A DNA stretch of 64,000 nucleotides from Burkholderiales bacterium (GTDB lineage Bacteria > Pseudomonadota > Gammaproteobacteria > Burkholderiales > UBA6910), in contig BPKG01000001.1 of the NCBI GenBank assembly GCA_026005015.1, positions 935,501-999,500 on the forward strand, given 5' to 3'. The translations under genes and the position numbers were made by a program. This document shows, one piece after another, positions 1 through 64,000 of the stretch (the stretch's first letter is position 1; every line of letters begins with the position of its first letter). Under the pieces are notes generated by a model. It did no database searches, was not told where the DNA came from, and saw only the letters and a list, made by a program, of their open reading frames with translations.

Positions 1-834
1 TTCCGCTAGGCGGGGCAGTTGGGACCAGGCCTCCCCCGGGCTGATGAACACCCGATGGGGCTTTTCCCGGGCCGTAGGGCTCACCCGCCCCGGCGGCCCG
101 GGACGTTCCAGATCGAAGTAGTGGACCACGGTAGCCCCTTCGTGCCTGGCCAGGCGGAAGTGCTCAGCCAGGTAGCCCGCCAGCCGCTCGGCGATCTCCA
201 GCTTACCGGGGGAGAGGGCATCGGGGGCCGCCAGCCAAAGCATCAGCGCTTTGAGCAGTTCCCGCACGGGCGGGGTGGGTTGGAGAACACCCGGATAGAG
301 TTCCACGGGCGTGTGCAGCAATCCCCGGCCTTCGCCGAAGAGATAGATCGCCGCAAGCCCTTGCCACACCCCGGGCTCGGGGGCTTGATAGCGCATAAGG
401 GCCCATTTGAGCTGTTGTCCATGGGCGCGAAAACCTCGGGCGAGGGCAAGGGGCAGCAGCGTCGCGTTTTGCGTCACTCGGGCCGAGGAAGCGACCTGGG
501 TGAAAGCCGAACAGTAGGCCTGCGCCAGGGTGGACCAGAACGCGGCGAGGAGGCTTCCCAGGCGGTGCTCCTGGAAAGGCCCCGTGCCCGCCACGGCGAG
601 GAAATCCCAGGTCATTCGCCGCTCCCGGCTCTGGGCCGCCTCGTCCAGGAGGCAATAGCGCTGGAGGCGCTCGCCAGCCCCGAAGCCCTCGGTTTCAGCC
701 ACCGAGCGGATCCAGTGGGTGATTTCCTCTAGGGCTCCGAAGGCATCCCGGGACGCCAGCTCCGCCAGGATGCGCCGCGTTTCCTTGAGCTGTGCCATCG
801 GGTGATCGGGCTTGCCGCCGAAGCGTCTCAGCAT
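1..834 (-). CDS. Conserved hypothetical protein, 3' end outside the window
   Basis: An open frame runs from an ATG at 834 leftward to base 1 without a stop, giving at least 278 residues. A purine-rich GGGAG ribosome site sits 8 bases before the ATG, which supports this start. The visible protein is soluble, helical and rich in Leu, Ala, Gln and Trp, with no signal peptide or membrane segment. It begins MLRRFGGKPDHPMAQ and contains a segment HGQQLKWALMRYQAPEP near the middle. I recognise no catalytic motif and do not assign a function; the style resembles betaproteobacterial proteins of unknown function. It is separated from the following minus-strand neighbour by a hairpin-rich intergenic repeat. 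Confidence 0.7.
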   Translation of the reverse strand, partial: MLRRFGGKPDHPMAQLKETRRILAELASRDAFGALEEITHWIRSVAETEGFGAGERLQRYCLLDEAAQSRERRMTWDFLAVAGTGPFQEHRLGSLLAAFWSTLAQAYCSAFTQVASSARVTQNATLLPLALARGFRAHGQQLKWALMRYQAPEPGVWQGLAAIYLFGEGRGLLHTPVELYPGVLQPTPPVRELLKALMLWLAAPDALSPGKLEIAERLAGYLAEHFRLARHEGATVVHYFDLERPGPPGRVSPTAREKPHRVFISPGEAWSQLPRLAE

Positions 835-850
835 CTTCGTCTCCCTTATT

Positions 851-957
851 GAGCTTCCGGTAAATGGTTGACAAACCATTTACCGCAGTCCCTTTCCCCT
901 CTTCCACCGGGAGAGGGGAAAGGGCCGAGCGTCCGTCAGGTGTTTAGAGGACGCCCG
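851..957. repeat. Dispersed hairpin element, copy A (three hairpins)
   Basis: The stretch between two minus-strand genes is almost entirely inverted repeats. A 12-bp perfect stem (858-869 with 874-885, core GGTAAATGGTT / AACCATTTACC) has a GACA loop. It is followed by a second 12-bp perfect stem (CCCTTTCCCCTC at 890-901 with 913-924) and a weaker third stem (GCGTCC 929-934 with GGACGC 949-954). The first stem and the GGGCCGAGCGTC stretch with its downstream hairpin recur at 26,470-26,550, and the first stem recurs in degenerate form at 22,907-22,943. Confidence 0.6.
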
Positions 958-2280
958 CTACACCGCTTCCCTCAAGGCGGCCCGCCGCCCACGCTCCACG
1001 TCCACCTGCGCCAGAACGGCCATGCCCGCCAGGAAAAAAATCCCCATGGAGAGCATGGCGAGCCGGTGGTCGCCCTCCGTGACCCAAGTGATGATTCCGT
1101 AGGTAATGGGGCCCAGGATCGCCGACAGTTTGACCGCCAGGCCCCATAAACCGAAGAATTCCGCCCGGCGCGTGGCCGGGCTGAGGTAGCCTACTAGGGC
1201 CCGTCCCGCCGACTGGGCGCTCCCGAGGCAGAAGCCGGCCAGGTTCGCCACGGCCCAGAAGAAGCTCCGGGTCTCGGCCCACCAGGCGAGCACCGCGGTC
1301 GCCAGCCAGCCCAGCAGGATCAGGGTGACGGCCGCCTTGTGGCCGATCCGGTCCTGGACGTAGCCGAAGGCGAAGGCGCCCGCAGCGGCGGTGACGTTCA
1401 CCACCAGGATCAGGACCAGGGTCTCCTGGGTGCCGAACCCCATGGCCTGCTGGGCGTACACCGCGGCCAGGGCCACCACGGTCTGGATGCCCGCCTGATA
1501 AAACACCACGCACAGGAGAAACCAGCCCAGGTCGCGGAAATCCCTCGCCCGGGCGAGGGTCTGGCGAAGCCGGGCGAGGCTGTCCCGGGCGAGGCTCAAG
1601 GGGCCCGCCGCCTGGGGTCTCGCCCGCTCCCGCAAGAAGGCGAAGGTGGGAATGCTCGCCAGGGCGAACAAGCCAGCGGTGATCCCCATGGTGACGGGCA
1701 CGAACTGTTCCGGCGTCTGCCCCCGAGCCTCCGCCCAGGACACGTAGCCCAGGCACGCCCCGAGGCTCGTCAGTCCCCCCAGGTAGCCCAGGGCCCAGCC
1801 CCAGCCGGACACTTTGCCGATGGCCCGGCCCCGGGCCAGCTCGGGAAGAAAGGCGGCGATGAGGTTCTCGCCGCTGCCGAAGAAGAAGTTGCTCAGGATG
1901 ACGAGGGCGGCGCCGAGGGCGAGATCGCCTCGGCCCACCAGGGCCAGGGCCGCCGTGAAAGCCACACACCCCGCGGTAGTGAGGAGCAGGAGGGGCTTTT
2001 TCATCGCCCGGGCATCGGCCAGGGCGCCGATCAGGGGCGCCGTGGCGATGATGAGCGCATAGGAAATTCCGAGGCTCACGGTCCAGGCGAAGCTCCCCCA
2101 GGGGGCGTTTTCCGCCACCACGGCCACGAAGTAGGCGTTGAACACCGCGGTGATGACCACCGTGGTGTAGCCGGAGTTGGCGAAGTCGTACATGGCCCAG
2201 GCCCAGACCTCGATGGGCCGCACGCCGGGGGCGAGGATCAGGCCGGGCGGAGAGGCGTCGGGTTCGGGGGTGCGGTTCAT
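958..2280 (-). CDS. MFS transporter, UMF1 / Atg22-like family
   Basis: A 440-residue integral membrane protein with about twelve hydrophobic segments. The N-terminal stretch WAMYDFANSGYTTVV is the hallmark of the UMF1 branch of the major facilitator superfamily, whose bacterial substrates are mostly unknown. A frame continues upstream of 2280, but the ATG at 2280 (MNRTPEPDAS) gives the normal family length and avoids overlap with the preceding gene. The charged loop between the two halves (around residues 190-225) is Arg-rich, as usual for MFS cytoplasmic loops. It lies 23 bases downstream of a DUF2784 membrane protein on the same strand and may be co-transcribed. Substrate is not predictable. 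Confidence 0.85.
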   Translation of the reverse strand: MNRTPEPDASPPGLILAPGVRPIEVWAWAMYDFANSGYTTVVITAVFNAYFVAVVAENAPWGSFAWTVSLGISYALIIATAPLIGALADARAMKKPLLLLTTAGCVAFTAALALVGRGDLALGAALVILSNFFFGSGENLIAAFLPELARGRAIGKVSGWGWALGYLGGLTSLGACLGYVSWAEARGQTPEQFVPVTMGITAGLFALASIPTFAFLRERARPQAAGPLSLARDSLARLRQTLARARDFRDLGWFLLCVVFYQAGIQTVVALAAVYAQQAMGFGTQETLVLILVVNVTAAAGAFAFGYVQDRIGHKAAVTLILLGWLATAVLAWWAETRSFFWAVANLAGFCLGSAQSAGRALVGYLSPATRRAEFFGLWGLAVKLSAILGPITYGIITWVTEGDHRLAMLSMGIFFLAGMAVLAQVDVERGRRAALREAV

Positions 2281-2303
2281 GGCGGACCGACGGCGCCCCG
2301 CCA

Positions 2304-2696
2304 TTATGGCACAGGGGTGCCGCCCTTCCGCTTCCGGGTCGGGGGAATCAAGATGAAGGTCGCCAGCACCACCAGGGCGAAGCCCACGTAGAGCAGGGTG
2401 AACACCCAGGGGGGTGCGTCCCAGTAGAGCACCGCGTGCAGGATCCGGGCGATGAAACCCTTCTCCGTCTCCCGTCCCCGCAGGGCGTCCTCCCAGACGG
2501 TGAGGGGGCACAGGGCGCCCAGGAGCGCCTCGCTGGCCACGAACAGGATCGCACCCAGGTGGGTGACCCGGAACCAGAAGTGGCGAGCGAGGGCCCAGCC
2601 CCGCCAGGCGCCGACCCAGACGAAGGCCAACCCGCCCACCACGAACAGCACGAACAAGACATGGACGACGAGGATGAGGTCGGCGAGCCAGTCCAT
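2304..2696 (-). CDS. DUF2784 family membrane protein
   Basis: A 130-residue protein with three to four hydrophobic helices, starting MDWLADLILVVHVLFVLF. It has the DUF2784 pattern of a conserved His in the first helix, a Trp-rich second helix and a CPLT motif after the third. Function of the family is unknown. It ends in a short basic tail (PTRKRKG). It lies 18 bases after the sulfurtransferase stop and before the MFS gene on the same strand, so a three-gene transcript is plausible. Confidence 0.8.
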   Translation of the reverse strand: MDWLADLILVVHVLFVLFVVGGLAFVWVGAWRGWALARHFWFRVTHLGAILFVASEALLGALCPLTVWEDALRGRETEKGFIARILHAVLYWDAPPWVFTLLYVGFALVVLATFILIPPTRKRKGGTPVP

Positions 2697-2714
2697 GGCC
2701 GCCCCGCGGGAAAA

Positions 2715-3560
2715 TCAGCCGCCGCGGGCCACCGGCCGGGCGGGATCCGCGCACCACTCGCTCCAGGAGCCGGGATAGAGCCTCGAGCCGGCGAGCCCGG
2801 CCACTTCCATGGCGAGCAGGTTGTGGCAAGCGGTCACCCCGGAGCCGCACTGGTGGACCACGGCGCCCGGGTCGGCGCCTCGGAGCAGGGAAGAAAACGC
2901 CTGCTTGAGCTCCGCCGCCGGCTTGAAGCGTCCATCGGGGCCGAGGTTCTCCATGAAGTACCGGTTGACGGCGCCGGGAATATGGCCGGCCACGGGATCC
3001 AGGGTTTCGTTTTCCCCGCGGAAGCGCTCCGGGCTGCGGGCATCCAGCAGACGCACGGCGGGATCCCCCAGGTGGGCTTCAACGTAGGCCGCGTCCACCG
3101 GCGCCGCGCCCGGGCGCTGCACGAAGCGCGCCGGCGGCCGGGCCCTCGATTCGGTGCTCGTGGGCTTTCCCTCGGCCACCCATCGGGCGTAGCCCCCGTC
3201 CAGCACCGCCACCGCCTCGTGGCCCATCCAGCGCAGCATCCACCATAGCCGGGCGGCGAACGGCCCGGGGCCGCCGTCATAGGCCACCACCTGCATCCCC
3301 TCGCCCACCCCCAGACGGCCCAGGCGCTGCGCGAACGCCTCCGGGTCCGGCAGGGGATGCCGGCCGTTGCGGCCGGTTTTCGCGCCCGAGAGGTCTCGCT
3401 CCAGGTGCAGGTGGATGGCCCCCGGGATATGGCCGGCGGCGTAGGCCCGCTCCCCCGCCGCCGGATCGAGGAGATCGTGGCGGCAGTCGAACGCGATCCA
3501 GGCGGGATCGTCCAGGTGGCGGGCCAGGGTCTCGGTGGAAACCAGGGTGGTGTAGGGCAT
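2715..3560 (-). CDS. sseA: Thiosulfate/3-mercaptopyruvate sulfurtransferase (tandem rhodanese)
   Basis: A 281-residue two-domain rhodanese that transfers sulfane sulfur from thiosulfate or mercaptopyruvate to an acceptor. The N-terminal inactive rhodanese fold carries the DCRHDL strand. The C-terminal domain holds the active-site loop CGSGVTA with the catalytic Cys near residue 238; this loop is typical of the mercaptopyruvate/thiosulfate type. The ATG at 3560 is preceded by an AGGAG site eight bases upstream; longer in-frame versions lack this. Its neighbour on the 5' side encodes a small SpoIIAA-like protein. Substrate preference cannot be set from sequence, so the symbol is by family. Confidence 0.88.
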   Translation of the reverse strand: MPYTTLVSTETLARHLDDPAWIAFDCRHDLLDPAAGERAYAAGHIPGAIHLHLERDLSGAKTGRNGRHPLPDPEAFAQRLGRLGVGEGMQVVAYDGGPGPFAARLWWMLRWMGHEAVAVLDGGYARWVAEGKPTSTESRARPPARFVQRPGAAPVDAAYVEAHLGDPAVRLLDARSPERFRGENETLDPVAGHIPGAVNRYFMENLGPDGRFKPAAELKQAFSSLLRGADPGAVVHQCGSGVTACHNLLAMEVAGLAGSRLYPGSWSEWCADPARPVARGG

Positions 3561-3591
3561 CGGCTTTCTCCTGGGCGGGCCGGGTCGCCTT

Positions 3592-3987
3592 CTACCGCAC
3601 CGCCCCGCCGCCGGTCCCCGGTGCCTCCCCTTCCGCCGCACCGCCTTCCGTCACCCAGGCGTAGGCCGCGTCGTAATCGTCGAATACCCGGATGTCGGCG
3701 TCCACGAACAGCCGCTGCAGCCAGGCGCTCCAGGCGATCCACTGGTTCGAGGTCACGATGGCGATGCGGCCAAAGTCGCGGGCGTGGTCCCGGGAGAACT
3801 TCACCTCCTCCCACGCCACGTCCAAGGTATAACGCACCATGTCCCGCAGGTCGAGCAGGAGGTTCGCCTGCCCGTGGAACTTGATCTCGTAGAGCAGGTG
3901 CTCCTCGAGCTCCTTGAAGTCGGCCAAGGTGAACTCGCCCAGCACCGCCACGTTGACCAGGCTGTCGGACTGCTCGATGGTGATCAT
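3592..3987 (-). CDS. SpoIIAA-like (STAS-type) protein
   Basis: A 131-residue acidic cytoplasmic protein matching the SpoIIAA-like/DUF3478 group, which has a STAS-like fold and is found in many proteobacteria. It begins MITIEQSDSLVNVAV and contains the family's WEEVKFSRDHARDFGRIAIV core around residues 58-78. The last 20 residues are a Gly/Ala/Glu-rich tail without clear structure. No kinase-target Ser in the classical anti-sigma-antagonist position can be assigned. It lies between a Rieske oxygenase and a sulfurtransferase on the same strand, with short gaps. Molecular role unknown. Confidence 0.75.
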   Translation of the reverse strand: MITIEQSDSLVNVAVLGEFTLADFKELEEHLLYEIKFHGQANLLLDLRDMVRYTLDVAWEEVKFSRDHARDFGRIAIVTSNQWIAWSAWLQRLFVDADIRVFDDYDAAYAWVTEGGAAEGEAPGTGGGAVR

Positions 3988-4058
3988 GGGGCATCCCCTC
4001 GCATGGGGCCAAGTTTATGGAAGACCTGTCGCACCGGCAAACCTCCGCCGCCTACCGC

Positions 4059-5168
4059 CTACTTCTTTAGGGCCGGTTCCAGCTCCCGCCGCAGGAACTC
4101 GTGCAGATGAATCATGCCGTCCTCCAGCGGCGACTGGTACGGCCCTGCGTCGTCCTGGCCCTGCTCGTACAGGGCCTTGCGCCCCCGGTGCAGGAGGGTG
4201 CAGATCTGGGCGTCCTCGGCCGCCGACTCCAGGTAGGCCGCTTGGTGGGCCTCCTTGAGCTCGGTCTCGAAATAGGCCACGTCCTCGGGATAGTAGAATT
4301 CCACCACGTTGGTGGTGTGATCGGGCGAGCGCGGAACCAGGGTACTCACCACCAGGCAGTGGGGATACCATTCCATCATGACGTTGGGGTAGTAGATGGC
4401 CCATAGCGTCCCGTACTTGGGCATCTCGCCCCCGGTGTAGCGCAGCAGCGCGTCGCGATAGCGGGCATATTTGGGCGAGCCGGTCTTCTGCAACTGGTTC
4501 TTCACGCCCATGTACTGGATCGACCAGCGCGGCCCGAACTCCCAGCGGAAGTTGCCCGCGTCGACGAAGTCCCGCAGGCCCGGATGGAACGGTTCCACGT
4601 GGTAGAGCTCCAGGTAGATTTCGAGAAACGTCTTCCAGTTGAAGGGGCACTCGTCGATCACGGTGCGGTCGTAGACATAGCCGCTGAAGTCGTAATCGGC
4701 TGCCGCGCTGAAGCCCTTGAGATCTTCGGCCGGGTCCCGGGGCCCGGCGAAAAGCATCCCGTTCCAGCGCTTCAAGGGGGTCTTAGGCAGCGATGCGCAA
4801 GGCGTGGGGGCGAATTCCGGCGCCCCCAGCAGCGTTCCGTCCAGGGCGTAGGTCCAGCGGTGCAGGGGGCAGACGATGTGGCGGGCGTGGCCCCGGCCCT
4901 CCAGCAACAGGCCCTGGCGGTGGCGACAGACGTTGGACATGAGCTCCACGCCCCGTTCGTTTCGCACCAGCATTTTGGCGTGGCCCATCCACTCCAAGGT
5001 GAGGTAATCGCCGGGATTAGGCACCATCAGCTCGTGGCCCACGTACCCGGGGCCCTGGTCGAACAGGAGGCGGCGCTCCAGTTCGAACATCCCCGGATCG
5101 AAGTACCAGGCCATGGGTAGGGGTCGGGTGCTCTTGGCGAGCTCGTCCAAGTTGGAGATGTCGCTCAT
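4059..5168 (-). CDS. Rieske [2Fe-2S] aromatic ring-hydroxylating oxygenase, alpha-type subunit
   Basis: A 369-residue non-haem iron oxygenase. The Rieske centre is seen as Cys81-x-His83 (CRHRQ) and Cys100-x-x-His103 (CPLHRW). The C-terminal mononuclear iron site is marked by His190 and His195 in the stretch ELYHVEPFHPG. The ATG at 5168 follows a GGAGG site, so upstream in-frame codons are excluded. No beta subunit, ferredoxin or reductase gene is adjacent, which fits homomultimeric Rieske oxygenases that borrow a reductase. Substrate is unknown; relatives act on choline-like, carnitine-like or aromatic substrates. The following gene, a SpoIIAA-like protein, lies 71 bases downstream. Confidence 0.85.
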   Translation of the reverse strand: MSDISNLDELAKSTRPLPMAWYFDPGMFELERRLLFDQGPGYVGHELMVPNPGDYLTLEWMGHAKMLVRNERGVELMSNVCRHRQGLLLEGRGHARHIVCPLHRWTYALDGTLLGAPEFAPTPCASLPKTPLKRWNGMLFAGPRDPAEDLKGFSAAADYDFSGYVYDRTVIDECPFNWKTFLEIYLELYHVEPFHPGLRDFVDAGNFRWEFGPRWSIQYMGVKNQLQKTGSPKYARYRDALLRYTGGEMPKYGTLWAIYYPNVMMEWYPHCLVVSTLVPRSPDHTTNVVEFYYPEDVAYFETELKEAHQAAYLESAAEDAQICTLLHRGRKALYEQGQDDAGPYQSPLEDGMIHLHEFLRRELEPALKK

Positions 5169-5332
5169 GGGGGACGAATCCTCCGTGGAGAAGACTCGAA
5201 AAGCGCCATGGTAACCAAAATGCCCGCCCCTGGCGCGCCTGCCGGGAGCGGCCATCCCGAAGCGCCGCCCGCGGCTTCGTTGACCAGACGATCCCGTGTA
5301 GGCTATGTTTGCAACTTCGTGTGAACCTCCCG

Positions 5333-5602
5333 ATGGCTCAGCCCCCCGACCGCCCGGCCGCGACCGAGCCCCCAGTCCAAGGGACGGCGCCAGCCAGCTT
5401 CGAAGCGGCCCTCGCCGAGCTGGAAGCGATCGTGGCCCGCATGGAAGAGGGCCAGATATCCCTGGAAGAGTCCTTGGCGGCGTACAAGCGCGGGACCGAG
5501 CTGCTGCAGTATTGCCAGGCTCGGCTCAAGGACGCCCAGCAGCAAGTGCGTATGCTGGAAGCCGGCACGCTGCAAGACTTCCAAGTGGACGACTCCCGCT
5601 AA
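5333..5602 (+). CDS. xseB: Exodeoxyribonuclease VII small subunit
   Basis: An 89-residue protein whose core FEAALAELEAIVARMEEG is the signature of XseB, the small subunit that with XseA degrades single-stranded DNA. The ATG at 5333 gives a Pro-rich N-terminal lead of about 20 residues; a TTG at 5309 is in frame but less likely. The protein is slightly longer than the roughly 80 residues usual for the family because of this lead. It heads the xseB-ispA-dxs cluster, a common proteobacterial arrangement, with 46 bases to ispA. Confidence 0.9.
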   Translation: MAQPPDRPAATEPPVQGTAPASFEAALAELEAIVARMEEGQISLEESLAAYKRGTELLQYCQARLKDAQQQVRMLEAGTLQDFQVDDSR

Positions 5603-5648
5603 CCGCCCGCGCCTCGCCCGCGGGTCCGAACGAACTCGAGTTTTGGCC

Positions 5649-6551
5649 ATGCCCGGAACGAACAGCGATTTCCAGTCCTGGGCGCGCAGCCGCCAGGCCC
5701 TGGTGGAAGAGGCCTTGAACCGGTTGCTGCCGCCGGCGGAGGTGGCGCCCCAGCGGCTGCACCAGGCCATGCGCTACGCGGTTCTGGGAGGCGGCAAGCG
5801 GGTGCGACCGCTCCTGTGCTACGCCGCAGGCGAGGTGAGCGGGGCCGACCTGCAGCGTCTGAGCACCGCTGCGGCTGCCTTGGAGCTGATCCACGTCTAT
5901 TCGTTGGTGCACGATGACCTGCCCTGTATGGACGACGATGTCCTGCGCCGGGGAAAGCCCACCTGCCACGTGGAGTACGACGAAGCCACCGCCCTCCTCG
6001 CGGGCGATAGCCTCCAGAGCTTGGCGTTCCAGCTCCTGGCCGAATACCGAGTGGCCGATTCCCCCCAGACCCAGCTCAAGATGCTGGAGCACCTGGCCCG
6101 GGCGGCCGGCTCCCGGGGCATGGCGGGCGGCCAAGCCATCGACCTGGAAGCCACCGGTAAAACCCTGACGCTCCCCGAGCTGGAATTCATGCACATCCAC
6201 AAGACCGGGGCGCTGATCCGGGCTTCCGTGATCCTGGGAGCGAACTGCGGCCGGGCGCTTTCTTCCAAGGACATGGACCGGCTGGACCACTTCGCCAAGC
6301 GCATCGGCCTCGCTTTCCAGGTGGTCGACGACGTGCTCGACGCCCAGTCCACCACCGCCACCCTGGGCAAGACCGCCGGCAAGGACGCCCGCCAGGGCAA
6401 GCCCACCTACGTGTCCACGGTGGGGGTGGAGGCCGCCCGGGCCATGGCCCTGGAGCTGAAGCGGGAGGCGGTGGAAAGCCTCGCCCCCTTCGGCGAACGG
6501 GCCCGGCGGCTGCGGGAGATCGCCGAGTACATCGTGGGCCGCGAGTTCTGA
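5649..6551 (+). CDS. ispA: (2E,6E)-farnesyl diphosphate synthase
   Basis: A 300-residue trans-prenyltransferase that condenses IPP with DMAPP and GPP to make farnesyl diphosphate, the precursor of quinone side chains and undecaprenyl phosphate. The first Asp-rich motif is DDLPCMDDD and the second is DDVLD within [11 protein letters not shown]. The GGKRVRP motif that binds the allylic/IPP substrate is also present. The ATG at 5649 is used; an in-frame TTG two codons upstream is possible. Gene order xseB-ispA-dxs places it with the upstream enzyme of the MEP pathway. The length is typical. Confidence 0.93.
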
Positions 6552-6562
6552 CCTTTCCTCCC

Positions 6563-8410
6563 ATGTTCGAGTTGCTGAAGAGCGTCAACGACCCCAAGGA
6601 CCTGCGCGCCCTGTCGCGCCAGGATCTCCATGTCCTGGCGCAGGAGCTGCGGGAATATCTGATCCAACTCGTGAGTCGCACCGGCGGCCACCTCTCCTCC
6701 AACCTGGGCACAGTGGAGCTCACCATCGCCCTGCACTACGTGTTCGAACGCCCCACGACCGCCTGGTCTGGGACGTGGGCCACCAGACCTACGGCCACAA
6801 GATCCTGACCGGGCGGCGCACCCTCATGGACCGCCTGCGCATGGAAGGCGGGCCCTCGGGCTTTCCGCGCCGCAGCGAGAGCGTCTACGACACCTTCGGC
6901 ACCGCCCACTCCAGCACCTCCATCAGCGCCGCCCTGGGCATGGCGGTGGCGGCCCAGCGGGCCGGGGTGAAGCGTCCACGTGGTGGCGGTGATCGGCGAC
7001 GGCGCCATGACGGCGGCATGGCCTACGAGGCGCTCAACAACGCCGGGGCCATGGACGCCAGACCTCCTGGTGATCCTCAACGACAACGAGATGTCCATCT
7101 CGGAGAACGTGGGCGCCATGAACCGGTACCTGGTGCGCCTGCTCTCCAGCCGCTTCTACCACCAGGCCAGGGAGGCGGGGCGCAGGATGCTGGAGAAGCT
7201 GCCCCCCGTGCTGGAGCTGGCCAAAAAGGCCGAGGACACATGAAGGGCATGGTGATGCCCGGTACCCTGTTCGAGGAGCTGGGCTTCAACTACATCGGCC
7301 CCATCGACGGCCACGACCTGGACACCCTGATCGAGACCCTGGACAACATCAAGCGCCTGGAGGGTCCCCAGTTCCTGCACATCGTGACCCGCAAGGGAGC
7401 CGGCTACAAGCTGGCAGAGGACAATCCTATCCTGTACCACGGGGTGAGCAAATTCGACCCGGCCCAGGGCATCCAGTCGGCCAAAGGCGGGGGATCCCCC
7501 ACCTACACTCAGGTTTTCGGCGACTGGCTGTGCGACATGGCGGCGGCCGACTCCCGCCTGGTGGCCATCACTCCGGCGATGCGGGAGGGTTCTGGGCTGG
7601 TGCGGTTCTCGGAGCTCTTCCCCGACCGCTACTTCGACGTGGGCATCGCCGAGCAGCACGCCGTCACTTTTGCCGCGGGGCTCGCCTGCGAGGGGCTCAA
7701 GCCCGTGGTGGCCATCTATTCCACCTTCCTGCAGCGGGCCTACGACCAGTTGATCCACGACGTGGCGATCCAGAACCTGCCGGTGGTCTTCGCCATCGAC
7801 CGGGGCGGGCTCGTGGGCGGGGATGGGGCCACCCACAACGGGGCCTTCGACCTTCACCTACCTGCGCTGCATCCCCAACATGACCGTGATGGCGCCGGCC
7901 GACGAAAACGAGTGCCGGCGCATGCTCTACACCGCGTTTCAGATGGACACGCCCACGGCGGTGCGCTACCCGCGGGGCAGCGGCCCGGGCGTGCCGGTGG
8001 AAAAGGAGATGCGCAGCCTTCCCATCGGCAAGGGCGAGGTCCGGCGCCGGGGCCGGCGGGTGGCCCTGCTTGCCTTCGGCGCCATGCTGGCGCCCAGCCT
8101 GGAGGCAGCCCAGGCGCTGGACGCGACAGCGGCCAACATGCGCTTCGTGAAGCCCCTGGACGAAACCCTGGTCCTGGAACTGGCCGCCTCCCACGAGCTG
8201 CTGGTGACGGTGGAGGAAAACGCCATCGCCGGGGGCGCGGGCAGCGCGGTGCTGGAGTGCCTGGCGCGCCATGGACTGAGTGTTCCCGTGCTCCAGCTCG
8301 GGCTCCCGGACCGATTCATCGACCATGGCAACCCCGCCCAACTGCTCAAAGGCTTGGGTCTCGACGGGGAAGGGATCGTGGCCACCGTGCGGCAGCAATT
8401 ACCCGAGTAG
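6563..8410 (+). CDS. dxs: 1-deoxy-D-xylulose-5-phosphate synthase, reading frame broken by six single-base indels
   Basis: The first enzyme of the MEP isoprenoid pathway, joining pyruvate and glyceraldehyde 3-phosphate with thiamine diphosphate. Homologous segments run in order: [17 protein letters not shown] (frame 1), [77 protein letters not shown] and [14 protein letters not shown]. The frame changes near 6,748 (-1), 6,974 (+1), 7,017 (-1), 7,063 (+1), 7,232 (-1) and 7,853 (+1). The net change is zero, so the 1,848 bases correspond to 615 residues, a normal DXS length. Conservation between breaks is intact, so these are most likely assembly errors. It lies 11 bases after ispA and is an essential gene in organisms using only the MEP pathway; ispH is present in this window. 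Confidence 0.85.
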
Positions 8411-8440
8411 TTTACTCAGAAATTACCCGGCCGGTATAAT
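8411..8440 (+). promoter_or_regulatory. Putative sigma-70 promoter for folE2
   Basis: A perfect TATAAT (8435-8440) lies 31 bases before the folE2 ATG. A weak -35 candidate TTTACT (8411-8416) sits 18 bases upstream of it. It starts at the dxs stop codon, implying folE2 has its own promoter. I could not identify a convincing Zur box around it. Confidence 0.5.
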
Positions 8441-8471
8441 ATTGCCGTTCTCCTTAGAGAAAGCCCGTTCC

Positions 8472-9290
8472 ATGAACCGCAAAGCCGAATTTCCGTTGAT
8501 GCCCGATGTCCAGAGCAGCCCGGACTCGCGGCACCTTGCCATCGATCGGGTGGGCATCAAAGGAATCCGCCACCCCGTGCGGGTCGCCGATAAGAGCGGC
8601 GGGGTGCAGCACACCGTGGCCACCTTCAACATGTACGTGCACCTGCCCCACAACTTCAAGGGCACCCACATGTCCCGCTTCGTCGAGATTTTGCACGGCC
8701 AGGAGCGGGAAATCTCGGTGGAATCCTTCGAGTCCATGCTGCGCAGGATGGTGCGCCGGCTGGAGGCGGAAGCCGGCCATATCGAGATGAGCTTTCCCTA
8801 CTTCATCAACAAGTCCGCGCCCGTCTCCGGGGTGCAGAGCCTGATGGACTACGACGTCACCTTCACAGGAGAGATCCACCGCGACGAGTACCGCTTCGCC
8901 ATGAAGGTGGTGGTGCCGGTCACCAGCCTTTGCCCGTGCTCGAAAAAGATCTCCGATTATGGCGCCCACAACCAGCGCTCCCACGTGACTGTCACCGCCC
9001 ACACCAAGGGGTTCGTGTGGATCGAGGAGCTAGTGCGCATCGTGGAAGACCAGGCCTCCTGCGAGCTCTACGGCCTGCTCAAGCGCCCCGACGAGAAGTA
9101 CGTGACGGAAAAAGCCTACAACAACCCGAAGTTCGTGGAGGACATGGTGCGCGACGTGGCGGGCGTCCTTAACCGGGATCCGCGCATCCTCGCCTACGTG
9201 GTGGAGTCCGAGAACTTCGAGTCGATCCACAACCACTCCGCCTACGCGCTGATCGAGCGCGACAAGAAAGTCCCCGGCGGGCTCCTCTGA
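8472..9290 (+). CDS. folE2: GTP cyclohydrolase FolE2 (type IB)
   Basis: A 272-residue enzyme making 7,8-dihydroneopterin triphosphate from GTP, the first step of tetrahydrofolate synthesis. It has the COG1469 features: a [19 protein letters not shown] block with the metal/active-site Cys at about residues 154-156, the [17 protein letters not shown] strand and the C-terminal HNHSAYA motif. Type IB enzymes work with several metals rather than strictly zinc and in many bacteria replace zinc-dependent FolE under zinc limitation. No folE is present in this window, so whether this is the only GTP cyclohydrolase is unknown. The ATG at 8472 starts the conserved N-terminus. Confidence 0.93.
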
Positions 9291-9309
9291 CCCCGGATCC
9301 GCCGGAAGC

Positions 9310-10038
9310 GTGGACGCTCTCCCCTTTGATCCGGCCTCCCTCCAGGCTCTCACCTTCGACGTATTCGGCACCGTCGTCGACTGGCACGGCGGCGTGGTGC
9401 GGGACGGCCGGCGGCTCGCCCGCGGCCGCCGCCTTAAAGTGAACTGGAGCGCCTTCGCCAACGCCTGGCGCGCCAAATATCCGCCTTCCATGGATCGGGT
9501 GCGACGCGGGGAGCTGCCCTGGACCAAGATCGACGACCTGCACCGGATGGCCCTCGAGGAAACGCTGCAGGAGTTCGGCATCGGCTCCTTCACCGAGGAG
9601 GAGAAGGCCCAGCTCAATCTAGCGTGGCACCGGCTCGATCCCTGGCCGGACGCAGTCAAGGGACTGCGCCGGCTGAAGAAACGCTACATCGTCGCCACGC
9701 TCTCCAACGGCAACGTGCGGCTGCTGGTGGACATGGCCAGGCGCGCCGGGCTGCCCTGGGACTGCATTTTCTCCTCCGAAATCTTCCGGCGCTACAAGCG
9801 CGACCCAGAGGTCTACCTGGGTGCCATCGACATGCTGAGCTTAAAGCCCCATCAGGTCATGATGGTGGCGGCCCACCAGGACGATCTGCGGGCCGCCCAC
9901 GCCGTGGGCATGCGTACAGCCTTCGTGCGGCGGCCCCTGGAATACGGGGATCCGGGGAAGAAGGATCTGACCCCGGAGCCCATGTTCGACCTGGCGGTGG
10001 ACAGCCTGGAGGAGCTGGCGGAGCGGCTGGGAGCCTGA
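9310..10038 (+). CDS. HAD-family hydrolase, (S)-2-haloacid dehalogenase type II-like
   Basis: A 242-residue HAD-superfamily enzyme starting at GTG 9310 behind a GGAAG-like site. Motif I is FDVFGTVVDW, with the nucleophilic Asp at residue 17. Motif II is LSNGN, motif III the Lys in RRYKRDPEVY, and motif IV is MMVAAHQDDLRAA. This arrangement matches the type II haloacid dehalogenase subfamily, which hydrolyses short 2-haloalkanoates, though many members act on phosphorylated metabolites and substrate is not certain. It lies 19 bases after folE2 on the same strand. An upstream-frame ATG is absent, so GTG is the best start. Confidence 0.85.
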   Translation: MDALPFDPASLQALTFDVFGTVVDWHGGVVRDGRRLARGRRLKVNWSAFANAWRAKYPPSMDRVRRGELPWTKIDDLHRMALEETLQEFGIGSFTEEEKAQLNLAWHRLDPWPDAVKGLRRLKKRYIVATLSNGNVRLLVDMARRAGLPWDCIFSSEIFRRYKRDPEVYLGAIDMLSLKPHQVMMVAAHQDDLRAAHAVGMRTAFVRRPLEYGDPGKKDLTPEPMFDLAVDSLEELAERLGA

Positions 10039-10064
10039 GGGCAAGACCCGGGGAAGTATCCGGG

Positions 10065-10712
10065 CTAGAAGCGCTTTTTCAGGGTCAGGGTGCTGCCTTC
10101 CTGGCGCATCTCCACCCGGTTGAGAAAGCTCATGCCTAGCAGGATGACCGGCAGGCTATCGCCCTCCTGGACCGCCGCGTCCACGTTGCGCAGCAGAACC
10201 TCTCCCACGCGCACCTCGTCCAGCTTGATCAGGTAGATCGGCACCGGCCCGTTGGCGGTGGACGCGTAGCGCTGCACGCCCCCTTGATAGTGGAGGCCGA
10301 TGCGTTTCGCCTCCCGGCTGGGAATGGTTACCAGGGTCGCCCCGGTATCCACCACGAACTGCACCGGGGCGCCGTTGATCTGCCCGTTGGCGATGAAGTG
10401 GCCGCGCCCGTCGGAGATCAGGGTAGCACTGGCCCGGTCGCCGGTGGGACCGCCGCCGGTGACCGCCTGGCCCAATCCCACCGAGCGGCGCACCCCGTCC
10501 ACTTCGATCACCGCCCGGGCGCTGTCGGCAGCGAGGAGCTTCACTCCCTCGGGCGTCGTCTCGCCTTCCCGCACCGTGCGCGGCTTGCCGCCGTTCACCA
10601 CCATCACCGCCCGTCCCTTGGACAGGCCCACCACCTGGACATCGGTCGCATAGGCGGCAAAGGGCGCCCATAGGACGAGCAACAGAATTCGACTAAAATG
10701 CCGCGACTTCAC
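10065..10712 (-). CDS. Retropepsin-like aspartic protease, clan AA (TIGR02281-type)
   Basis: A 215-residue exported or membrane-anchored protein. Residues 1-22 form a signal-peptide-like segment (basic start, hydrophobic core ILLLVLWAPFAAYA). The C-terminal half contains the retropepsin active-site motif VDTGAT with the catalytic Asp near residue 122, followed by the flap-containing strands and the terminal GMSFLN motif. Single-domain proteins of this kind dimerise to form the active site. Translation starts at GTG 10712, only 21 bases from the divergent amidotransferase gene. Physiological substrate unknown. Confidence 0.82.
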   Translation of the reverse strand: MKSRHFSRILLLVLWAPFAAYATDVQVVGLSKGRAVMVVNGGKPRTVREGETTPEGVKLLAADSARAVIEVDGVRRSVGLGQAVTGGGPTGDRASATLISDGRGHFIANGQINGAPVQFVVDTGATLVTIPSREAKRIGLHYQGGVQRYASTANGPVPIYLIKLDEVRVGEVLLRNVDAAVQEGDSLPVILLGMSFLNRVEMRQEGSTLTLKKRF

Positions 10713-10733
10713 GAGCGAGACCCGGAGTCAGGG

Positions 10734-11444
10734 ATGAAACCCGTCGCCATCTTTCGCCACCACCCCGCCGAGGGCCCAGGGTATTTTGCCACATACCTGG
10801 AACGCCACGGTATCGCCTGGACACTCGTCCGCATCGACGCCGGCGATCCCGTTCCCGCGGACCTCGCTGGGTTCTCCGGCCTCGCCTTCATGGGCGGGCC
10901 CATGAGCGTGAACGACGATCTGCCCTGGATACCGCCCGTGCTCGAGCGGATCCGCACCGCCGTGGAGCGCGGCATGCCGGTGCTGGGCCATTGCCTGGGC
11001 GGCCAGCTCATGGCCAAGGCCCTGGGCGGTCGGGTCACGCGGGCGCCGCAAAAGGAGATCGGCTGGGGCGAGGTGACCCGCGCCGCCAACGCCGCGGCCG
11101 AGGAATGGTTCGCGGGACTGCCGGAGCGCTTTCTGTCCTTCCACTGGCACGGGGAGACGTTTTCCCTCCCTGAAGGCGCGACCCACGTGCTTTCGAGCCC
11201 CTTGTGCCAGAACCAGGGCTTCGCCCTCGGCAACAGCATCGCTTTGCAGTGCCACGTGGAAATGACCGAGGAGCTGGTGCGCGCCTGGTGCCAAGCGGGC
11301 AAGCGCGAGATCGAGGCCTCCCGCTCGAGCCCTGGCGTGCAGCCGCCGGAGGCCATGCTGCAAGACTTGGAGTCCCGGGTGAGCGTCCTGCACCGGGTCG
11401 CCGACGCAGTCTACGGGCGCTGGATCCGCAAACTGCAGGGATAG
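10734..11444 (+). CDS. Class I glutamine amidotransferase domain protein
   Basis: A 236-residue stand-alone GATase1-type hydrolase. The nucleophile elbow is GHCLGGQL with Cys87, and the other triad members are His174 and Glu176 in QCHVEMTEE. The ATG at 10734 is chosen because the upstream in-frame ATG at 10698 would overlap the divergent protease gene. The domain resembles GMP-synthase-like glutaminases that sit near unrelated partners; no synthase partner is adjacent. The target acceptor is therefore unknown. Six bases separate it from the sodium channel gene downstream, which suggests co-transcription. Confidence 0.85.
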   Translation: MKPVAIFRHHPAEGPGYFATYLERHGIAWTLVRIDAGDPVPADLAGFSGLAFMGGPMSVNDDLPWIPPVLERIRTAVERGMPVLGHCLGGQLMAKALGGRVTRAPQKEIGWGEVTRAANAAAEEWFAGLPERFLSFHWHGETFSLPEGATHVLSSPLCQNQGFALGNSIALQCHVEMTEELVRAWCQAGKREIEASRSSPGVQPPEAMLQDLESRVSVLHRVADAVYGRWIRKLQG

Positions 11445-11450
11445 ACAGCC

Positions 11451-12335
11451 ATGTCGGCCACGCTGACCGTCCGCCGCTCCTGGCGCGATCGGCTGCGGGA
11501 CTGGATCGAAGGACCCCAGGTGCAGCGGCTGGTGACCGTCCTCATCGTGGTCAATGCCGTGACCCTGGGCATGGAGACCTCGCCCGCCCTGATGGCCGCC
11601 GCCGGTCCGCTGCTGGTGGCGCTGGACGCGGCCATCTTTTCCGTTTTCGTCGTGGAGATCGCCTTGCGCGTGATCGCCCGGGGCCCGAGATTCTTCCGCG
11701 ACCCATGGAGCGTGTTCGATTTCGCGGTGGTGGCCATCGCCCTCGTCCCCTCGAGCGGCCCCTTCTCGGTGCTGCGGGCCCTCAGGATCCTGCGGGTGCT
11801 GCGGTTGCTCTCCATCGTGCCGTCCATGCGGCGGGTGGTGACGGCGCTCCTCGCCTCGATCCCCGGCATCGGCTCCATCGCCGTGATCCTGCTCATCCTT
11901 TTCTACGTGTTCGCGGTGATCGCCACCAATCTGTTCGGCCAGGCCTTCCCGGAGTGGTTCGGCTCGATCGGCCTCTCCATGTACACTTTGTTTCAGGTGA
12001 TGACCCTGGAGAGCTGGTCCATGGGCATCGCCCGGCCGGTGATGGAGAGATATCCTTACGCTTGGGCGTTTTTCATCCCCTTCATCCTGACCGCCACCTT
12101 CACTATGCTGAACCTGTTCATCGGCGTCATCGTCAACGCCATTCAGGTGCAGGAGAAGGAAATCCGGGAGGAAACCACCGCCGCGGTGGAGCACGCGGCG
12201 CGGGAGGTGGTGAGCGCCTCCCGGGCCGAGATCGAATCCCTGCGGGAGGAGCTGCGGGCGTTGCGGGCCCTGCTGGAGGCGCGTCTGCCCGCGGGCGCCG
12301 GCCAGAGGCAAGCGCCTAATCGCGGTAATTGGTGA
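11451..12335 (+). CDS. Bacterial voltage-gated sodium channel (NaChBac/NavAb family)
   Basis: A 294-residue single-repeat ion channel that should assemble as a tetramer in the inner membrane. S1-S3 lie within residues 23-100. S4 is the Arg ladder around residues 109-128 ([12 protein letters not shown] followed by SMRRV). The pore helix and selectivity filter read TLESWSM at residues 185-191, identical to the NavAb filter and typical of Na+-selective bacterial channels. S6 is about residues 203-232. The C-terminal 236-278 stretch is charged, heptad-like and fits the known coiled-coil that stabilises the tetramer. Its 3' end overlaps the convergent yajQ by 20 bases. Confidence 0.92.
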
Positions 12336-12801
12336 ACTGCAGGGGAAAGTCGGTCACCGACTTGCGCACGAGCTGGATCGCTTCCTGCAGCAGGTCCTTC
12401 TTCGCGCCGGAGACCCGTACGGCGTCGCCCTGGACGCTGGCCTGGACCTTGAGCTTGCTGTCCTTGACGAGCTTGACGATTCTTTTCGCCAGGTCGCTGT
12501 CCACCCCGACCCGGGCGGTGACGACCTGCTTGACCTTGTTGCCACCGATGGCCTCCACCTTCCCCCGCTCCAGGCAGCGTACGTCGACGCCCCGTTTGGC
12601 GAGCTTGGCGAGCAGGATGTCGTTCACCTGGCCCAGCTTGAACTCGTCATCGGCATAGAGGGTAAGCTGGTACTCCGCCAGCTCCACCCGGGCGTCGGAG
12701 CCCTTGAAATCGAAGCGGGTGGAAATTTCCTTGTTCGCCTGGTCCACGGCGTTGCGCAGCTCCTGCTTGTCCACCTGGGAGACGATATCGAACGAGGGCA
12801 T
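12316..12801 (-). CDS. yajQ: YajQ family cyclic-di-GMP-binding protein
   Basis: A 161-residue protein starting [15 protein letters not shown], the canonical YajQ N-terminus; an upstream TTG-initiated version adds only five residues and is not favoured. The protein consists of two ferredoxin-like domains and includes [11 protein letters not shown] and [20 protein letters not shown]. Family members bind nucleic acid or nucleotides, and a Xanthomonas homologue binds c-di-GMP; the role here is inferred by homology. It converges with and overlaps the sodium channel gene by 20 bases and is followed upstream by argG. Confidence 0.92.
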
Positions 12802-12843
12802 GGCCAATTTCCCCAAACAAGAAAGATAAGATCTGTGGCCCCA

Positions 12844-14067
12844 TCATCTTCTGCTCTTCAGCTTCAGCTTCGCCGCGATGCGCATCCGCAGGGCATTGAG
12901 CCGGATGAAGCCGGCCGCGTCGGCCTGGTTGTAGGCGCCCCGGTCTTCCTCGAAGGTGGCGACGGCGGGATCGAAGAGGGAATCGGTGTCGGAGCCCCGA
13001 CCTACCACGATCACGTTGCCTTTGTAGAGCTTTAAGCGCACCCAGCCGTTGACAGTCACCTGGGAGGCGTCGATCAGCTCCTGGAGCATCCGCCGCTCGG
13101 GGCTGAACCAGTAGCCGTTGTAGATGAGGGAGGCGTAGCGGGGCATGAGCTCGTCCTTGATATGGGCCACCTCCCGATCCAGGGTAATGGACTCCATGGC
13201 GCGATGGGCCTTGAGCAGAATGGCCCCGCCCGGGGTTTCGTAGCAGCCCCGGGACTTCATCCCCACGTAGCGGTTCTCCACCAGGTCGAGGCGCCCGACC
13301 CCGTGCTTTGCCCCCAGGCGGTTCAAGGCGGCGAGCACCTGGGCGGGGCTAAGCTTGCGGCCGTTCACCGCCACGCAGTCGCCGCGGTGGAACTCGAGCT
13401 TCACGTACTCCGGCTCGTCGGGGGCCCGCTCCGGCGCCACGGTCCAGCGCCACATGGACTCCTCCGGCTCCTTCGCCGGATCTTCCAGCATGCGCCCCTC
13501 GTAGGAGATGTGCAGCAGGTTAGCGTCCATGCTGTAGGGGGAACCCCCCTTTTTTTTCATTTCCACCGGGATGCCGTGCTTCCTGGCGTAGGCCATGAGC
13601 TTTTCCCGGGAGGTGAGGTCCCATTCCCGCCAGGGGGCGATCACCCGGATGTCGGGCGCGAGCGCGTAGTAGCCCAGCTCGAAGCGCACCTGGTCGTTGC
13701 CTTTGCCGGTGGCGCCGTGGGCTACCGCGTCGGCGCGGGTCTTGCGCGCGATCTCGATCTGGCGCTTGGCGATCAGCGGCCGGGCGATGGAAGTGCCCAG
13801 CAGGTACTCCCCTTCGTACACGGCGTTCGCCCGGAACATGGGAAACACGAAGTCCCGGGCGAACTCCTCCTTGAGATCCTCGACGTAGATCTCCTTGACC
13901 CCCAGCTTCTTGGCCTTCGCCCTGGCAGGCGCGAGCTCCTCTCCCTGGCCGATGTCGGCGGTGAAAGTCACCACCTCGCAGCCATAGGTATCCTGGAGCC
14001 ACTTGAGAATGACGGACGTATCCAGCCCGCCGGAATAGGCGAGCACCACCTTTCTAACTTTGTTCAT
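12844..14067 (-). CDS. argG: Argininosuccinate synthase
   Basis: A 407-residue type I argininosuccinate synthase, which ligates citrulline and aspartate using ATP in arginine biosynthesis. The N-terminal P-loop-like motif [12 protein letters not shown] (residues 8-19) binds ATP, and [10 protein letters not shown] is the next conserved block. [15 protein letters not shown] block (around residues 115-128) contacts the substrates. It is the last gene of a minus-strand argD-argF-argG series, 51 bases after argF. The length is typical. Confidence 0.96.
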
Positions 14068-14118
14068 TTCGCTTTTGCTACGGATTGAACAGTTTAAAAA
14101 ATCGCCTGCCTGCCCCCC

Positions 14119-15042
14119 TTACCCATCCTCCAGGCGCCCCAGCAGCAGGTATTCCATGAGCGCCTTCTGGGTGTGCAGGCGATTTTCCGCTTCGTCCCAC
14201 ACCACGCTCTGGGGGCCGTCGATCACTTCCGCGGTCACTTCCTCGCCCCGGTGGGCCGGCAGGCAGTGCATGAAAAGCGCATCGGGCCTGGCGAGCCGCA
14301 TCATGCGGGCGTCCACCCGCCAGCGCTCGAACGCCTTGCGCCGCGCCTCGTCCTCCGCCTCGAAGCCCATGCTGGTCCACACGTCCGTGGTCACTAGGTC
14401 CGCGCCTCGGGCGGCGTCCATGGGGTCGGGGAAATGCTCGTAACGGCTCAGGTCGTCGATTCCGGCCCGCTCCGGCTCCACTTCGTAGCCCGGAGGGCTG
14501 GACACCTGGAGCTTGAAATCGAAGATGGCCGCTGCCTGCAGCCAGGTACGGCAGACGTTGTTGGCGTCGCCGATCCAGGCCACCGTCCTGCCCTGAATGG
14601 GGCCCCGGTGCTCGATGAAGGTGTAGATGTCCGCCATGATCTGGCACGGGTGGTATTGATTGGTGAGGCCGTTGATGACCGGCACCCGGGAGTGGGCGGC
14701 GAAGCGCTCCACGGTGGCCTGCTCGAAGGTGCGGATCATCACCAGGTCCACCATCCGCGACACCACCTGGGCCATGTCCTCCACCGGCTCGCCCCGTCCG
14801 AGCTGGGTGTCCCGGGTGTTGAGATAGATGGCCGCACCGCCGAGCTGGTGCATTCCCGCCTCGAACGACAGGCGCGTGCGGGTCGACTGCTTCTCGAAGA
14901 TCATCGCCAGCGTGCGGTCGGTCAAGGTCTGGTGGGGCTCGTAGCGCTTGAACTTCTCCTTGATGTAGCGAGTGCGGCGGAACAGGTACTCGAACTCCGC
15001 GCGAGTGAAGTCTTTGAGCTCCAGGAAGTGTTTGATCGGCAT
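14119..15042 (-). CDS. argF: Ornithine carbamoyltransferase, anabolic
   Basis: A 307-residue enzyme forming citrulline from ornithine and carbamoyl phosphate. The carbamoyl-phosphate loop is STRTRLSFE (around residues 53-61), and the ornithine-side motif is HCLPAHRGEEV near residue 262. The start codon lies one base after the argD stop, indicating translational coupling in an argD-argF-argG operon. The length and motifs are those of the biosynthetic trimeric enzyme. Confidence 0.96.
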   Translation of the reverse strand: MPIKHFLELKDFTRAEFEYLFRRTRYIKEKFKRYEPHQTLTDRTLAMIFEKQSTRTRLSFEAGMHQLGGAAIYLNTRDTQLGRGEPVEDMAQVVSRMVDLVMIRTFEQATVERFAAHSRVPVINGLTNQYHPCQIMADIYTFIEHRGPIQGRTVAWIGDANNVCRTWLQAAAIFDFKLQVSSPPGYEVEPERAGIDDLSRYEHFPDPMDAARGADLVTTDVWTSMGFEAEDEARRKAFERWRVDARMMRLARPDALFMHCLPAHRGEEVTAEVIDGPQSVVWDEAENRLHTQKALMEYLLLGRLEDG

Positions 15043-15043
15043 C

Positions 15044-16240
15044 TCAGCTCGCGGCTTCGCGCGCCTTGTCCCGGAGAAATTCGGTCACCACGGCCACCAC
15101 CGTGTCCACCACCTGCTGCGCCTGGGCCCGGTCGATGACCAGGGGCGGCAGCAACCGGATCACGCTGTCCAAAGTGACGTTGATCAGCACGCCCGCCGCC
15201 AGCGCCCGCTCCACCAGTTCCTTGCAGGGGCGCTTGAGCTCGATGCCGATCATGAGCCCCTGGCCCCGCACCTCCACCACGCCGGGAATTCCGGAGAGGC
15301 GCTCCCTGAACGCCTGCAGCATGTACTCCCCCATGCTGGCCGCGTTGGCGAGCAGACCTTCCTCCTCCATGACCGCCAGGGTGGTCAACGCCGCGGTACA
15401 AGCGAGGGGCCCGCCGCCGAAGGTGGAGCCGTGGGTGCCGGGCTTGAACACTCCCGCCGCGGCGCCCCGGGCGAGGCAGGCGCCCACGGGAACGCCGGAG
15501 CCCAGGCCCTTCGCCAGGGTCATCACGTCGGGGAGCATGCGGGTGTGCTGGAAGGCGAACCAGCGGCCGGTGCGGCCGATGCCGCACTGGACTTCGTCCA
15601 GCATGAGGAGCCACCCGAACCGGTCACAGACGGCCCGCAGCCTCTCCAGGTAAGTCGCCTCCGGAACCTGCACCCCGCCCTCCCCTTGGAAGGGCTCCAC
15701 CAGCACCGCCACCACGTTGCGGTTGTGCTCCCCCACCTGCTCCACTGCCCGCACGTCGTTGTACGGCACCCGCGCGAACCCCCCCAGCAGGGGCTCGAAC
15801 CCGGCCTGAACCTTGCGGTTGCCGGTGGCGGTCAGGGTGGCCATGGTGCGCCCGTGGAACGCCCGCTCCATGACGATGATGGTGGGGGTTTCAATGCCCC
15901 GCCGGTGGCCGTAGAGGCGCGCCAGCTTGATGGCCGCCTCGTTGGCCTCGGCCCCCGAATTGCAGAAAAAGGCGTTGTCCATCCCGGACAGGGCGCACAG
16001 GCGTGCGGCCAGCTCCTCCTGCAGCGGGATGCGATACAGGTTGGAAGTGTGGATCAGGGTCTGGGCTTGCCGGCACAGGGCCTGGGCCAGTCTGGGATGG
16101 GCATGGCCGATGCCGCACACCGCCACGCCTGCCACTGCGTCCAGATAGCGCCGCCCTTCCGCGTCCCAAAGCCAGACGCCCTCCCCGCGGGTGAACGCCA
16201 CGGGGAGTCGAGCGTAGGTATCCATCAGGTATTGCGACAT
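15044..16240 (-). CDS. argD: Acetylornithine aminotransferase
   Basis: A 398-residue class III PLP aminotransferase that converts N-acetylglutamate semialdehyde to N-acetylornithine. The PLP-binding block LLMLDEVQCGIGRTG and the Schiff-base Lys in MTLAKGLGSGVP are visible, as is the FCNSGAEANEAAIKLAR cofactor loop. The ATG at 16240 (MSQYLMDTYARLPVAF) matches the family's N-terminus; an in-frame upstream start would add 33 atypical residues. It opens the argD-argF-argG operon. Its leader contains a hairpin followed by a T-run (see the regulatory entries). Confidence 0.95.
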   Translation of the reverse strand: MSQYLMDTYARLPVAFTRGEGVWLWDAEGRRYLDAVAGVAVCGIGHAHPRLAQALCRQAQTLIHTSNLYRIPLQEELAARLCALSGMDNAFFCNSGAEANEAAIKLARLYGHRRGIETPTIIVMERAFHGRTMATLTATGNRKVQAGFEPLLGGFARVPYNDVRAVEQVGEHNRNVVAVLVEPFQGEGGVQVPEATYLERLRAVCDRFGWLLMLDEVQCGIGRTGRWFAFQHTRMLPDVMTLAKGLGSGVPVGACLARGAAAGVFKPGTHGSTFGGGPLACTAALTTLAVMEEEGLLANAASMGEYMLQAFRERLSGIPGVVEVRGQGLMIGIELKRPCKELVERALAAGVLINVTLDSVIRLLPPLVIDRAQAQQVVDTVVAVVTEFLRDKAREAAS

Positions 16241-16249
16241 CGCCGCACC

Positions 16250-16289
16250 AAAAAAGCAAATGCACACGGAAGCTTCCGCCGCCGTGTGC
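16250..16289 (-). terminator. Terminator-like hairpin in the argD leader (possible attenuator)
   Basis: In the minus-strand transcript, an 8-bp stem (GCACACGG at 16262-16269 paired with CCGTGTGC at 16282-16289) is followed after a short spacer by six consecutive T (16255-16250), ending ten bases before the argD ATG. A second 6-bp hairpin (16304-16309 with 16315-16320) lies just upstream. This may end decarboxylase transcripts or attenuate argDFG. Confidence 0.45.
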
Positions 16290-16310
16290 CCAAGTCGCAC
16301 AATCCGCCAT

Positions 16311-16339
16311 ATTGTGGCGGCAAGGGGGTCGCGGTGCAA
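16311..16339 (-). promoter_or_regulatory. Candidate promoter for argDFG
   Basis: On the minus strand TTGCAC (16339-16334) and CACAAT (16316-16311) are separated by 17 bases, each matching four of six consensus positions. The predicted start would lie about 65 bases before argD, upstream of the T-run hairpin. Confidence 0.35.
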
Positions 16340-16417
16340 GGGTCCGCCCCGAGCGCCGCCTCCGGCCCAGGCTCTGCGGACCGGGAGGGGAAAGGCGCCC
16401 CGACTCCCTGGCGCACG

Positions 16418-18397
16418 TCAGCGCCGGATCCGGCGCAAGCCCTTCTCCTCGCTGCCGGTGAGCACCCGCACGCAGGGCAGGTAACCGTCGTAGACGATGC
16501 CGTGCAGCTCCACCTTCTTGGGCGAGCGCAACAAGCCCACCAGGTACTGGACGATGTCCTGGGTGATCACCTGCCCGGGGACCAGGACCGGGATGCCGGG
16601 CGGGTAGGGCACGATCTGGTCGCAGGACACCCGGCCCGCGAGCTCCCCGTTCACCCGGTCCTTCTCGTCCAGCAGCGGCGCGATTTCCCCGCCGCAGTAG
16701 AAAGCGTCCCGCGGCAGGTATTTGAGCTGGGTGAAGCGGGGGATGTCGGGGGTCTGGTACAGCCGTTGGGGCGACCGCCCCTCCCGAGCGATGCGCATCA
16801 GGGCGTCGTAGAGCCGAGAGCACTTGCTGCGGGTCGTGCCGATGGTGAGGAGCAGCGTCAGGGTGTTGAAGGTGGACTTCTCCACCTGGATGTTGTAGCG
16901 ATCGAACAGCTCCCGCTGCAGCTCCTCCACCGTGAGCCCGCAGCGGGAGATGTCCACGGTGACCTTGGTCGGATCGAGCCTCACGTTGTCGTTCTTCACT
17001 TCCTCGGGCAGCAGGTCGTCCAGCTCCAGCACCCGGAACACGCCGGTGGAATTGATCTGTTCCCGCAGCTCCGCGGCCAGCTCCAGCGTGCGCTTGAGGA
17101 GCTTGTAGCCCTCCATCACCGCCTGCTTGCGCCCCACGTCCAGGCTGGCGATCATGGCGTACTGGGGGCTCGTGGAAGTATGCATGTTGAAATTTTCCCG
17201 GAACAGGTGCTCGTTGAAGTCCGGGTCGTTGACGTGGATCATGCTGGCCTGGGAAAAGGCGGAAAGCACCTTGTGGGTGGACTGGGTGGCGTAGTCCGCC
17301 CCCGCCTCGAGGGCCGTGGGCCGCAGGGAAGGATGGAAGCGGGCATGGCCGTACCACGCCTCGTCGATGATCACCTTGATGTTGCAGGCGTGGGCCGCCT
17401 CCACGATGGGGGCTAGGTCGTAGCGCAGCCCGTCGTAGGTGCACGAGGTGAGGATCATGGCCTCGGCGTCCGGATGCTCCTCGATCGCCTTCAGGATGGT
17501 CTTCTTGGGCACCGGCCCGTAGACTCCGTACTTCTTGTTGACCGAGGAGTCCATGTAGATGGGGTGGGCCCCGGACAGCACCACGCCGTGGTGCACGGAT
17601 TTGTGGCAGTTACGGTCCAGGAGCAGCTTCTCCCCCGGCGCCAGCAGGGTCTGGAAGATCACCTTGTTGGCGGTGGAGGTGCCGTTGGTGGCGAAGAAGG
17701 TGCGCCGGGCCCCGAACGCCTTGGCCGCCATCTCCTGGGCGTCCCGGATCACCCCGGTGGGCTCCATGAGGGAGTCCAGCATGGGCACCGACACCGAGAG
17801 GTCGGCGTCGAAGATGTGCTCGCCCATGAACTCGTAGAAATCGTTGACCCAGGGGCTGCCGCGCAGGGAATCGCCCGAGGAATGGCCGGGCGTGTGCCAA
17901 GCGTCCTTGGCCATGAGCACGTAGTTCTTGAGCTGGTCGTAGAAGGGCGTGCGCGCCTTCTCCTGGATCTGGGCGGAGAGGATCCGGTACCAGCCGTTGT
18001 AGTCCCGTTCTTCGCGGTAGAAGTAGCCGTCCACCGCCTCGCTGAACAGGGCGTCCACCACCTCGTCCTCCTGCTCCTGGGAAATCAAGATGTAGACGTC
18101 CAGCTCGGGCCGGAAGCGGGTGATGCGTTGCACCAGCTCCAGCGCCGACATCTGCAGCGAGCGCTGGCCGTTGGATTCGGCCTTGAGGGTGTAGAGCCGG
18201 TCGTCCACCACCACCGCCTGGATGTCCCCGTCCTCCTCGATCTGGTGCAGGGCTTCCAGGGCCGTGGTGACGCCGACGAAAGTCAGCCCGTAGGGATTTT
18301 CCAGGGTGCGGGCGGCCGCGTTGAGGCCCTTGATGATTTCCTTGAGGACCAGGTTCTCGTCGTTGATCACCAGGACGCGGCTGACCGGCTTTTTCAT
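16418..18397 (-). CDS. Orn/Lys/Arg decarboxylase family protein (PLP, fold-type I)
   Basis: A 659-residue decarboxylase of the large inducible-type family. Residues 1-130 form a CheY-like N-terminal wing (KPVSRVLVINDENLV at the start). The PLP core includes KDAWHTPGHSSGDSLRGSP, the IDEAWYGHARFHP strand and the Schiff-base motif ATQSTHKVLSAFSQAS. The C-terminal domain has CGGEIAPLLDEKDRVNGELA and PYPPGIPVLVPGQ. It is somewhat shorter than the 710-760 residues of enteric LdcI/AdiA. Whether it makes putrescine, agmatine or cadaverine cannot be decided. Lying directly upstream of argDFG, a role in arginine or ornithine-derived polyamine supply is plausible. Confidence 0.88.
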   Translation of the reverse strand: MKKPVSRVLVINDENLVLKEIIKGLNAAARTLENPYGLTFVGVTTALEALHQIEEDGDIQAVVVDDRLYTLKAESNGQRSLQMSALELVQRITRFRPELDVYILISQEQEDEVVDALFSEAVDGYFYREERDYNGWYRILSAQIQEKARTPFYDQLKNYVLMAKDAWHTPGHSSGDSLRGSPWVNDFYEFMGEHIFDADLSVSVPMLDSLMEPTGVIRDAQEMAAKAFGARRTFFATNGTSTANKVIFQTLLAPGEKLLLDRNCHKSVHHGVVLSGAHPIYMDSSVNKKYGVYGPVPKKTILKAIEEHPDAEAMILTSCTYDGLRYDLAPIVEAAHACNIKVIIDEAWYGHARFHPSLRPTALEAGADYATQSTHKVLSAFSQASMIHVNDPDFNEHLFRENFNMHTSTSPQYAMIASLDVGRKQAVMEGYKLLKRTLELAAELREQINSTGVFRVLELDDLLPEEVKNDNVRLDPTKVTVDISRCGLTVEELQRELFDRYNIQVEKSTFNTLTLLLTIGTTRSKCSRLYDALMRIAREGRSPQRLYQTPDIPRFTQLKYLPRDAFYCGGEIAPLLDEKDRVNGELAGRVSCDQIVPYPPGIPVLVPGQVITQDIVQYLVGLLRSPKKVELHGIVYDGYLPCVRVLTGSEEKGLRRIRR

Positions 18398-18599
18398 AGG
18401 GCGGAACGACCCCCTTACCGCAAAAATGCGCCTTTATGCGCCAAAACTCGGGCGAACGCAACCCCTCCCTCCCGCGAGGGGCGGCCTGCAACCAAAATCG
18501 TTATACTTGAATCCAAAAGATTGAGAGATTGCCCAGGCAGCGCAGGGATCTCCCCTGGCGCCCGGTCCAGGAGACCGCACCGGATCGACTTTCCCGCTT

Positions 18600-20042
18600 A
18601 TGCGAACCCGCCTCGCCTTGTTGCTGCCCCTCCTGCTGGGGGTGCTAGCGTGGACCGCCGGCGCCGTCCCCAAGGAGGAGCCCGAGGTCGCCCCCGAGAA
18701 GAAGGCGCGGGCTCCGGTGGTGGTCATGTCCTTCCAGGGGCCCATCGGCCCGGCCATCGCCGACTACGTCTCCCGCGGGCTCGGCTTTGCCCAGCGGGAA
18801 GGGGCCGAGCTGGTGGTGCTCCAGATGGACACCCCGGGGGGCCTCGACACCTCCATGCGCCAGATCATCAAGGACATCCTGGCTTCCACGGTCCCGGTGG
18901 CCGTCTTCGTCGGCCCCCGGGGCGCCCGCGCCGCCAGCGCGGGGACCTACATCCTCTACGCCAGCCACATCGCCGCCATGGCCCCAGGCACCAACCTGGG
19001 CGCCGCAACCCCGGTGCAGATCGGCGGCGTGCCGGAACCCCAGAAACCCGAGCAGCCGGCCGGCGAAAAAGACAAGGAGACGAAGGACGAGAAGAAGGGG
19101 GAAAAGGCCGACGACAAGGGGCAAAAGAGCGAAAAGCCCCCTTCCTCGGCCGACGCCATGCGGGCCAAGCAGATCCACGACGCCGCAGCCTACATCCGCG
19201 GCCTTGCCCAGCTCCGGGGACGCAACGTGGAGTGGGCAGAAAAAGCGGTGCGGGAAGCCGTGAGCCTGTCGGCCGAGGAGGCGGCCAGGATCAACGTGAT
19301 CGACCTGGTGGCCGACGACGTCACCGACCTGCTCAGGAAGCTGCACGGCCGGGCGGTGGAGGCCGCGGGGCAGAAGCGCGTCCTGCAGCTCGCCGAGGCG
19401 CCGCGGCTGGAGTACCTCCCCGACTGGCGCACCAAGCTGCTGGCCGTCATCACCGATCCGAGCGTGGCCTACATCCTGATGCTGATCGGCATCTACGGCC
19501 TGTTCTTCGAGTTCTCCAACCCCGGGTTCGTGCTGCCCGGGGTGGTGGGCGCCATCTGCCTGCTGCTCGCCCTGTTCGCCTTTCAACTGCTGCCGATCAA
19601 CTACGCGGGCCTGGCGCTGATCCTGCTCGGGCTCGCCTTCATGATCGGGGAGGCGTTCCTGCCCAGCTTCGGCGTGCTGGGCATCGGTGGGCTCATCGCG
19701 TTCGTGATCGGCTCTATCATGCTGATCGACACTGAGGTGCCGGGCTACGGCATCCCCTGGGAGCTGATCGGGATCTTCACCGCCATCAGCGCCGCGTTCC
19801 TGGCCATCGTGCTGAGCATGGCTTTCCGGGCCCGCAAGCGGCCGGTGGTAAGCGGCGCCGAGGAAATGGTGGGTGCCTTGGGCGAGATGCTGGAAGACGC
19901 TCCCGGCGGAGAGGGGCTGGCGCGGGTGCACAGCGAGATCTGGCGGGTGCGGGCCGCGCAGCCCTTGCGCCGCGGCCAGCGGGTGCGCGTCACGGCCATG
20001 AAGGACCTGGTGCTGGACGTGGCGCCGGTGGATTCCAACTGA
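18600..20042 (+). CDS. NfeD family membrane-bound ClpP-class serine protease
   Basis: A 480-residue membrane protease. A signal peptide covers residues 1-22. A ClpP-like domain contains [15 protein letters not shown] and the nucleophile block [13 protein letters not shown]. Four to five transmembrane helices follow around residues 285-405, then a C-terminal OB-fold NfeD domain. An insertion of about 35 Lys/Glu/Asp-rich residues (around 145-182) interrupts the protease domain. The gene is paired with a slipin (SPFH protein) starting 19 bases downstream. NfeD/slipin pairs are widespread, and in archaea the protease cleaves its stomatin partner; that role here is inferred. Confidence 0.9.
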
Positions 20043-20061
20043 CGAAGGGAGGAAAGAAACA

Positions 20062-20847
20062 ATGCCTTTGTTTCCGGAAATCGGTTTAGGCGGCTTCCTG
20101 ATTCTCCTCGCCGTGCTGGTGATCGCCTCGTTCCGCATCCTGCGGGAATACGAGCGGGGCGTGGTCTTCATGCTGGGACGGTTCTGGAAAGTGAAGGGCC
20201 CGGGCCTCATCCTGGTGATCCCCGGCATCCAGCAAATGGTACGGGTGGACCTGCGCACGGTCACCATGGACGTGCCGAGCCAGGACGTGATCTCCCGCGA
20301 CAACGTCTCTGTCAAGGTCAACGCAGTCATCTACTTCCGGGTCGTGGATCCGCAGAAGGCCATCATCCAGGTGGAGAACTTCCTGGTGGCCACCAGCCAG
20401 CTCGCCCAGACGACGCTGCGGGCGGTGCTCGGCAAGCACGAGCTGGACGAGATGCTGGCCGAGCGGGAAAAGCTCAACGTGGACATCCAGCAGACCCTGG
20501 ACGTGCAGACGGACGCTTGGGGCGTGAAGGTGTCCAACGTGGAGATCAAGCACGTGGACCTGAACGAGTCCATGGTGCGGGCCATCGCCCGCCAGGCGGA
20601 GGCCGAGCGGGAGCGGCGGGCGAAGATCATCCACGCCGAAGGGGAGCTGCAGGCGGCGGAGAAGCTGCTCCAGGCGGCCCAGATGCTGGCGCGTCAGTCG
20701 GAGGCGATGCAGCTTCGATACATGCAGACCCTGACCCAGATCGCCAGCGACAAGTCCCACACCATCGTGTTCCCGCTGCCGGTGGACATCATCTCCCTCA
20801 TGACCGAGACCATGAGGCGGGCCAGGGAACAGCGCCCGGGCGCCTAG
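20062..20847 (+). CDS. Slipin, SPFH/Band 7 stomatin-like protein
   Basis: A 261-residue membrane-anchored SPFH protein with a single N-terminal hydrophobic helix (residues 7-23), then [15 protein letters not shown] and the Band 7 core up to about residue 190. A helical coiled-coil-like segment rich in Glu/Arg follows ([14 protein letters not shown]). A GGGAGGAAAG ribosome site precedes the ATG at 20062. It forms a pair with the upstream NfeD protease and probably builds membrane microdomain scaffolds. A strong terminator follows the stop codon. Confidence 0.92.
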
Positions 20848-20860
20848 GCCACCTCCAAAA

Positions 20861-20893
20861 GCGAGCGGCCCGGAAGATTCCGGGCCGCTCGCG
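20861..20893. terminator. Bidirectional terminator between slipin and rpsT
   Basis: A near-perfect GC-rich hairpin pairs GCGAGCGGCCCGGA at 20861-20874 with its complement ending at 20893 across a short AT loop. It is followed by GTTT on the plus strand and flanked by an A-run (AAAA) at 20857-20860 that gives a T-run on the minus strand. It lies between convergent genes, so it can stop both transcripts. Confidence 0.75.
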
Positions 20894-20919
20894 TTTCAAC
20901 CCTTGAGCCGCGGGGTAAC

Positions 20920-21183
20920 TCAGGCCATGGCCTTGATGGCGTGGGCCAGCCGGCTCTTGTACCGGGCCACGGTGTTCTTGTGAACGATGTCCTTGTCCGC
21001 GATCCGGTCCACCGTGCTCATGCACTGGCGGAACTCCGCTTCGGCGGCCGCCTTGTCCCCCGCCTGGATGGCCTTGCGGACTTTCTTGATGGCGGTGCGA
21101 AACTCGGAGCGCAGGGACATGTTGCGCAGGCGCCGCCTCACGGCCTGCCGGGCCCGCTTGCGCGCTTGTGCGGTATTGGCCAT
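20920..21183 (-). CDS. rpsT: 30S ribosomal protein S20
   Basis: An 87-residue very basic protein starting [15 protein letters not shown], the canonical S20 N-terminus. S20 binds 16S rRNA at the bottom of the small subunit. The length is typical. It lies divergent from murJ with about 190 bases between, an arrangement seen throughout Beta- and Gammaproteobacteria. Confidence 0.97.
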
Positions 21184-21372
21184 GGAAAAATGCCTAAGGT
21201 CCTGTTGGAAAGGGGCGAATGATAAGGAAATCGGCCCGCTTTGGCAAGGCGCGGGGAAAGCCCTCCTGGGCGAGTCCGGGAACTAGAGCGCCATCCGCCC
21301 TCGCCCGCCCGGTGTCTCTGGATTATCATCGCTCGAGCCTTCCGCCCTCGGCCGAGCGTCCCCGCTTCTTCC

Positions 21373-22911
21373 ATGAATCTTCTGCGCGCCGTCGCCACCG
21401 TGAGCAGCATGACGCTGCTCTCCCGGATTCTCGGCTTCGTGCGCGACGTGATCATCGCCCGGGTGTTCGGCGCGGGGCTCGCCACCGACGCTTTTTTCGT
21501 GGCCTTCCGCATTCCCAATCTGCTGCGGCGCCTGTTCGCTGAGGGGGCGTTCTCCCAGGCCTTCGTACCGGTGCTGGCGGAGTACCGCAACCGCCATGGC
21601 CACCAGGCGATGCGGGAGCTGGTGGACCGGGTGGCGGCGGTGCTCGGTCTCGCCCTGGCGGTGGTGATCCTGCTGGGGGTGGCCGCCGCCCCCCTCATCA
21701 TCTACGTGAGCGCCCCCGGCTTCTCCGCCACGCCGGAGCGTTTCGAGCTGACCGTGCAGCTCCTGCGCATCACCTTTCCGTACATCGGCTTCATCTCCCT
21801 GACCGCCCTGGCCGCCGGCGTCCTCAACACCTACAGCCGCTTTTCGGTGCCCGCCTTCACGCCGGTGTTGCTCAATCTCTCTTTCATCGCCGGCGCTCTG
21901 TGGCTCGCCCCCCTCCTCGATCCGCCCGTCCTGGCCCTGGCCTGGGCGGTGTTCATCGGCGGCCTGGCCCAGCTCCTGTTCCAAGTCCCCTTCCTGGTCC
22001 GGCTCGATCTGCTGCCCCGCTTCCGCTGGCGCCCGGACGATCCCGGCGTGCGGCGCATCCTGGAGCTCATGGCGCCGGCCCTTTTCGGCGTGTCCATCGG
22101 CCAGTTGAGCCTCCTCATCAACACCATCTTCGCTTCGTTCCTGGTCACGGGCAGCGTCTCCTGGCTCTATTACGCCGACCGCTTGATGGAGTTTCCCACC
22201 GGGCTCCTGGGCGTGGCCCTCGGCACGGTGCTGCTGCCGAGCCTCTCTAAGCACCACGCCGACCGGAATCCCGAGGAATACTCCAGGCTCCTCGACTGGG
22301 GGTTGCGCCTCACCGCGGTCCTCACCCTGCCCGCGGCCGTCGCCCTGGCGGTGCTTTCCGCGCCCCTGATCGCTACCCTGTTCCACCACGGCCAGTTCGG
22401 CGCGGAAGACGTCTGGATGACCCGGCGGGCGCTCGTCGCCTACAGCGTGGGCCTGACCGGGCTCATCCTGGTCAAGGTGCTGGCACCGGGTTTCTACGCC
22501 CGCCAGGACATCCGCACGCCGGTGCGCGCCGCCGTGGTGACCCTGTTCGCCACCCAGGCCATGAACCTGGCCTTCATCTTTCCCCTAAAGCACGCGGGCC
22601 TGGCGCTGGCGATTAGCCTGGGGGCCTGCTTGAACGCGGCGCTCCTGTACCGGCAGCTACGCCGGCAGGGGATCTACCGGCCCGGGGCGGGCTGGGGGTG
22701 GTTTCTCGCCAAGATCGCCGCGGCGCTCTCGGCCATGGCGGTCGTGCTGTGGTTCGGAGCGGGGCCCGACGCCGCGTGGCTCGCAATGTCCGCAATGCAG
22801 CGCACCGCCCGGCTGGCGGCCGTCATCGCCGCCGGGGCGGCCACCTATTTCGCCACCCTATGGCTGCTCGGGTTCCGGCTGGCCCACTTCTCCCGGCGGG
22901 CCGCCCATTGA
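21373..22911 (+). CDS. murJ: Lipid II flippase MurJ
   Basis: A 512-residue polytopic membrane protein with about fourteen helices. It moves the peptidoglycan precursor lipid II across the inner membrane. The ATG at 21373 begins MNLLRAVATVSSMTLLSRILGF; the next block RDVIIARVFGAGLATDAFFVAF contains the conserved Arg and Asp of the central cavity. An in-frame upstream extension to 21241 has atypical sequence and is rejected. The last two codons before the stop (CAT TGA) coincide with the beginning of a dispersed hairpin element. Confidence 0.95.
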   Translation: MNLLRAVATVSSMTLLSRILGFVRDVIIARVFGAGLATDAFFVAFRIPNLLRRLFAEGAFSQAFVPVLAEYRNRHGHQAMRELVDRVAAVLGLALAVVILLGVAAAPLIIYVSAPGFSATPERFELTVQLLRITFPYIGFISLTALAAGVLNTYSRFSVPAFTPVLLNLSFIAGALWLAPLLDPPVLALAWAVFIGGLAQLLFQVPFLVRLDLLPRFRWRPDDPGVRRILELMAPALFGVSIGQLSLLINTIFASFLVTGSVSWLYYADRLMEFPTGLLGVALGTVLLPSLSKHHADRNPEEYSRLLDWGLRLTAVLTLPAAVALAVLSAPLIATLFHHGQFGAEDVWMTRRALVAYSVGLTGLILVKVLAPGFYARQDIRTPVRAAVVTLFATQAMNLAFIFPLKHAGLALAISLGACLNAALLYRQLRRQGIYRPGAGWGWFLAKIAAALSAMAVVLWFGAGPDAAWLAMSAMQRTARLAAVIAAGAATYFATLWLLGFRLAHFSRRAAH

Positions 22912-22943
22912 GTCTTCGGTCAATGGTTGAAAAACCATCGAAC
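22907..22943. repeat. Dispersed hairpin element, copy B (degenerate)
   Basis: Between the convergent murJ and malonyl-CoA decarboxylase genes, ATTGAG is followed by CGGTCAATGGTT, GAAA and AACCATCGAAC, an imperfect stem-loop with 9 of 11 pairs. The order and spacing of ATTGAG, CGGT, the AATGGTTGA core and AACC match copies A and C. It could act as a bidirectional terminator. Confidence 0.5.
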
Positions 22944-24383
22944 TCAAGCGCCCCTCGCCTGCTTGAGCAGGCTCCTCACGGTGCTCGAAACTACCACTTC
23001 GCCGCTGCGGGCGTAGCGCTCGTGGTTGTCCTCGATGTCCTTCAAGTCGTAGAGGTAATTCACCATGATCCCCAGGGACTGCTTGAGGCCCTTGGGAGAG
23101 GCGTCGGCCAGCCAGTTGATCCGCTCCAGGCGCGCCCCGTTGCCCAGGTGAAAGCGCGCCACGGGATCCATCGGGCGGTTGCCCTCCTTAGCTTCCACCA
23201 GGTAGCGGGCGCAAAGGCGGACGAGGGGGGCCCGCAGGGCCTCCTGGGCCGGCGCCTGTTGCACCCATTCGTTTCCGGACAAAAGCTTGCGCAGCCCCGT
23301 CTCCGCGTCCGCCTCGCCGCTCGCCTCCGCGACGCGCTTCGCCTCCGGGGCCGTCAGAACCGGCTCGGGTTTCTCCAGGAGCGCCGTCAGCCAGCGGCGG
23401 AAGAAGGGCACGGGCGACAGGGTGGCGAAGGTCTTGAGGTTGGGCAGCTCCTCTCGCAGGTCGTCGATCACCCGCTTCAGCAGGAAATGGCCGAAACTCA
23501 CCCCCCGCAGGCCCGGCTGGGTGTTGGAGATGGAATAGAACACGGCGGTGTCCGCCTTGCGGGGATCGACGGCGGGCACCCGCTCGTCCAGCAGGGCGTG
23601 GATGCTGGCGGCGATGCGCCGCACCAGCGCCACCTCGACGAAGATCAAGGGCTCGTCGGGCATGCGGGGATGGAAAAAGGCGTAGCAGCGGCGGTCCCCG
23701 TCCAGCCGGTGCCGCAAGTCGCTCCAAGAGCGGATCTCGTGGACCGCCTCGTAGGCGAACAATTTTTCCAGCAGCATCGCGGGAGACTCCCAGGTGATGC
23801 GCCGCAGGTCCAGGAAGCCCACGTCGAACCAGCTCGCCAGCAGCCCCTCCAGTTCCCGGCCCAGGACGGAGAGCTCCGGCGCATCCCGCACCAAGCGCAG
23901 CACGTCGGCCCGTAAGTCCACGAGGAACTTCACTCCCTGGGGGAGGGCGTTGAACTGGGTGAAGATGCGAAGCCGGGGCGGCTGCAACGCCTCCGCCAGC
24001 CGGGCGGCGGCCAGGGCCCGGCCGCCTTCAGGCGTGCGCCGGTAGGCGTCGATGGCCCGATCCACCGCCACCAGGTCGGGACCGAACTCCCGGGCCAGGA
24101 GTCGCAGAAACTCCCGCCGCCCCGGATCGGGAAGGGCGAGATAGGTCTCCCCGATCTCGGCCGCCCGGGCCCGAGCGGAGACCTGGCCCCCCACTTCCTG
24201 GACGCACTCGGTGAGAGTATGGCGCAGGCGCGCGAGCTGGCGCGGGCTCAGATGGCGGGCCGCGTCCGCCTCCTCATTCCCGCGGGCCGAGGAGGCGACC
24301 TCCCGCCACAGTTCCCGCAAGCTTCTCCAGCCTCGGGCCAGAAATCCTGAACGCTCGACGTTTTCCACGGGATGCTCCGTCAT
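22944..24383 (-). CDS. Malonyl-CoA decarboxylase
   Basis: A 479-residue enzyme of the MLYCD family, which converts malonyl-CoA to acetyl-CoA and CO2. An N-terminal helical domain covers roughly residues 60-170. The C-terminal acetyltransferase-like catalytic domain carries FHPRMPDEPLIFVEVAL, the YSISNTQPGLRGVSFGHFL block and VARFHLGNGARLERINWL near the C-terminus, where the family's catalytic Ser/His residues cluster. It stands alone: no malonyl-CoA synthetase (matB) or malonate carrier is adjacent, unlike rhizobial mat operons. Role in malonate use or fatty-acid precursor control is inferred. Confidence 0.9.
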   Translation of the reverse strand: MTEHPVENVERSGFLARGWRSLRELWREVASSARGNEEADAARHLSPRQLARLRHTLTECVQEVGGQVSARARAAEIGETYLALPDPGRREFLRLLAREFGPDLVAVDRAIDAYRRTPEGGRALAAARLAEALQPPRLRIFTQFNALPQGVKFLVDLRADVLRLVRDAPELSVLGRELEGLLASWFDVGFLDLRRITWESPAMLLEKLFAYEAVHEIRSWSDLRHRLDGDRRCYAFFHPRMPDEPLIFVEVALVRRIAASIHALLDERVPAVDPRKADTAVFYSISNTQPGLRGVSFGHFLLKRVIDDLREELPNLKTFATLSPVPFFRRWLTALLEKPEPVLTAPEAKRVAEASGEADAETGLRKLLSGNEWVQQAPAQEALRAPLVRLCARYLVEAKEGNRPMDPVARFHLGNGARLERINWLADASPKGLKQSLGIMVNYLYDLKDIEDNHERYARSGEVVVSSTVRSLLKQARGA

Positions 24384-24530
24384 CGCGGGCGTGCGCCGCT
24401 GCTTCCCGCCGGCGGCGGTCGAACCCGCTTCGTGAACCTAAGCAACGCCCATGCCCGCCAGGAAGACCGGGGAAGGCGCCCCAGGGTTCCCTCGGGGGTG
24501 GATCAAAGCTCGAAGCCCGAGGCCCGGCGC

Positions 24531-25472
24531 TCAAAGCTGGTAGTCGCTGCCGCGTCCGGCCAAGGTGGCCTCCACCACTTGCCGCGACAAATGGGGGGCG
24601 AAGAGGTGGATGAAGTCATAGATGTAGCCCCGCAGATACGCCCCCCGCCGCAGGGCGATGCGGGTCACGCTGGACTCGAACAGATGGCTCGCGTCGAGGG
24701 CTTTGAGACTCTTGTCCTCTTGGGGATCGTAGGCCATACGGGCCACGATGCCAATGCCCAGGCCCAGCCTCACGTAGGTCTTGATCACGTCCGCATCGAT
24801 AGCGGTCAGCACCACGTTGGGCTTCAATCCCCGTTGCTCGAACGCCCGCTGGATCTGGGAGCGCCCGGTGAAGGCGAAATCGTAGGTGATGAGGGGATAG
24901 CGGGCGATCGCCTCCAGGGTGAGCGTCGGTTCCTTGAGCAGGGGGTGACGGGGCGGCGTCACCACGCAATGATTCCACTGGTAGCAGGGCAGCGTCACTA
25001 GCTTGTCGTAGAGGGCGAGGGATTCGGTGGCGATGGCCAGATCCGCCTCCGCCGCGATGACGGCTTCGGCGATCTGCTGGGGGTTGCCCTGCTTGAGGCT
25101 CAACCTGACCTGGGGATACTGGGCGCGGAATTCCTGGATCACCAGCGGAAGCGCATAGCGGGCCTGGGTATGGGTGGTGGCGATCACCAGGTTGCCGCTC
25201 GCCTGGGCGCTGTATTCCTCACCCACCCGCTTCAGGTTCTCCACTTCGTCGAGAATGCGGCGGGCGATGGCGAGGGCCGCCTCCCCGGGCGGGGTGATCT
25301 CCGTGATGCGCTTGCCTTTGCGCACGAATAGCCGCACGCCCAGCTCCTCTTCCAGCATCCGGATCTGCTTGCTGATGCCAGGCTGGGAGGTATAGAGGGC
25401 GTTGGCCGCCTCAGAGACGTTCAGGCCCTGCTTGGCCACCTCGCAGAAATAACGCAACTGCTGCAGCTTCAT
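24531..25472 (-). CDS. cysB: CysB-type LysR transcriptional regulator
   Basis: A 313-residue LysR-family regulator. The N-terminal winged helix (residues 1-60) begins MKLQQLRYFCEVAKQGLNVS and the recognition helix reads TSQPGISKQIRMLEEEL. The effector domain carries TTHTQARYALP and DADVIKTYVRLGLGIGIV, features of CysB/Cbl, which sense N-acetylserine or related ligands and control sulfate assimilation. It is divergent from a SUMT-type methyltransferase of the sirohaem pathway, the cofactor of sulfite reductase; this context supports CysB over other LysR proteins. The intergenic region is AT-rich. Confidence 0.9.
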   Translation of the reverse strand: MKLQQLRYFCEVAKQGLNVSEAANALYTSQPGISKQIRMLEEELGVRLFVRKGKRITEITPPGEAALAIARRILDEVENLKRVGEEYSAQASGNLVIATTHTQARYALPLVIQEFRAQYPQVRLSLKQGNPQQIAEAVIAAEADLAIATESLALYDKLVTLPCYQWNHCVVTPPRHPLLKEPTLTLEAIARYPLITYDFAFTGRSQIQRAFEQRGLKPNVVLTAIDADVIKTYVRLGLGIGIVARMAYDPQEDKSLKALDASHLFESSVTRIALRRGAYLRGYIYDFIHLFAPHLSRQVVEATLAGRGSDYQL

Positions 25473-25709
25473 GTCAGGTCAAATACCAGTAAGTTATTAA
25501 AGTCTAACACAATATTCTTTGCCAGTATTAACCCTCCTGCTACCATGCTCACGGCCCTAGAGCCGGCGACTCTTGTTTCGCCTTCTCGAGAAGCGAAAAA
25601 CAGAATCCGTGGTCCGGTGTACGGCGAGATGAATCGGCGTCCGGAGGACGAAAGGGCGCTCCGGGGCGAGGAAGCGCCGCTCCCGAGGCGGCCCAGGGAC
25701 CGGGAAAGA

Positions 25710-26474
25710 ATGCGCGGCAAAGTCTATTTCGTAGGGGCCGGACCAGGGGCCCCCGACCTGATCACGGTGCGTGGAGCGCGCCTTCTGGCCCAGGCGCACA
25801 TCGTGTTCCACGACGCCCTGGTGCACCCGGACATCCTGGCGTTGGCGCCGCAGGCGAGGATCGTGAACGTGGGCAAGCGCCACAACGGCGCGGCGGTGGA
25901 CCAGCGCTTCATCCATCGCAGCCTGGCCCAGGCGGCGCGCCGCTGTGCCGTGGTCGTGCGCCTCAAGGGAGGCGACCCAACCCTGTTCGGCCGGCTCCAG
26001 GAGGAAATCGAAGCCCTTGAGTCCCAGGGAATCCCGTACGAGGTGGTCCCCGGGGTCACCGCAGCCACCGCGGCCGCCGCCGCTCTGGGCGTCTCTCTTA
26101 CCCGGCGGGGATCCGGCCGCAGCGTCGCCCTCGTGACGCCCCGCGTCGGCCGGGGGGAGACCCCGACCGACTGGGCCGCTGGGGCGGCCGCGGCGGACAC
26201 CTTGGCCATCTACATGGGAGCGAGCCAGGCGTCCCAGGTCGCCGCCACCTTGATTGCCCAAGGAAAACCCGCCGCCACGCCCGTCGCCCTGGTAGAGAAC
26301 GCCACCCTGGACGGGGAGCGCCATCTCCTGACCACCCTCGGGGCGCTCCTGGAGGGCATTCCCCTGGAGACCCAGGGCCCAGTCCTGATCCTGGCAGGCC
26401 GGGCGGCCGAAGCCCTCGCTGCCCGAGCTTTCCAGACGGAAACGCTTCCCCTTCCCCTCTTGCTGTCCCATTGA
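25710..26474 (+). CDS. cobA: Uroporphyrinogen-III C-methyltransferase (SUMT)
   Basis: A 254-residue SAM-dependent methyltransferase that makes precorrin-2 from uroporphyrinogen III, feeding sirohaem and possibly cobalamin. The glycine loop VYFVGAGPGAPDLITVRG lies at the N-terminus and the second signature VVRLKGGDPTLFGR at about residues 88-101. The ATG at 25710 is preferred because it begins the conserved core; in-frame ATGs at 25545 and 25629 would add a basic, non-homologous lead. It diverges from cysB, consistent with supplying sirohaem for sulfite reduction. The final CAT TGA again overlaps a hairpin element. Confidence 0.88.
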   Translation: MRGKVYFVGAGPGAPDLITVRGARLLAQAHIVFHDALVHPDILALAPQARIVNVGKRHNGAAVDQRFIHRSLAQAARRCAVVVRLKGGDPTLFGRLQEEIEALESQGIPYEVVPGVTAATAAAAALGVSLTRRGSGRSVALVTPRVGRGETPTDWAAGAAAADTLAIYMGASQASQVAATLIAQGKPAATPVALVENATLDGERHLLTTLGALLEGIPLETQGPVLILAGRAAEALAARAFQTETLPLPLLLSH

Positions 26475-26550
26475 GCCCGCGGTAAATGGTTGACTAACCC
26501 TTTACCCCTGTCGAGGGCCGAGCGTCGTCAAGCATTTTTTAGGATGCTCG
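26470..26550. repeat. Dispersed hairpin element, copy C (two hairpins)
   Basis: ATTGAG, then GGTAAATGGTT (26481-26491), GACT and AACCCTTTACC (26496-26506) form a stem with one mismatch. After eight bases comes GGGCCGAGCGTC (26515-26526), identical to copy A at 922-933. This leads into a second hairpin in which CGAGCGTC faces GATGCTCG across a T-rich loop. Compared with copy A it lacks the middle 12-bp hairpin. Confidence 0.55.
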
Positions 26551-26630
26551 TTAAGGGAGGCCCCCTTCGCCCCAAAAAGCTGGACCAGCGGGGCGAAAAC
26601 ACGCTATCATTCAAGCTTTTATTCCATTCG

Positions 26631-27581
26631 ATGGTCATCCGCCGCGGCATACCGCGCGCCTCGATCGGACCCCTGGCCCTCACGATCGGGAATTTCGATG
26701 GGGTCCACCTGGGCCACCAGGCCATGCTCTCGCGCCTGGTGGCGACGGCGCGCGCCCTGGGAATGCCCGCCTGCGTGATGACCTTCGAGCCCCATCCGCG
26801 GGAGTTCTTCGCTCCCGACCAGGCGCCCGCCCGGCTCACCAGCCTGCGGGAGAAGCTGGAACTGCTGGGCCGCACCGGCATCGACCGGGTGCAGATCGTG
26901 CGCTTCGACTACCGTTTCGCCCAGGTGAGCGCGGAGCTCTTCGTCACCCAGGTGCTGCACCAGGCGCTGGGGGCCCGCTGGGTGCTGGTGGGAGACGACT
27001 TCCGTTTCGGCGCCCGACGGGCGGGCGACTTCGCCATGCTGGTTCGCCTGGGCCGGGCGTTGGGCTTCCGGGTGGAAGCCATGTCCACGGTGAGCGTGGG
27101 GGGCTTACGGGTTTCCAGCACCGCGGTGCGCGAGGCGCTGGCCCTCGGGGATCTGGACACGGCGCGCCGGCTCCTCGGCCGGCCCTACAGCATCAGCGGC
27201 CGGGTGGTGGACGGCCAAAAACTGGGCAAGAAGCTCGGCTTTCCCACCGCCAACGTGCTCATGAAGCACAATCGCCCGCCCCTCATGGGCATCTTCGCGG
27301 TAGAGGTAGAAGGCATCGAGGCGCGGCCGATGCGGGGGGTGGCGAGCCTGGGAATGCGACCCACCCTCCATGACCAGGGGCGCCCCACCCTGGAAGTGCA
27401 CCTGCTCGATTTCGACCGCCTGATCTACGGCAGGCACCTGCGGGTCAACTTTCTCGCCAAGCTGCGGGACGAGGAAAAGTATCCGGACCTGGAGAGTCTC
27501 GCCCGCCAGATCGCCCGCGACGTGGAGCAGGCCCGCCAGCTTTTTGCCGCTATGGACCAGACCCAGCCTGCGGTGCGCTAA
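26631..27581 (+). CDS. ribF: Bifunctional riboflavin kinase / FAD synthetase
   Basis: A 316-residue enzyme that phosphorylates riboflavin to FMN and adenylates FMN to FAD. The N-terminal nucleotidyltransferase domain has ALTIGNFDGVHLGHQAML (the HxGH-type motif) and VGDDFRFGARRAGDF. The C-terminal riboflavin kinase domain has GKKLGFPTANV (about residues 203-213). The ATG at 26631 gives MVIRRGIPRASIGP, in keeping with beta-proteobacterial homologues. It heads ribF-ileS-lspA-fkpB-ispH. Confidence 0.93.
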   Translation: MVIRRGIPRASIGPLALTIGNFDGVHLGHQAMLSRLVATARALGMPACVMTFEPHPREFFAPDQAPARLTSLREKLELLGRTGIDRVQIVRFDYRFAQVSAELFVTQVLHQALGARWVLVGDDFRFGARRAGDFAMLVRLGRALGFRVEAMSTVSVGGLRVSSTAVREALALGDLDTARRLLGRPYSISGRVVDGQKLGKKLGFPTANVLMKHNRPPLMGIFAVEVEGIEARPMRGVASLGMRPTLHDQGRPTLEVHLLDFDRLIYGRHLRVNFLAKLRDEEKYPDLESLARQIARDVEQARQLFAAMDQTQPAVR

Positions 27582-27623
27582 CCGCCCGACGGCCGCCCGT
27601 TCAATGAAAAGACACCCTCGCCC

Positions 27624-30428
27624 ATGACCGACTACAAAAAGACGCTGAACCTTCCCGAGACTCCCTTCCCCATGCGCGGCGAGCTGGCCCGGCGCGAGCC
27701 CGCGATGCTCAAACGCTGGCAGGAAAAGCGCCTCTACCAGCGCCTCCGGGAAGCCGCCCGCGGCCGGCCGAAGTTCATCCTCCACGACGGCCCGCCCTAC
27801 GCCAACGGGGACATCCACATCGGCCACGCGGTCAACAAGATCCTCAAGGACATCATCATCAAGAGCAAGGCGCTGGCGGGATTCGACGCCCCTTACGTGC
27901 CGGGATGGGACTGCCACGGGCTGCCCATCGAGCATCAGGTGGAAAAGCAGCACGGGAAGCATCTGCCGCCCGCCCGGTTCCGGGAGCTGTGCAGGCAATA
28001 CGCCGCCGCCCAGGTCAAGCGCCAGAAGGCGGACTTCATCCGCCTGGGGGTCCTGGGGGACTGGGATCATCCCTACCTCACCATGGACTACAAGACGGAG
28101 GCCGACATCATCCGCGCTTTCGGCCAGATCCACCGCAATGGCTACCTCCAGCGGGGGGAGCGGCCGGTCAACTGGTGTCTGGAATGCGGATCCGCCCTGG
28201 CGGAGGCGGAGGTGGAGTACGAGGACCGCACGTCTCCCGCCATCGACGTGGCCTTCCCGGTGGCGGACCTCGGGGCCCTCGCCCGGGCGCTGGGCTTGCC
28301 CTCCTTGAGCGAGCCCGCCTACGCCCTGATCTGGACCACCACGCCCTGGACCTTGCCGGCGAACCAGGCCGTCGCCGTGCACCCGGAATTCACTTACGTG
28401 CTGGTCCAAACCCCCGGGGGGCTGCTGATTCTGGCCCAGGACCTGGCGGAAGCGTGCATCAAGCGCTACGGATACGAATCGGTGGAAGTCTTCGCCCGCT
28501 TCAAGGGCGCACGCCTCGAGGGCATCCCCCTCAGGCACCCGTTCTATGATCGGCGGGTGCCCCTCATCTGCGCGGAGCATGTCACCCTGGAGGCGGGCAC
28601 GGGCCTGGTGCACACGGCCCCCGCCCACGGCCTGGAGGACTTCGTCATCGGCAGCCGCTACGGCTTGCCGGTGGACAACCCCGTGGGCGACGACGGCCGC
28701 TTTTCCCCCGCCATGCCCCTCGTGGGGGGGCTCTCGGTATGGGACGCCAACCCGGTGATCATCGAAGTGCTAGAGAAAAACGGGGCACTGCTGCACCGGG
28801 AAACCGTCCGGCACAGCTATCCCCACTGCTGGCGCCACAAGACCCCCATTATCTTCCGCGCCACCACCCAGTGGTTCATCATGATGGACACCGACACCCA
28901 CCGCGGGCCGGACGGGGCGCCGCGGGAGCATCGGAGGCTGCGGGAGGTGGCCCTGGAGGCCGTGGCGGCGACCCGCTTTTTCCCGAGCTGGGGCCGGGCG
29001 CGGCTGGAGGCCATGATCCAGAACCGCCCGGACTGGTGCGTCTCCAGGCAGCGCAATTGGGGCGTGCCGATCCCTTTCTTCGTGGACCGGGAATCCGGCG
29101 AGCTGCACCCGCGCACCCTCGAGCTGCTGGAGGAGGTCGCCCGGCGGGTGGAGGCGCGCGGCATCGAAGCCTGGTTTTCCCTGGATGCGACGGAGCTGCT
29201 GGGACCGGAGGCGGATCGCTATCAGAAGCTCACCGACATCCTGGACGTGTGGTTCGATTCCGGCGTGACCCACGACACGGTGTTGAAGCGGCATCCCGAA
29301 CTCGCCCATCCGGCTGACCTCTACCTGGAGGGCTCCGACCAGCACCGGGGCTGGTTCCAGTCGTCCCTGCTTACCGGCGCGGCCATCGACGGCCGCGCCC
29401 CTTACCGGGCGCTCCTCACCCACGGCTTCGTGGTGGACGGGGAAGGCCACAAGATGAGCAAGTCGCGGGGCAACGTGATCGCCCCGCAAGAGGTGGCGGG
29501 AACCCTGGGCGCCGACATCCTGCGGCTGTGGGTGGCAGCCACTGATTACTCCGGCGAGCTTTCCATCTCCGACGAGATCCTGAAGCGGGTGGTGGAGATG
29601 TACCGGCGCATCCGCAACACCCTGCGCTTCCTGCTGGCCAACGTGTCCGACTTCGATTCCCGCCGCCATAGCCTGCCCGTGGAGGAATGGCTGGAGATCG
29701 ACCGCTACGCCCTGGCGCTGCTCGCCGCCCTTCAGCGCTCAGTGATCGATGACTACGAGCGCTACGAATTCCACTTGATCGTGCAGAAGCTCCATCACTT
29801 TTGCTCCGAGGAGCTGGGAGCCTTCTATCTCGATATCCTCAAGGACCGGCTTTACACGACGGGGCGCGACAGCAGGCCGCGCCGCGCGGCGCAGACCGTC
29901 CTGCACCACATGGCCCACAGTCTGCTGCGGCTATTCGCGCCCATCCTGTCGTTCACCGCCGAGGAGGCTTGGGAGGTCCTCACCGGCGCGCCCGAGGACA
30001 GCGTGTTCCTGCACCAATGGCACCAGCTTCCTGAGATCCCGGATCCGGAGCGGCTCATGGCTCGCTGGGCCAGGATCCGGGAGGTGCGCTCGGCCGTGCA
30101 AAAGCACCTGGAGAACCTGCGGGTCGAGGACAGGATCGGCTCCTCCCTGCAGGCCAGCGTGGAGATCCGCGCCCGGGGCGAGACGTACGACGTCCTCGCC
30201 TCCCTGGGAGACGACCTGCGGCTCGTGCTCCTCACCTCCCACGCGGTCGCGGTCCGGGTCGACCGGGCCGAGGACGAAGGCGTTTCGGCGGTGCCGATCC
30301 CCCATCCCAAGTGCGAGCGTTGCTGGCATTATCGCGCCGACGTGGGCTGCCACCCCGACCACCCCACCCTTTGCGGGCGCTGTATCGCGAACCTTTTCGG
30401 CGCCGGCGAGCCCCGGGTTTATGCGTGA
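27624..30428 (+). CDS. ileS: Isoleucyl-tRNA synthetase
   Basis: A 934-residue class I synthetase. The HIGH motif appears as [20 protein letters not shown] (about residues 54-73) and KMSKS as [12 protein letters not shown] (about residue 609). The editing domain lies between them. The C-terminal zinc-binding tail has [12 protein letters not shown] and CGRCIANL. The full length is intact with no frame disruption. The stop overlaps the lspA ATG by eight bases, giving translational coupling. Confidence 0.97.
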
Positions 30429-30930
30429 GCGACAAATCTACCGGCAAGGGGGCGGCCGGTCCTACCGCACGGCGGCGCTGCTGGTGGCGGGGATCGTCCT
30501 GGTCGTGGACTTCCTGACCAAGCGCTGGATCGAGGCGAGCCTCGCCCCTGGCGCCGTGGTCCCGGTGACCCCCTTCTTCAACCTGGTACTGACCTTCAAC
30601 CGGGGCGCTGCCTTCAGCCTATTCGCCGACGCGTCCGGCTGGCAGCGGGAATTTTTCATCGGCATCGCCGTGGCCGCCTCGGCCTTGATCCTTTACCTGC
30701 TCCATCGCCACCGGGGAGAGTTTCTCTTCTGCCTGGCCCTGGGACTGATCTTGGGCGGGGCGCTGGGAAACCTGTGGGACCGGATCACCCTGGGTCACGT
30801 GGTGGATTTCCTCGACTTCCACCTGGCTGGCTACCACTGGCCCGCCTTCAACGTGGCGGATGCGGCGATCACATGCGGGGCGATGACGCTGCTGTGGGAC
30901 GCCTTCCGCGGAAGCCGGAGGCGCCGGTGA
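30421..30930 (+). CDS. lspA: Lipoprotein signal peptidase (signal peptidase II)
   Basis: A 169-residue four-helix inner-membrane aspartyl protease that removes signal peptides from prolipoproteins. Catalytic Asp residues are in the conserved boxes [18 protein letters not shown] and FNVADAAI. The N-terminal DFLTKRW motif and the [14 protein letters not shown] box are also present. The start overlaps the ileS end and the stop overlaps the GTG of the next gene (GTGA). Confidence 0.95.
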
Positions 30931-31373
30931 GCACGTCCGGCCGGCGGGTGGCCTGCAGCGGCGACCGGGTGAGCCTGCACTATCGGCTCGCGGCCGCCGA
31001 CGGGACCGAGATCTCGACCACTTTCGGGGAGACCCCCGTCCTCCTCACCTTGGGCACGGGCGAGCTTCACTCGAGCCTGGAGCAGATCGTGCTCGGCCTC
31101 GCCCCGGGCGAGCGGCGGACGGTCTTTCTCGCGGCGGCGGAAGCCTTCGGCTTGAGCCGGCCCGAGCTGGAGCAGACCCTTCCCCGGGAAGCCTTTCCCG
31201 CCGAGGTGGCGCCGGAGCCGGGCCGGCTCCTGGAGTTCACCCTCCCGAGCGGGGATACCTTGTCCGGCGTCGTGTGTCGGGTGGAAAAAGACACGGTCAC
31301 CGTGGATTTCAACCACCCTTTGAGCGACTGCGACGTGATTTTCGAGGTGGAGCTGGTGGAAATCCTGGAATAG
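30927..31373 (+). CDS. fkpB: FKBP-type peptidyl-prolyl cis-trans isomerase, FkpB/SlpA type
   Basis: A 148-residue SlyD-like PPIase without the His-rich tail. It starts at GTG 30927, which overlaps the lspA stop in a GTGA arrangement. The FKBP core VSLHYRLAAADGTEISTTF is followed by an insert-in-flap domain (around 70-120) and the DFNHPLSDCDVIFEVELVEI ending typical of the family. The position between lspA and ispH is the same as in E. coli, supporting the symbol. Confidence 0.9.
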   Translation: MSTSGRRVACSGDRVSLHYRLAAADGTEISTTFGETPVLLTLGTGELHSSLEQIVLGLAPGERRTVFLAAAEAFGLSRPELEQTLPREAFPAEVAPEPGRLLEFTLPSGDTLSGVVCRVEKDTVTVDFNHPLSDCDVIFEVELVEILE

Positions 31374-31448
31374 CCGCGCCGCGACCGGGGTATCCTCCGG
31401 CGCCGGCATAGGCTAGCATCGACTTTTGCAACCTTTCGGATCACTTTT

Positions 31449-32387
31449 ATGGACGTTCTTCTCGCCAATCCCCGCGGTTTCTGCGCCGGCGTCGACCGGG
31501 CGATCGAAATCGTCGAGCGGGCGCTCGCTCTCTATGGCGCGCCGGTTTACGTGCGCCACGAAGTGGTCCACAACCGCTACGTGGTGGACGACCTGCGTCG
31601 CAAGGGGGCGATCTTCGTGGAAACCCTGGAAGAAGTGCCTCCGGGCAGCGTGGTCATCTTCAGCGCCCATGGCGTGTCCCAGGCGGTGCGTCGTGAAGCG
31701 CAGGCCCGGGATCTGCGAGTGCTGGACGCCACCTGCCCGCTGGTGACCAAGGTCCACGTGGAAGTGGCCCGCATGCGGGCCCAGGGGCGGGAAATCGTCA
31801 TGATCGGCCACCGCGGCCATCCCGAGGTCGAGGGCACCATGGGGCAGTGCGAAGGCGGCATCTATCTGGTCGAATCCGTCGAGAACGTGGAGCGGCTTCG
31901 AGTGGCGGACGAAAACAACCTGGCCTTCGTCACCCAGACCACTCTCTCGGTGGACGACACCCTGAAGATCGTGGCGGCGCTGAAAAAGCGCTTCCCACGC
32001 ATCGTGGGCCCCCGCAAGGACGACATCTGCTACGCCACCCAGAACCGCCAGGACGCGGTGAAGCTCCTGGCCAGCCAGTGCCCGGTGATCATCGTGGTGG
32101 GCTCGCCCAACAGCTCCAACTCTAACCGCCTGCGGGAGGTGGCGCAAAGCGCCGGCGCCCGGGCCCACCTGGTGGACTCCGCCCAGGAAATCCAACCGGC
32201 CTGGGTGCAGGGGCAACCCCGGATCGGCGTCACCGCCGGGGCATCGGCGCCGGAGCTGCTGGTGCGCCAGGTGGTCGCCCGCCTGCGAGAATTGGGGGCG
32301 GACCAGGTGATCGAGCTGGAAGGCATCGAGGAAGCGGTCACGTTCCCCCTACCCCGATCGTTGTTGTCCGCCAGCGCGGAAGGATAG
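31449..32387 (+). CDS. ispH: 4-hydroxy-3-methylbut-2-enyl diphosphate reductase
   Basis: A 312-residue [4Fe-4S] enzyme performing the last MEP-pathway step, producing IPP and DMAPP. Three cluster cysteines are visible in [28 protein letters not shown] and [13 protein letters not shown]. The substrate-binding [11 protein letters not shown] and the [13 protein letters not shown] blocks are intact. It closes the ribF-ileS-lspA-fkpB-ispH operon and shares its pathway with dxs and ispA elsewhere in the window. Confidence 0.96.
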
Positions 32388-32488
32388 CTCGACGGCGGTC
32401 GGGCACCCAGGCATGGTGCTTGAGCGAAGCCTGCCTGCGCCGCACGGGTCGCGGAAGGCGGGCGAAACGCGCCGAACGACGTCAGCGA

Positions 32489-32510
32489 ACGGTGCGCCGA
32501 AGCGCACCGT
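32489..32510. terminator. Hairpin between convergent ispH and pilY1
   Basis: A perfect 9-bp stem (ACGGTGCGC at 32489-32497 with GCGCACCGT at 32502-32510) closes a CGAA loop, which reads UUCG on the minus strand, a very stable tetraloop. There is no T-run directly after it on the plus strand, so it may work as a 3'-end stabiliser or weak terminator. Confidence 0.5.
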
Positions 32511-32522
32511 GCTACCAAAAAA

Positions 32523-35500
32523 CTACTTGATCAACTCCCGCCAGGAGATCTTGCGGCCGCCCCCGCCGCCGCCCCCCGTGTGCACGCCCAGCGTTTCCTT
32601 GTTCCCGGCGGCGCCGGTGGTGATGACCTTGAGCTGGCCGCTGGGAAGCCGCACGATCACCATGCCCACGGCCAGGGTGTTGCCCGGCAGCTTGGTCGCC
32701 ACAATGTGGGACGGGGCCGTCGCCACGTAGCCGCCCGTGGCATAGTTAAACTGGTAGATCCAGCTTTCCCCTCCCACCGTGCAGGGCGTCGCGCTGGGAA
32801 TGTTACTCGCCACCACCAGGGTTCCCAGCACGAGTTGGGGATCCAGGTTGACCCGCTCGCCCGGAGACAAATTGGCGGGATTCAGATCCACGTACCAGCC
32901 GGTACCCGAAGTCCAATCCACCGGATTGTTGCTGATGGTGCGGGTCGTCGGGTCCAATTGGGTGATGGTTTGCTGGACGGCGCCGCTCGCGCGGAAGTTC
33001 CCATGGGCGACATTGCTGTCCTTGATGGCGTAGATCGACTGCTGGTACGCGTAGGGCAGCCCCAGCGTGGCGGGATCCACTAAGTCGTTCACGCCCAGAT
33101 AGCGTCCCGTGCCGACGTAAACCACTCGATGGCCGAGCACCAGTCCGAGCTCGGGGGAGACCGTTACCGACTGGGGCTTGCCACTTCCGTCCTTGAGCTC
33201 GGCGATCTTGAGCACCCCGGGCGGGTCAGTCTGCAAGTCGAAGCGCCACACATTACCCAGCAGGTCGCCGCCATAGACCCACTTGGCCGTGTTGTTCAGG
33301 TTGAAGTCGTCGGCGTAGGCGCTGATCTTGGCTAGGCCGCTGGGAGTCGCCGTATCCCCCACCCCCGTGTCCACCTTGCGCAGCACCGCCCCGGTCCCGG
33401 CGTCGAGGATGAAGAGGTACCCGCGCCCCGTGCCGGGGCTCACGTTGTTGTAGCCCGAGGTCACCAGCACGACCCACTTGCCGTCCGTCGGCCGCTGGGT
33501 GATCACCGGGTTGCCATAGCTGTAGCCCATGTCCGGATCGGACACGGCACACAGGGTGCTGTCATGGCAAATTTCCCACAGGGCCTTGGGATTGGCGGGA
33601 TCGGTGATGTCCAGGGCGTAGTATCCCCGTCCGCCGGCGTTCAGCCCGCCCACCAGGATGGTCCTCCAGGCGCCCCCGATCACCACGTCCATGACCTGGG
33701 GCGAGCCGTCGACGAAGAAGCTGTGGGTGGCGGCGTAATTGGCCTCCGCCAGCTTGTAAAGGTTCGGCAGCAGCATGCGGGGCACGTAAGCCCAGCGCTC
33801 TTCCCCCGTATCGGCGTTGAAGGCGTGCAGCATGCCGTCGTTGGCAGCCACGTAGAGCATCGCCTGGCGAGCGCCGTTCGCCACTTTGAACGCCGCATAG
33901 TCGGGGGTGGCGGGACTGGTAAAGCCGAACCGAGGGGCCTTCACGTATACCGGTTTCGCGCTCACCGGATCGCCCAGCGTGAGCTCTCGATCCCGGTAGA
34001 GGGTTCCCTCATGCTGGGTCTGGCCCCGCAGATAATTGACCAGATTCTGCCCCTTGTTGGCCTCCGACTTCTGGGCATCGGTCAGCGAGGAACACTGGGA
34101 GAAGGTGCCGCACACCTTGTTGTTGAAGTACCCCTGCTCTCCCGAGGTCAGGCCAGCCCATGAAAACGCCTTTAGTTTGGTCGCCGCTCCGGAATCGAAG
34201 GTATAGATCGTGCGCGCGTCTGAAGTTGAAGATACCTTGCTGTTGAGGGGTGAGGGACCGCCCGTGGTGGACCATTCCAACGTGCTCACCACATTTCCGG
34301 TCGCCGGGTCGATCCGCTGGGCGACGATTTCTCCGTCCCACTTCACCGTCCGGAAGGTGGAGCTGTAGATGAAGTTGTCAGTCTCGGTCACGTTGGGGCT
34401 GCTGGTGGCCGCCGCCGCGGCCGCCCCGGTGCGGGCACTCAAGGCGGAAAGCGATCCGGCGATGCCCGAGCTCAAGGAGTTGGGATCCGTAGCGCTGAAA
34501 TAAATGCCCCGACCGTTGACGGCGGCGTGCCACAGATCGTCCAGGGCGCTGGACGAATCGGCAACGGGTACCGGCCAGTTGCAAACTGCGCCAGGGCTGT
34601 CCCAAGAGCAACCCTTGGTGGCGGTCTTGATCTTGTAAAAATCTCCACTGGTGGCCGTTTCGTAGTCGGATCGGTAGTCCATCAGTCCGGAGAGCCCCAG
34701 TCCCAGGGTAAACGTGACCATGTGCTGATGGGCCGCTGGGTCCCTTGAAGTCGTGGGCACGTTGTCTTCCAGGGAGGGGCGCAAATCCGTCTTGTAGTAA
34801 TACATAGCCACATCGGCCAGCGTGTTGCTGGCTCCGGAAAGGCCTCCATCGTAGGCGCCGTCCGAGCGCTTGGAATAACCGCTGTCCACATTGTCCTGGT
34901 TGCCGATCGAAGTTCCATCGATCTTCTGGCCGGCGTTGCTGTTCCAGTAACCGTCGGTGGTCAGCAACGTGAAATTCTGCTGGCAGGAAAACTGCACCGG
35001 ATCGTCCGGCATGCCGTTATTGATCCCCGTTGTCACACCAGCGTAGTGCCTCCCCACCCGGGAGAGCGCCTCGCGCAGAGGCGTACCCCCTCCAGGACTG
35101 ATCGCGTAGAACTTGGAATACCAACTTCCCTTATGGGTGGCGTCGAACTTATCGAGCTTCAAGTATTGACTGCTGCTCACCGGGCTGCCCGGGTTGATCG
35201 TAATGAAGCCTACCCGATAAGCATCCCCGATGGTGTTGAAAGCGCGACCCGCCGCGGTTTTCATCATGAGCATGCGGGTGCGGTAATAAGACCACCAATT
35301 GGCGAAATTCCTGGCTTCCTCCTCGTAGGTGCAATTGGGCGGGGCGGCGCAATCCGTACGGTTGGCGCGCACGTCGGGTGCGCCAGACCAGAGCGTCTCT
35401 CCGCCATAGTTGGTCTTGGCGGGAACAATGTCGGTTCGCGTGAATTTTCCGTAACGGACGTAACGATGGGTGCTGCTGTCGTATTTGGCTTGGCACTTTG

Positions 35501-36365
35501 GCTTCCCCCCCGAGGTGCCGCTTACCACACCACCGTCACTTGCAATGCTGGCGGATTGACAATAGCGAACATATGCGGGCACCGGATAGGTAGCTGTCGG
35601 TCCGCTCGACCCCGCGCAGTCCACAAGCGTACTGTCGGCGCACCATTCCCGAGGTTTGATGGTGAAATAGTGGGGGTTGCTGTTTCGGGTACGAGGAAAC
35701 TTGTAATTGCTGCTTGTGGAACTAACGGCTCCGTCTGGCAAACCGTTGGCCGCTGAATTGGAGTCGTAGAGGAACGGGGAAAGAACTTCTATCCCATGCC
35801 TTTTACATTTATCCGGATAGTTGGCATCATTGTTGGCGTTATCCGAGCTTCCTTTGCAATAGACCGTTTCGGGAAAGCTTTTAGTCAAGTCCGTAGTGGA
35901 TCCGGTTGGAAAGCGATAAGGGTCGTCTCTCGCCGCCGTTATGCTTTGGTCCCCGTAGCTAGTGCCGTCGGCTTTCAATCCCGGCTTGTAAGTGATTTGG
36001 GGGTTGTAGAACTGGGTATTAAATTGGGCCGAGTAATAGGGCGGGTCTCCCGGCTTGATCGCGTCAGTCTTCGAAGAACATGAACTATTGAGACAGCGCT
36101 CTTTACCGGTTCCGGTATTACCGCCAGGCAAAGTGCCATAGGGGTGAGGGCCACCCGGCCTGTAGTACACGTTGTCTGGAGTAAAGTCAAAGTCCATGCT
36201 CCCCGAGTTGTCCAGCACGAACATGAGGTTCGGCAGGACCGCCGTCGTGGACGAGTTGATGAGCGGCGCGTTGGCGAGATCGGTGATCTCCGCTTGGGTC
36301 AGGGTGGAAACCGCCATCAGCGCCGTCCCGATGGCGGCGGCTTTCATTCCGGATGGCCTGGTCAT
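32523..36365 (-). CDS. pilY1: Type IV pilus assembly / adhesion protein PilY1
   Basis: A 1,280-residue secreted protein that primes pilus assembly and often caps the pilus as an adhesin. A signal peptide spans residues 1-24 (MTRPSGMKAAAIG start), followed by a von Willebrand A-type MIDAS motif FVLDNSGSMDFD. The C-terminal third is a beta-propeller with repeated VTSGYNNVSPGTGRGYLFIL and DDFNLNNTAKWVYGGDLLG blocks, the latter fitting the Ca2+-binding loop of PilY1. The ATG at 36365 has an AAGGGG site. The N-terminal half is coded with visibly fewer G/C third positions than the C-terminal half. It is the last gene of a six-gene pilin operon. Confidence 0.92.
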   Translation of the reverse strand: MTRPSGMKAAAIGTALMAVSTLTQAEITDLANAPLINSSTTAVLPNLMFVLDNSGSMDFDFTPDNVYYRPGGPHPYGTLPGGNTGTGKERCLNSSCSSKTDAIKPGDPPYYSAQFNTQFYNPQITYKPGLKADGTSYGDQSITAARDDPYRFPTGSTTDLTKSFPETVYCKGSSDNANNDANYPDKCKRHGIEVLSPFLYDSNSAANGLPDGAVSSTSSNYKFPRTRNSNPHYFTIKPREWCADSTLVDCAGSSGPTATYPVPAYVRYCQSASIASDGGVVSGTSGGKPKCQAKYDSSTHRYVRYGKFTRTDIVPAKTNYGGETLWSGAPDVRANRTDCAAPPNCTYEEEARNFANWWSYYRTRMLMMKTAAGRAFNTIGDAYRVGFITINPGSPVSSSQYLKLDKFDATHKGSWYSKFYAISPGGGTPLREALSRVGRHYAGVTTGINNGMPDDPVQFSCQQNFTLLTTDGYWNSNAGQKIDGTSIGNQDNVDSGYSKRSDGAYDGGLSGASNTLADVAMYYYKTDLRPSLEDNVPTTSRDPAAHQHMVTFTLGLGLSGLMDYRSDYETATSGDFYKIKTATKGCSWDSPGAVCNWPVPVADSSSALDDLWHAAVNGRGIYFSATDPNSLSSGIAGSLSALSARTGAAAAAATSSPNVTETDNFIYSSTFRTVKWDGEIVAQRIDPATGNVVSTLEWSTTGGPSPLNSKVSSTSDARTIYTFDSGAATKLKAFSWAGLTSGEQGYFNNKVCGTFSQCSSLTDAQKSEANKGQNLVNYLRGQTQHEGTLYRDRELTLGDPVSAKPVYVKAPRFGFTSPATPDYAAFKVANGARQAMLYVAANDGMLHAFNADTGEERWAYVPRMLLPNLYKLAEANYAATHSFFVDGSPQVMDVVIGGAWRTILVGGLNAGGRGYYALDITDPANPKALWEICHDSTLCAVSDPDMGYSYGNPVITQRPTDGKWVVLVTSGYNNVSPGTGRGYLFILDAGTGAVLRKVDTGVGDTATPSGLAKISAYADDFNLNNTAKWVYGGDLLGNVWRFDLQTDPPGVLKIAELKDGSGKPQSVTVSPELGLVLGHRVVYVGTGRYLGVNDLVDPATLGLPYAYQQSIYAIKDSNVAHGNFRASGAVQQTITQLDPTTRTISNNPVDWTSGTGWYVDLNPANLSPGERVNLDPQLVLGTLVVASNIPSATPCTVGGESWIYQFNYATGGYVATAPSHIVATKLPGNTLAVGMVIVRLPSGQLKVITTGAAGNKETLGVHTGGGGGGGRKISWRELIK

Positions 36366-36400
36366 GGTCGCCCCTTTCATGGGATATGGCTCGTCAGACT

Positions 36401-37024
36401 TCAAACCTGAAGCAGCACGACCGCTTGAACGATGCTCACCGTGTTGCGCGGTCCTACCACCCGCGCGGTGATCCGATAATAGAGCTGGGGATTTCCTTCA
36501 AACACCGTGGCCCCCACCGCCATGCTGCCGCCGCTCGACCCCGCGCCGGAAGGAAAGCTGATCGCGCATTGCTGATCGGTTCCGTTGTACGGCTTGTCCG
36601 GATCCTTGCACATGCGGTGGATCACGTAGCTCACCGTGTAGCCAGAGCCGTCATCCGGCAAGGTCACCGCGCTGGACCACTTGCTCGGATCGGTCCACTT
36701 CTCCTCAGCCGGGCGCGAAGAGTAATAGCCCTTGGTGAGGTCGGTGTTTTGCAGTGTGGTCCCGGCGCTGTTGGCCACCAGCCAGTCGTAAGCAGCCTGG
36801 ATGCCCCGGTCCGCCGCGTGGATCGTGGTCTGCTTGAAGGCGAGGTTGCCGGAAATCACGTTCCCGGTGTCCACCGAGCGCACCATGGCGATACCGGCCA
36901 GCGTCATCGCCACCAGGACGATCAACACGATGAACAGCACGACTCCTCGCTGGTGCGAGGGACTCCCGCCAGCGCTTGATGCGCTCTTCCCAAGCCCGAA
37001 TAACCGCGTTCTGCCATGATCCAT
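36401..37024 (-). CDS. pilX: Type IV pilus minor pilin-like protein PilX
   Basis: A 207-residue protein with a cytoplasmic lead followed by a hydrophobic helix HQRGVVLFIVLIVLVAM beginning around residue 25, as in PilX N-terminal domain proteins; the prepilin-type cleavage site is non-canonical (QRG|VVLF). The C-terminal globular part contains two Cys. The ATG at 37024 lies two bases after the pilW stop; an alternative ATG at 37042 would overlap pilW. It belongs to the pilE-fimT-pilV-pilW-pilX-pilY1 operon that primes pilus assembly. Confidence 0.85.
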   Translation of the reverse strand: MDHGRTRLFGLGKSASSAGGSPSHQRGVVLFIVLIVLVAMTLAGIAMVRSVDTGNVISGNLAFKQTTIHAADRGIQAAYDWLVANSAGTTLQNTDLTKGYYSSRPAEEKWTDPSKWSSAVTLPDDGSGYTVSYVIHRMCKDPDKPYNGTDQQCAISFPSGAGSSGGSMAVGATVFEGNPQLYYRITARVVGPRNTVSIVQAVVLLQV

Positions 37025-37026
37025 GG

Positions 37027-38133
37027 TCACGCCGGCTTCCATATCAGGTTGCGCAGAGGCACCGTGGTCTCGAATACTTTGTACCGGTAGCACTGCCAGT
37101 TGGGATCCGCGGAAAGATCGATGCTCCCGCCCGCCCACGTGGGCGCCGCAGTGGTGGTCCGGCACACTCCGTCAGGATCTGGGCGCTCGGGAAGGGCGCT
37201 GCGCGCCACCACGGCCAGGCGAATCGCGATCACCCGCGCCCAGGCCGTCGGGTCCCCGGCTGGCGGCGAAGCCGCCTCCCAATGATCCACAATGCCATCC
37301 CCTGCCACGGTTCCGCCGAAACCGTCGTCTTTTCCGTACTCGGCCTGTAATTGCACGATGCCGTCCACGATCGCATTGGCGGAAGCGGAGATCAGCAGCT
37401 CCTGCACTTGCAGCTTGCCGCTGGCGATGGAGTAAATGTTGGTAACCGGAGCCCCGCCCAGGTTGTAGAGCTTCCCATTGGTGGTATAAGCGACCCCGAG
37501 CCCGCCTGCCTTGTTGTATTTGGCGGGCACGTTCTGCCCTTCCGCGTTGGTGTAATTGCCGGAGTTGTGGATCACGTTGTCCGACTGCCCGGGAGTACCC
37601 GGCACGCCGGTGACCTGGGCCAGGGTGCAATCCTTTCCCGCCTCGGCGGCCACGATCAGGTCCCCCTCGATGAAACCGTAACGGTTATCCACCTTGAAAG
37701 TCGCCGAGGGGGAAGGCATGTTCTGGATGAGCTTCGCGGGCTCCGGCCTCAGGTCAGAACTGCTGTACATGATGGCGATCGTGTCGGGAGCGCCCGCGGC
37801 CCCGTCGGTGATTTCCACAGGAACCATGCGGAAATCGAACTCTCGCGCAGGGGGGCCTTCGTGGTAGGCGAGAATCTTGCAGCTCAGGAGATCGCCGTCG
37901 TTGATGCCGTAGCCCGCCATGCGCGCATCCCGCTCGATGGTGAACAGGGCCAGCGCCCCGTTGGTCTGGGCGTCTCCGCCACTGGTGGTGGTGCGCTTGT
38001 AGCCCTCGGAGACGGCGAACACCTGGAACACCACGACGACGCCGATCAGGGCGATCACCACGGCCACCATGATCTCCACCAGGCTGAAGCCGGCACTCGG
38101 ACGGTCGATAGGCTGGATTCGTCTCACGCTCAT
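37027..38133 (-). CDS. pilW: Type IV pilus minor pilin PilW
   Basis: A 368-residue prepilin. The type III signal is PSAGFSLVEIMVAVVIALIG with cleavage between Gly and Phe and Glu at position +5. The rest is a large globular domain including DARMAGYGINDGDLLSC and DPDGVCRTT, with several Cys. The ATG at 38133 gives a 14-residue basic leader. The following pilX starts two bases after its stop. Confidence 0.88.
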   Translation of the reverse strand: MSVRRIQPIDRPSAGFSLVEIMVAVVIALIGVVVVFQVFAVSEGYKRTTTSGGDAQTNGALALFTIERDARMAGYGINDGDLLSCKILAYHEGPPAREFDFRMVPVEITDGAAGAPDTIAIMYSSSDLRPEPAKLIQNMPSPSATFKVDNRYGFIEGDLIVAAEAGKDCTLAQVTGVPGTPGQSDNVIHNSGNYTNAEGQNVPAKYNKAGGLGVAYTTNGKLYNLGGAPVTNIYSIASGKLQVQELLISASANAIVDGIVQLQAEYGKDDGFGGTVAGDGIVDHWEAASPPAGDPTAWARVIAIRLAVVARSALPERPDPDGVCRTTTAAPTWAGGSIDLSADPNWQCYRYKVFETTVPLRNLIWKPA

Positions 38134-38141
38134 CTCTCGCC

Positions 38142-38597
38142 TCACGGACCGCTGATGTAGGCAGTGGCGACGTGGTTGTGAACCACGCTCGTCCTGGGCA
38201 CTTGCCACCTCAAGGTCACGGTGACGGCGCTTCCGTTCACCGCGATGGAAGGCTGGTTCGCCGCGTCGGTGACGCCCGGCAATCCCTTCTCCGCGCTGCC
38301 CTGAATGTCCGCCACCCACGCCTGGGTCTTGGCGTTGCCGCTCGACGTCGTGCACGGATCGCAGGCGTAGGTCGCCAGGTTCGTCAGGTCGACCCACATC
38401 TCGCCGATGATGCGGTTGGCGTGGTAGGCCGCGTCGGTGCGGTATTTGGCCTCCGACACGGTGCTGATGGAGGCCGCCTGCAGCCCCACCAGGGCCAGGA
38501 TGCCCATGGAGAAAATGAGGATGGCGATCAGCGCCTCCAGCAGGAAGGCGCCCGACTGCCGGTGGAGGGTGACACGCTCTGGCGTCGTCCAGGTCAT
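38142..38597 (-). CDS. pilV: Type IV pilus modification/minor pilin PilV
   Basis: A 151-residue prepilin with signal HRQSGAFLLEALIAILIFSM; Glu +5 is retained, while the leader ends Ser-Gly as usual. A small C-terminal domain carries CDPCTTSSG and WQVPRTSVVHNH. The ATG at 38597 lies two bases after the fimT stop; an ATG at 38606 that overlaps fimT is an alternative. It matches the PilV/TIGR02523-type proteins. Confidence 0.85.
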   Translation of the reverse strand: MTWTTPERVTLHRQSGAFLLEALIAILIFSMGILALVGLQAASISTVSEAKYRTDAAYHANRIIGEMWVDLTNLATYACDPCTTSSGNAKTQAWVADIQGSAEKGLPGVTDAANQPSIAVNGSAVTVTLRWQVPRTSVVHNHVATAYISGP

Positions 38598-38599
38598 GG

Positions 38600-39109
38600 T
38601 CAGCATGCCCTCGGATCCGGGGCGGAGAGCTGGGGATCGCACATGCGGATGTCCCCCACTCCAACCCGGACCTGCAGCTTGCGGGTCTCGGCGTCCGCAA
38701 GGGTGAGGGAGCTCACTTCCACCTGGGAAATGGAGGGACTCCCGTCCAGGTTGGTCACCACCCGGCCCAGCCCGTTGAAGGTGACGGTGGTCGCCCCCGC
38801 CGGGGTCACCGTAAACTTGGCGTTCTGGCCACCCTCGCCGTCGGTCCTCGATTGGATCGCCTCGCCGGTGTTCGCCACGCTCACTGTCCAGCCGGTGCCG
38901 CCGGAAAGAACGATCTGGACGTTGTCGTTACGCCGTACCGCCTCCCCCCGGGCGAGCTGCAGCCCGTTCAGGATCGCCTCGGCCGCCGTGCGTACCTGGG
39001 TGTTCTGGATCCAGGCGCGATAAGACTCGACGCCAATGAACAACAGCAGGGCCAGAAGGGCGATGCCGATCATGAGCTCGATGAGCGTTACGCCGGACTG
39101 CCTCAGCAC
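38600..39109 (-). CDS. fimT: Minor pseudopilin FimT/GspH family
   Basis: A 169-residue prepilin with signal [20 protein letters not shown] at the very N-terminus, followed by the GspH/FimT-type domain ([20 protein letters not shown]). The GTG at 39109 overlaps the end of pilE (GTGCTGA), giving translational coupling. No ATG precedes the signal. FimT-type proteins in some bacteria bind DNA for uptake; this is not shown here. Confidence 0.85.
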
Positions 39110-39540
39110 GACCCGTCCTTCCTGCGCACCCAGCAGGTGGCGGCTGCGCCGCTCCAGCCGGCCGGCACCGCGGTAGTGACCTTGTTGTTCGCCTGGTCGA
39201 TGGTGAACGTGAAGCCGGCAAGATCGCCCGTGCCCGTCGCGGTTGCGGTAAATGTCTGCGCGGGCGCAGTTCCGGGAGCGCATGTGTACGTGAAGTACTT
39301 GGCGTTCCCGGCGGCGGGTCCTGCCGCTCCGCAGCCGCCCGATCCGTTGTCGTAACGCCGGTTGTCCTGGTAGAACTGCTCCATCCGGACCCGCCAATCG
39401 CTCAGGTTGGTGAACGCTTCCGTGAGCTTTCCCCGCAGGACGTAGTCCCGGTACGCCGGCAGCGCGATCGTGGCCAGGATCCCGAGGACCACGACGACGA
39501 TCATCACCTCCACCAGAGTGAACCCTTTGGCCCGTTGCAT
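39103..39540 (-). CDS. pilE: Type IV pilin / minor pilin PilE
   Basis: A 145-residue prepilin starting [20 protein letters not shown]; cleavage occurs after the Gly and Glu +5 is present. The globular domain has [18 protein letters not shown] and four Cys, including GGCG and ATCW, typical of PilE-type minor pilins of Beta- and Gammaproteobacteria. It is the first gene of the minor pilin operon and lies behind a good sigma-70 promoter. Whether it is a major subunit or minor pilin cannot be decided from sequence; gene context favours minor. Confidence 0.88.
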
Positions 39541-39571
39541 GGCTCTATGCCTTTCTGATTGCGCGGCCCAA

Positions 39572-39600
39572 CTATAGGGGCAGCCGTTTTGGGGGGTCAA
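39572..39600 (-). promoter_or_regulatory. Promoter of the minor pilin operon
   Basis: On the minus strand TTGACC (39600-39595) and CTATAG (39577-39572) are spaced by 17 bases, 32 bases before the pilE ATG. No sigma-54 GG-N10-GC element is clear at the same place, so PilR control of this operon is not evident. Confidence 0.6.
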
Positions 39601-39719
39601 AAGAAGTCCGACGTTCGGTCGGTTTGCCGGCACGAGCGGCGCAAAGTTAACAATTGTTAGGCGCCAGGACGAACGGGCTTTATGGACATGGCCGTCGAAA
39701 ATAGGGATAATGTAATGCT

Positions 39720-40145
39720 ATGAATGAGTTGCATTTGTCCAGGACGGCCATTCCGGATCTGCTGCGCCGGCATGGCATTACGCCCACGCACCAGCGGATC
39801 GAGATCGCCTACGCCCTCTTCTCGCGCCAGCAGCATCTTTCCGCGGATCAGGTCCTGGCGATGGTGAACGCGCATCAGCCGGAAACTTCGAAAGCCACGG
39901 TCTACAACACGCTCAAGCTCTTCGTCCGCAAAGGGCTGATCAGGGAAGTCATCGCCGATCCGAACAGGGTGTTTTACGATCCCAATACTTCCGAGCATCA
40001 CCACCTGTACGACGTGGTCAACGGCACGTTGACCGACATCGACGCAAGCACGGTGCGGATCGAGGGGCTGCCGAAGCTCCCGGAGGACGTGGTGACGGAA
40101 GGGATCGACGTGATCGTCCGGGTTCGCCCCCGCGCCGCCTCCTGA
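39720..40145 (+). CDS. Fur-family transcriptional regulator (no CxxC zinc site)
   Basis: A 141-residue protein with the Fur winged helix (ITPTHQRIEIAYALF; SKATVYNTLKLFVRKGL) and a C-terminal regulatory domain bearing EHHHLYDVVNG. It has no Cys at all, so the structural Cys4 zinc site of classical Fur/PerR is absent; this resembles Irr-like or some PerR-like betaproteobacterial members. A TGGACA-17-GATAAT promoter (39683-39711) predicts a transcript starting within a few bases of the ATG. It faces away from the pilin operon. Effector (iron, haem or peroxide) is not predictable. Confidence 0.85.
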   Translation: MNELHLSRTAIPDLLRRHGITPTHQRIEIAYALFSRQQHLSADQVLAMVNAHQPETSKATVYNTLKLFVRKGLIREVIADPNRVFYDPNTSEHHHLYDVVNGTLTDIDASTVRIEGLPKLPEDVVTEGIDVIVRVRPRAAS

Positions 40146-40146
40146 T

Positions 40147-40164
40147 CCCCCGGTACGCCGGGGG
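40147..40164 (+). terminator. Hairpin after the Fur-family gene
   Basis: CCCCCGG (40147-40153) and CCGGGGG (40158-40164) form a perfect 7-bp GC stem with a TACG loop directly after the stop codon. No T-run follows, so termination may be incomplete. Confidence 0.45.
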
Positions 40165-40171
40165 CGGCGCG

Positions 40172-40201
40172 TTGCGCGCGGATGGGCACGGTGCTTATAA
40201 T
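40172..40201 (+). promoter_or_regulatory. Promoter of tRNA-Thr
   Basis: TTGCGC (40172-40177) and TATAAT (40196-40201) are spaced by 18 bases, placing the start about 5 bases before the mature tRNA 5' end. Confidence 0.6.
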
Positions 40202-40212
40202 TTCGCCCGGTC

Positions 40213-40288
40213 GCTGATGTAGCTCAGTTGGTAGAGCAGCCGATTCGTAATCGGCAGGTCGCGTGTTCGAGTCACGCCATCAGCACCA
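40213..40288 (+). tRNA. tRNA-Thr (anticodon CGU)
   Basis: The cloverleaf is complete: acceptor GCTGATG pairs with the 3' CATCAGC, the D-arm contains AGCTCAGTTGGTAGAGC, the anticodon loop is TTCGTAA (CGT at positions 34-36), and the T-arm reads GCGTGTTCGAGTCACGC. CCA is encoded. This reads ACG codons. I looked for integration-site duplications downstream and saw none. Confidence 0.95.
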
Positions 40289-40477
40289 CGAACGCAAAAG
40301 CCCGCCCTGTAATCCCACTCCAGAACGGCCAAGCCCCATCAAAAGGCGGCGAACCCGCCTTCAGCGGGTGACGTAGAGGACCGCGAAACGCGGCTGAATG
40401 GTGTCCCAAAGCGCGTTATACCGCCATGCCCGCCATCGGATTTTCTCCGAGCCGCCGGGGCGCCTCAGCCCCGCCGG

Positions 40478-40690
40478 TCACCTGATCCGGCGCCCGGTGT
40501 ATTCCTCCTCGATGTGGTCGCGGAAATAGGAGGTGGGTGACGGGGAATTCACGAGCCGCCGGTAGACTTCCGGCAATACGCCGGAATACTGGATGATCGT
40601 TCCGTTGGCGAACTCGATCTCCAGCAGGCGGTTCTTTTCGTCGTAGCCCGCCGACTTGAGGTGACCAGAGCTCAGTTTGCGTCGTTCCAT
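40478..40690 (-). CDS. KTSC domain protein
   Basis: A 70-residue protein starting MERRKLSSGHLKSAGYD. The KTSC domain is a small fold named for conserved residues and often found with lysyl-tRNA synthetases or alone; its function is not established. Here the block LLEIEFANGTIIQYSGVLPE followed by YRRLVNSPSPTSYFRDHI matches it. It lies 20 bases downstream of a DUF599 gene on the same strand. Confidence 0.8.
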   Translation of the reverse strand: MERRKLSSGHLKSAGYDEKNRLLEIEFANGTIIQYSGVLPEVYRRLVNSPSPTSYFRDHIEEEYTGRRIR

Positions 40691-40710
40691 GGACCTGGAT
40701 CGAGATTGGC

Positions 40711-41424
40711 TTACGGCATGTCTCTGGGAAACGGCTCGGCCTGCAGCGCCTTGAGGGTGGCGGAGGCGAAGTTCTGGCGGTACAGCACTAGAATCACCAG
40801 GGCGGTGGCCATCATGAAAAGCCAGGGCTGCACGAACCAGGTGAGCGCCGCCAGGCCGAAATAATAGGCGCGGATGCCGCGGTGAAACTCGTCGCCGGCA
40901 AGGCCGTTGACCTGGGCCATTTTGCGGGCGAAAGCCTCGTGGGACGCCACGTTCTCGTCCGGCGACGGGGCGCTGCCCATGACGATGGACAGGAGATTGA
41001 ACTGGCGGATCGACCAGGTGAACTTGAAGAAGGCATACACGAAGATCGCCAGCAGCACGATCAGCTTGATCTCCCACAGCTCCCGCGCCGCCTGGCGCAC
41101 GAACGGCAAATCGGCGGTGACCTGCATGACGCTTTCCACCGATCCGAGCACCGTAATCACGCCGGCGATGATGAGCACGGTGGTGGAAGCGAAGAAGGAC
41201 ACGCTGGTCATCAGGTGCCCGATCAGGGTGGAATCGGTGATCCGGTTCTCCCGCTTGAGCATCTGACGCGCCCATACCAGGCGATACAGATGGCCGATCC
41301 CCACCAGGCCGCGCTGGGCCGACTTGCGGTAATCCGCGTAGTAGCTGTAACCGCTCCAGCCGGCGACAAACCACAAGGCTGCCACCCAATCCTGCCAGCT
41401 CAGGGATTGGATCAGGACCGGCAT
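40711..41424 (-). CDS. DUF599 family membrane protein
   Basis: A 237-residue protein with four predicted helices, containing the family stretch RENRITDSTLIGHLMTSVSF and KLIVLLAIFVYAFFKFTWS. DUF599 members are inner-membrane proteins of unknown function. It sits three bases after the cbpM stop, suggesting co-transcription with the cbpA-cbpM chaperone pair. No catalytic residues are recognised. Confidence 0.8.
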   Translation of the reverse strand: MPVLIQSLSWQDWVAALWFVAGWSGYSYYADYRKSAQRGLVGIGHLYRLVWARQMLKRENRITDSTLIGHLMTSVSFFASTTVLIIAGVITVLGSVESVMQVTADLPFVRQAARELWEIKLIVLLAIFVYAFFKFTWSIRQFNLLSIVMGSAPSPDENVASHEAFARKMAQVNGLAGDEFHRGIRAYYFGLAALTWFVQPWLFMMATALVILVLYRQNFASATLKALQAEPFPRDMP

Positions 41425-41427
41425 GGC

Positions 41428-41748
41428 TCAGCGCAGCAGCCGGCACTCGAGCTGTCTCAGCCGCTGCTCCAGCTCGTCGATGCGCTCCAGGTACGCGATC
41501 ATGAGAGAGACCGCCGGGAGGTCCAGATCGAAGGCCTCCCGCAACCGCTTCGCCCGCCGGGCGCGGGCCAGGCAGGTGGCGGAAAAGATCCAGCGGCCGC
41601 CCGGAGCCTCCTCCGGCGAAAACACCCCGTATTCGATCAGCTCGCGCAGCTCCTCTACGGTGAAACCGGAGCCCGCCGCCAGCTCTTCGAGGCTGATGCG
41701 CAGCCCCTCGGTGAGTATCACGGCCTGGATCTGGGCGTTCTCGTCCAT
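41428..41748 (-). CDS. cbpM: CbpM-like chaperone modulator
   Basis: A 106-residue MerR-like helical protein (ISLEELAAGSGFTVEELRELIEYG; C-terminal ERIDELEQRLRQLE coiled coil). CbpM binds the J-domain of CbpA and blocks its co-chaperone and DNA-binding activities. It starts three bases after the cbpA stop, an arrangement that supports the assignment. Confidence 0.85.
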   Translation of the reverse strand: MDENAQIQAVILTEGLRISLEELAAGSGFTVEELRELIEYGVFSPEEAPGGRWIFSATCLARARRAKRLREAFDLDLPAVSLMIAYLERIDELEQRLRQLECRLLR

Positions 41749-41751
41749 CGT

Positions 41752-42693
41752 TCAGCTCCATTGGCTGCGCGGATTGAAAGTGGAGGCGCGAGAGAGCTCT
41801 TCGAACAGAGCACGTTCCCGAGGGCTCAAGCTCGGCGGCGCGACGATCTGGATCACCGCGTACAGGTCTCCGTGGCCGCCTTCGGGTTTGGGCAAGCCCT
41901 TGCCGGCGAGCCGCAGGCTCTGGCCGGAGGTCACGCCCGGGGGCACTTTGACCCGCACCCGGCCGCTCAAGGTGGGCACCTCGACACTGGCGCCCAAAGC
42001 CGCCTCCCAGGGGGCGACGGGGAGCTTGAGGTACAGGTCGTGCCCGTTCGGCTTGAACAGGGGATGGGGTTTCAGCCGGATGTGGAGATAGAGATCCCCT
42101 GCGGCTCCGGTTCCCACGCCCGCTCCGCCTCGGCCCGGCACGCGCATTTTCTGCCCGTCGGTGACGCCCTTGGGGATCCGCACCGTGACCGGGCGCACCA
42201 CCCGCCGCAGCGCCCCCGACGGGTCCATTTCCGAGGTCTCCAGGTTGAAGGTGACCTCGGTGCCCTGGTAGGCCTGCTCCAGGGTAAGCTCCACCGGCAC
42301 TTCGTAGTCCTGGCCCCGCCTGCCGAATCCCCGTCGTCCCGCTCCGGGTCGGGCGCGTCCGGTCAGAACCTCGAACAGATCCGCCAGGTCGCCCTCGGCG
42401 AAGATATGCTCGAAATCGCCGAAGCCGGGTCCGAAGTGCTGCTCCCAGCCCGGCGGCGGTCGGAACTCCTGCCCGGCCTGGTAGTGGCCCAGCTCGTCGT
42501 AGGCCCGGCGCTTCTCGGGATCCTTGAGCACCTCGTAGGCTTCCTGCACGTCCTTGAACCGCTCCTCCGCGTCGGGCTCCTTGGAAACGTCCGGGTGATA
42601 CTTGCGCGCGAGCCGCCGGTAGGCCTTTTTGATCTCGTCCAGGGAGGCCGTCCGGTCTACGCCCAGGATCTGGTAATAGTCCTTATACTTCAT
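41752..42693 (-). CDS. cbpA: Curved DNA-binding protein CbpA, DnaJ-class co-chaperone
   Basis: A 313-residue J-domain protein. The J-domain (residues 1-70) begins [20 protein letters not shown] and holds the HPD motif ([12 protein letters not shown]). A Gly/Phe-rich linker follows (around 75-120), then the two C-terminal beta-barrel substrate-binding domains, without the zinc-finger of DnaJ. It stimulates DnaK ATPase and may bind DNA. It is followed by cbpM, its specific inhibitor. Confidence 0.92.
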
Positions 42694-42775
42694 AAGGCTA
42701 TGATAACAAGAAAATTTTAATGCCGGTCCGCCGTGGGCCGGGTCCGGGACGCACCCGAGACGACATGGTGCCGCT

Positions 42776-43282
42776 TCATTGCCCTTTCCAGGCAGCGCCG
42801 CCGAGCGAGCCGGAAGGGAAGCCGGCCGCGATTTCCTCCGGGCTCGCCTCGCGCATCCCCACCACCTTCACTCGGAACCGCAGGGTCTTGCCCGCCAGGG
42901 GATGGTTGCCGTCCAGGGTCAGCTTGCCGCCTTCGATCCGGGTGACCCGCATCCGCACCACATCGCCCCGCTCGTTAGCGAACTCCGCCTCGGCGCCGAT
43001 GTGCCTGAACTGGGGAGGGACTTGCTCAATATCGTCGGTGAAGGTCAGCTCCGGGCGGTGGGGCCCGAAGCCTTCGTCCGGGGACACCGTGATCTCCACT
43101 CGCTCGCCCACGGCACGACCTTCCAGGGCCCGTTCGATCTTCTCCAGGATGGGGCCTCCCACGCCGTGCAGGTACGCGATCGGCAAGTCGCACTGCTCCA
43201 GGATTCGGCCCTCCAGATCCTGGATGACGTAGGTGATCTCCACCACCTTGTGGCGGCTCACCGTGGCGCGCGGCTGGGCCAT
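42776..43282 (-). CDS. slyD: FKBP-type peptidyl-prolyl isomerase, SlyD type
   Basis: A 168-residue PPIase with an FKBP half ([36 protein letters not shown]) and an insert-in-flap chaperone domain, ending in [21 protein letters not shown]. The His/Cys-rich metal-binding tail of E. coli SlyD is absent; instead a short Gly/Ser tail is present. The gene lies nine bases after the MFS permease stop on the same strand. Confidence 0.88.
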
Positions 43283-43291
43283 GGGGCAGGG

Positions 43292-44494
43292 TCAGCCGGT
43301 CACCAGCGGGTGCGGCCTAGCCTCTTTGCGGTCGGAGGGCAAGGCCAGGGACGCTCCCACGATGAGCACCGCCATGGCGGCCATGAGCATGAAGTACCAG
43401 TACCAGTCCCCGGTCGCGTCCCGCAGGACCGCCACCAGGGGGACCCCCAGGGCGGACACGCCCAGGGCCAGCACGAACTTGGCGCCGAAAGCGGTCCCGC
43501 GCCACTTCTCGGGAGAATAGTGGGAGAGCAGGCTGTTCTCCACCGGAATGCCGATCGTATTAAGCAGCACCGCCATGGTCACCACGGCGAGGGCGGGTGG
43601 GCCGCTCAACGACGCCGCGAAGAACAGGACCGGAATCTGTAACAGGTAAACCAGGATATAGGTGCCCCGCAGGGAATAGCGATCCGCCAGGTGGCCCCCC
43701 GCGAGTTGTCCGAGCATGCCGAAGAGGTAGACCACCGACACCAGAAGCCCGGCCCCGGCCGCGGTGCCGCCGGTCAGGCCCGCCAGGCGCTCGGCGAAAA
43801 TCTTCGGCATGGCGGTGGAAAGGGATTGGAACAGCAGCCCCGTGCACAGCATGGTGATCGAGAGCACGATGAAGGCCCGCACCATGGCGCCGCGGGCGGG
43901 CGCAGCCCGGGGCCTCACGTCGGCCTTGATGTCCGCCACCTTGCCGCTGCGGATCAGGACCCACAAGGCTGAGCCCGTGGCCACCGAGACCAGGCCCGGG
44001 ACGATGAAGGCCGCCCGCCAGTGGACCAGGTCCGTGAGCACCCCGGCGATCAGGGCGGCGGAAGCGACGCCCAGGCTTCCGAATACCCCATTCACCCCCA
44101 GGGCCCGCCCCCGGTTCTCGGCGTTCCTCACCAGCCAGGCCATTCCCACCGGGTGGTAAATGGAAGCGAACAACCCGATCAGGGAAAGCCCGGCGGCGAT
44201 GCCCACGGTCGAGCCCATCAGCCCGGTCAGGATGGAAGCTGCCCCCGTGCCGACGAAGAACACGACCATCATGCCGGCCGCGCTCCAGCGGTCCCCCAGC
44301 CATCCGGCGGGCAGCGCCGCCACGCCGAAGAGCACATTGCCCAGGGTCATCAGGACCAGCAGCTCCCCGTAGCTTTTGCCGAATTCGGGCTCCAGGGCGA
44401 GCACCACGGTCGGGTAGAGCAGCATGAAGATGTGGGAGTAGCTGTGACCGACCTGGGAAAACCACTGGGAGATGGCGGCAGAGCCGGCGCGCAT
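43292..44494 (-). CDS. MFS transporter
   Basis: A 400-residue major facilitator superfamily protein with twelve helices. It begins MRAGSAAISQWFSQVGHSYSHIFMLLYPTV; the GHSYSH motif and GWLGDRWS loop (an A-like motif) are seen in fosmidomycin-resistance/YfcJ-like carriers. The second half has a matching GGHLADRYSLRG loop. The ATG at 44494 is preceded by AAGAAAGG. A TTG-initiated form at 44530 is less likely. Substrate unknown. Confidence 0.85.
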   Translation of the reverse strand: MRAGSAAISQWFSQVGHSYSHIFMLLYPTVVLALEPEFGKSYGELLVLMTLGNVLFGVAALPAGWLGDRWSAAGMMVVFFVGTGAASILTGLMGSTVGIAAGLSLIGLFASIYHPVGMAWLVRNAENRGRALGVNGVFGSLGVASAALIAGVLTDLVHWRAAFIVPGLVSVATGSALWVLIRSGKVADIKADVRPRAAPARGAMVRAFIVLSITMLCTGLLFQSLSTAMPKIFAERLAGLTGGTAAGAGLLVSVVYLFGMLGQLAGGHLADRYSLRGTYILVYLLQIPVLFFAASLSGPPALAVVTMAVLLNTIGIPVENSLLSHYSPEKWRGTAFGAKFVLALGVSALGVPLVAVLRDATGDWYWYFMLMAAMAVLIVGASLALPSDRKEARPHPLVTG

Positions 44495-44595
44495 GGAGAT
44501 GCCTTTCTTCAAATTCGAACGAGCCCCCAAGGCGGCGAGCCGCCCGCATAAAGCATTATTTTAGGTCCCGGTCGGGACGGCCGGCAACGCACAGT

Positions 44596-44785
44596 TCAGC
44601 GGTTCCCGAGCTCGCGCCAGCGGAGACAGTCGGCCACGTAGTGTCACCATGCCAACCGCCTGGATGAACGCGTAGCAGTAGGAACTCGAACAGCCTCTGG
44701 TCGTCGTGGACGGCACACCCCACCCCCGGTCGTGGTATTCCAGGTATGCAGGGCTCCCTCGAGCCCATTCGCAGCGCTTCTCCAC
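44596..44785 (-). pseudogene. tag: Remnant of DNA-3-methyladenine glycosylase I (tag), internally deleted
   Basis: From a GTG at 44785 the minus strand encodes EKRCEWARGSPAYLEYHD and GWGVP, then in a shifted frame VHDDQRLFEFLLL, the N-terminal motif of Tag. This passes straight into YCYAFIQAVGMV and, after another shift, HYVADCLRWRELGNR and a stop at 44596, the C-terminal end of Tag. The middle of the protein (roughly 120 residues, including the zinc and base-binding residues) is absent. The remnant spans about 190 bases and cannot give an active enzyme. Confidence 0.75.
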
Positions 44786-44800
44786 GGCCCGCTTCCGCTC

Positions 44801-44896
44801 CGGTTCAGGGCCGGCCGAGGCCGGTGGGCCGATGGCCGACGGGAGGATCGAGAGGAAAAACGACCCCGCCGCCCTCGACAGGCCGGCCCTGAACCG
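44801..44896. repeat. 16-bp perfect inverted repeat beside the tag remnant
   Basis: CGGTTCAGGGCCGGCC at 44801-44816 and its exact complement at 44881-44896 flank 64 bases with no visible gene. A smaller inverted pair (AGGCTCCGG 44925-44933 and CCGGAGCCT 44970-44978) follows. I find no transposase. The remainder of 44,495-45,042 holds nothing else I can support. Confidence 0.5.
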
Positions 44897-45042
44897 ATGG
44901 GTGTTACGAACGACGCAGGAAAAAAGGCTCCGGAAACGGGGCTTCGTTATATCCGGCGCGGGGCGCCGGCCGGAGCCTGGAAATGCGGATCAGCCCCCGA
45001 GGAAGCCCCCCCATGGAGGGCTGACCGCAGTTTACGCGAAGG

Positions 45043-45450
45043 CTAAGAGCTACCCGAGCCGGAAAGCGGAAACGGCCAAGTGGACGTCGGCGCCGCAGGA
45101 GCGGGCGCCGCAGCCGGTTTAGCCGCTTTCTTCTTGGTCGGGGCCTTCTTTGCCGCAGCCTTCTTCGGCGCCGCCTTCTTCTTGGCGGGGGCCTTCTTCT
45201 TGGCCGCCGCCTTCTTCTTGGCCGGGGCCTTCTTTGCCGCAGCCTTCTTCGGCGCCGCCTTCTTCTTGGCGGGGGCCTTCTTCTTGGCCGCCGCCTTCTT
45301 CTTGGCGGGGGCCTTCTTCTTGGCCGCTGGCTTCTTCGCCGGCGCTTTCTTCTTAGCGGCGGGCTTCTTCGCCGTGGCCTTCTTCTTGGCCGCAGGCTTC
45401 CTCGCCGCTGGTTTGGCAGCCTTCTTGGCTGCGGGTTTCTTTGTTGCCAT
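45043..45450 (-). CDS. Lys/Ala/Pro-rich histone H1-like protein
   Basis: A 135-residue protein made almost entirely of Lys, Ala and Pro in KKAPAKK-like repeats, like bacterial histone H1-like DNA-binding proteins (AlgP or HctB-type tails). The ATG at 45450 has an AGGAGG site six bases upstream. The last 15 residues ([16 protein letters not shown]) are non-repetitive. A central segment is duplicated at DNA level with an 84-bp period. It should coat or condense DNA; the trait controlled is unknown. Confidence 0.8.
45140..45307. repeat. 84-bp tandem duplication inside the histone-like gene
   Basis: Two adjacent 84-bp units (45140-45223 and 45224-45307), differing at only a few bases, each encode 28 residues of the [20 protein letters not shown] type. 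Unit number probably varies between strains by slippage. Confidence 0.7.
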
Positions 45451-45592
45451 GGTCAACCTCCTATCAAGTTACGTACACAAGGTACAACACTTGGCACTCG
45501 CGTGCCCCCTACCACCGGACGCGGCACAGCCGGCGGTGATCCGCCGGCCTGCCGCGGCCTGCAGTAGCCTGTCGCCGTCCACGACCCGGGCT

Positions 45593-45862
45593 CTAGTGCA
45601 TGGCCAGCTTGGCCTTGTTGATGAGGTCGTAGTACAGCACATCGGCGTCGAGCTCGATTCCACTTTCCCAAGATAGCACATTACTGCGCGGATCAATGCT
45701 GACCTCGCGGAAAGCGTCCTCGTCGAGCCATGCCCGGAACTTGCCCTTGCCCACCAGGGGGCCCAGGCAGACGCGCCCTTCGACGCCGTCCTCGAACCGC
45801 ACCCACAGGATGTAATTCGCCTCGGCACGCACTTCGGCGACCTGGCACAGCAGCGCGTCCAT
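45593..45862 (-). CDS. DUF2442 domain protein
   Basis: An 89-residue protein with the DUF2442 pattern ANYILWVRFEDGVEGRVCL then FREVSIDPRSNVLSWESG and DADVLYYDL. These small proteins often sit beside DUF4160 partners in toxin-antitoxin-like pairs, but no partner is present here. It starts three bases after the nrdB stop on the same strand, so it likely belongs to the nrdAB transcript. Function unknown. Confidence 0.75.
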   Translation of the reverse strand: MDALLCQVAEVRAEANYILWVRFEDGVEGRVCLGPLVGKGKFRAWLDEDAFREVSIDPRSNVLSWESGIELDADVLYYDLINKAKLAMH

Positions 45863-45865
45863 GGG

Positions 45866-47019
45866 CTAGTCCCAACTCAGAGTGCCGCCCACTTGGTACT
45901 CGATCACCCGGGTCTCAAAGAAGTTCTTCTCCTTCTTGAGGTCGATCATCTCGCTCATCCAGGGGAACGGGTTGGTGGCGCCGGGATAAAGGGGGTCCAG
46001 GCCGATCTGCTGGCAGCGCCGGTTGCGATGAAACGCAGGTACTCCTTGAACATCGGCGGCGTTGAGGCCGAGCACCCCGCGCGGCATCGTGTCCTCGGCG
46101 TAGCGGTACTCGAGCTCGACCGCGCGGCGGAAGAGCCCGGCGAGCTCCTCGCGGAACTCCGGCGTCCAGAGGTGCGGATTCTCCAGCTTGATCTGGTTGA
46201 TGAGGTCGATGCCGAAGTTGCAGTGCATGGACTCGTCGCGCAGGATGTACTGGTACTGCTCGGCCGGCCCCGGTCATCTTGTTCTGGCGCCCGAGGGCGA
46301 GGATCTGGACGAAGCCCGACGTAGAAGAACAGCCCCTCCATCAGGCAGGCAAACACGATCAGGCTCTTCAGCAGCCTCTGGTCGGCCTCCGGCGTCCCGG
46401 TCCTGAAGGCGGGGTCGGTCAGCGTGTCAATGAACGGGATGAGGAACTCGTCCTTGTCCCGGATCGAGGGAATCTCGTGGTACGCATTGAACACCTCGCC
46501 TTCATCCAGATCCAGGCTCTCGACGATGTACTGATAGGCGTGGGTGTGGATCGCCTCCTCGAACGCCTGCCGCAGCAGGTACTGGCGGCACTCCGGCGCG
46601 GTGATATGGCGGTAGGTGCCGAGCACGATGTTGTTCGCCGCGAGCGAATCCGCGGTGACGAAAAAGCCGAGGTTGCGCTTGACGATGCGCCGCTCGTCCT
46701 CGGTCAGGCCGTGCGGATCCTTCCACAGGGCGATGTCGCGGCTCATGTTGATTTCCTGCGGCATCCAGTGGTTGGCGCAGGCGGCGAGGTACTTGTCCCA
46801 GGCCCACTTGTACTTGAAGGGCACGAGCTGGTTGACGTCGGCCCGGGAATTGATGACCCGCTTGTCGTCCACCGTGATGCGGCGGAACGCGTTGCCGGCG
46901 GCGAAGCGGTCGGCGCCCGGCACGGGCGCCGCCCCGGCGGCGGGCACGAATCCCGGCTGAGGCGCGAGCGCGAGCCCCGCGATCGGACCGCCGACGGCGT
47001 CTTCGTCGAAGCTCAGCAT
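45866..47019 (-). CDS. nrdB: Ribonucleoside-diphosphate reductase class Ia, beta subunit, frame broken by indels
   Basis: The radical-bearing subunit of aerobic ribonucleotide reductase. From ATG 47019 the sequence [18 protein letters not shown] leads to the ferritin-like core ([40 protein letters not shown]) with the diiron ligands. The frame changes near 46,316 (+1), 46,268 (+1), 46,063 (+1) and 46,027 (-1). The C-terminal part continues [20 protein letters not shown] and [17 protein letters not shown]. The net +2 leaves 383 residues. Its start codon overlaps the nrdA stop (TGATG). The indels look like assembly errors. Confidence 0.82.
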
Positions 47020-49907
47020 CACTGGCACGCCTCGCATTCCGGGTTGTCGAGCGCACAGAACCCGGCGGCACCGGCGGCCGCCCGCGCTTCGCCGCCGCCG
47101 ACCGAGGCCGCGGGCACGGCGTTCAGCTGCCCCGGCTTGACGGTGGACTTCTCCGCGTGCGTCGCCCCGAGCGCGCGCAGGTAGTAGGTGGTCTTCAGCC
47201 CCCGAATCCAGGCGAGCTTGTAGGTCTCGTCGAGCATCCTGCCCGAGGCCCCCGCCATGTACAGGTTGAGCGACTGCGACTGGTCAATCCACTTCTGCCT
47301 GCCGCGCCGCCGCCTCGACGAGCCATTTCGGCTCGATCTCGAAGGCGGTCGCGTACAGGCGCCGCAGCTCCGGCGGAACGCGGTCAATGCGGCCGAGGTT
47401 GCCGTCGAAATACTTCAGGTCGGCGATCATCACCTCGTCCCACAGCCCCGGCGCGCTTCAAGTCCGCGACCAGGTACTCGTTCGACCACCGTGAACTCGC
47501 CCGAGAGGTTCGACTTCACGTAGAGATTCTGGTAGGTAGGTTCGATCGAGGCCGAGACGCCGACGATGTTGGCGATGGTCGCCGTGGGCGCGATCGCGAG
47601 GCAGTTCGAATTGCGCATGCCGTGGCGCGCGGATGCGCGCGCGCAGCGCCTCCCAGTCGAGCGTCGCCGAGCGGTCCACTTCGACGTAGCCGCCGCGCTC
47701 GGCAGCGAGCAGATCGAGCGTGTCCTGGGGCAGGATGCCGCGGTCCCACAGCGATCCGGCGAATGACGCGTACCGCCCGCGCTCCTCGGCCAGCTCGGTC
47801 GAGGCCCAGTAGGCGCAGTAGGCGACCATCTCCATCGAGCGGTCGGCGAACGCCACCGCCTCCTCCGAGGCGTACGGGATGCGCAGGGCGTGCAGGCAGT
47901 CCTGAAAGCCCATGATGCCCAGCCCCACCGGCCGGTGGCGCAGGTTGGCGTTGCGCGCCTTCTCGACCGCGTAGTAATTGATGTCAATGACGTTGTCGAG
48001 CATCCGCATCGCGGTGCGGATGGTTCGTTGCAGCCTTTCGGCGAAATCGAGGCCGCCGTCGGCCAGGTGCGCGACCAGGTTCACCGAGCCGAGGTTGCAG
48101 ACGGCGATCTCGCTCGGCCGAGGTATTGAGCGTGACCTCGGTGCACAGGTTCGAGCTGTGCACGACGCCGGCGTGCTGCTGCGGGCTGCGGATGTTGCAC
48201 GGATCCTTGAACGTGATCCACGGGTGCCCGGTCTCGAACAGCATCGAGAGCATCTTGCGCCAGAGCTGCACCGCCGGAATCTTCTTGAACAGCCGGATCT
48301 CGCCGCGCGCGGCCATGTCCTCGTAGCGGCAGTAGGCCTCCTCGAACGCACGACCGACCTTGTCGTGCAGGTCGGGAACATCCGAGGGGGAAAAGAGCGT
48401 CCAGTCGCCGCGTTCGCCATCACGCGCTTCATGAACAGATCCGGCACCCAGTTCGCCGTGTTCATGTCGTGCGTGCGGCGCCGGTCGTCGCCGGTGTTCT
48501 TGCGCAGCTCGAGAAACTCCTCGATGTCCAGGTGCCACGTCTCCAGGTAGGCGCACACCGCCCCCTTGCGCTTGCCCCCCTGGTTGACCGCGACCGCCGT
48601 GTCGTTCACCACCTTGAGGAAGGGCACCACCCCCTGCGAGCGGCCGTTGGTGCCCTTGATGTAGGCGCCGAGCGCCCGAACCGGCGTCCAGTCGTTGCCC
48701 AGTCCGCCCGCATACTTCGGCGAGCAGCGCGTTCTCCTTGATCGCCTCGTAGATGCCCTCCAGGTCGTCGGACACCGTGCTCAGGTAGCACGAGGAAAGC
48801 TGCGAGCGCAGCGTGCCGGAGTTGAACAGCGTCGGCGTCGAGCTCATGAAGTCGAAGCTGGAAAGCACTTCGTAGAACTCGATCGCGCGCGCCTCGCGGT
48901 CGGCCTCGCGCAGCGCCAGTCCCATCGCCACGCGCATGAAGAAGGTCTGCGGCATCTCGATGCGGCGCCCGTGGACATGCAGGAAGTAGCGGTCATACAG
49001 CGTCTGCAGGCCGAGGTAGCCGAACTTGAGGTCGCGCTCGGCGCGCAGCGCCCGCCCGAGCCGTTCCAGGTCGAACCGGCCAAGCTCCGGATCGAGCAGC
49101 TCGGCCTCGATGCCGCGCCGGATGAGGGCGGGAAACGCGCTGGCGTAGCGCGCCGGCATCTCGGCCTGGCTCACTTCCTCGCCGAGAACCTCGTGACGGA
49201 TGTTGTGCAGCAGCAGCCGCGCCGTCACGTAGCTGTAGGCCGGATCCTTCTCGATCAGCGCGCGCGCCGCCAGCACCACGGACTTGCGCACCTCCTCCAT
49301 CGGCACGCCGTCGTACAGGTCTCGCAGGACCGCGTCGCGGATCGCCTTGCGGTCCACCTCCGCGCCCAGGCCGGCGCAGGCCGAGGCGAGCAACGCATCG
49401 AGCGCCGCGAGATCCAGCGGCCGGCGGATGCCGTTGTCCACCACGTGCAGCGCGGGCGTTGCGGCGCCGTCGGCCCCGGCGCGCTCGCGCGCCGCCTTCT
49501 CGGCGCGGATGCGCGCCCGCTCCTCGCGGTAGAGCACGTAGGCGCGCGCGACGTCGTGCTCGCCCGAGCGCATCAGCGCCAGCTCCACCTGGTCCTGGAT
49601 GTCCTCGATATGGAAGGTGCCGCCCTGGGGCTGTCGCCGCATCAGCGCGCTCACCACGGCGCCGGTCAGCTCGGCGACCAGCTCGCGGATGCGGGCCGAC
49701 CCGGCGCCCTGGCTGCCGTTCACCGCGAGAAACGCCTTGGTCATCGCGACCGCGATCTTTCCCGGCTCGAAGCCCACCACGGCGCCGTTGCGCCGGATCA
49801 CACGTGTATTCGCGCGTAGGGCGAGTCCTGATGAAGCGAGGCGTCGGGTTCCCCCCCGGCGCCGGCGTCGCATACGAGCTGCGCTCTCCTTCGGTGACGA
49901 GTTGCAT
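47019..49907 (-). CDS. nrdA: Ribonucleoside-diphosphate reductase class Ia, alpha subunit, frame broken by indels
   Basis: The catalytic subunit that reduces NDPs to dNDPs. From ATG 49907 ([28 protein letters not shown] site upstream) it holds an N-terminal ATP cone ([20 protein letters not shown]), the active-site segment [58 protein letters not shown] and the C-terminal redox pair in [12 protein letters not shown]. At least eight single-base changes interrupt the frame, near 49,801, 48,718, 48,411, 48,117, 47,631, 47,487, 47,463 and 47,308. They sum to a multiple of three, giving about 960 residues. Protein conservation between breaks argues for sequence errors. Regulated by NrdR boxes upstream. 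Confidence 0.82.
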
Positions 49908-49978
49908 CCTGAATCTCCCCTCAATGCTCGACGTCTTCGTTCAATTTGTGGCCACCTTGTGCCGCGGTGTCCGTATGA

Positions 49979-50010
49979 ACACTATATTTTGTGGCCACTA
50001 TATCTTGTGC
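49979..50010 (-). promoter_or_regulatory. Tandem NrdR boxes upstream of nrdAB
   Basis: CACTATATTTTGTG (49980-49993) and CACTATATCTTGTG (49996-50009) each match the NrdR palindrome (ACACwATATaTwGTGT type). They abut with a 16-bp centre-to-centre distance, about 72 bases before nrdA. A degenerate third copy (TTTGTGGCCACCTTGTG) lies near 49,945. NrdR represses ribonucleotide reductase genes when dATP is high. Confidence 0.8.
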
Positions 50011-50234
50011 TCAATCTTTCTCCTGCCACCAATACTAGTGGACGATTTGCGGGAGCGCAACCCATTTTCGCTGGATGAAGGGACGGCGGGGGAAAGCGGA
50101 AATGGTCCTGCTCCGCCGGTGAGGGCCGGCGCGCTACATCGGCGGGGGTCCAGCGGGAATGGTGCGTTTCGGCCGCGCTCCACGCACGCCCCTCGGGAAG
50201 GGGGATGGACGGCGGTCGACGGCCGACCTGGAAT

Positions 50235-50798
50235 TCAATCCTTCTTGGCCAACCGCGCGCAGCAACCCCGGGCCGCGCGGTAGCGGGACCAGTCGAAACA
50301 GGGGCCGGGGTCGGTTTTGCGGCCCGGGGCGATGTCGGAATGGCCCACGATGTCCTCGATCGGATAGGCCGAGCGCAAGGCCCAGGTCAGGTCATCGAGC
50401 GCCCGGTACTGGGCTTCCTCGAAGGGAAGCCAGTCGCAGCCCTCGAGTTCGATCCCGATGGAGAAGTCGTTGCAGCGCTCGAGGCCCCGCCAGCGAGAGG
50501 CGCCGGCGTGCCAGGCGCGCTTGAGGCACGGGACGAACTGGATGACGGCGCTGTTGCGACGCAGCAGAAAATGGGCCGATACCTTGAGGCCGGCGATCTC
50601 CCGGTAATACGGATGGGCCTGGGGATCGAGCCGATTAGTGAAGAGCTCGACGATGCCGGGGCCCCCGAACTCGCCGGGGGGCAGGCTGATAGCGTGAATG
50701 ACCAGGAGCCGGATGGCCGTTCCCGGAGGGCGTTCATCCCAGTTGGGTGAAGGGATGTACTCGGCGCCCTCGGCCAGGCCTTTCTCGTCGATCCTCAA
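50235..50798 (-). CDS. ampD: 1,6-anhydro-N-acetylmuramyl-L-alanine amidase AmpD
   Basis: A 187-residue cytoplasmic zinc amidase that removes peptides from anhydro-muropeptides in cell-wall recycling. Zinc ligands are in VIHAISLPP (His), AWHAGASRW region and [17 protein letters not shown] (His and Asp). The start is a TTG at 50798 (encoding [20 protein letters not shown]) since no ATG lies between it and the pilR stop. If another start is used, the protein would differ only at the N-terminus. Confidence 0.88.
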
Positions 50799-50877
50799 GT
50801 CGCCCAGGTCTCTGTCGGGAGCGGGGCCCGGCGGGGCAGGGGCGGCGCGGCGAACGGCACCCGGCCCGGTCCTTCGC

Positions 50878-52256
50878 TCATTGGATCCCCAAGCGCTCCA
50901 TCCGGTAGCGCAGCGCGCGGAAGGTGATCCCGAGGAGCTTCGCCGCCGCGGTGCGGTTGAAACGGGTCTTTTCCAGGGCCTCCAGGATCGCCTCTTTCTC
51001 GACCCGGTCCAGGTATTCCTGCAGCGGCCACTTGCCCTCCAGGACGGGCGTCGCCTCGCCCGCACCGGCTGGCGGAGTGAGTTGCAGATCCGCCACCTGG
51101 ATCACTCCGCTGCCGGACAGAGCCACGGCCCGCTCCAGGATGTTTTCCAGCTCTCGCACGTTGCCCGGAAAGTCGTAGGCGGCGAGTGCCTGGACCGCCT
51201 CCGGCGACAACCGGCACGGCGGGACCGTCGCGGGTGAGCCGGGCGAGGATCGCTTCGGCGATGAGGGGCACGTCTTCGCGCATCTCCCGTAGCGCCGGCA
51301 TCTTGAGCTCGATCACGTTCAACCGGTAATAGAGGTCCTGGCGGAAGCGCCCCTCCTCCACGCAGCTCGCCAGGTTCTGGTGGGTGGCGCTGATGATGCG
51401 GACATCCACCGGCTCCTCCTGGGTCGAACCCACTTTACGCACCCGCTTCTCCTGAATCGCCCGCAGGAGCTTCACCTGCATCGCCAGGGGCAGATCGGCC
51501 ACCTCGTCCAGAAAGAGGGTTCCGCCGTTGGCCGCCTGGAAAAAGCCGTCCCGGTCGCTCTTCCGCCCCGGTAAAAGCCCCTTTGCGGTAGCCGAAGAAC
51601 TCGCTTTCCATAAGGTTTTCGGGGATGGCGCCGCAGTTGACCGGAACGAAAGGTTTGGAGCGCCGGGCGCTCGCCTCGTGGATGAGCCGGGCCGCCAGCT
51701 CCTTGCCGCTGCCGGACTCGCCGCTGATATAGACGGGCGCCTGGCTGCGGGAGAGCTTCTCGATCATCTCCCGCACCTGGGCGATGGCCGCCGATTCTCC
51801 GATCAGCCGCAGCGCCTCGGGCACGGTCTTGGCGGGCGCCTCCTTGGGCAGGCTCAAGGCCGACTTCACCAAGGTGCGCAGTTGGTCCAAGGACACGGGC
51901 TTGGCGAGGTAGTCGAAAGCGCCCGCCTTGAGGGCGGCCACCGCATTCTCGGTGCTGCCGTGGGCGGTGATCACCGCCACCGGCAAGTCGGCGCACTGGG
52001 CGGCGATGTGGCTGACCAGCTCCAGCCCCGTGCCGTCGGGCAGGCGCATGTCGGTGAGGCACAGGTCGAAGCTCCTTTGGGCGAGCCTTTCCTTCGCCTC
52101 GGCGAGGCTCGCTGCCCGCTCCACGTCGAGCCCCATGCGCAGCAGGGTGAGCTCCAGCAGCTCCAGGATGTCGGCCTCGTCGTCCACCACCAGCACCTTG
52201 GGCACCTGCCCCTCGCTAGAGCCGGATCGCGTCGCTCGCTCTTTGCGCTTTAACAT
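50878..52256 (-). CDS. pilR: Sigma-54-dependent response regulator PilR, frame broken by two insertions
   Basis: An NtrC-family activator. The ATG at 52256 follows an AGGAGGG site. The receiver domain ([19 protein letters not shown]; phospho-Asp in [10 protein letters not shown]) is followed by an AAA+ domain with Walker [18 protein letters not shown] and GAFTGA loop, then a Fis-type helix-turn-helix ([20 protein letters not shown]). Surplus bases near 51,562 and 51,222 shift the frame; removing both gives 458 residues. It overlaps pilS by 41 bases. Its usual target is pilA, not in this window. Confidence 0.85.
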
Positions 52257-53910
52257 GATCCCTCCTGCATACCACCCTGAAATGTCCCCCGTCGGCATCG
52301 AGACAGTCCAGCGTCGCCCCGTTGGCGTCGCAGATTTCGCGGGCGATGAAGAGCCCGAGCCCGGTGCCCGTCGGCGCCGTGGTGAAGAACGGCTCGAAGA
52401 GCTGGGCCCGCAGCTTTGGGTCGATGCCCGGACCGTCGTCGATCACGTCGAGGCACACCTGGTTGGGAGTGACCCCGTCCACGGCCCGCAGCCGCACGCT
52501 TCCGGGCGCCTTGCGGCAGTGCCGCCAGGCGTTGCTGCACAAATTCCACAATACCTGATTCAAATGGCCACGGTCAAAGCAGACGGTCCGGTCCGTATCC
52601 ACCTCGACGACGAAGGTCTCCTGGGGCACCCGCTGTCCGTGGCAGAACTCCTCCACGAAGGTGCGCAGAAACGGTTCGGGCCGGAACACCTCGGCGTTGA
52701 CCCGGTCCCGGCGGTTCAACTGCAGCACCTCCTTCACCATGCGCTCCAGGCGCTGGGTGTTGTCGCGAATGATGCTGAGCAGCCGCTGCTGGGTCGGGTT
52801 GAGGTCTCGCTCTTCCAGGAGCAGCTCCGCCGCATGGTTGATGGCGGAAAGGGGGTTGCGGATCTCGTGGGCGATGTTGGCGGTCAAGCGGCCGAGGGCG
52901 GCGAGCTTGAGCTGCTGGGCCTGGGATTGGACCCGGCTCATGTCCTCGAGAAAGAGCACCGCCCCGCCCTCGGCGCCGTCGCCGGTCGGCACGAAGCGGG
53001 TGCGCACCAGCCGGTTGGTGGAAGAGACCCGCAGCAGGTCGAAGCGGGTCTCCGGGTTTTCCCGCCACTGGCGCAGCCGCTCGCCGAGCACCGGCAGGAG
53101 CTGCCCGATCTCTATCCCCTGCCCGGCCCCAGGGACCAGGCCGAGTAGCCGTTCGGCTTGGGAGTTGCGCTGCAGGATCCGGCCGCCTCCGTCCAGGACC
53201 AGCACGCCGTCATGCATGTCCTGGATCACGAGCTGGTTGATCTGGGCCATGCTGGCGAGCCGCATCCCGTGCCGGCGGGCGAGCTCTTCGCTTTCCACTA
53301 CCCGCCGCGCCAGGGCATGGGCCAGCCAGGCCGTGGCGAAGTAGCCGACGCACAGGAGCCCCGTGGGGAAGAAATCGGCGCTGGAGCGCTCGCCGCTGAT
53401 CACCCCATAGGCGGCCTCGGCCAGCACCGCCATGCTGGCAAGGGAAGCGAAGAATAGCACCATCCGGCCCTGGGCGATCAGCCCGGCAGCCGCCAAGGTG
53501 GGCAGGAGCAGCAGGCCCAGGGCGCTGCGCATGCCCCCGCTGGCGTGGATCATCAAGGTAACGAAAAGCACGTCCGCCGCCACCTGGAGAGCGAGCTGCA
53601 CGGTGAAGCGGACCCGGCGCGCCCAGATCATGACGACGAAAAGCGCCGCGCTGGCGAGATAGCCGACTGCGGCGAACAGGTAGATCCGGCGGTTGGCGGA
53701 GGCCAGGATCAGGTCGGGGCCCAGCAGCAGCACCGCCCCCAGAAGGATAGCGCCGAGGGCGAGCCGGTACGCGTTGAAATAAGCGAGGGAACGCCAGAAA
53801 GGCGGGGGCGGGTAAGCCGTCGCGGCCGGCCCACCCGGGTCGGCCGATCCGGGTGGTTGCTCAGCCCCCGTGGAGGCGCCGGTGCTCTTCGCTGCAGTAG
53901 TGGCGCTCAC
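52216..53910 (-). CDS. pilS: Sensor histidine kinase PilS
   Basis: A 564-residue kinase with six hydrophobic segments (about residues 45-205), a PAS domain (around 240-330), the phosphoacceptor H-box LTANIAHEIRNPLSAINH and an HATPase domain with NAWRHC, DDGPGIDPKLRAQLFEPFFT and GTGLGLFIAREI. The N-terminus is a Thr/Pro/Ala-rich lead of about 40 residues. The gene overlaps pilR, its response regulator, by 41 bases and overlaps the preceding PP0621-family gene by 50 bases. Confidence 0.92.
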   Translation of the reverse strand: MSATTAAKSTGASTGAEQPPGSADPGGPAATAYPPPPFWRSLAYFNAYRLALGAILLGAVLLLGPDLILASANRRIYLFAAVGYLASAALFVVMIWARRVRFTVQLALQVAADVLFVTLMIHASGGMRSALGLLLLPTLAAAGLIAQGRMVLFFASLASMAVLAEAAYGVISGERSSADFFPTGLLCVGYFATAWLAHALARRVVESEELARRHGMRLASMAQINQLVIQDMHDGVLVLDGGGRILQRNSQAERLLGLVPGAGQGIEIGQLLPVLGERLRQWRENPETRFDLLRVSSTNRLVRTRFVPTGDGAEGGAVLFLEDMSRVQSQAQQLKLAALGRLTANIAHEIRNPLSAINHAAELLLEERDLNPTQQRLLSIIRDNTQRLERMVKEVLQLNRRDRVNAEVFRPEPFLRTFVEEFCHGQRVPQETFVVEVDTDRTVCFDRGHLNQVLWNLCSNAWRHCRKAPGSVRLRAVDGVTPNQVCLDVIDDGPGIDPKLRAQLFEPFFTTAPTGTGLGLFIAREICDANGATLDCLDADGGHFRVVCRRDHVKAQRASDAIRL

Positions 53911-54085
53911 CGCTCGAAAGGCTTTCGCTGCGGGGAACGTGAATGCCGCAATGGGCGCAACGCACCATGTCTTCCACGGCGGGCCCCCGGCTTGGGGAGG
54001 AGGGGCGCTCCACGTGCTTGCGGTAGGCCTTGAGGATCCAGAAAACGACCAGGACGACGAGCGCCACCAGGAGCAGCTTGCCCAC
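53861..54085 (-). CDS. PP0621 family protein
   Basis: A 74-residue protein with one N-terminal transmembrane helix (MGKLLLVALVVLVVFWILKA) and a C-terminal zinc-ribbon-like pattern: MVRCAHCGIHVPRSE then HYCSEEHRRLH. It belongs to the PP0621 family, common beside pilS in betaproteobacteria. It overlaps pilS by 50 bases on the same strand, implying co-expression. Function is unknown. Confidence 0.85.
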   Translation of the reverse strand: MGKLLLVALVVLVVFWILKAYRKHVERPSSPSRGPAVEDMVRCAHCGIHVPRSESLSSGERHYCSEEHRRLHGG

Positions 54086-54261
54086 CCGTCACGTCCCTCC
54101 GCCCGGAGGTTTTCCGGGCTGCCCGGCAGCCCAAACGGTGTTAGCCATCATGCCTAAAAGCTCGCCCGCTCGCCGCGCGCCCCGTTCCCGGCGGGTCATC
54201 CGGTTGCCCTCGAGAGCGCCGCCTCCCCAGCGCCGCGGGACCGGCAGAAGCAAAAAGGAAA

Positions 54262-54338
54262 TGGTCGGGGTGAGAGGATTTGAACCTCCGACACCTGCGT
54301 CCCGAACGCAGTACTCTACCAGGCTGAGCTACACCCCG
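54262..54338 (-). tRNA. tRNA-Pro (anticodon CGG)
   Basis: The minus strand folds into a standard tRNA: acceptor CGGGGTG pairs with CACCCCG, D-arm TAGCTCAGCCTGGTAGAG, anticodon loop TTCGGGA (CGG), and T-arm GGAGGTTCAAATCCTCT. CCA is encoded. It reads CCG codons, frequent in this GC-rich genome. Confidence 0.95.
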
Positions 54339-54446
54339 AAGCGATCAACGAATCAACCGCCCTCCCCGCCTTCATCCGGGCGTGCTTAGTTTTTTCACCG
54401 CGTGCCGCTTTCCGGCGGGAGACCGGCCGGTAATACGGCTAATACG

Positions 54447-55410
54447 CTAATACGTTCGCGTCACCGCAAAATCGGTTAATTGTAGCAGACATTCCTTGTA
54501 GCGCGTGGGCGCGAGGGGCTCCAGCATGGCCGCGGCGAGGCAGGATTCTGCGGCGGCTCGCGCCCGGGTGTACTCGAGGGCCCCGGTTTCTCGGATGGTG
54601 CGCAGGACCGACGGGAACTCTTCGGTGCCCCCCCTCTCGATGGCGGCGCGAATCAGGGCTGCCTGCTCGGGGGAACCCGCGCGCATGGCGTGGATCAGGG
54701 GCAGCGTGGCTTTGCCCTCGGCCAGGTCGTCCCCCAGGTTCTTGCCGGTCTCGTGCAGGTCGCCGGAGTAGTCGAGCACGTCGTCGATCAGCTGGAACGC
54801 CGTGCCCAAGTGCATGCCGTAAGCGGCCATCGACTGCTCGCTCCGGGGCTCGACCCCGCCCAAGATGGCCCCCAGCCGGCTCGCCGCCTCGAACAGCTTC
54901 GCCGTCTTGAGCGTGATCACCCGCAGGTAGCGTCTCGTCACGTGTCGGATCGTGGCAGTTCATGAGCTGCAGCACCTCGCCCTCGGCGATGCGCGTTGGT
55001 CGCGTCCGAGCACCCGCATGACGGCCATGCTGCCTACGGCCACCATCATCTGGAAGGCGCGCGAGATAGAGGAAGTCGCCCACCAGCACGCTGGCGGCGT
55101 TGCCGAACAGGCGTTGGCGGTGGCCGGCCGCGCCGCAGCGCTGACTCGTCCACCACGTCGTCGTGCAGCAGGGTGGCGGTATGGATGAACTCCACCACCG
55201 CGGCGAGCTCGTGGTGGTCGGTGCCGGGTAGCCGCACGCCCGCGCCGACAGGATGAGGCCAGCGGGCCGCAGGCGCTTGCCGCCGCTCTGGACGATGTAC
55301 TCGCTCACCTGCCGGATCAGGGGGACGTCGGAGTGCAGTCGCTGCCGGATGACCCGATCGACGGCGTTCAGGTCCTCTTTGGCGAAATCGCGGATGGCTT
55401 CGATGGGCAT
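54447..55410 (-). CDS. ispB: Octaprenyl/polyprenyl diphosphate synthase, frame broken by indels
   Basis: A trans-prenyl diphosphate synthase that makes the quinone side chain. The start at 55410 reads [20 protein letters not shown] and GGKRLRPA. After a frame change at about 55,225 come [18 protein letters not shown] (first Asp motif) and, through several more breaks between 55,135 and 54,945, [14 protein letters not shown]-like, [15 protein letters not shown] and [20 protein letters not shown]. The last part has the second Asp motif [13 protein letters not shown] and ends FAVTRTY. At least six single-base shifts lie within 300 bases. The corrected protein would be about 320 residues. Confidence 0.82.
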
Positions 55411-55511
55411 GCCGGCGGCGAGAAAAGGGGCTCATGGTAGGAACGGGCCTCCCCCAGTGTCAAGGCGAACGGCACGGGGGCCGGAAAGCTCCGGCCGGCC
55501 GCTTCTTTCCT

Positions 55512-55540
55512 TTGACCGCACAGCTTTTCCTGGATAAAAT
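55512..55540 (+). promoter_or_regulatory. Promoter of rplU-rpmA
   Basis: TTGACC (55512-55517) and TAAAAT (55535-55540) are spaced by 17 bases, 36 bases before the rplU ATG. This is a good sigma-70 promoter suited to a ribosomal protein operon. Confidence 0.7.
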
Positions 55541-55576
55541 TTATCATTTTGAAAAAACAGGCTTTCGGAGATTTCC

Positions 55577-55897
55577 ATGTACGCTGTGGTGAAGACCGGC
55601 GGCAAGCAATACCGGGTCTCTGCGGGGGACAAGCTCTTGATCGAAAAGCTCCCGGCGGAGGCCGGCAGCCAGGTGGTGCTCGACCAGGTCCTGCTGGTGG
55701 CCGACGGCGACCAGGTCAAGACCGGCACGCCCCTGGTCCCGGGCGCGGCGGTGAAGGCCACTGTGCTCGGCCAGCGCAAGGGAGAGAAGATCAAGATCTT
55801 CAAGCTGCGCCGGCGCAAGCATTACCGCAAAACCCAGGGCCATCGACAGACCTACACCGAGATCCGGATAGACGGGATCGAGGGGCTTAGCAGCTAA
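55577..55897 (+). CDS. rplU: 50S ribosomal protein L21
   Basis: A 106-residue protein starting [18 protein letters not shown], with the [21 protein letters not shown]21 signature near the C-terminus. It binds 23S rRNA. It is the first gene of rplU-rpmA and is followed by rpmA after 15 bases. The length is near the 103 residues usual for the family. Confidence 0.97.
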
Positions 55898-55912
55898 ACC
55901 AGGAGTTCCCAC

Positions 55913-56170
55913 ATGGCACACAAGAAAGCGGGCGGCAGCTCCAGAAACGGGCGCGAATCGGAATCGAAACGCTTGGGGGTCAAGCGGTTCGGCGGACAGC
56001 AGGTGAACGCCGGCGAGATCATCGTCCGGCAGCGGGGCACCCAGGTGCATCCCGGGGAAAACGTGGGTATGGGCCGGGACCACACCCTTTTCGCCAAGGT
56101 GGCGGGCCGGGTGCAATTCGTGGTGAAAGGCCCCCTCAAGCACAAGACGGTGAGCATCATCCCGGCTTGA
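55913..56170 (+). CDS. rpmA: 50S ribosomal protein L27
   Basis: An 85-residue protein starting [20 protein letters not shown], the canonical L27 N-terminus that reaches the peptidyl transferase centre. It includes [21 protein letters not shown] strong terminator lies 83 bases downstream, before obg. Confidence 0.97.
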
Positions 56171-56252
56171 CCGGTGCCCTGCGGCTGGTGCGCCGCGGCC
56201 TGCCTCCCGAACCGGCCTGAACAGGGCCAACCGGAGGGCGCCGGCGCACGGG

Positions 56253-58482
<2,230 letters not shown>

Positions 58483-58484
58483 CC

Positions 58485-58616
58485 GCAGCAACACCCAATT
58501 GCTGCGAAGGCTAACCTGCGCCGCAGGTTAAGCGGGGCGGGGAAGCCAGCCCCGCGGCCGAAGCTACAATCTGGTTCTGCGTATCGCGGCAGAACCAAAT
58601 GGCGGCGAGGCTCGCC
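58485..58616. terminator. Cluster of five consecutive hairpins between proB and CNP1-like gene
   Basis: Five stem-loops follow each other: GCAGCAA 58485-58491 with 58499-58505; TAACCTGCG 58512-58520 with 58522-58530; GCGGGGC 58532-58538 with 58549-58555; TGGTTCTGC 58572-58580 with 58589-58597; GGCGA 58604-58608 with 58612-58616. The stretch 58,483-58,680 between convergent genes has no gene. No long T-run is seen. Confidence 0.5.
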
Positions 58617-58680
58617 TCCCGGTGCGCCGAGACCCCGGCTGAGGGCGAATGCCGCGCCGAAGCGCCCCCGGCGCGCCACC

Positions 58681-59226
58681 CTAGCGGGGGGCGTTGAGGG
58701 ATTCCGGATGGATGCCCGCCTTGAGGGCCGCCACGGCTTCCTCCCGGGTCCTGACCGGCGTCTTGCCCGGGCAGAAGAAATCGTAGTAGAGCACCCGCTG
58801 GTGCAGGGTCTGCCGGCGAGCCTCGATGGGGGTCCACTGGGGATTGCGCGCCTTGGACCAGACGCCTTCGCCCTGGCCGAAGGCGTAGCGCTTGAACTCC
58901 CGGGTGGCGCAGCGGATGCCTTCGAAGCTCACCGTGTCCGTCCCGTCCGATCCCCGCACCACCAGGGTGTAGCGCACCACCCCGTCCCGCCCCACGTGGA
59001 TAGAAGCCGCGTCCACGAAATAGCGAAACGAAAGAGTCGGCGCCACCTGGAACTCTATCAGGTCTTCCGGCTTGGGATGGGGAGGCAACCGGGCCTCCTG
59101 CTCGCTCCACGCCCGATCTTCCTCTTCCACGTACCCGTCCAGGCCGTAAAAGGTCTGAGCCCAGCCGGGAACCGCCAGGCCGGCGGCTAACAGGGCAGGC
59201 AAGCCTGTGCGGAAGAAGCGAATCAT
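58681..59226 (-). CDS. CNP1-like family protein, exported
   Basis: A 181-residue protein with a signal peptide (residues 1-23, LPALLAAGLAVPGWAQ). It matches the CNP1 (cryptic neisserial protein 1) family through VRYTLVVRGSDGTDTVSFEG, IRCATREFKRYAFG and ARNPQWTPIE. Two conserved Cys may form a disulfide. The ATG overlaps the DUF3501 stop by four bases (ATGA), so it is translated with the encapsulin-linked operon. Function unknown; it may be periplasmic. Confidence 0.85.
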   Translation of the reverse strand: MIRFFRTGLPALLAAGLAVPGWAQTFYGLDGYVEEEDRAWSEQEARLPPHPKPEDLIEFQVAPTLSFRYFVDAASIHVGRDGVVRYTLVVRGSDGTDTVSFEGIRCATREFKRYAFGQGEGVWSKARNPQWTPIEARRQTLHQRVLYYDFFCPGKTPVRTREEAVAALKAGIHPESLNAPR

Positions 59227-59813
59227 CCACCCTGGAGATCGTTGAGCAGCGACTCCCGCACTTGGGGATCGACGGGGTCCACCACCGCGGTATACTGGGG
59301 GTGATCGACGCCGATGGCAAGCCTCGCCCCGGCGCGCAACGCCCGGATCATCTCGGGCGTCAGCTCGAAGCGCAGGAAGTGCACCGAAGAGGTCTTCTCC
59401 GGCGTCTCCCGCTCCAGGTCCTCGTCCGCGATGGCATAGACCCGGGGAAGCTCGCCGACCTGCACCCAGACCCGGTCCTCGATGCCGATCAGCTTCTTCA
59501 GCATCGCCTTGCGCTCGTCGAGGTCCGGGTACTCGATCATCATGGTCGCCTTCCAGTTGGTGCCATCCGGCACCAGGGGATTGTAGGCCTCCAGCTCACC
59601 CTGGATCCCCTCCTCCTCGAAGATGCGCTCGGCGCGCAGCATCTCCTGGATCTGGTAGCGCATGGTGAGCTCATCCTCGAAGTGCAAGGTGACGTGCTGG
59701 CCCAGCCTCACCCTGCGGTTCTTCTTGTGCTCCATCACCCGGGCGCGGAAATCGGCCCTCGCCTTGGCGTAATCCTCCAGCGACAACAGGCTCTCTCGCG
59801 TGATTTGCGGCAT
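59223..59813 (-). CDS. DUF3501 family protein
   Basis: A 196-residue cytoplasmic protein beginning MPQITRESLLSLEDYAKARA. DUF3501 proteins occur beside rubrerythrin and Fe-S oxidoreductase genes in proteobacteria; their role is unknown. Conserved blocks include NRRVRLGQHVTLHFEDELT and IQEMLRAERIFEEEGI and FLRFELTPEMIRAL. A AAAGGAC site precedes the ATG at 59813. It lies 44 bases after the encapsulin stop and is coupled to the CNP1-like gene downstream. Confidence 0.85.
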   Translation of the reverse strand: MPQITRESLLSLEDYAKARADFRARVMEHKKNRRVRLGQHVTLHFEDELTMRYQIQEMLRAERIFEEEGIQGELEAYNPLVPDGTNWKATMMIEYPDLDERKAMLKKLIGIEDRVWVQVGELPRVYAIADEDLERETPEKTSSVHFLRFELTPEMIRALRAGARLAIGVDHPQYTAVVDPVDPQVRESLLNDLQGG

Positions 59814-59857
59814 CGCTGATGTCCTTTCCTTTGCTCCGACAAATGGGTCCGGCGGCA

Positions 59858-60667
59858 TCACGGCCCCTCGCCTTCCAGCGTGCAGATGGCCCGGGGCTCG
59901 TCGATGGTGAGCACCAGGCTCTCCGAGAGAAAGAGCTGGTAATGAATTCCGTCGTTGCCGGCGTAGCCGGCCATCAGGTCCTGGCCCACCACGATGCGGC
60001 CGACGCGCGGGTCCACCAGCACGCCCCCTTTGATTCCCGCCTTGTAGATTCCTAGCTCGCACAAGCGCTTCAAGTGCTCCACCTGGAGCATGTCGGTGCC
60101 TTCGTAGCGGCGGAAAAGGCTGTTGTACAAGGCGGGCTCCAGCGCCAGGGCGTAAGGACCGTACAGGCCGTTCGAATCCAGCGCGTTCACCGCGGCCAGC
60201 ACATCGTTCAAGGCCTGCTCCAGGCTCTTCCAGTCGCCGCGTTTGACCCGGCTGCGACCCTTGGCGTTCATGAGGCCTTCTAGGTGGAAGCCCTCCTGGC
60301 CGTAGTAAATGAACTCTTCCTCGCGCCGGGCGACCGCTTCCGCCGCGGCGGCGAGCGCGTTGAGGTTGAGGGGCTCCCCCATCGTCACGTGGGCTTCCAG
60401 CCGGCGCACGCTGAGATCGAACCGCTTGCGGATCATGGGCACGGAAATGGCACGGCTGATCACCGCGCCGGCTTCCCCTTCCGTGGGCTGGCGGCAGTAG
60501 TCGTCGGCGCCGATCTCCACCGAAGTGAGCCCCACCCCGTAGGGTCCCTCCAGGTCCAGGAAGCGACGGCCGGTGAGCAGACCCCGCGCGCTCTTGACCG
60601 CTTCCTCGTCGATCTTCTCCCACAGGTGGGAAGGAAAAGGGGCCTGATCCCGGTTGAGGTATTTCAT
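59858..60667 (-). CDS. Encapsulin nanocompartment shell protein (family 1)
   Basis: A 269-residue HK97-fold shell protein. It begins MKYLNRDQAPFPSHLWEKID and contains ARGLLTGRRFLDLEGPYG, FIYYGQEGFHLEGL and GIKGGVLVDPRVG, all encapsulin blocks; the size matches T=1, 60-subunit shells. It starts one base after the encapsulated-ferritin stop (TGAAATG), so both are translated together. By analogy the shell stores iron oxidised by the ferritin inside. The closing residues are LEGEGP. Confidence 0.94.
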   Translation of the reverse strand: MKYLNRDQAPFPSHLWEKIDEEAVKSARGLLTGRRFLDLEGPYGVGLTSVEIGADDYCRQPTEGEAGAVISRAISVPMIRKRFDLSVRRLEAHVTMGEPLNLNALAAAAEAVARREEEFIYYGQEGFHLEGLMNAKGRSRVKRGDWKSLEQALNDVLAAVNALDSNGLYGPYALALEPALYNSLFRRYEGTDMLQVEHLKRLCELGIYKAGIKGGVLVDPRVGRIVVGQDLMAGYAGNDGIHYQLFLSESLVLTIDEPRAICTLEGEGP

Positions 60668-60668
60668 T

Positions 60669-61046
60669 TCACTGACCCTCCCTTTGCTTCAGCGAACCGA
60701 TGGTGAGCCTCGGGCCCGCCGGGGCCACGTTCGATTTTCCCGTGTTCGCTTCCTCGACTTCTGTAATGGGTGCTTCGGTAAAAAGGTAGGTCTTCAGGTT
60801 ACGCTCGAAATCGGGATGGTTCCGGCGCAGCCATTCCAGCACCATGCACGCGTGCTCGATCTCCTCCCGCATGTTGTGCAGGAGGATTTCCTTGAGCGCC
60901 GGGTCGGCGCAGGCATCGGCCCGTTGCCGGTACCAGTCCACCGCCTCCAGCTCCTCCTGCAGGGAGACGAGGGCGCGGTGAAAGTTCCTGGTCTCCGCCG
61001 AGATCTGCTCCAGGGGCTCGTGGTAGCCCGCACTGCTAACTGCCAT
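60669..61046 (-). CDS. Encapsulated ferritin (EncFtn), encapsulin cargo
   Basis: A 125-residue two-helix ferritin-like protein that forms a ring-shaped decamer in studied homologues. Residues Glu32, Glu62 and His65 sit at the same positions as the ferroxidase ligands of Rhodospirillum rubrum EncFtn (QEELEAVDWY and REEIEH). Near the C-terminus the motif RLTIGSLKQREGQ contains the encapsulin-targeting LTIGSL sequence. A good AGGAG site precedes the ATG at 61046. It lies directly upstream of encapsulin and 27 bases after the Fe-S oxidoreductase gene. Confidence 0.95.
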   Translation of the reverse strand: MAVSSAGYHEPLEQISAETRNFHRALVSLQEELEAVDWYRQRADACADPALKEILLHNMREEIEHACMVLEWLRRNHPDFERNLKTYLFTEAPITEVEEANTGKSNVAPAGPRLTIGSLKQREGQ

Positions 61047-61073
61047 GGATTTTCTCCTTTCCGCCTTTTGGCC

Positions 61074-62420
61074 TCACAAGCCGTAAGCCATGCGCAGCAG
61101 GGTGAGGGGATGGGTGGGCTTGCGGCCGTCCTTGAGCCCGTTTTCGATCTGGTGCCCGGCGATCGGACAGTCGCTCGCGTAGTAGTCCGGCGCCTTCTGC
61201 CGCACCCGGTTCATCACCGGGCGGCCGATCTTCATGGACGTCTCATGAAATTCGCTTTTCACCGCATAGGTCCCGTCGTGGCCCGAGCAGCGCTCGATCA
61301 GGTCCAGCTCGGTGCCCGGGATCAGCTGGAGGATCTCCCGGGTCTTGAGACCGATGTTCTGCACCCGCAGGTGACAGGCGGCATGGTAGCTCACCTTGCC
61401 CAAGGTGCGCTGGAAATCCAGCTTGAGCTTGCCCTCCTTGTGGCGCAGAGCCAGGTATTCGAACGGATCGAAGATCCGCTCCCGCACCCTCATGACGGCC
61501 TCGTCCCCCGGGAACATGAGGGGCAGCTCCTGCTTGAACATGAGCACGCAGGAAGGCACGGGCGCCACCACGTCCCACCCCTTCTCTACCATCTCCAGCA
61601 GGGCCGGGACGTTCGCCTCCTTGGCCCGGGCGACGGATTCCAGGTCTCCCAGCTCCAGCTTCGGCATGCCGCAGCAGCGCTCGCGCCCGACCAGGGTGAG
61701 GGCGATGCCGTTGTGTTCGAACACCTTGACCAGGTCCTCGGCGAGCTGGGGCTCGTTGTAATTGCCGTAACAGGTGGTGAACAAAGCCACCCGTCCGCGG
61801 GTACGGCCCGCAGCCTCGGGCTGTGCCACCGGGCTCGCGCGGCCCTTGAGCCTCCGCCGCGCCGTGCGCCACTGATACTCGGGCAGCAGAGCGTCCCGGT
61901 GGATACCTAAGGTTTTCTCCAGGGCCTTGCGCAGGCTCGGGCTCCGGTTGGCCGCGTTCACCGTCTGGGCCACCACGGGAATCGCGGCGAGTTTGCCCAC
62001 CGCGTCGGTGGCGGAGAGCACCCGGTCCCGGAAGCGGGTCTTGCCGTTTTTGAAGCGCAACGCCTTGGCCCGCAGCATCAGGTGAGGAAAGTCCACGTTC
62101 CACGGGTGGGGCGGCACGTAGGGGCATTTCGTCATATAGCACAGGTCGCACAGGTAGCAGTGGTCGACCACTTTCCAATAGTCTTCCTTCGCCACCCCGT
62201 CCACTTCCATCGTCTCCGACGCGTCCACCAGGTCGAACAGGGTCGGAAACGCGTTGCACAGGCTCACGCAGCGCCGACAGCCGTGGCAGATGTCGAACAC
62301 CCGCTCCAGCTCGGCGAACAGCGCCTTCTCGTCGTAGAACTCCGCCTCGCGCCACCTCAAGGGGTGCCGGGTGGGCGCTTCCAGGCTACCCTCGCGGGGA
62401 CTTTCGACCGGCGTAGGCAT
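61074..62420 (-). CDS. (Fe-S)-binding oxidoreductase, GlpC/HdrD-like
   Basis: A 448-residue iron-sulfur protein. Two [4Fe-4S] ferredoxin motifs lie in CHGCRRCVSLC (about residues 45-55) and CYLCDLCYMTKCP (about 88-100). Two CCG-type cysteine-rich domains are marked by GRERCCGMPKLELG and ERCSGHDGTYAVKS. This is the GlpC/heterodisulfide-reductase D architecture; the electron partners are unknown. Such proteins are co-encoded with rubrerythrin and DUF3501, perhaps as an electron-transfer system to rubrerythrin. Confidence 0.88.
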   Translation of the reverse strand: MPTPVESPREGSLEAPTRHPLRWREAEFYDEKALFAELERVFDICHGCRRCVSLCNAFPTLFDLVDASETMEVDGVAKEDYWKVVDHCYLCDLCYMTKCPYVPPHPWNVDFPHLMLRAKALRFKNGKTRFRDRVLSATDAVGKLAAIPVVAQTVNAANRSPSLRKALEKTLGIHRDALLPEYQWRTARRRLKGRASPVAQPEAAGRTRGRVALFTTCYGNYNEPQLAEDLVKVFEHNGIALTLVGRERCCGMPKLELGDLESVARAKEANVPALLEMVEKGWDVVAPVPSCVLMFKQELPLMFPGDEAVMRVRERIFDPFEYLALRHKEGKLKLDFQRTLGKVSYHAACHLRVQNIGLKTREILQLIPGTELDLIERCSGHDGTYAVKSEFHETSMKIGRPVMNRVRQKAPDYYASDCPIAGHQIENGLKDGRKPTHPLTLLRMAYGL

Positions 62421-62482
62421 GATACGGGAACTCCTTTGGCTGGCTGATTCTCGGCTGGCAAGGAGCAGGCGCTTAGCCCAAA

Positions 62483-62510
62483 AATCAGGGCCGGAGGACC
62501 GGCCCTGATT
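62483..62510 (-). terminator. Terminator between rubrerythrin and Fe-S gene
   Basis: AATCAGGGCCGG (62483-62494) and CCGGCCCTGATT (62499-62510) form a perfect 12-bp stem with a four-base loop. On the minus strand it is followed by TTTTT-like TTTTTGGG. It would terminate most rubrerythrin transcripts, with read-through into the operon. Confidence 0.8.
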
Positions 62511-62528
62511 CCGGCGCCGTGCGTACGT

Positions 62529-62948
62529 TTACTGGCCCAGTGTATCCAAGGCCTTCTGGAACCGGTTGGCGTGGGAGCGCTCGGCCTTCGCCAGCGTTTC
62601 AAACCAGTCGGCGATCTCGTCGAAGCCCTCTTCCCGGGCGGTCTTAGCCATGCCGGGATACATGTCGGTGTACTCGTGGGTCTCGCCCGCGATGGCCGAC
62701 TTCAGGTTATCCGGCGTGGGGCCGATGGGCAGATCGGTGACCGGGTCACCGCACTGCTCCAAGTATTCCAAGTGGCCATGGGCATGACCAGTTTCACCCT
62801 CCGCCGTGGAGCGGAACACCGCAGCCACGTCGTTGTAGCCCTCCACATCCGCCTTGGCGGCAAAGTAGAGGTAACGCCGGTTGGCTTGGGATTCGCCGGC
62901 AAACGCGTACTTCAAGTTTTCGTGGGTTTTGGATCCTTTGAGTTGCAT
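62529..62948 (-). CDS. Rubrerythrin without rubredoxin domain
   Basis: A 139-residue ferritin-like diiron protein that reduces hydrogen peroxide in its family. Helix motifs [51 protein letters not shown] and [15 protein letters not shown] carry the Glu/His iron ligands. The C-terminal rubredoxin Fe(Cys)4 domain of classical rubrerythrin is absent. This suggests the reductant comes from another protein, perhaps the Fe-S oxidoreductase encoded next. Expression is controlled by a palindrome-covered promoter upstream. Confidence 0.93.
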
Positions 62949-63038
62949 GGACGCTCTCCTTTCTTCGAGTTGAAGGGCCAGAGCAGTCTGCCCGAAGACC
63001 TAATTTCGGACTGACCGCTTTTAGCCCAAGGTTAGATT

Positions 63039-63075
63039 TTAGACTTAGTCTAATTTACGACATCAGTACTGTCAA
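63039..63075 (-). promoter_or_regulatory. Rubrerythrin promoter with palindromic operator over the -10 box
   Basis: On the minus strand TTGACA (63075-63070) and TAGACT (63052-63047) are spaced by 17 bases. The -10 lies inside TTAGAC-TAA-GTCTAA (63053-63039), a 6-bp inverted repeat with a 3-base spacer. Such an arrangement is expected for a repressor that blocks RNA polymerase; the GACT/AGTC half-sites recall Rrf2/IscR-type operators, but the regulator is not identified. Confidence 0.6.
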
Positions 63076-63202
63076 CGGTCGTCTTCGTGACGGCGATAAC
63101 TCTTCGCGCTTTCTTTCTAAGAGAAAAAGCGATGAGCGGAGCCCGTCGGGCACTCTCGATCCAACGTTCAGGAGCTTGAACGAGCCCCCACGCCCGGGCC
63201 TG

Positions 63203-63748
63203 TCAGACTCCGCCCGGCTCCTCCGCCAGGGCCGGCATGGGTCGGCGGCGCAGCCGGGGTCGCCGGCGGGCCCGCGGCGGCTCCAGGTAACGGGCCAGCT
63301 CGGTGAGCGCCTGCTGGTAGACCGAGCGCTTGAACTCGACCACGGCGTCCAGGGGACCCCAATACTCGTACCAGCGCCAGGCGTCGAATTCCGGGTGATC
63401 GGTGGCGCGCAGGCACACGTCGCAATCCCGGCCCAGGAACCTCAACAGGAACCAGATCTGCTTCTGTCCCCGGTAGTGGCCTCGCCAGTCCCGGCGCAAC
63501 CACTGGGCCGGCACGTCGTAGCGCAGCCAGTCCCGGGTGCGCCCCAGGATCCGCACGTGCTCGGGGCCTAGGCCCACTTCCTCGCGCAGCTCCCGGTACA
63601 TGGCCTGTTCGGGGGTCTCCCCCGGCTTGATCCCGCCTTGCGGGAATTGCCAGGAATGCTGCTTGACTCGCTTCCCCCAGAAGACCTCGTTCTTGGCATT
63701 GAGCAGAATGATTCCAACGTTGGGGCGATATCCATTTCGGTCGATCAT
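63203..63748 (-). CDS. rppH: RNA pyrophosphohydrolase
   Basis: A 181-residue Nudix hydrolase that removes pyrophosphate from mRNA 5' ends, starting decay. It begins [20 protein letters not shown] and has the Nudix box [22 protein letters not shown] (residues ~38-60). The C-terminal tail is Arg/Pro-rich ([12 protein letters not shown]). The ATG at 63748 is preferred over two in-frame ATGs just upstream. It diverges from proS. Confidence 0.93.
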
Positions 63749-63906
63749 GGCCATCACCCGTACAATTTCATGAACCGATTCGATTTTTTCACATTTCGAA
63801 AAGCAAGGAAAGCGGCTTTCGCAAATCGCCGCCCGCCCCGGGGACGGCCTGACAGGCTTGTGTCTTCCCCTGTAGAATTTTTCTTTTTTACCGACGGACT
63901 TGCAGT

Positions 63907-64000
63907 ATGCGGGTATCCCGATTCTTTCTTTCCACGCTCAAGGAGGCCCCCGCCGAGGCGGAAATCGTCAGCCATAAGCTGATGCTGCGCGCGGGGCTCA
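63907..64000 (+). CDS. proS: Prolyl-tRNA synthetase, N-terminal fragment cut by the window end
   Basis: The ATG at 63907 opens the frame [19 protein letters not shown] then [12 protein letters not shown], which is the characteristic N-terminus of bacterial-type ProRS. Only 31 residues are inside the window. It follows a divergent rppH, the usual betaproteobacterial layout. Confidence 0.85.

What the first reader, a model, noticed from the sequence alone, without database searches (positions are those of the whole stretch)
11451..12335. NavAb-type sodium channel with identical TLESWSM filter
The protein has a complete S4 Arg ladder and the same seven-residue filter as the structurally characterised NavAb channel, in an organism with no other obvious sodium-motive genes in the window. 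It follows a glutaminase-like gene by six bases, an unexplained pairing.
Basis: partly seen in the sequence, partly recalled or inferred. Interest (0 to 1): 0.5.

Follow-up and report, generated by a model that had tools for sequence, protein, structure and literature searches.

The report
Ordinary bacterial voltage-gated sodium channel
The gene encodes a normal bacterial voltage-gated sodium channel of a well-studied kind, and the enzyme gene just before it looks like an older resident of that spot next to which the channel gene came to sit in one bacterial family.

Summary
Window 11451-12335 (+) encodes a 294-aa channel with four S4 arginines, filter TLESWSM (185-191) and a helical C-terminal tail. 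It matches Pfam Ion_trans (155 bits) and solved NavMs and NavAb (275 and 258 bits); its predicted fold agrees.

The filter identity is not special: 78 of 80 named relatives have TLESWSM, 2 have TLESWAM. The glutamine-amidotransferase (GATase) pairing is real but local: 3 of 3 Nav-bearing genomes among the 4 held of this family, gaps 6, 7 and 8 nt. It is absent from the other 79 named loci and from 28 Nav-like loci of the order, 3 of them repeats. The fourth family genome has protease-GATase-yajQ-argG without Nav, so Nav most simply entered an older block.

The genome also has Rnf genes, a sodium/solute symporter, Na+/H+-exchanger homologues and flagellins. Voltage-gated Na+ entry is expected; physiological role untested. 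New member of a known kind, low interest.

The parts
11451..12335 (+). Bacterial voltage-gated sodium channel (BacNav, NavAb/NavMs type), 294 aa; S1-S4 sensor, TLESWSM pore, long S6 and C-terminal helix
   Evidence: Pfam PF00520 155 bits; PDB NavMs/NavAb; AlphaFold2 model mean pLDDT 85.2
11775..11804 (+). S4 codons R109-R118, the RxxRxxRxxR ladder
   Evidence: R109, R112, R115, R118 invariant in 54 sequences
12003..12023 (+). Selectivity filter TLESWSM, residues 185-191
12141..12284 (+). End of S6 and cytoplasmic C-terminal helix (about residues 231-278), predicted as part of one continuous helix 202-278; coiled-coil bundle inferred by analogy with NavMs
   Evidence: phmmer match to NavAb runs to residue 276; NavMs coiled coil from PMC3791462 (abstract and passages)
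10734..11444 (+). Class-I glutamine amidotransferase (GATase); start 10734 rather than the 10698 of the longest ORF is inferred, since 6 of 9 other genomes align only from residue 10-13
10065..10712 (-). Clan AA aspartic protease (TIGR02281, 105.3 bits, cut-off 57.95), divergent neighbour of GATase; part of the older block
12316..12816 (-). YajQ family gene (PRK05412, 221.4 bits, cut-off 146), convergent with Nav, tails overlap by 20 nt; part of the older block

Best explanation
The gene is an ordinary BacNav. Four identical subunits should form a tetramer; the S4 arginines sense depolarisation, the pore opens, Na+ passes four TLESWSM loops, and the C-terminal helices form a four-helix coiled coil that holds the tetramer and shapes inactivation. 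Shown here: family, fold, S4 ladder, filter and tail helix. Inferred from characterised relatives: tetramer, voltage gating, Na+ selectivity, coiled coil. The most likely role is controlled Na+ re-entry that feeds the cell's Na+/H+ antiport and any Na+-coupled systems (inferred, as in alkaliphilic Bacillus). The GATase next door is a positional partner: Nav most likely entered a pre-existing protease-GATase-yajQ block in this one family and may be translationally coupled to GATase there, without a functional link.
For: Ion_trans 155 bits. NavMs/NavAb matches, the NavMs alignment carrying the filter unchanged. Four S4 arginines and filter E187 invariant in 54 sequences. AlphaFold2 model matching NavAb 6mvy at Z 18.1, rmsd 3.6, 223 aligned, and NavMs 5hvx at Z 17.4, rmsd 6.4, 247 aligned. 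Pairing only in G000, G001 and G002 with 6, 7 and 8 nt gaps. Empty arrangement aspPr-GATase-yajQ-argG in G003; aspPr beside GATase in 7 of 7 loci L094-L100, and yajQ downstream in 4 of those 7. The family's three Nav proteins form one group, SH-aLRT 98 (quick tree).
Against: No current was measured. A Na+ re-entry role rests on alkaliphilic Bacillus work (PMC4225499, abstract and passages), a distant host. The 6-8 nt spacing kept in 3 genomes could mean more than accident. The insertion reading rests on one empty site in the same family; loss in G003 is possible. What lies between GATase and yajQ in L095, L097 and L099 was not identified, and flanks of about 1.5 kb leave yajQ untested in L096, L098 and L100. 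Only 4 genomes of the family are held.
Confidence: 0.88

Rival explanations
1. GATase and Nav form a functional two-gene operon in this family, for example an amidotransferase that makes or removes an amidated solute or ligand whose level sets, or is set by, Na+ entry.
For: Same strand and order in 3 of 3 Nav-bearing family genomes with 6, 7 and 8 nt gaps, kept while the Nav proteins diverged to 74% identity.
Against: GATase homologues at E 1e-40 or better occur in 39 of 60 genomes (own included), while 4 of those 60 have a strong Nav, E under 1e-100. In G008 the two genes lie on different contigs. G003 keeps GATase without Nav. No GATase homologue in the other 79 named Nav loci.
Confidence: 0.06
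2. The channel conducts something other than Na+ (Ca2+ or non-selective), like the ancestor-like BacNavs (AnclNavs).
For: It scores well against the multi-domain Cav3 chains too, as expected from shared ancestry and four repeated domains.
Against: The filter is exactly the NavAb one. CavMr has TLEGWVD with glycine at position 4 and Asp at 7 (PMC7041947, passages); here these are Ser and Met.
Confidence: 0.04
3. Decayed or non-expressed gene.
For: A dxs gene in the window is split over frames, so indels, real or of the assembly, exist here. No sigma-70-like promoter was found in 10500-12600, where shuffles give a mean of 0.2, so this says little.
Against: Nav is one open frame with no stops, invariant functional residues and 86% identity with a congener's frame without stops.
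Confidence: 0.02

Closest known systems
NavMs (Magnetococcus marinus; PDB 5hvx, 6sx5 and others)
   Same: Six-helix subunit, S4 arginines, TLESWSM filter, C-terminal helix; 275 bits over residues 14-247; 44-53% identity in the Foldseek alignments
   Different: No functional data for the window protein; the sequence match to NavMs stops at about residue 247
NavAb (Arcobacter butzleri; PDB 3rw0, 3rvy, 5vb2 and others)
   Same: Same filter, same fold, Z 18.1, rmsd 3.6, 223 aligned; sequence match to residue 276
   Different: 44-50% identity in the Foldseek alignments
NaChBac, NavBp and NsvBa of alkaliphilic Bacillus
   Same: BacNav superfamily, TLESWxxG filter stated as conserved (PMC4225499, passages)
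   Different: NaChBac filter is TLESWASG and NsvBa TLDSWGSG; the Bacillus group is a separate branch from the NavAb-like group in PMC7041947 (passages)
AnclNavs (CavMr, NavPp)
   Same: One-domain relatives, also found in proteobacteria (PMC7041947, passages)
   Different: CavMr TLEGWVD, NavPp TLEDWTD; the window channel has TLESWSM

Membership tests
Canonical BacNav, NavAb/NavMs-like | Single-domain six-helix Ion_trans subunit | tested here: met
   PF00520 155 bits; fold
Canonical BacNav, NavAb/NavMs-like | S4 with arginines every third residue | tested here: met
   R109, R112, R115, R118 invariant in 54 sequences
Canonical BacNav, NavAb/NavMs-like | Filter TLESW with Glu at position 3 | tested here: met
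   TLESWSM at 185-191; TLESWxxG stated as conserved in PMC4225499 (passages)
Canonical BacNav, NavAb/NavMs-like | Cytoplasmic C-terminal helix forming a tetrameric coiled coil | tested here: inconclusive
   Helix 202-278 in the monomer model; no tetramer was modelled
Canonical BacNav, NavAb/NavMs-like | Depolarisation-activated, Na+-selective current | not testable with these tools
   Needs electrophysiology
Canonical BacNav, NavAb/NavMs-like | Placement in the NavAb-like branch rather than the Bacillus or AnclNav branches | tested here: inconclusive
   The tree held no reference channels; PDB scores favour NavMs/NavAb among single-domain chains
AnclNav (CavMr/NavPp group) | Filter like the two characterised members: Gly or Asp at position 4 and Asp at position 7 (TLEGWVD, TLEDWTD) | tested here: not met
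   Ser and Met here; filters from PMC7041947 passages
Class-I glutamine amidotransferase (upstream gene) | GATase domain with Cys-His-Glu residues | tested here: met
   PF00117 59 bits; C99, H186, E188 in 15 of 15 rows, 10 genomes

The most novel reading that the evidence does not exclude
In this betaproteobacterial family the GATase and the sodium channel have become a genuine two-gene operon in which an amidotransferase activity and Na+ entry are functionally linked, for instance in osmotic or pH adaptation.
Probability: 0.05. Interest if true: 0.4.

Novelty: new member of a known kind. Interest (0 to 1): 0.12.

Why it matters
It matters little as a discovery: it adds one well-formed member to a widely distributed, structurally solved channel family. 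It does give a comparison of filled and empty sites within one family, which could help ask what a cell gains from a BacNav, a question I recall as still open outside alkaliphilic Bacillus (recalled; no dedicated search establishes it).

Tried and rejected
Special significance of the filter: rejected, 78 of 80 relatives share it. The 80 are the best of 394 confirmed hits, and one retrieval pattern (MYTLFQVM) lies directly before the filter, so divergent channels are under-represented. Among 31 Nav-like loci from the window's order, own included and repeat loci of the three paired genomes dropped, 16 have TLESWSM and 15 do not; one search fetched loci for 30 of its matches at most, best first.

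GATase-Nav as a widespread module: rejected. A conserved neighbour of Nav elsewhere: clustering the three ORFs either side in 80 loci gave no cluster present in more than 6 loci; my ORF calling there was crude and some clusters look like shadow frames.

Foreign composition of Nav: not seen, GC 0.661 and GC3 0.895 against nine neighbours at 0.611-0.687 and 0.855-0.936. Origin of the Nav gene: the quick tree (109 rows; one fragment of 81 aa was dropped) puts the family's three Navs in a 26-row set, SH-aLRT 94 and unresolved inside, that also holds alpha-, beta- and gammaproteobacterial rows and one Desulfuromonadales row; the careful tree did not finish, so no donor is claimed.

A sodium-pumping NQR: the one PF03116 match is RnfD (rnfD 356.4 bits, cut-off 207.05; nqrB 112.5, cut-off 349.9). 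MotA: the best of 5 MotA_ExbB matches is TolQ; the other four were not resolved, so no flagellar stator type is claimed. A paper search on distribution and role listed nothing I could use.

Full report
What is there. The ORF at 11451-12335 (+) is a single open frame of 294 aa. Pfam gives Ion_trans at 155 bits; it is the only Ion_trans match at E 0.001 or better in the 3.38-Mb genome, which is held as 95% complete. Against solved structures the best single-domain matches are NavMs (5hvx, 275 bits, residues 14-247) and NavAb (3rw0, 258 bits, residues 14-276); multi-domain Cav3 chains score a little higher (up to 284 bits) because several domains add up (names of these entries). The residue alignment to NavMs carries the filter unchanged.

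Functional residues. In a 54-sequence alignment R109, R112, R115 and R118 of S4, and T185, L186, E187, S188, W189 and M191 of the filter, are invariant, S190 nearly so. The NavAb filter is given as TLESWSM in PMC9204039 (passages seen) and PMC6259924 (passages seen). AlphaFold2 with this alignment gave mean pLDDT 85.2 and pTM 0.64, with one helix from 202 to 278 running out of S6. Foldseek's first 50 rows are, by their titles or as I recall the entries, NavAb, CavAb (made from NavAb) and NavMs. VIA-align gives NavAb 6mvy Z 18.1, rmsd 3.6, 223 aligned; NavMs 5hvx Z 17.4, rmsd 6.4, 247 aligned; and one CatSper chain Z 17.1, rmsd 3.8, 264 aligned at 20% identity.

How common. Of 394 confirmed relatives in one scan, the best 80 were kept; 78 of 80 have TLESWSM and 2 TLESWAM. 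In the window's order 51 of 349 sampled genomes match at E 0.001 or better, own genome included; by my count of that listing 19 of 349 reach E 1e-60, so the channel is patchy. PMC7041947 (passages) divides one-domain channels into Bacillus, NavAb-like and ancestor-like groups and says proteobacteria can hold both of the last two.

The pairing. GATase ends 6 nt before Nav here, 7 nt in the congener G001 and 8 nt in L002. L002 is DKBC01000350.1 of Betaproteobacteria bacterium UBA6910; G002 contig C197 has the same length, 7189, and the same matches, so I take them as one record and count it once. These are the 3 Nav-bearing genomes among the 4 held of the family. Outside it, no GATase homologue lies in the other 79 named loci. 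Some loci are cut by contig ends: of all 80, 76 hold at least 1 kb upstream of Nav, 69 at least 3.5 kb, and 51 at least 3.5 kb on both sides. None lies in 28 Nav-like loci of the order, L085-L088 and L101-L124 (flanks about 1.5 kb or less). Of these 28, L102, L103 and L104 repeat L020, L012 and L060 (identical proteins), and 15 are the divergent channels with other filters.

Why they are neighbours. GATase is old at this place. In G003, same family and no Nav, the order is folE2, aspartic protease (-), GATase, yajQ (-), argG (-), with GATase and yajQ about 70 bp apart. In the seven fetched GATase loci outside the three paired genomes (L094-L100), the aspartic protease adjoins GATase in 7 of 7, folE2 is within reach in 6 of 7 and yajQ lies downstream in 4 of 7; flanks are about 1.5 kb, so an absence there is not shown. 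These seven are the best-scoring others of 60 genomes searched. The filled and empty arrangements in the family therefore differ by Nav between GATase and yajQ. Gain in the family is the simplest reading; loss in G003 is not excluded.

Sodium context. The genome has an Rnf-type cluster (RnfA 272.6 bits against cut-off 229.3, RnfD 356.4 against 207.05; the other Rnf genes beside them I recognised by eye), a VC_2705-family sodium/solute symporter (535 against 320.75), a second SSF-superfamily protein below its cut-off (115.9 against 184), 8 Na_H_Exchanger matches, two of which may be pieces of one gene, and 2 flagellin matches. Which ion these use was not tested. In alkaliphilic Bacillus, Nav channels admit Na+ that antiporters then use for pH homeostasis (PMC4225499, abstract and passages). 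I transfer that role here as inference only.

Verdict. It is a new, uncharacterised member of a known channel family, with an unremarkable filter and a neighbour best explained by local gene order.

Noticed in passing
window 6563-8439 (+): The dxs (DXP synthase) gene is spread over alternating reading frames: N-terminal, middle and C-terminal domain pieces lie in different frames, so the gene is either decayed or hit by assembly indels.
   Followed up: partly
G000:C1:529752-530244 (L149, L150, L158): The VC_2705-type sodium symporter also changes frame between its first 61 profile positions and the rest, which hints at assembly indels as a shared cause in this genome.
   Followed up: partly
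L086, L087, L088, L112-L114, L116-L124: 15 of 31 Nav-like loci from the same order carry other filters (TLEGWAE, TLEAWT, TLEGWG, TVEGWP, TFDNW); 11 of the 15 have Gly at position 4 as in the calcium-selective CavMr. Candidate ancestor-like or Ca2+ channels; position 7 is unsure because the pairwise alignments are gapped there.
   Followed up: partly
G271 (L104 and G271:C34:17187-17969): One genome of the order holds both a TLESWSM Nav (E 8.9e-106) and a second channel 42% identical to the window's.
   Followed up: no
window 12316-12335: The tails of Nav and the convergent yajQ gene overlap by 20 nt here but not in G001 or UBA6910.
   Followed up: no
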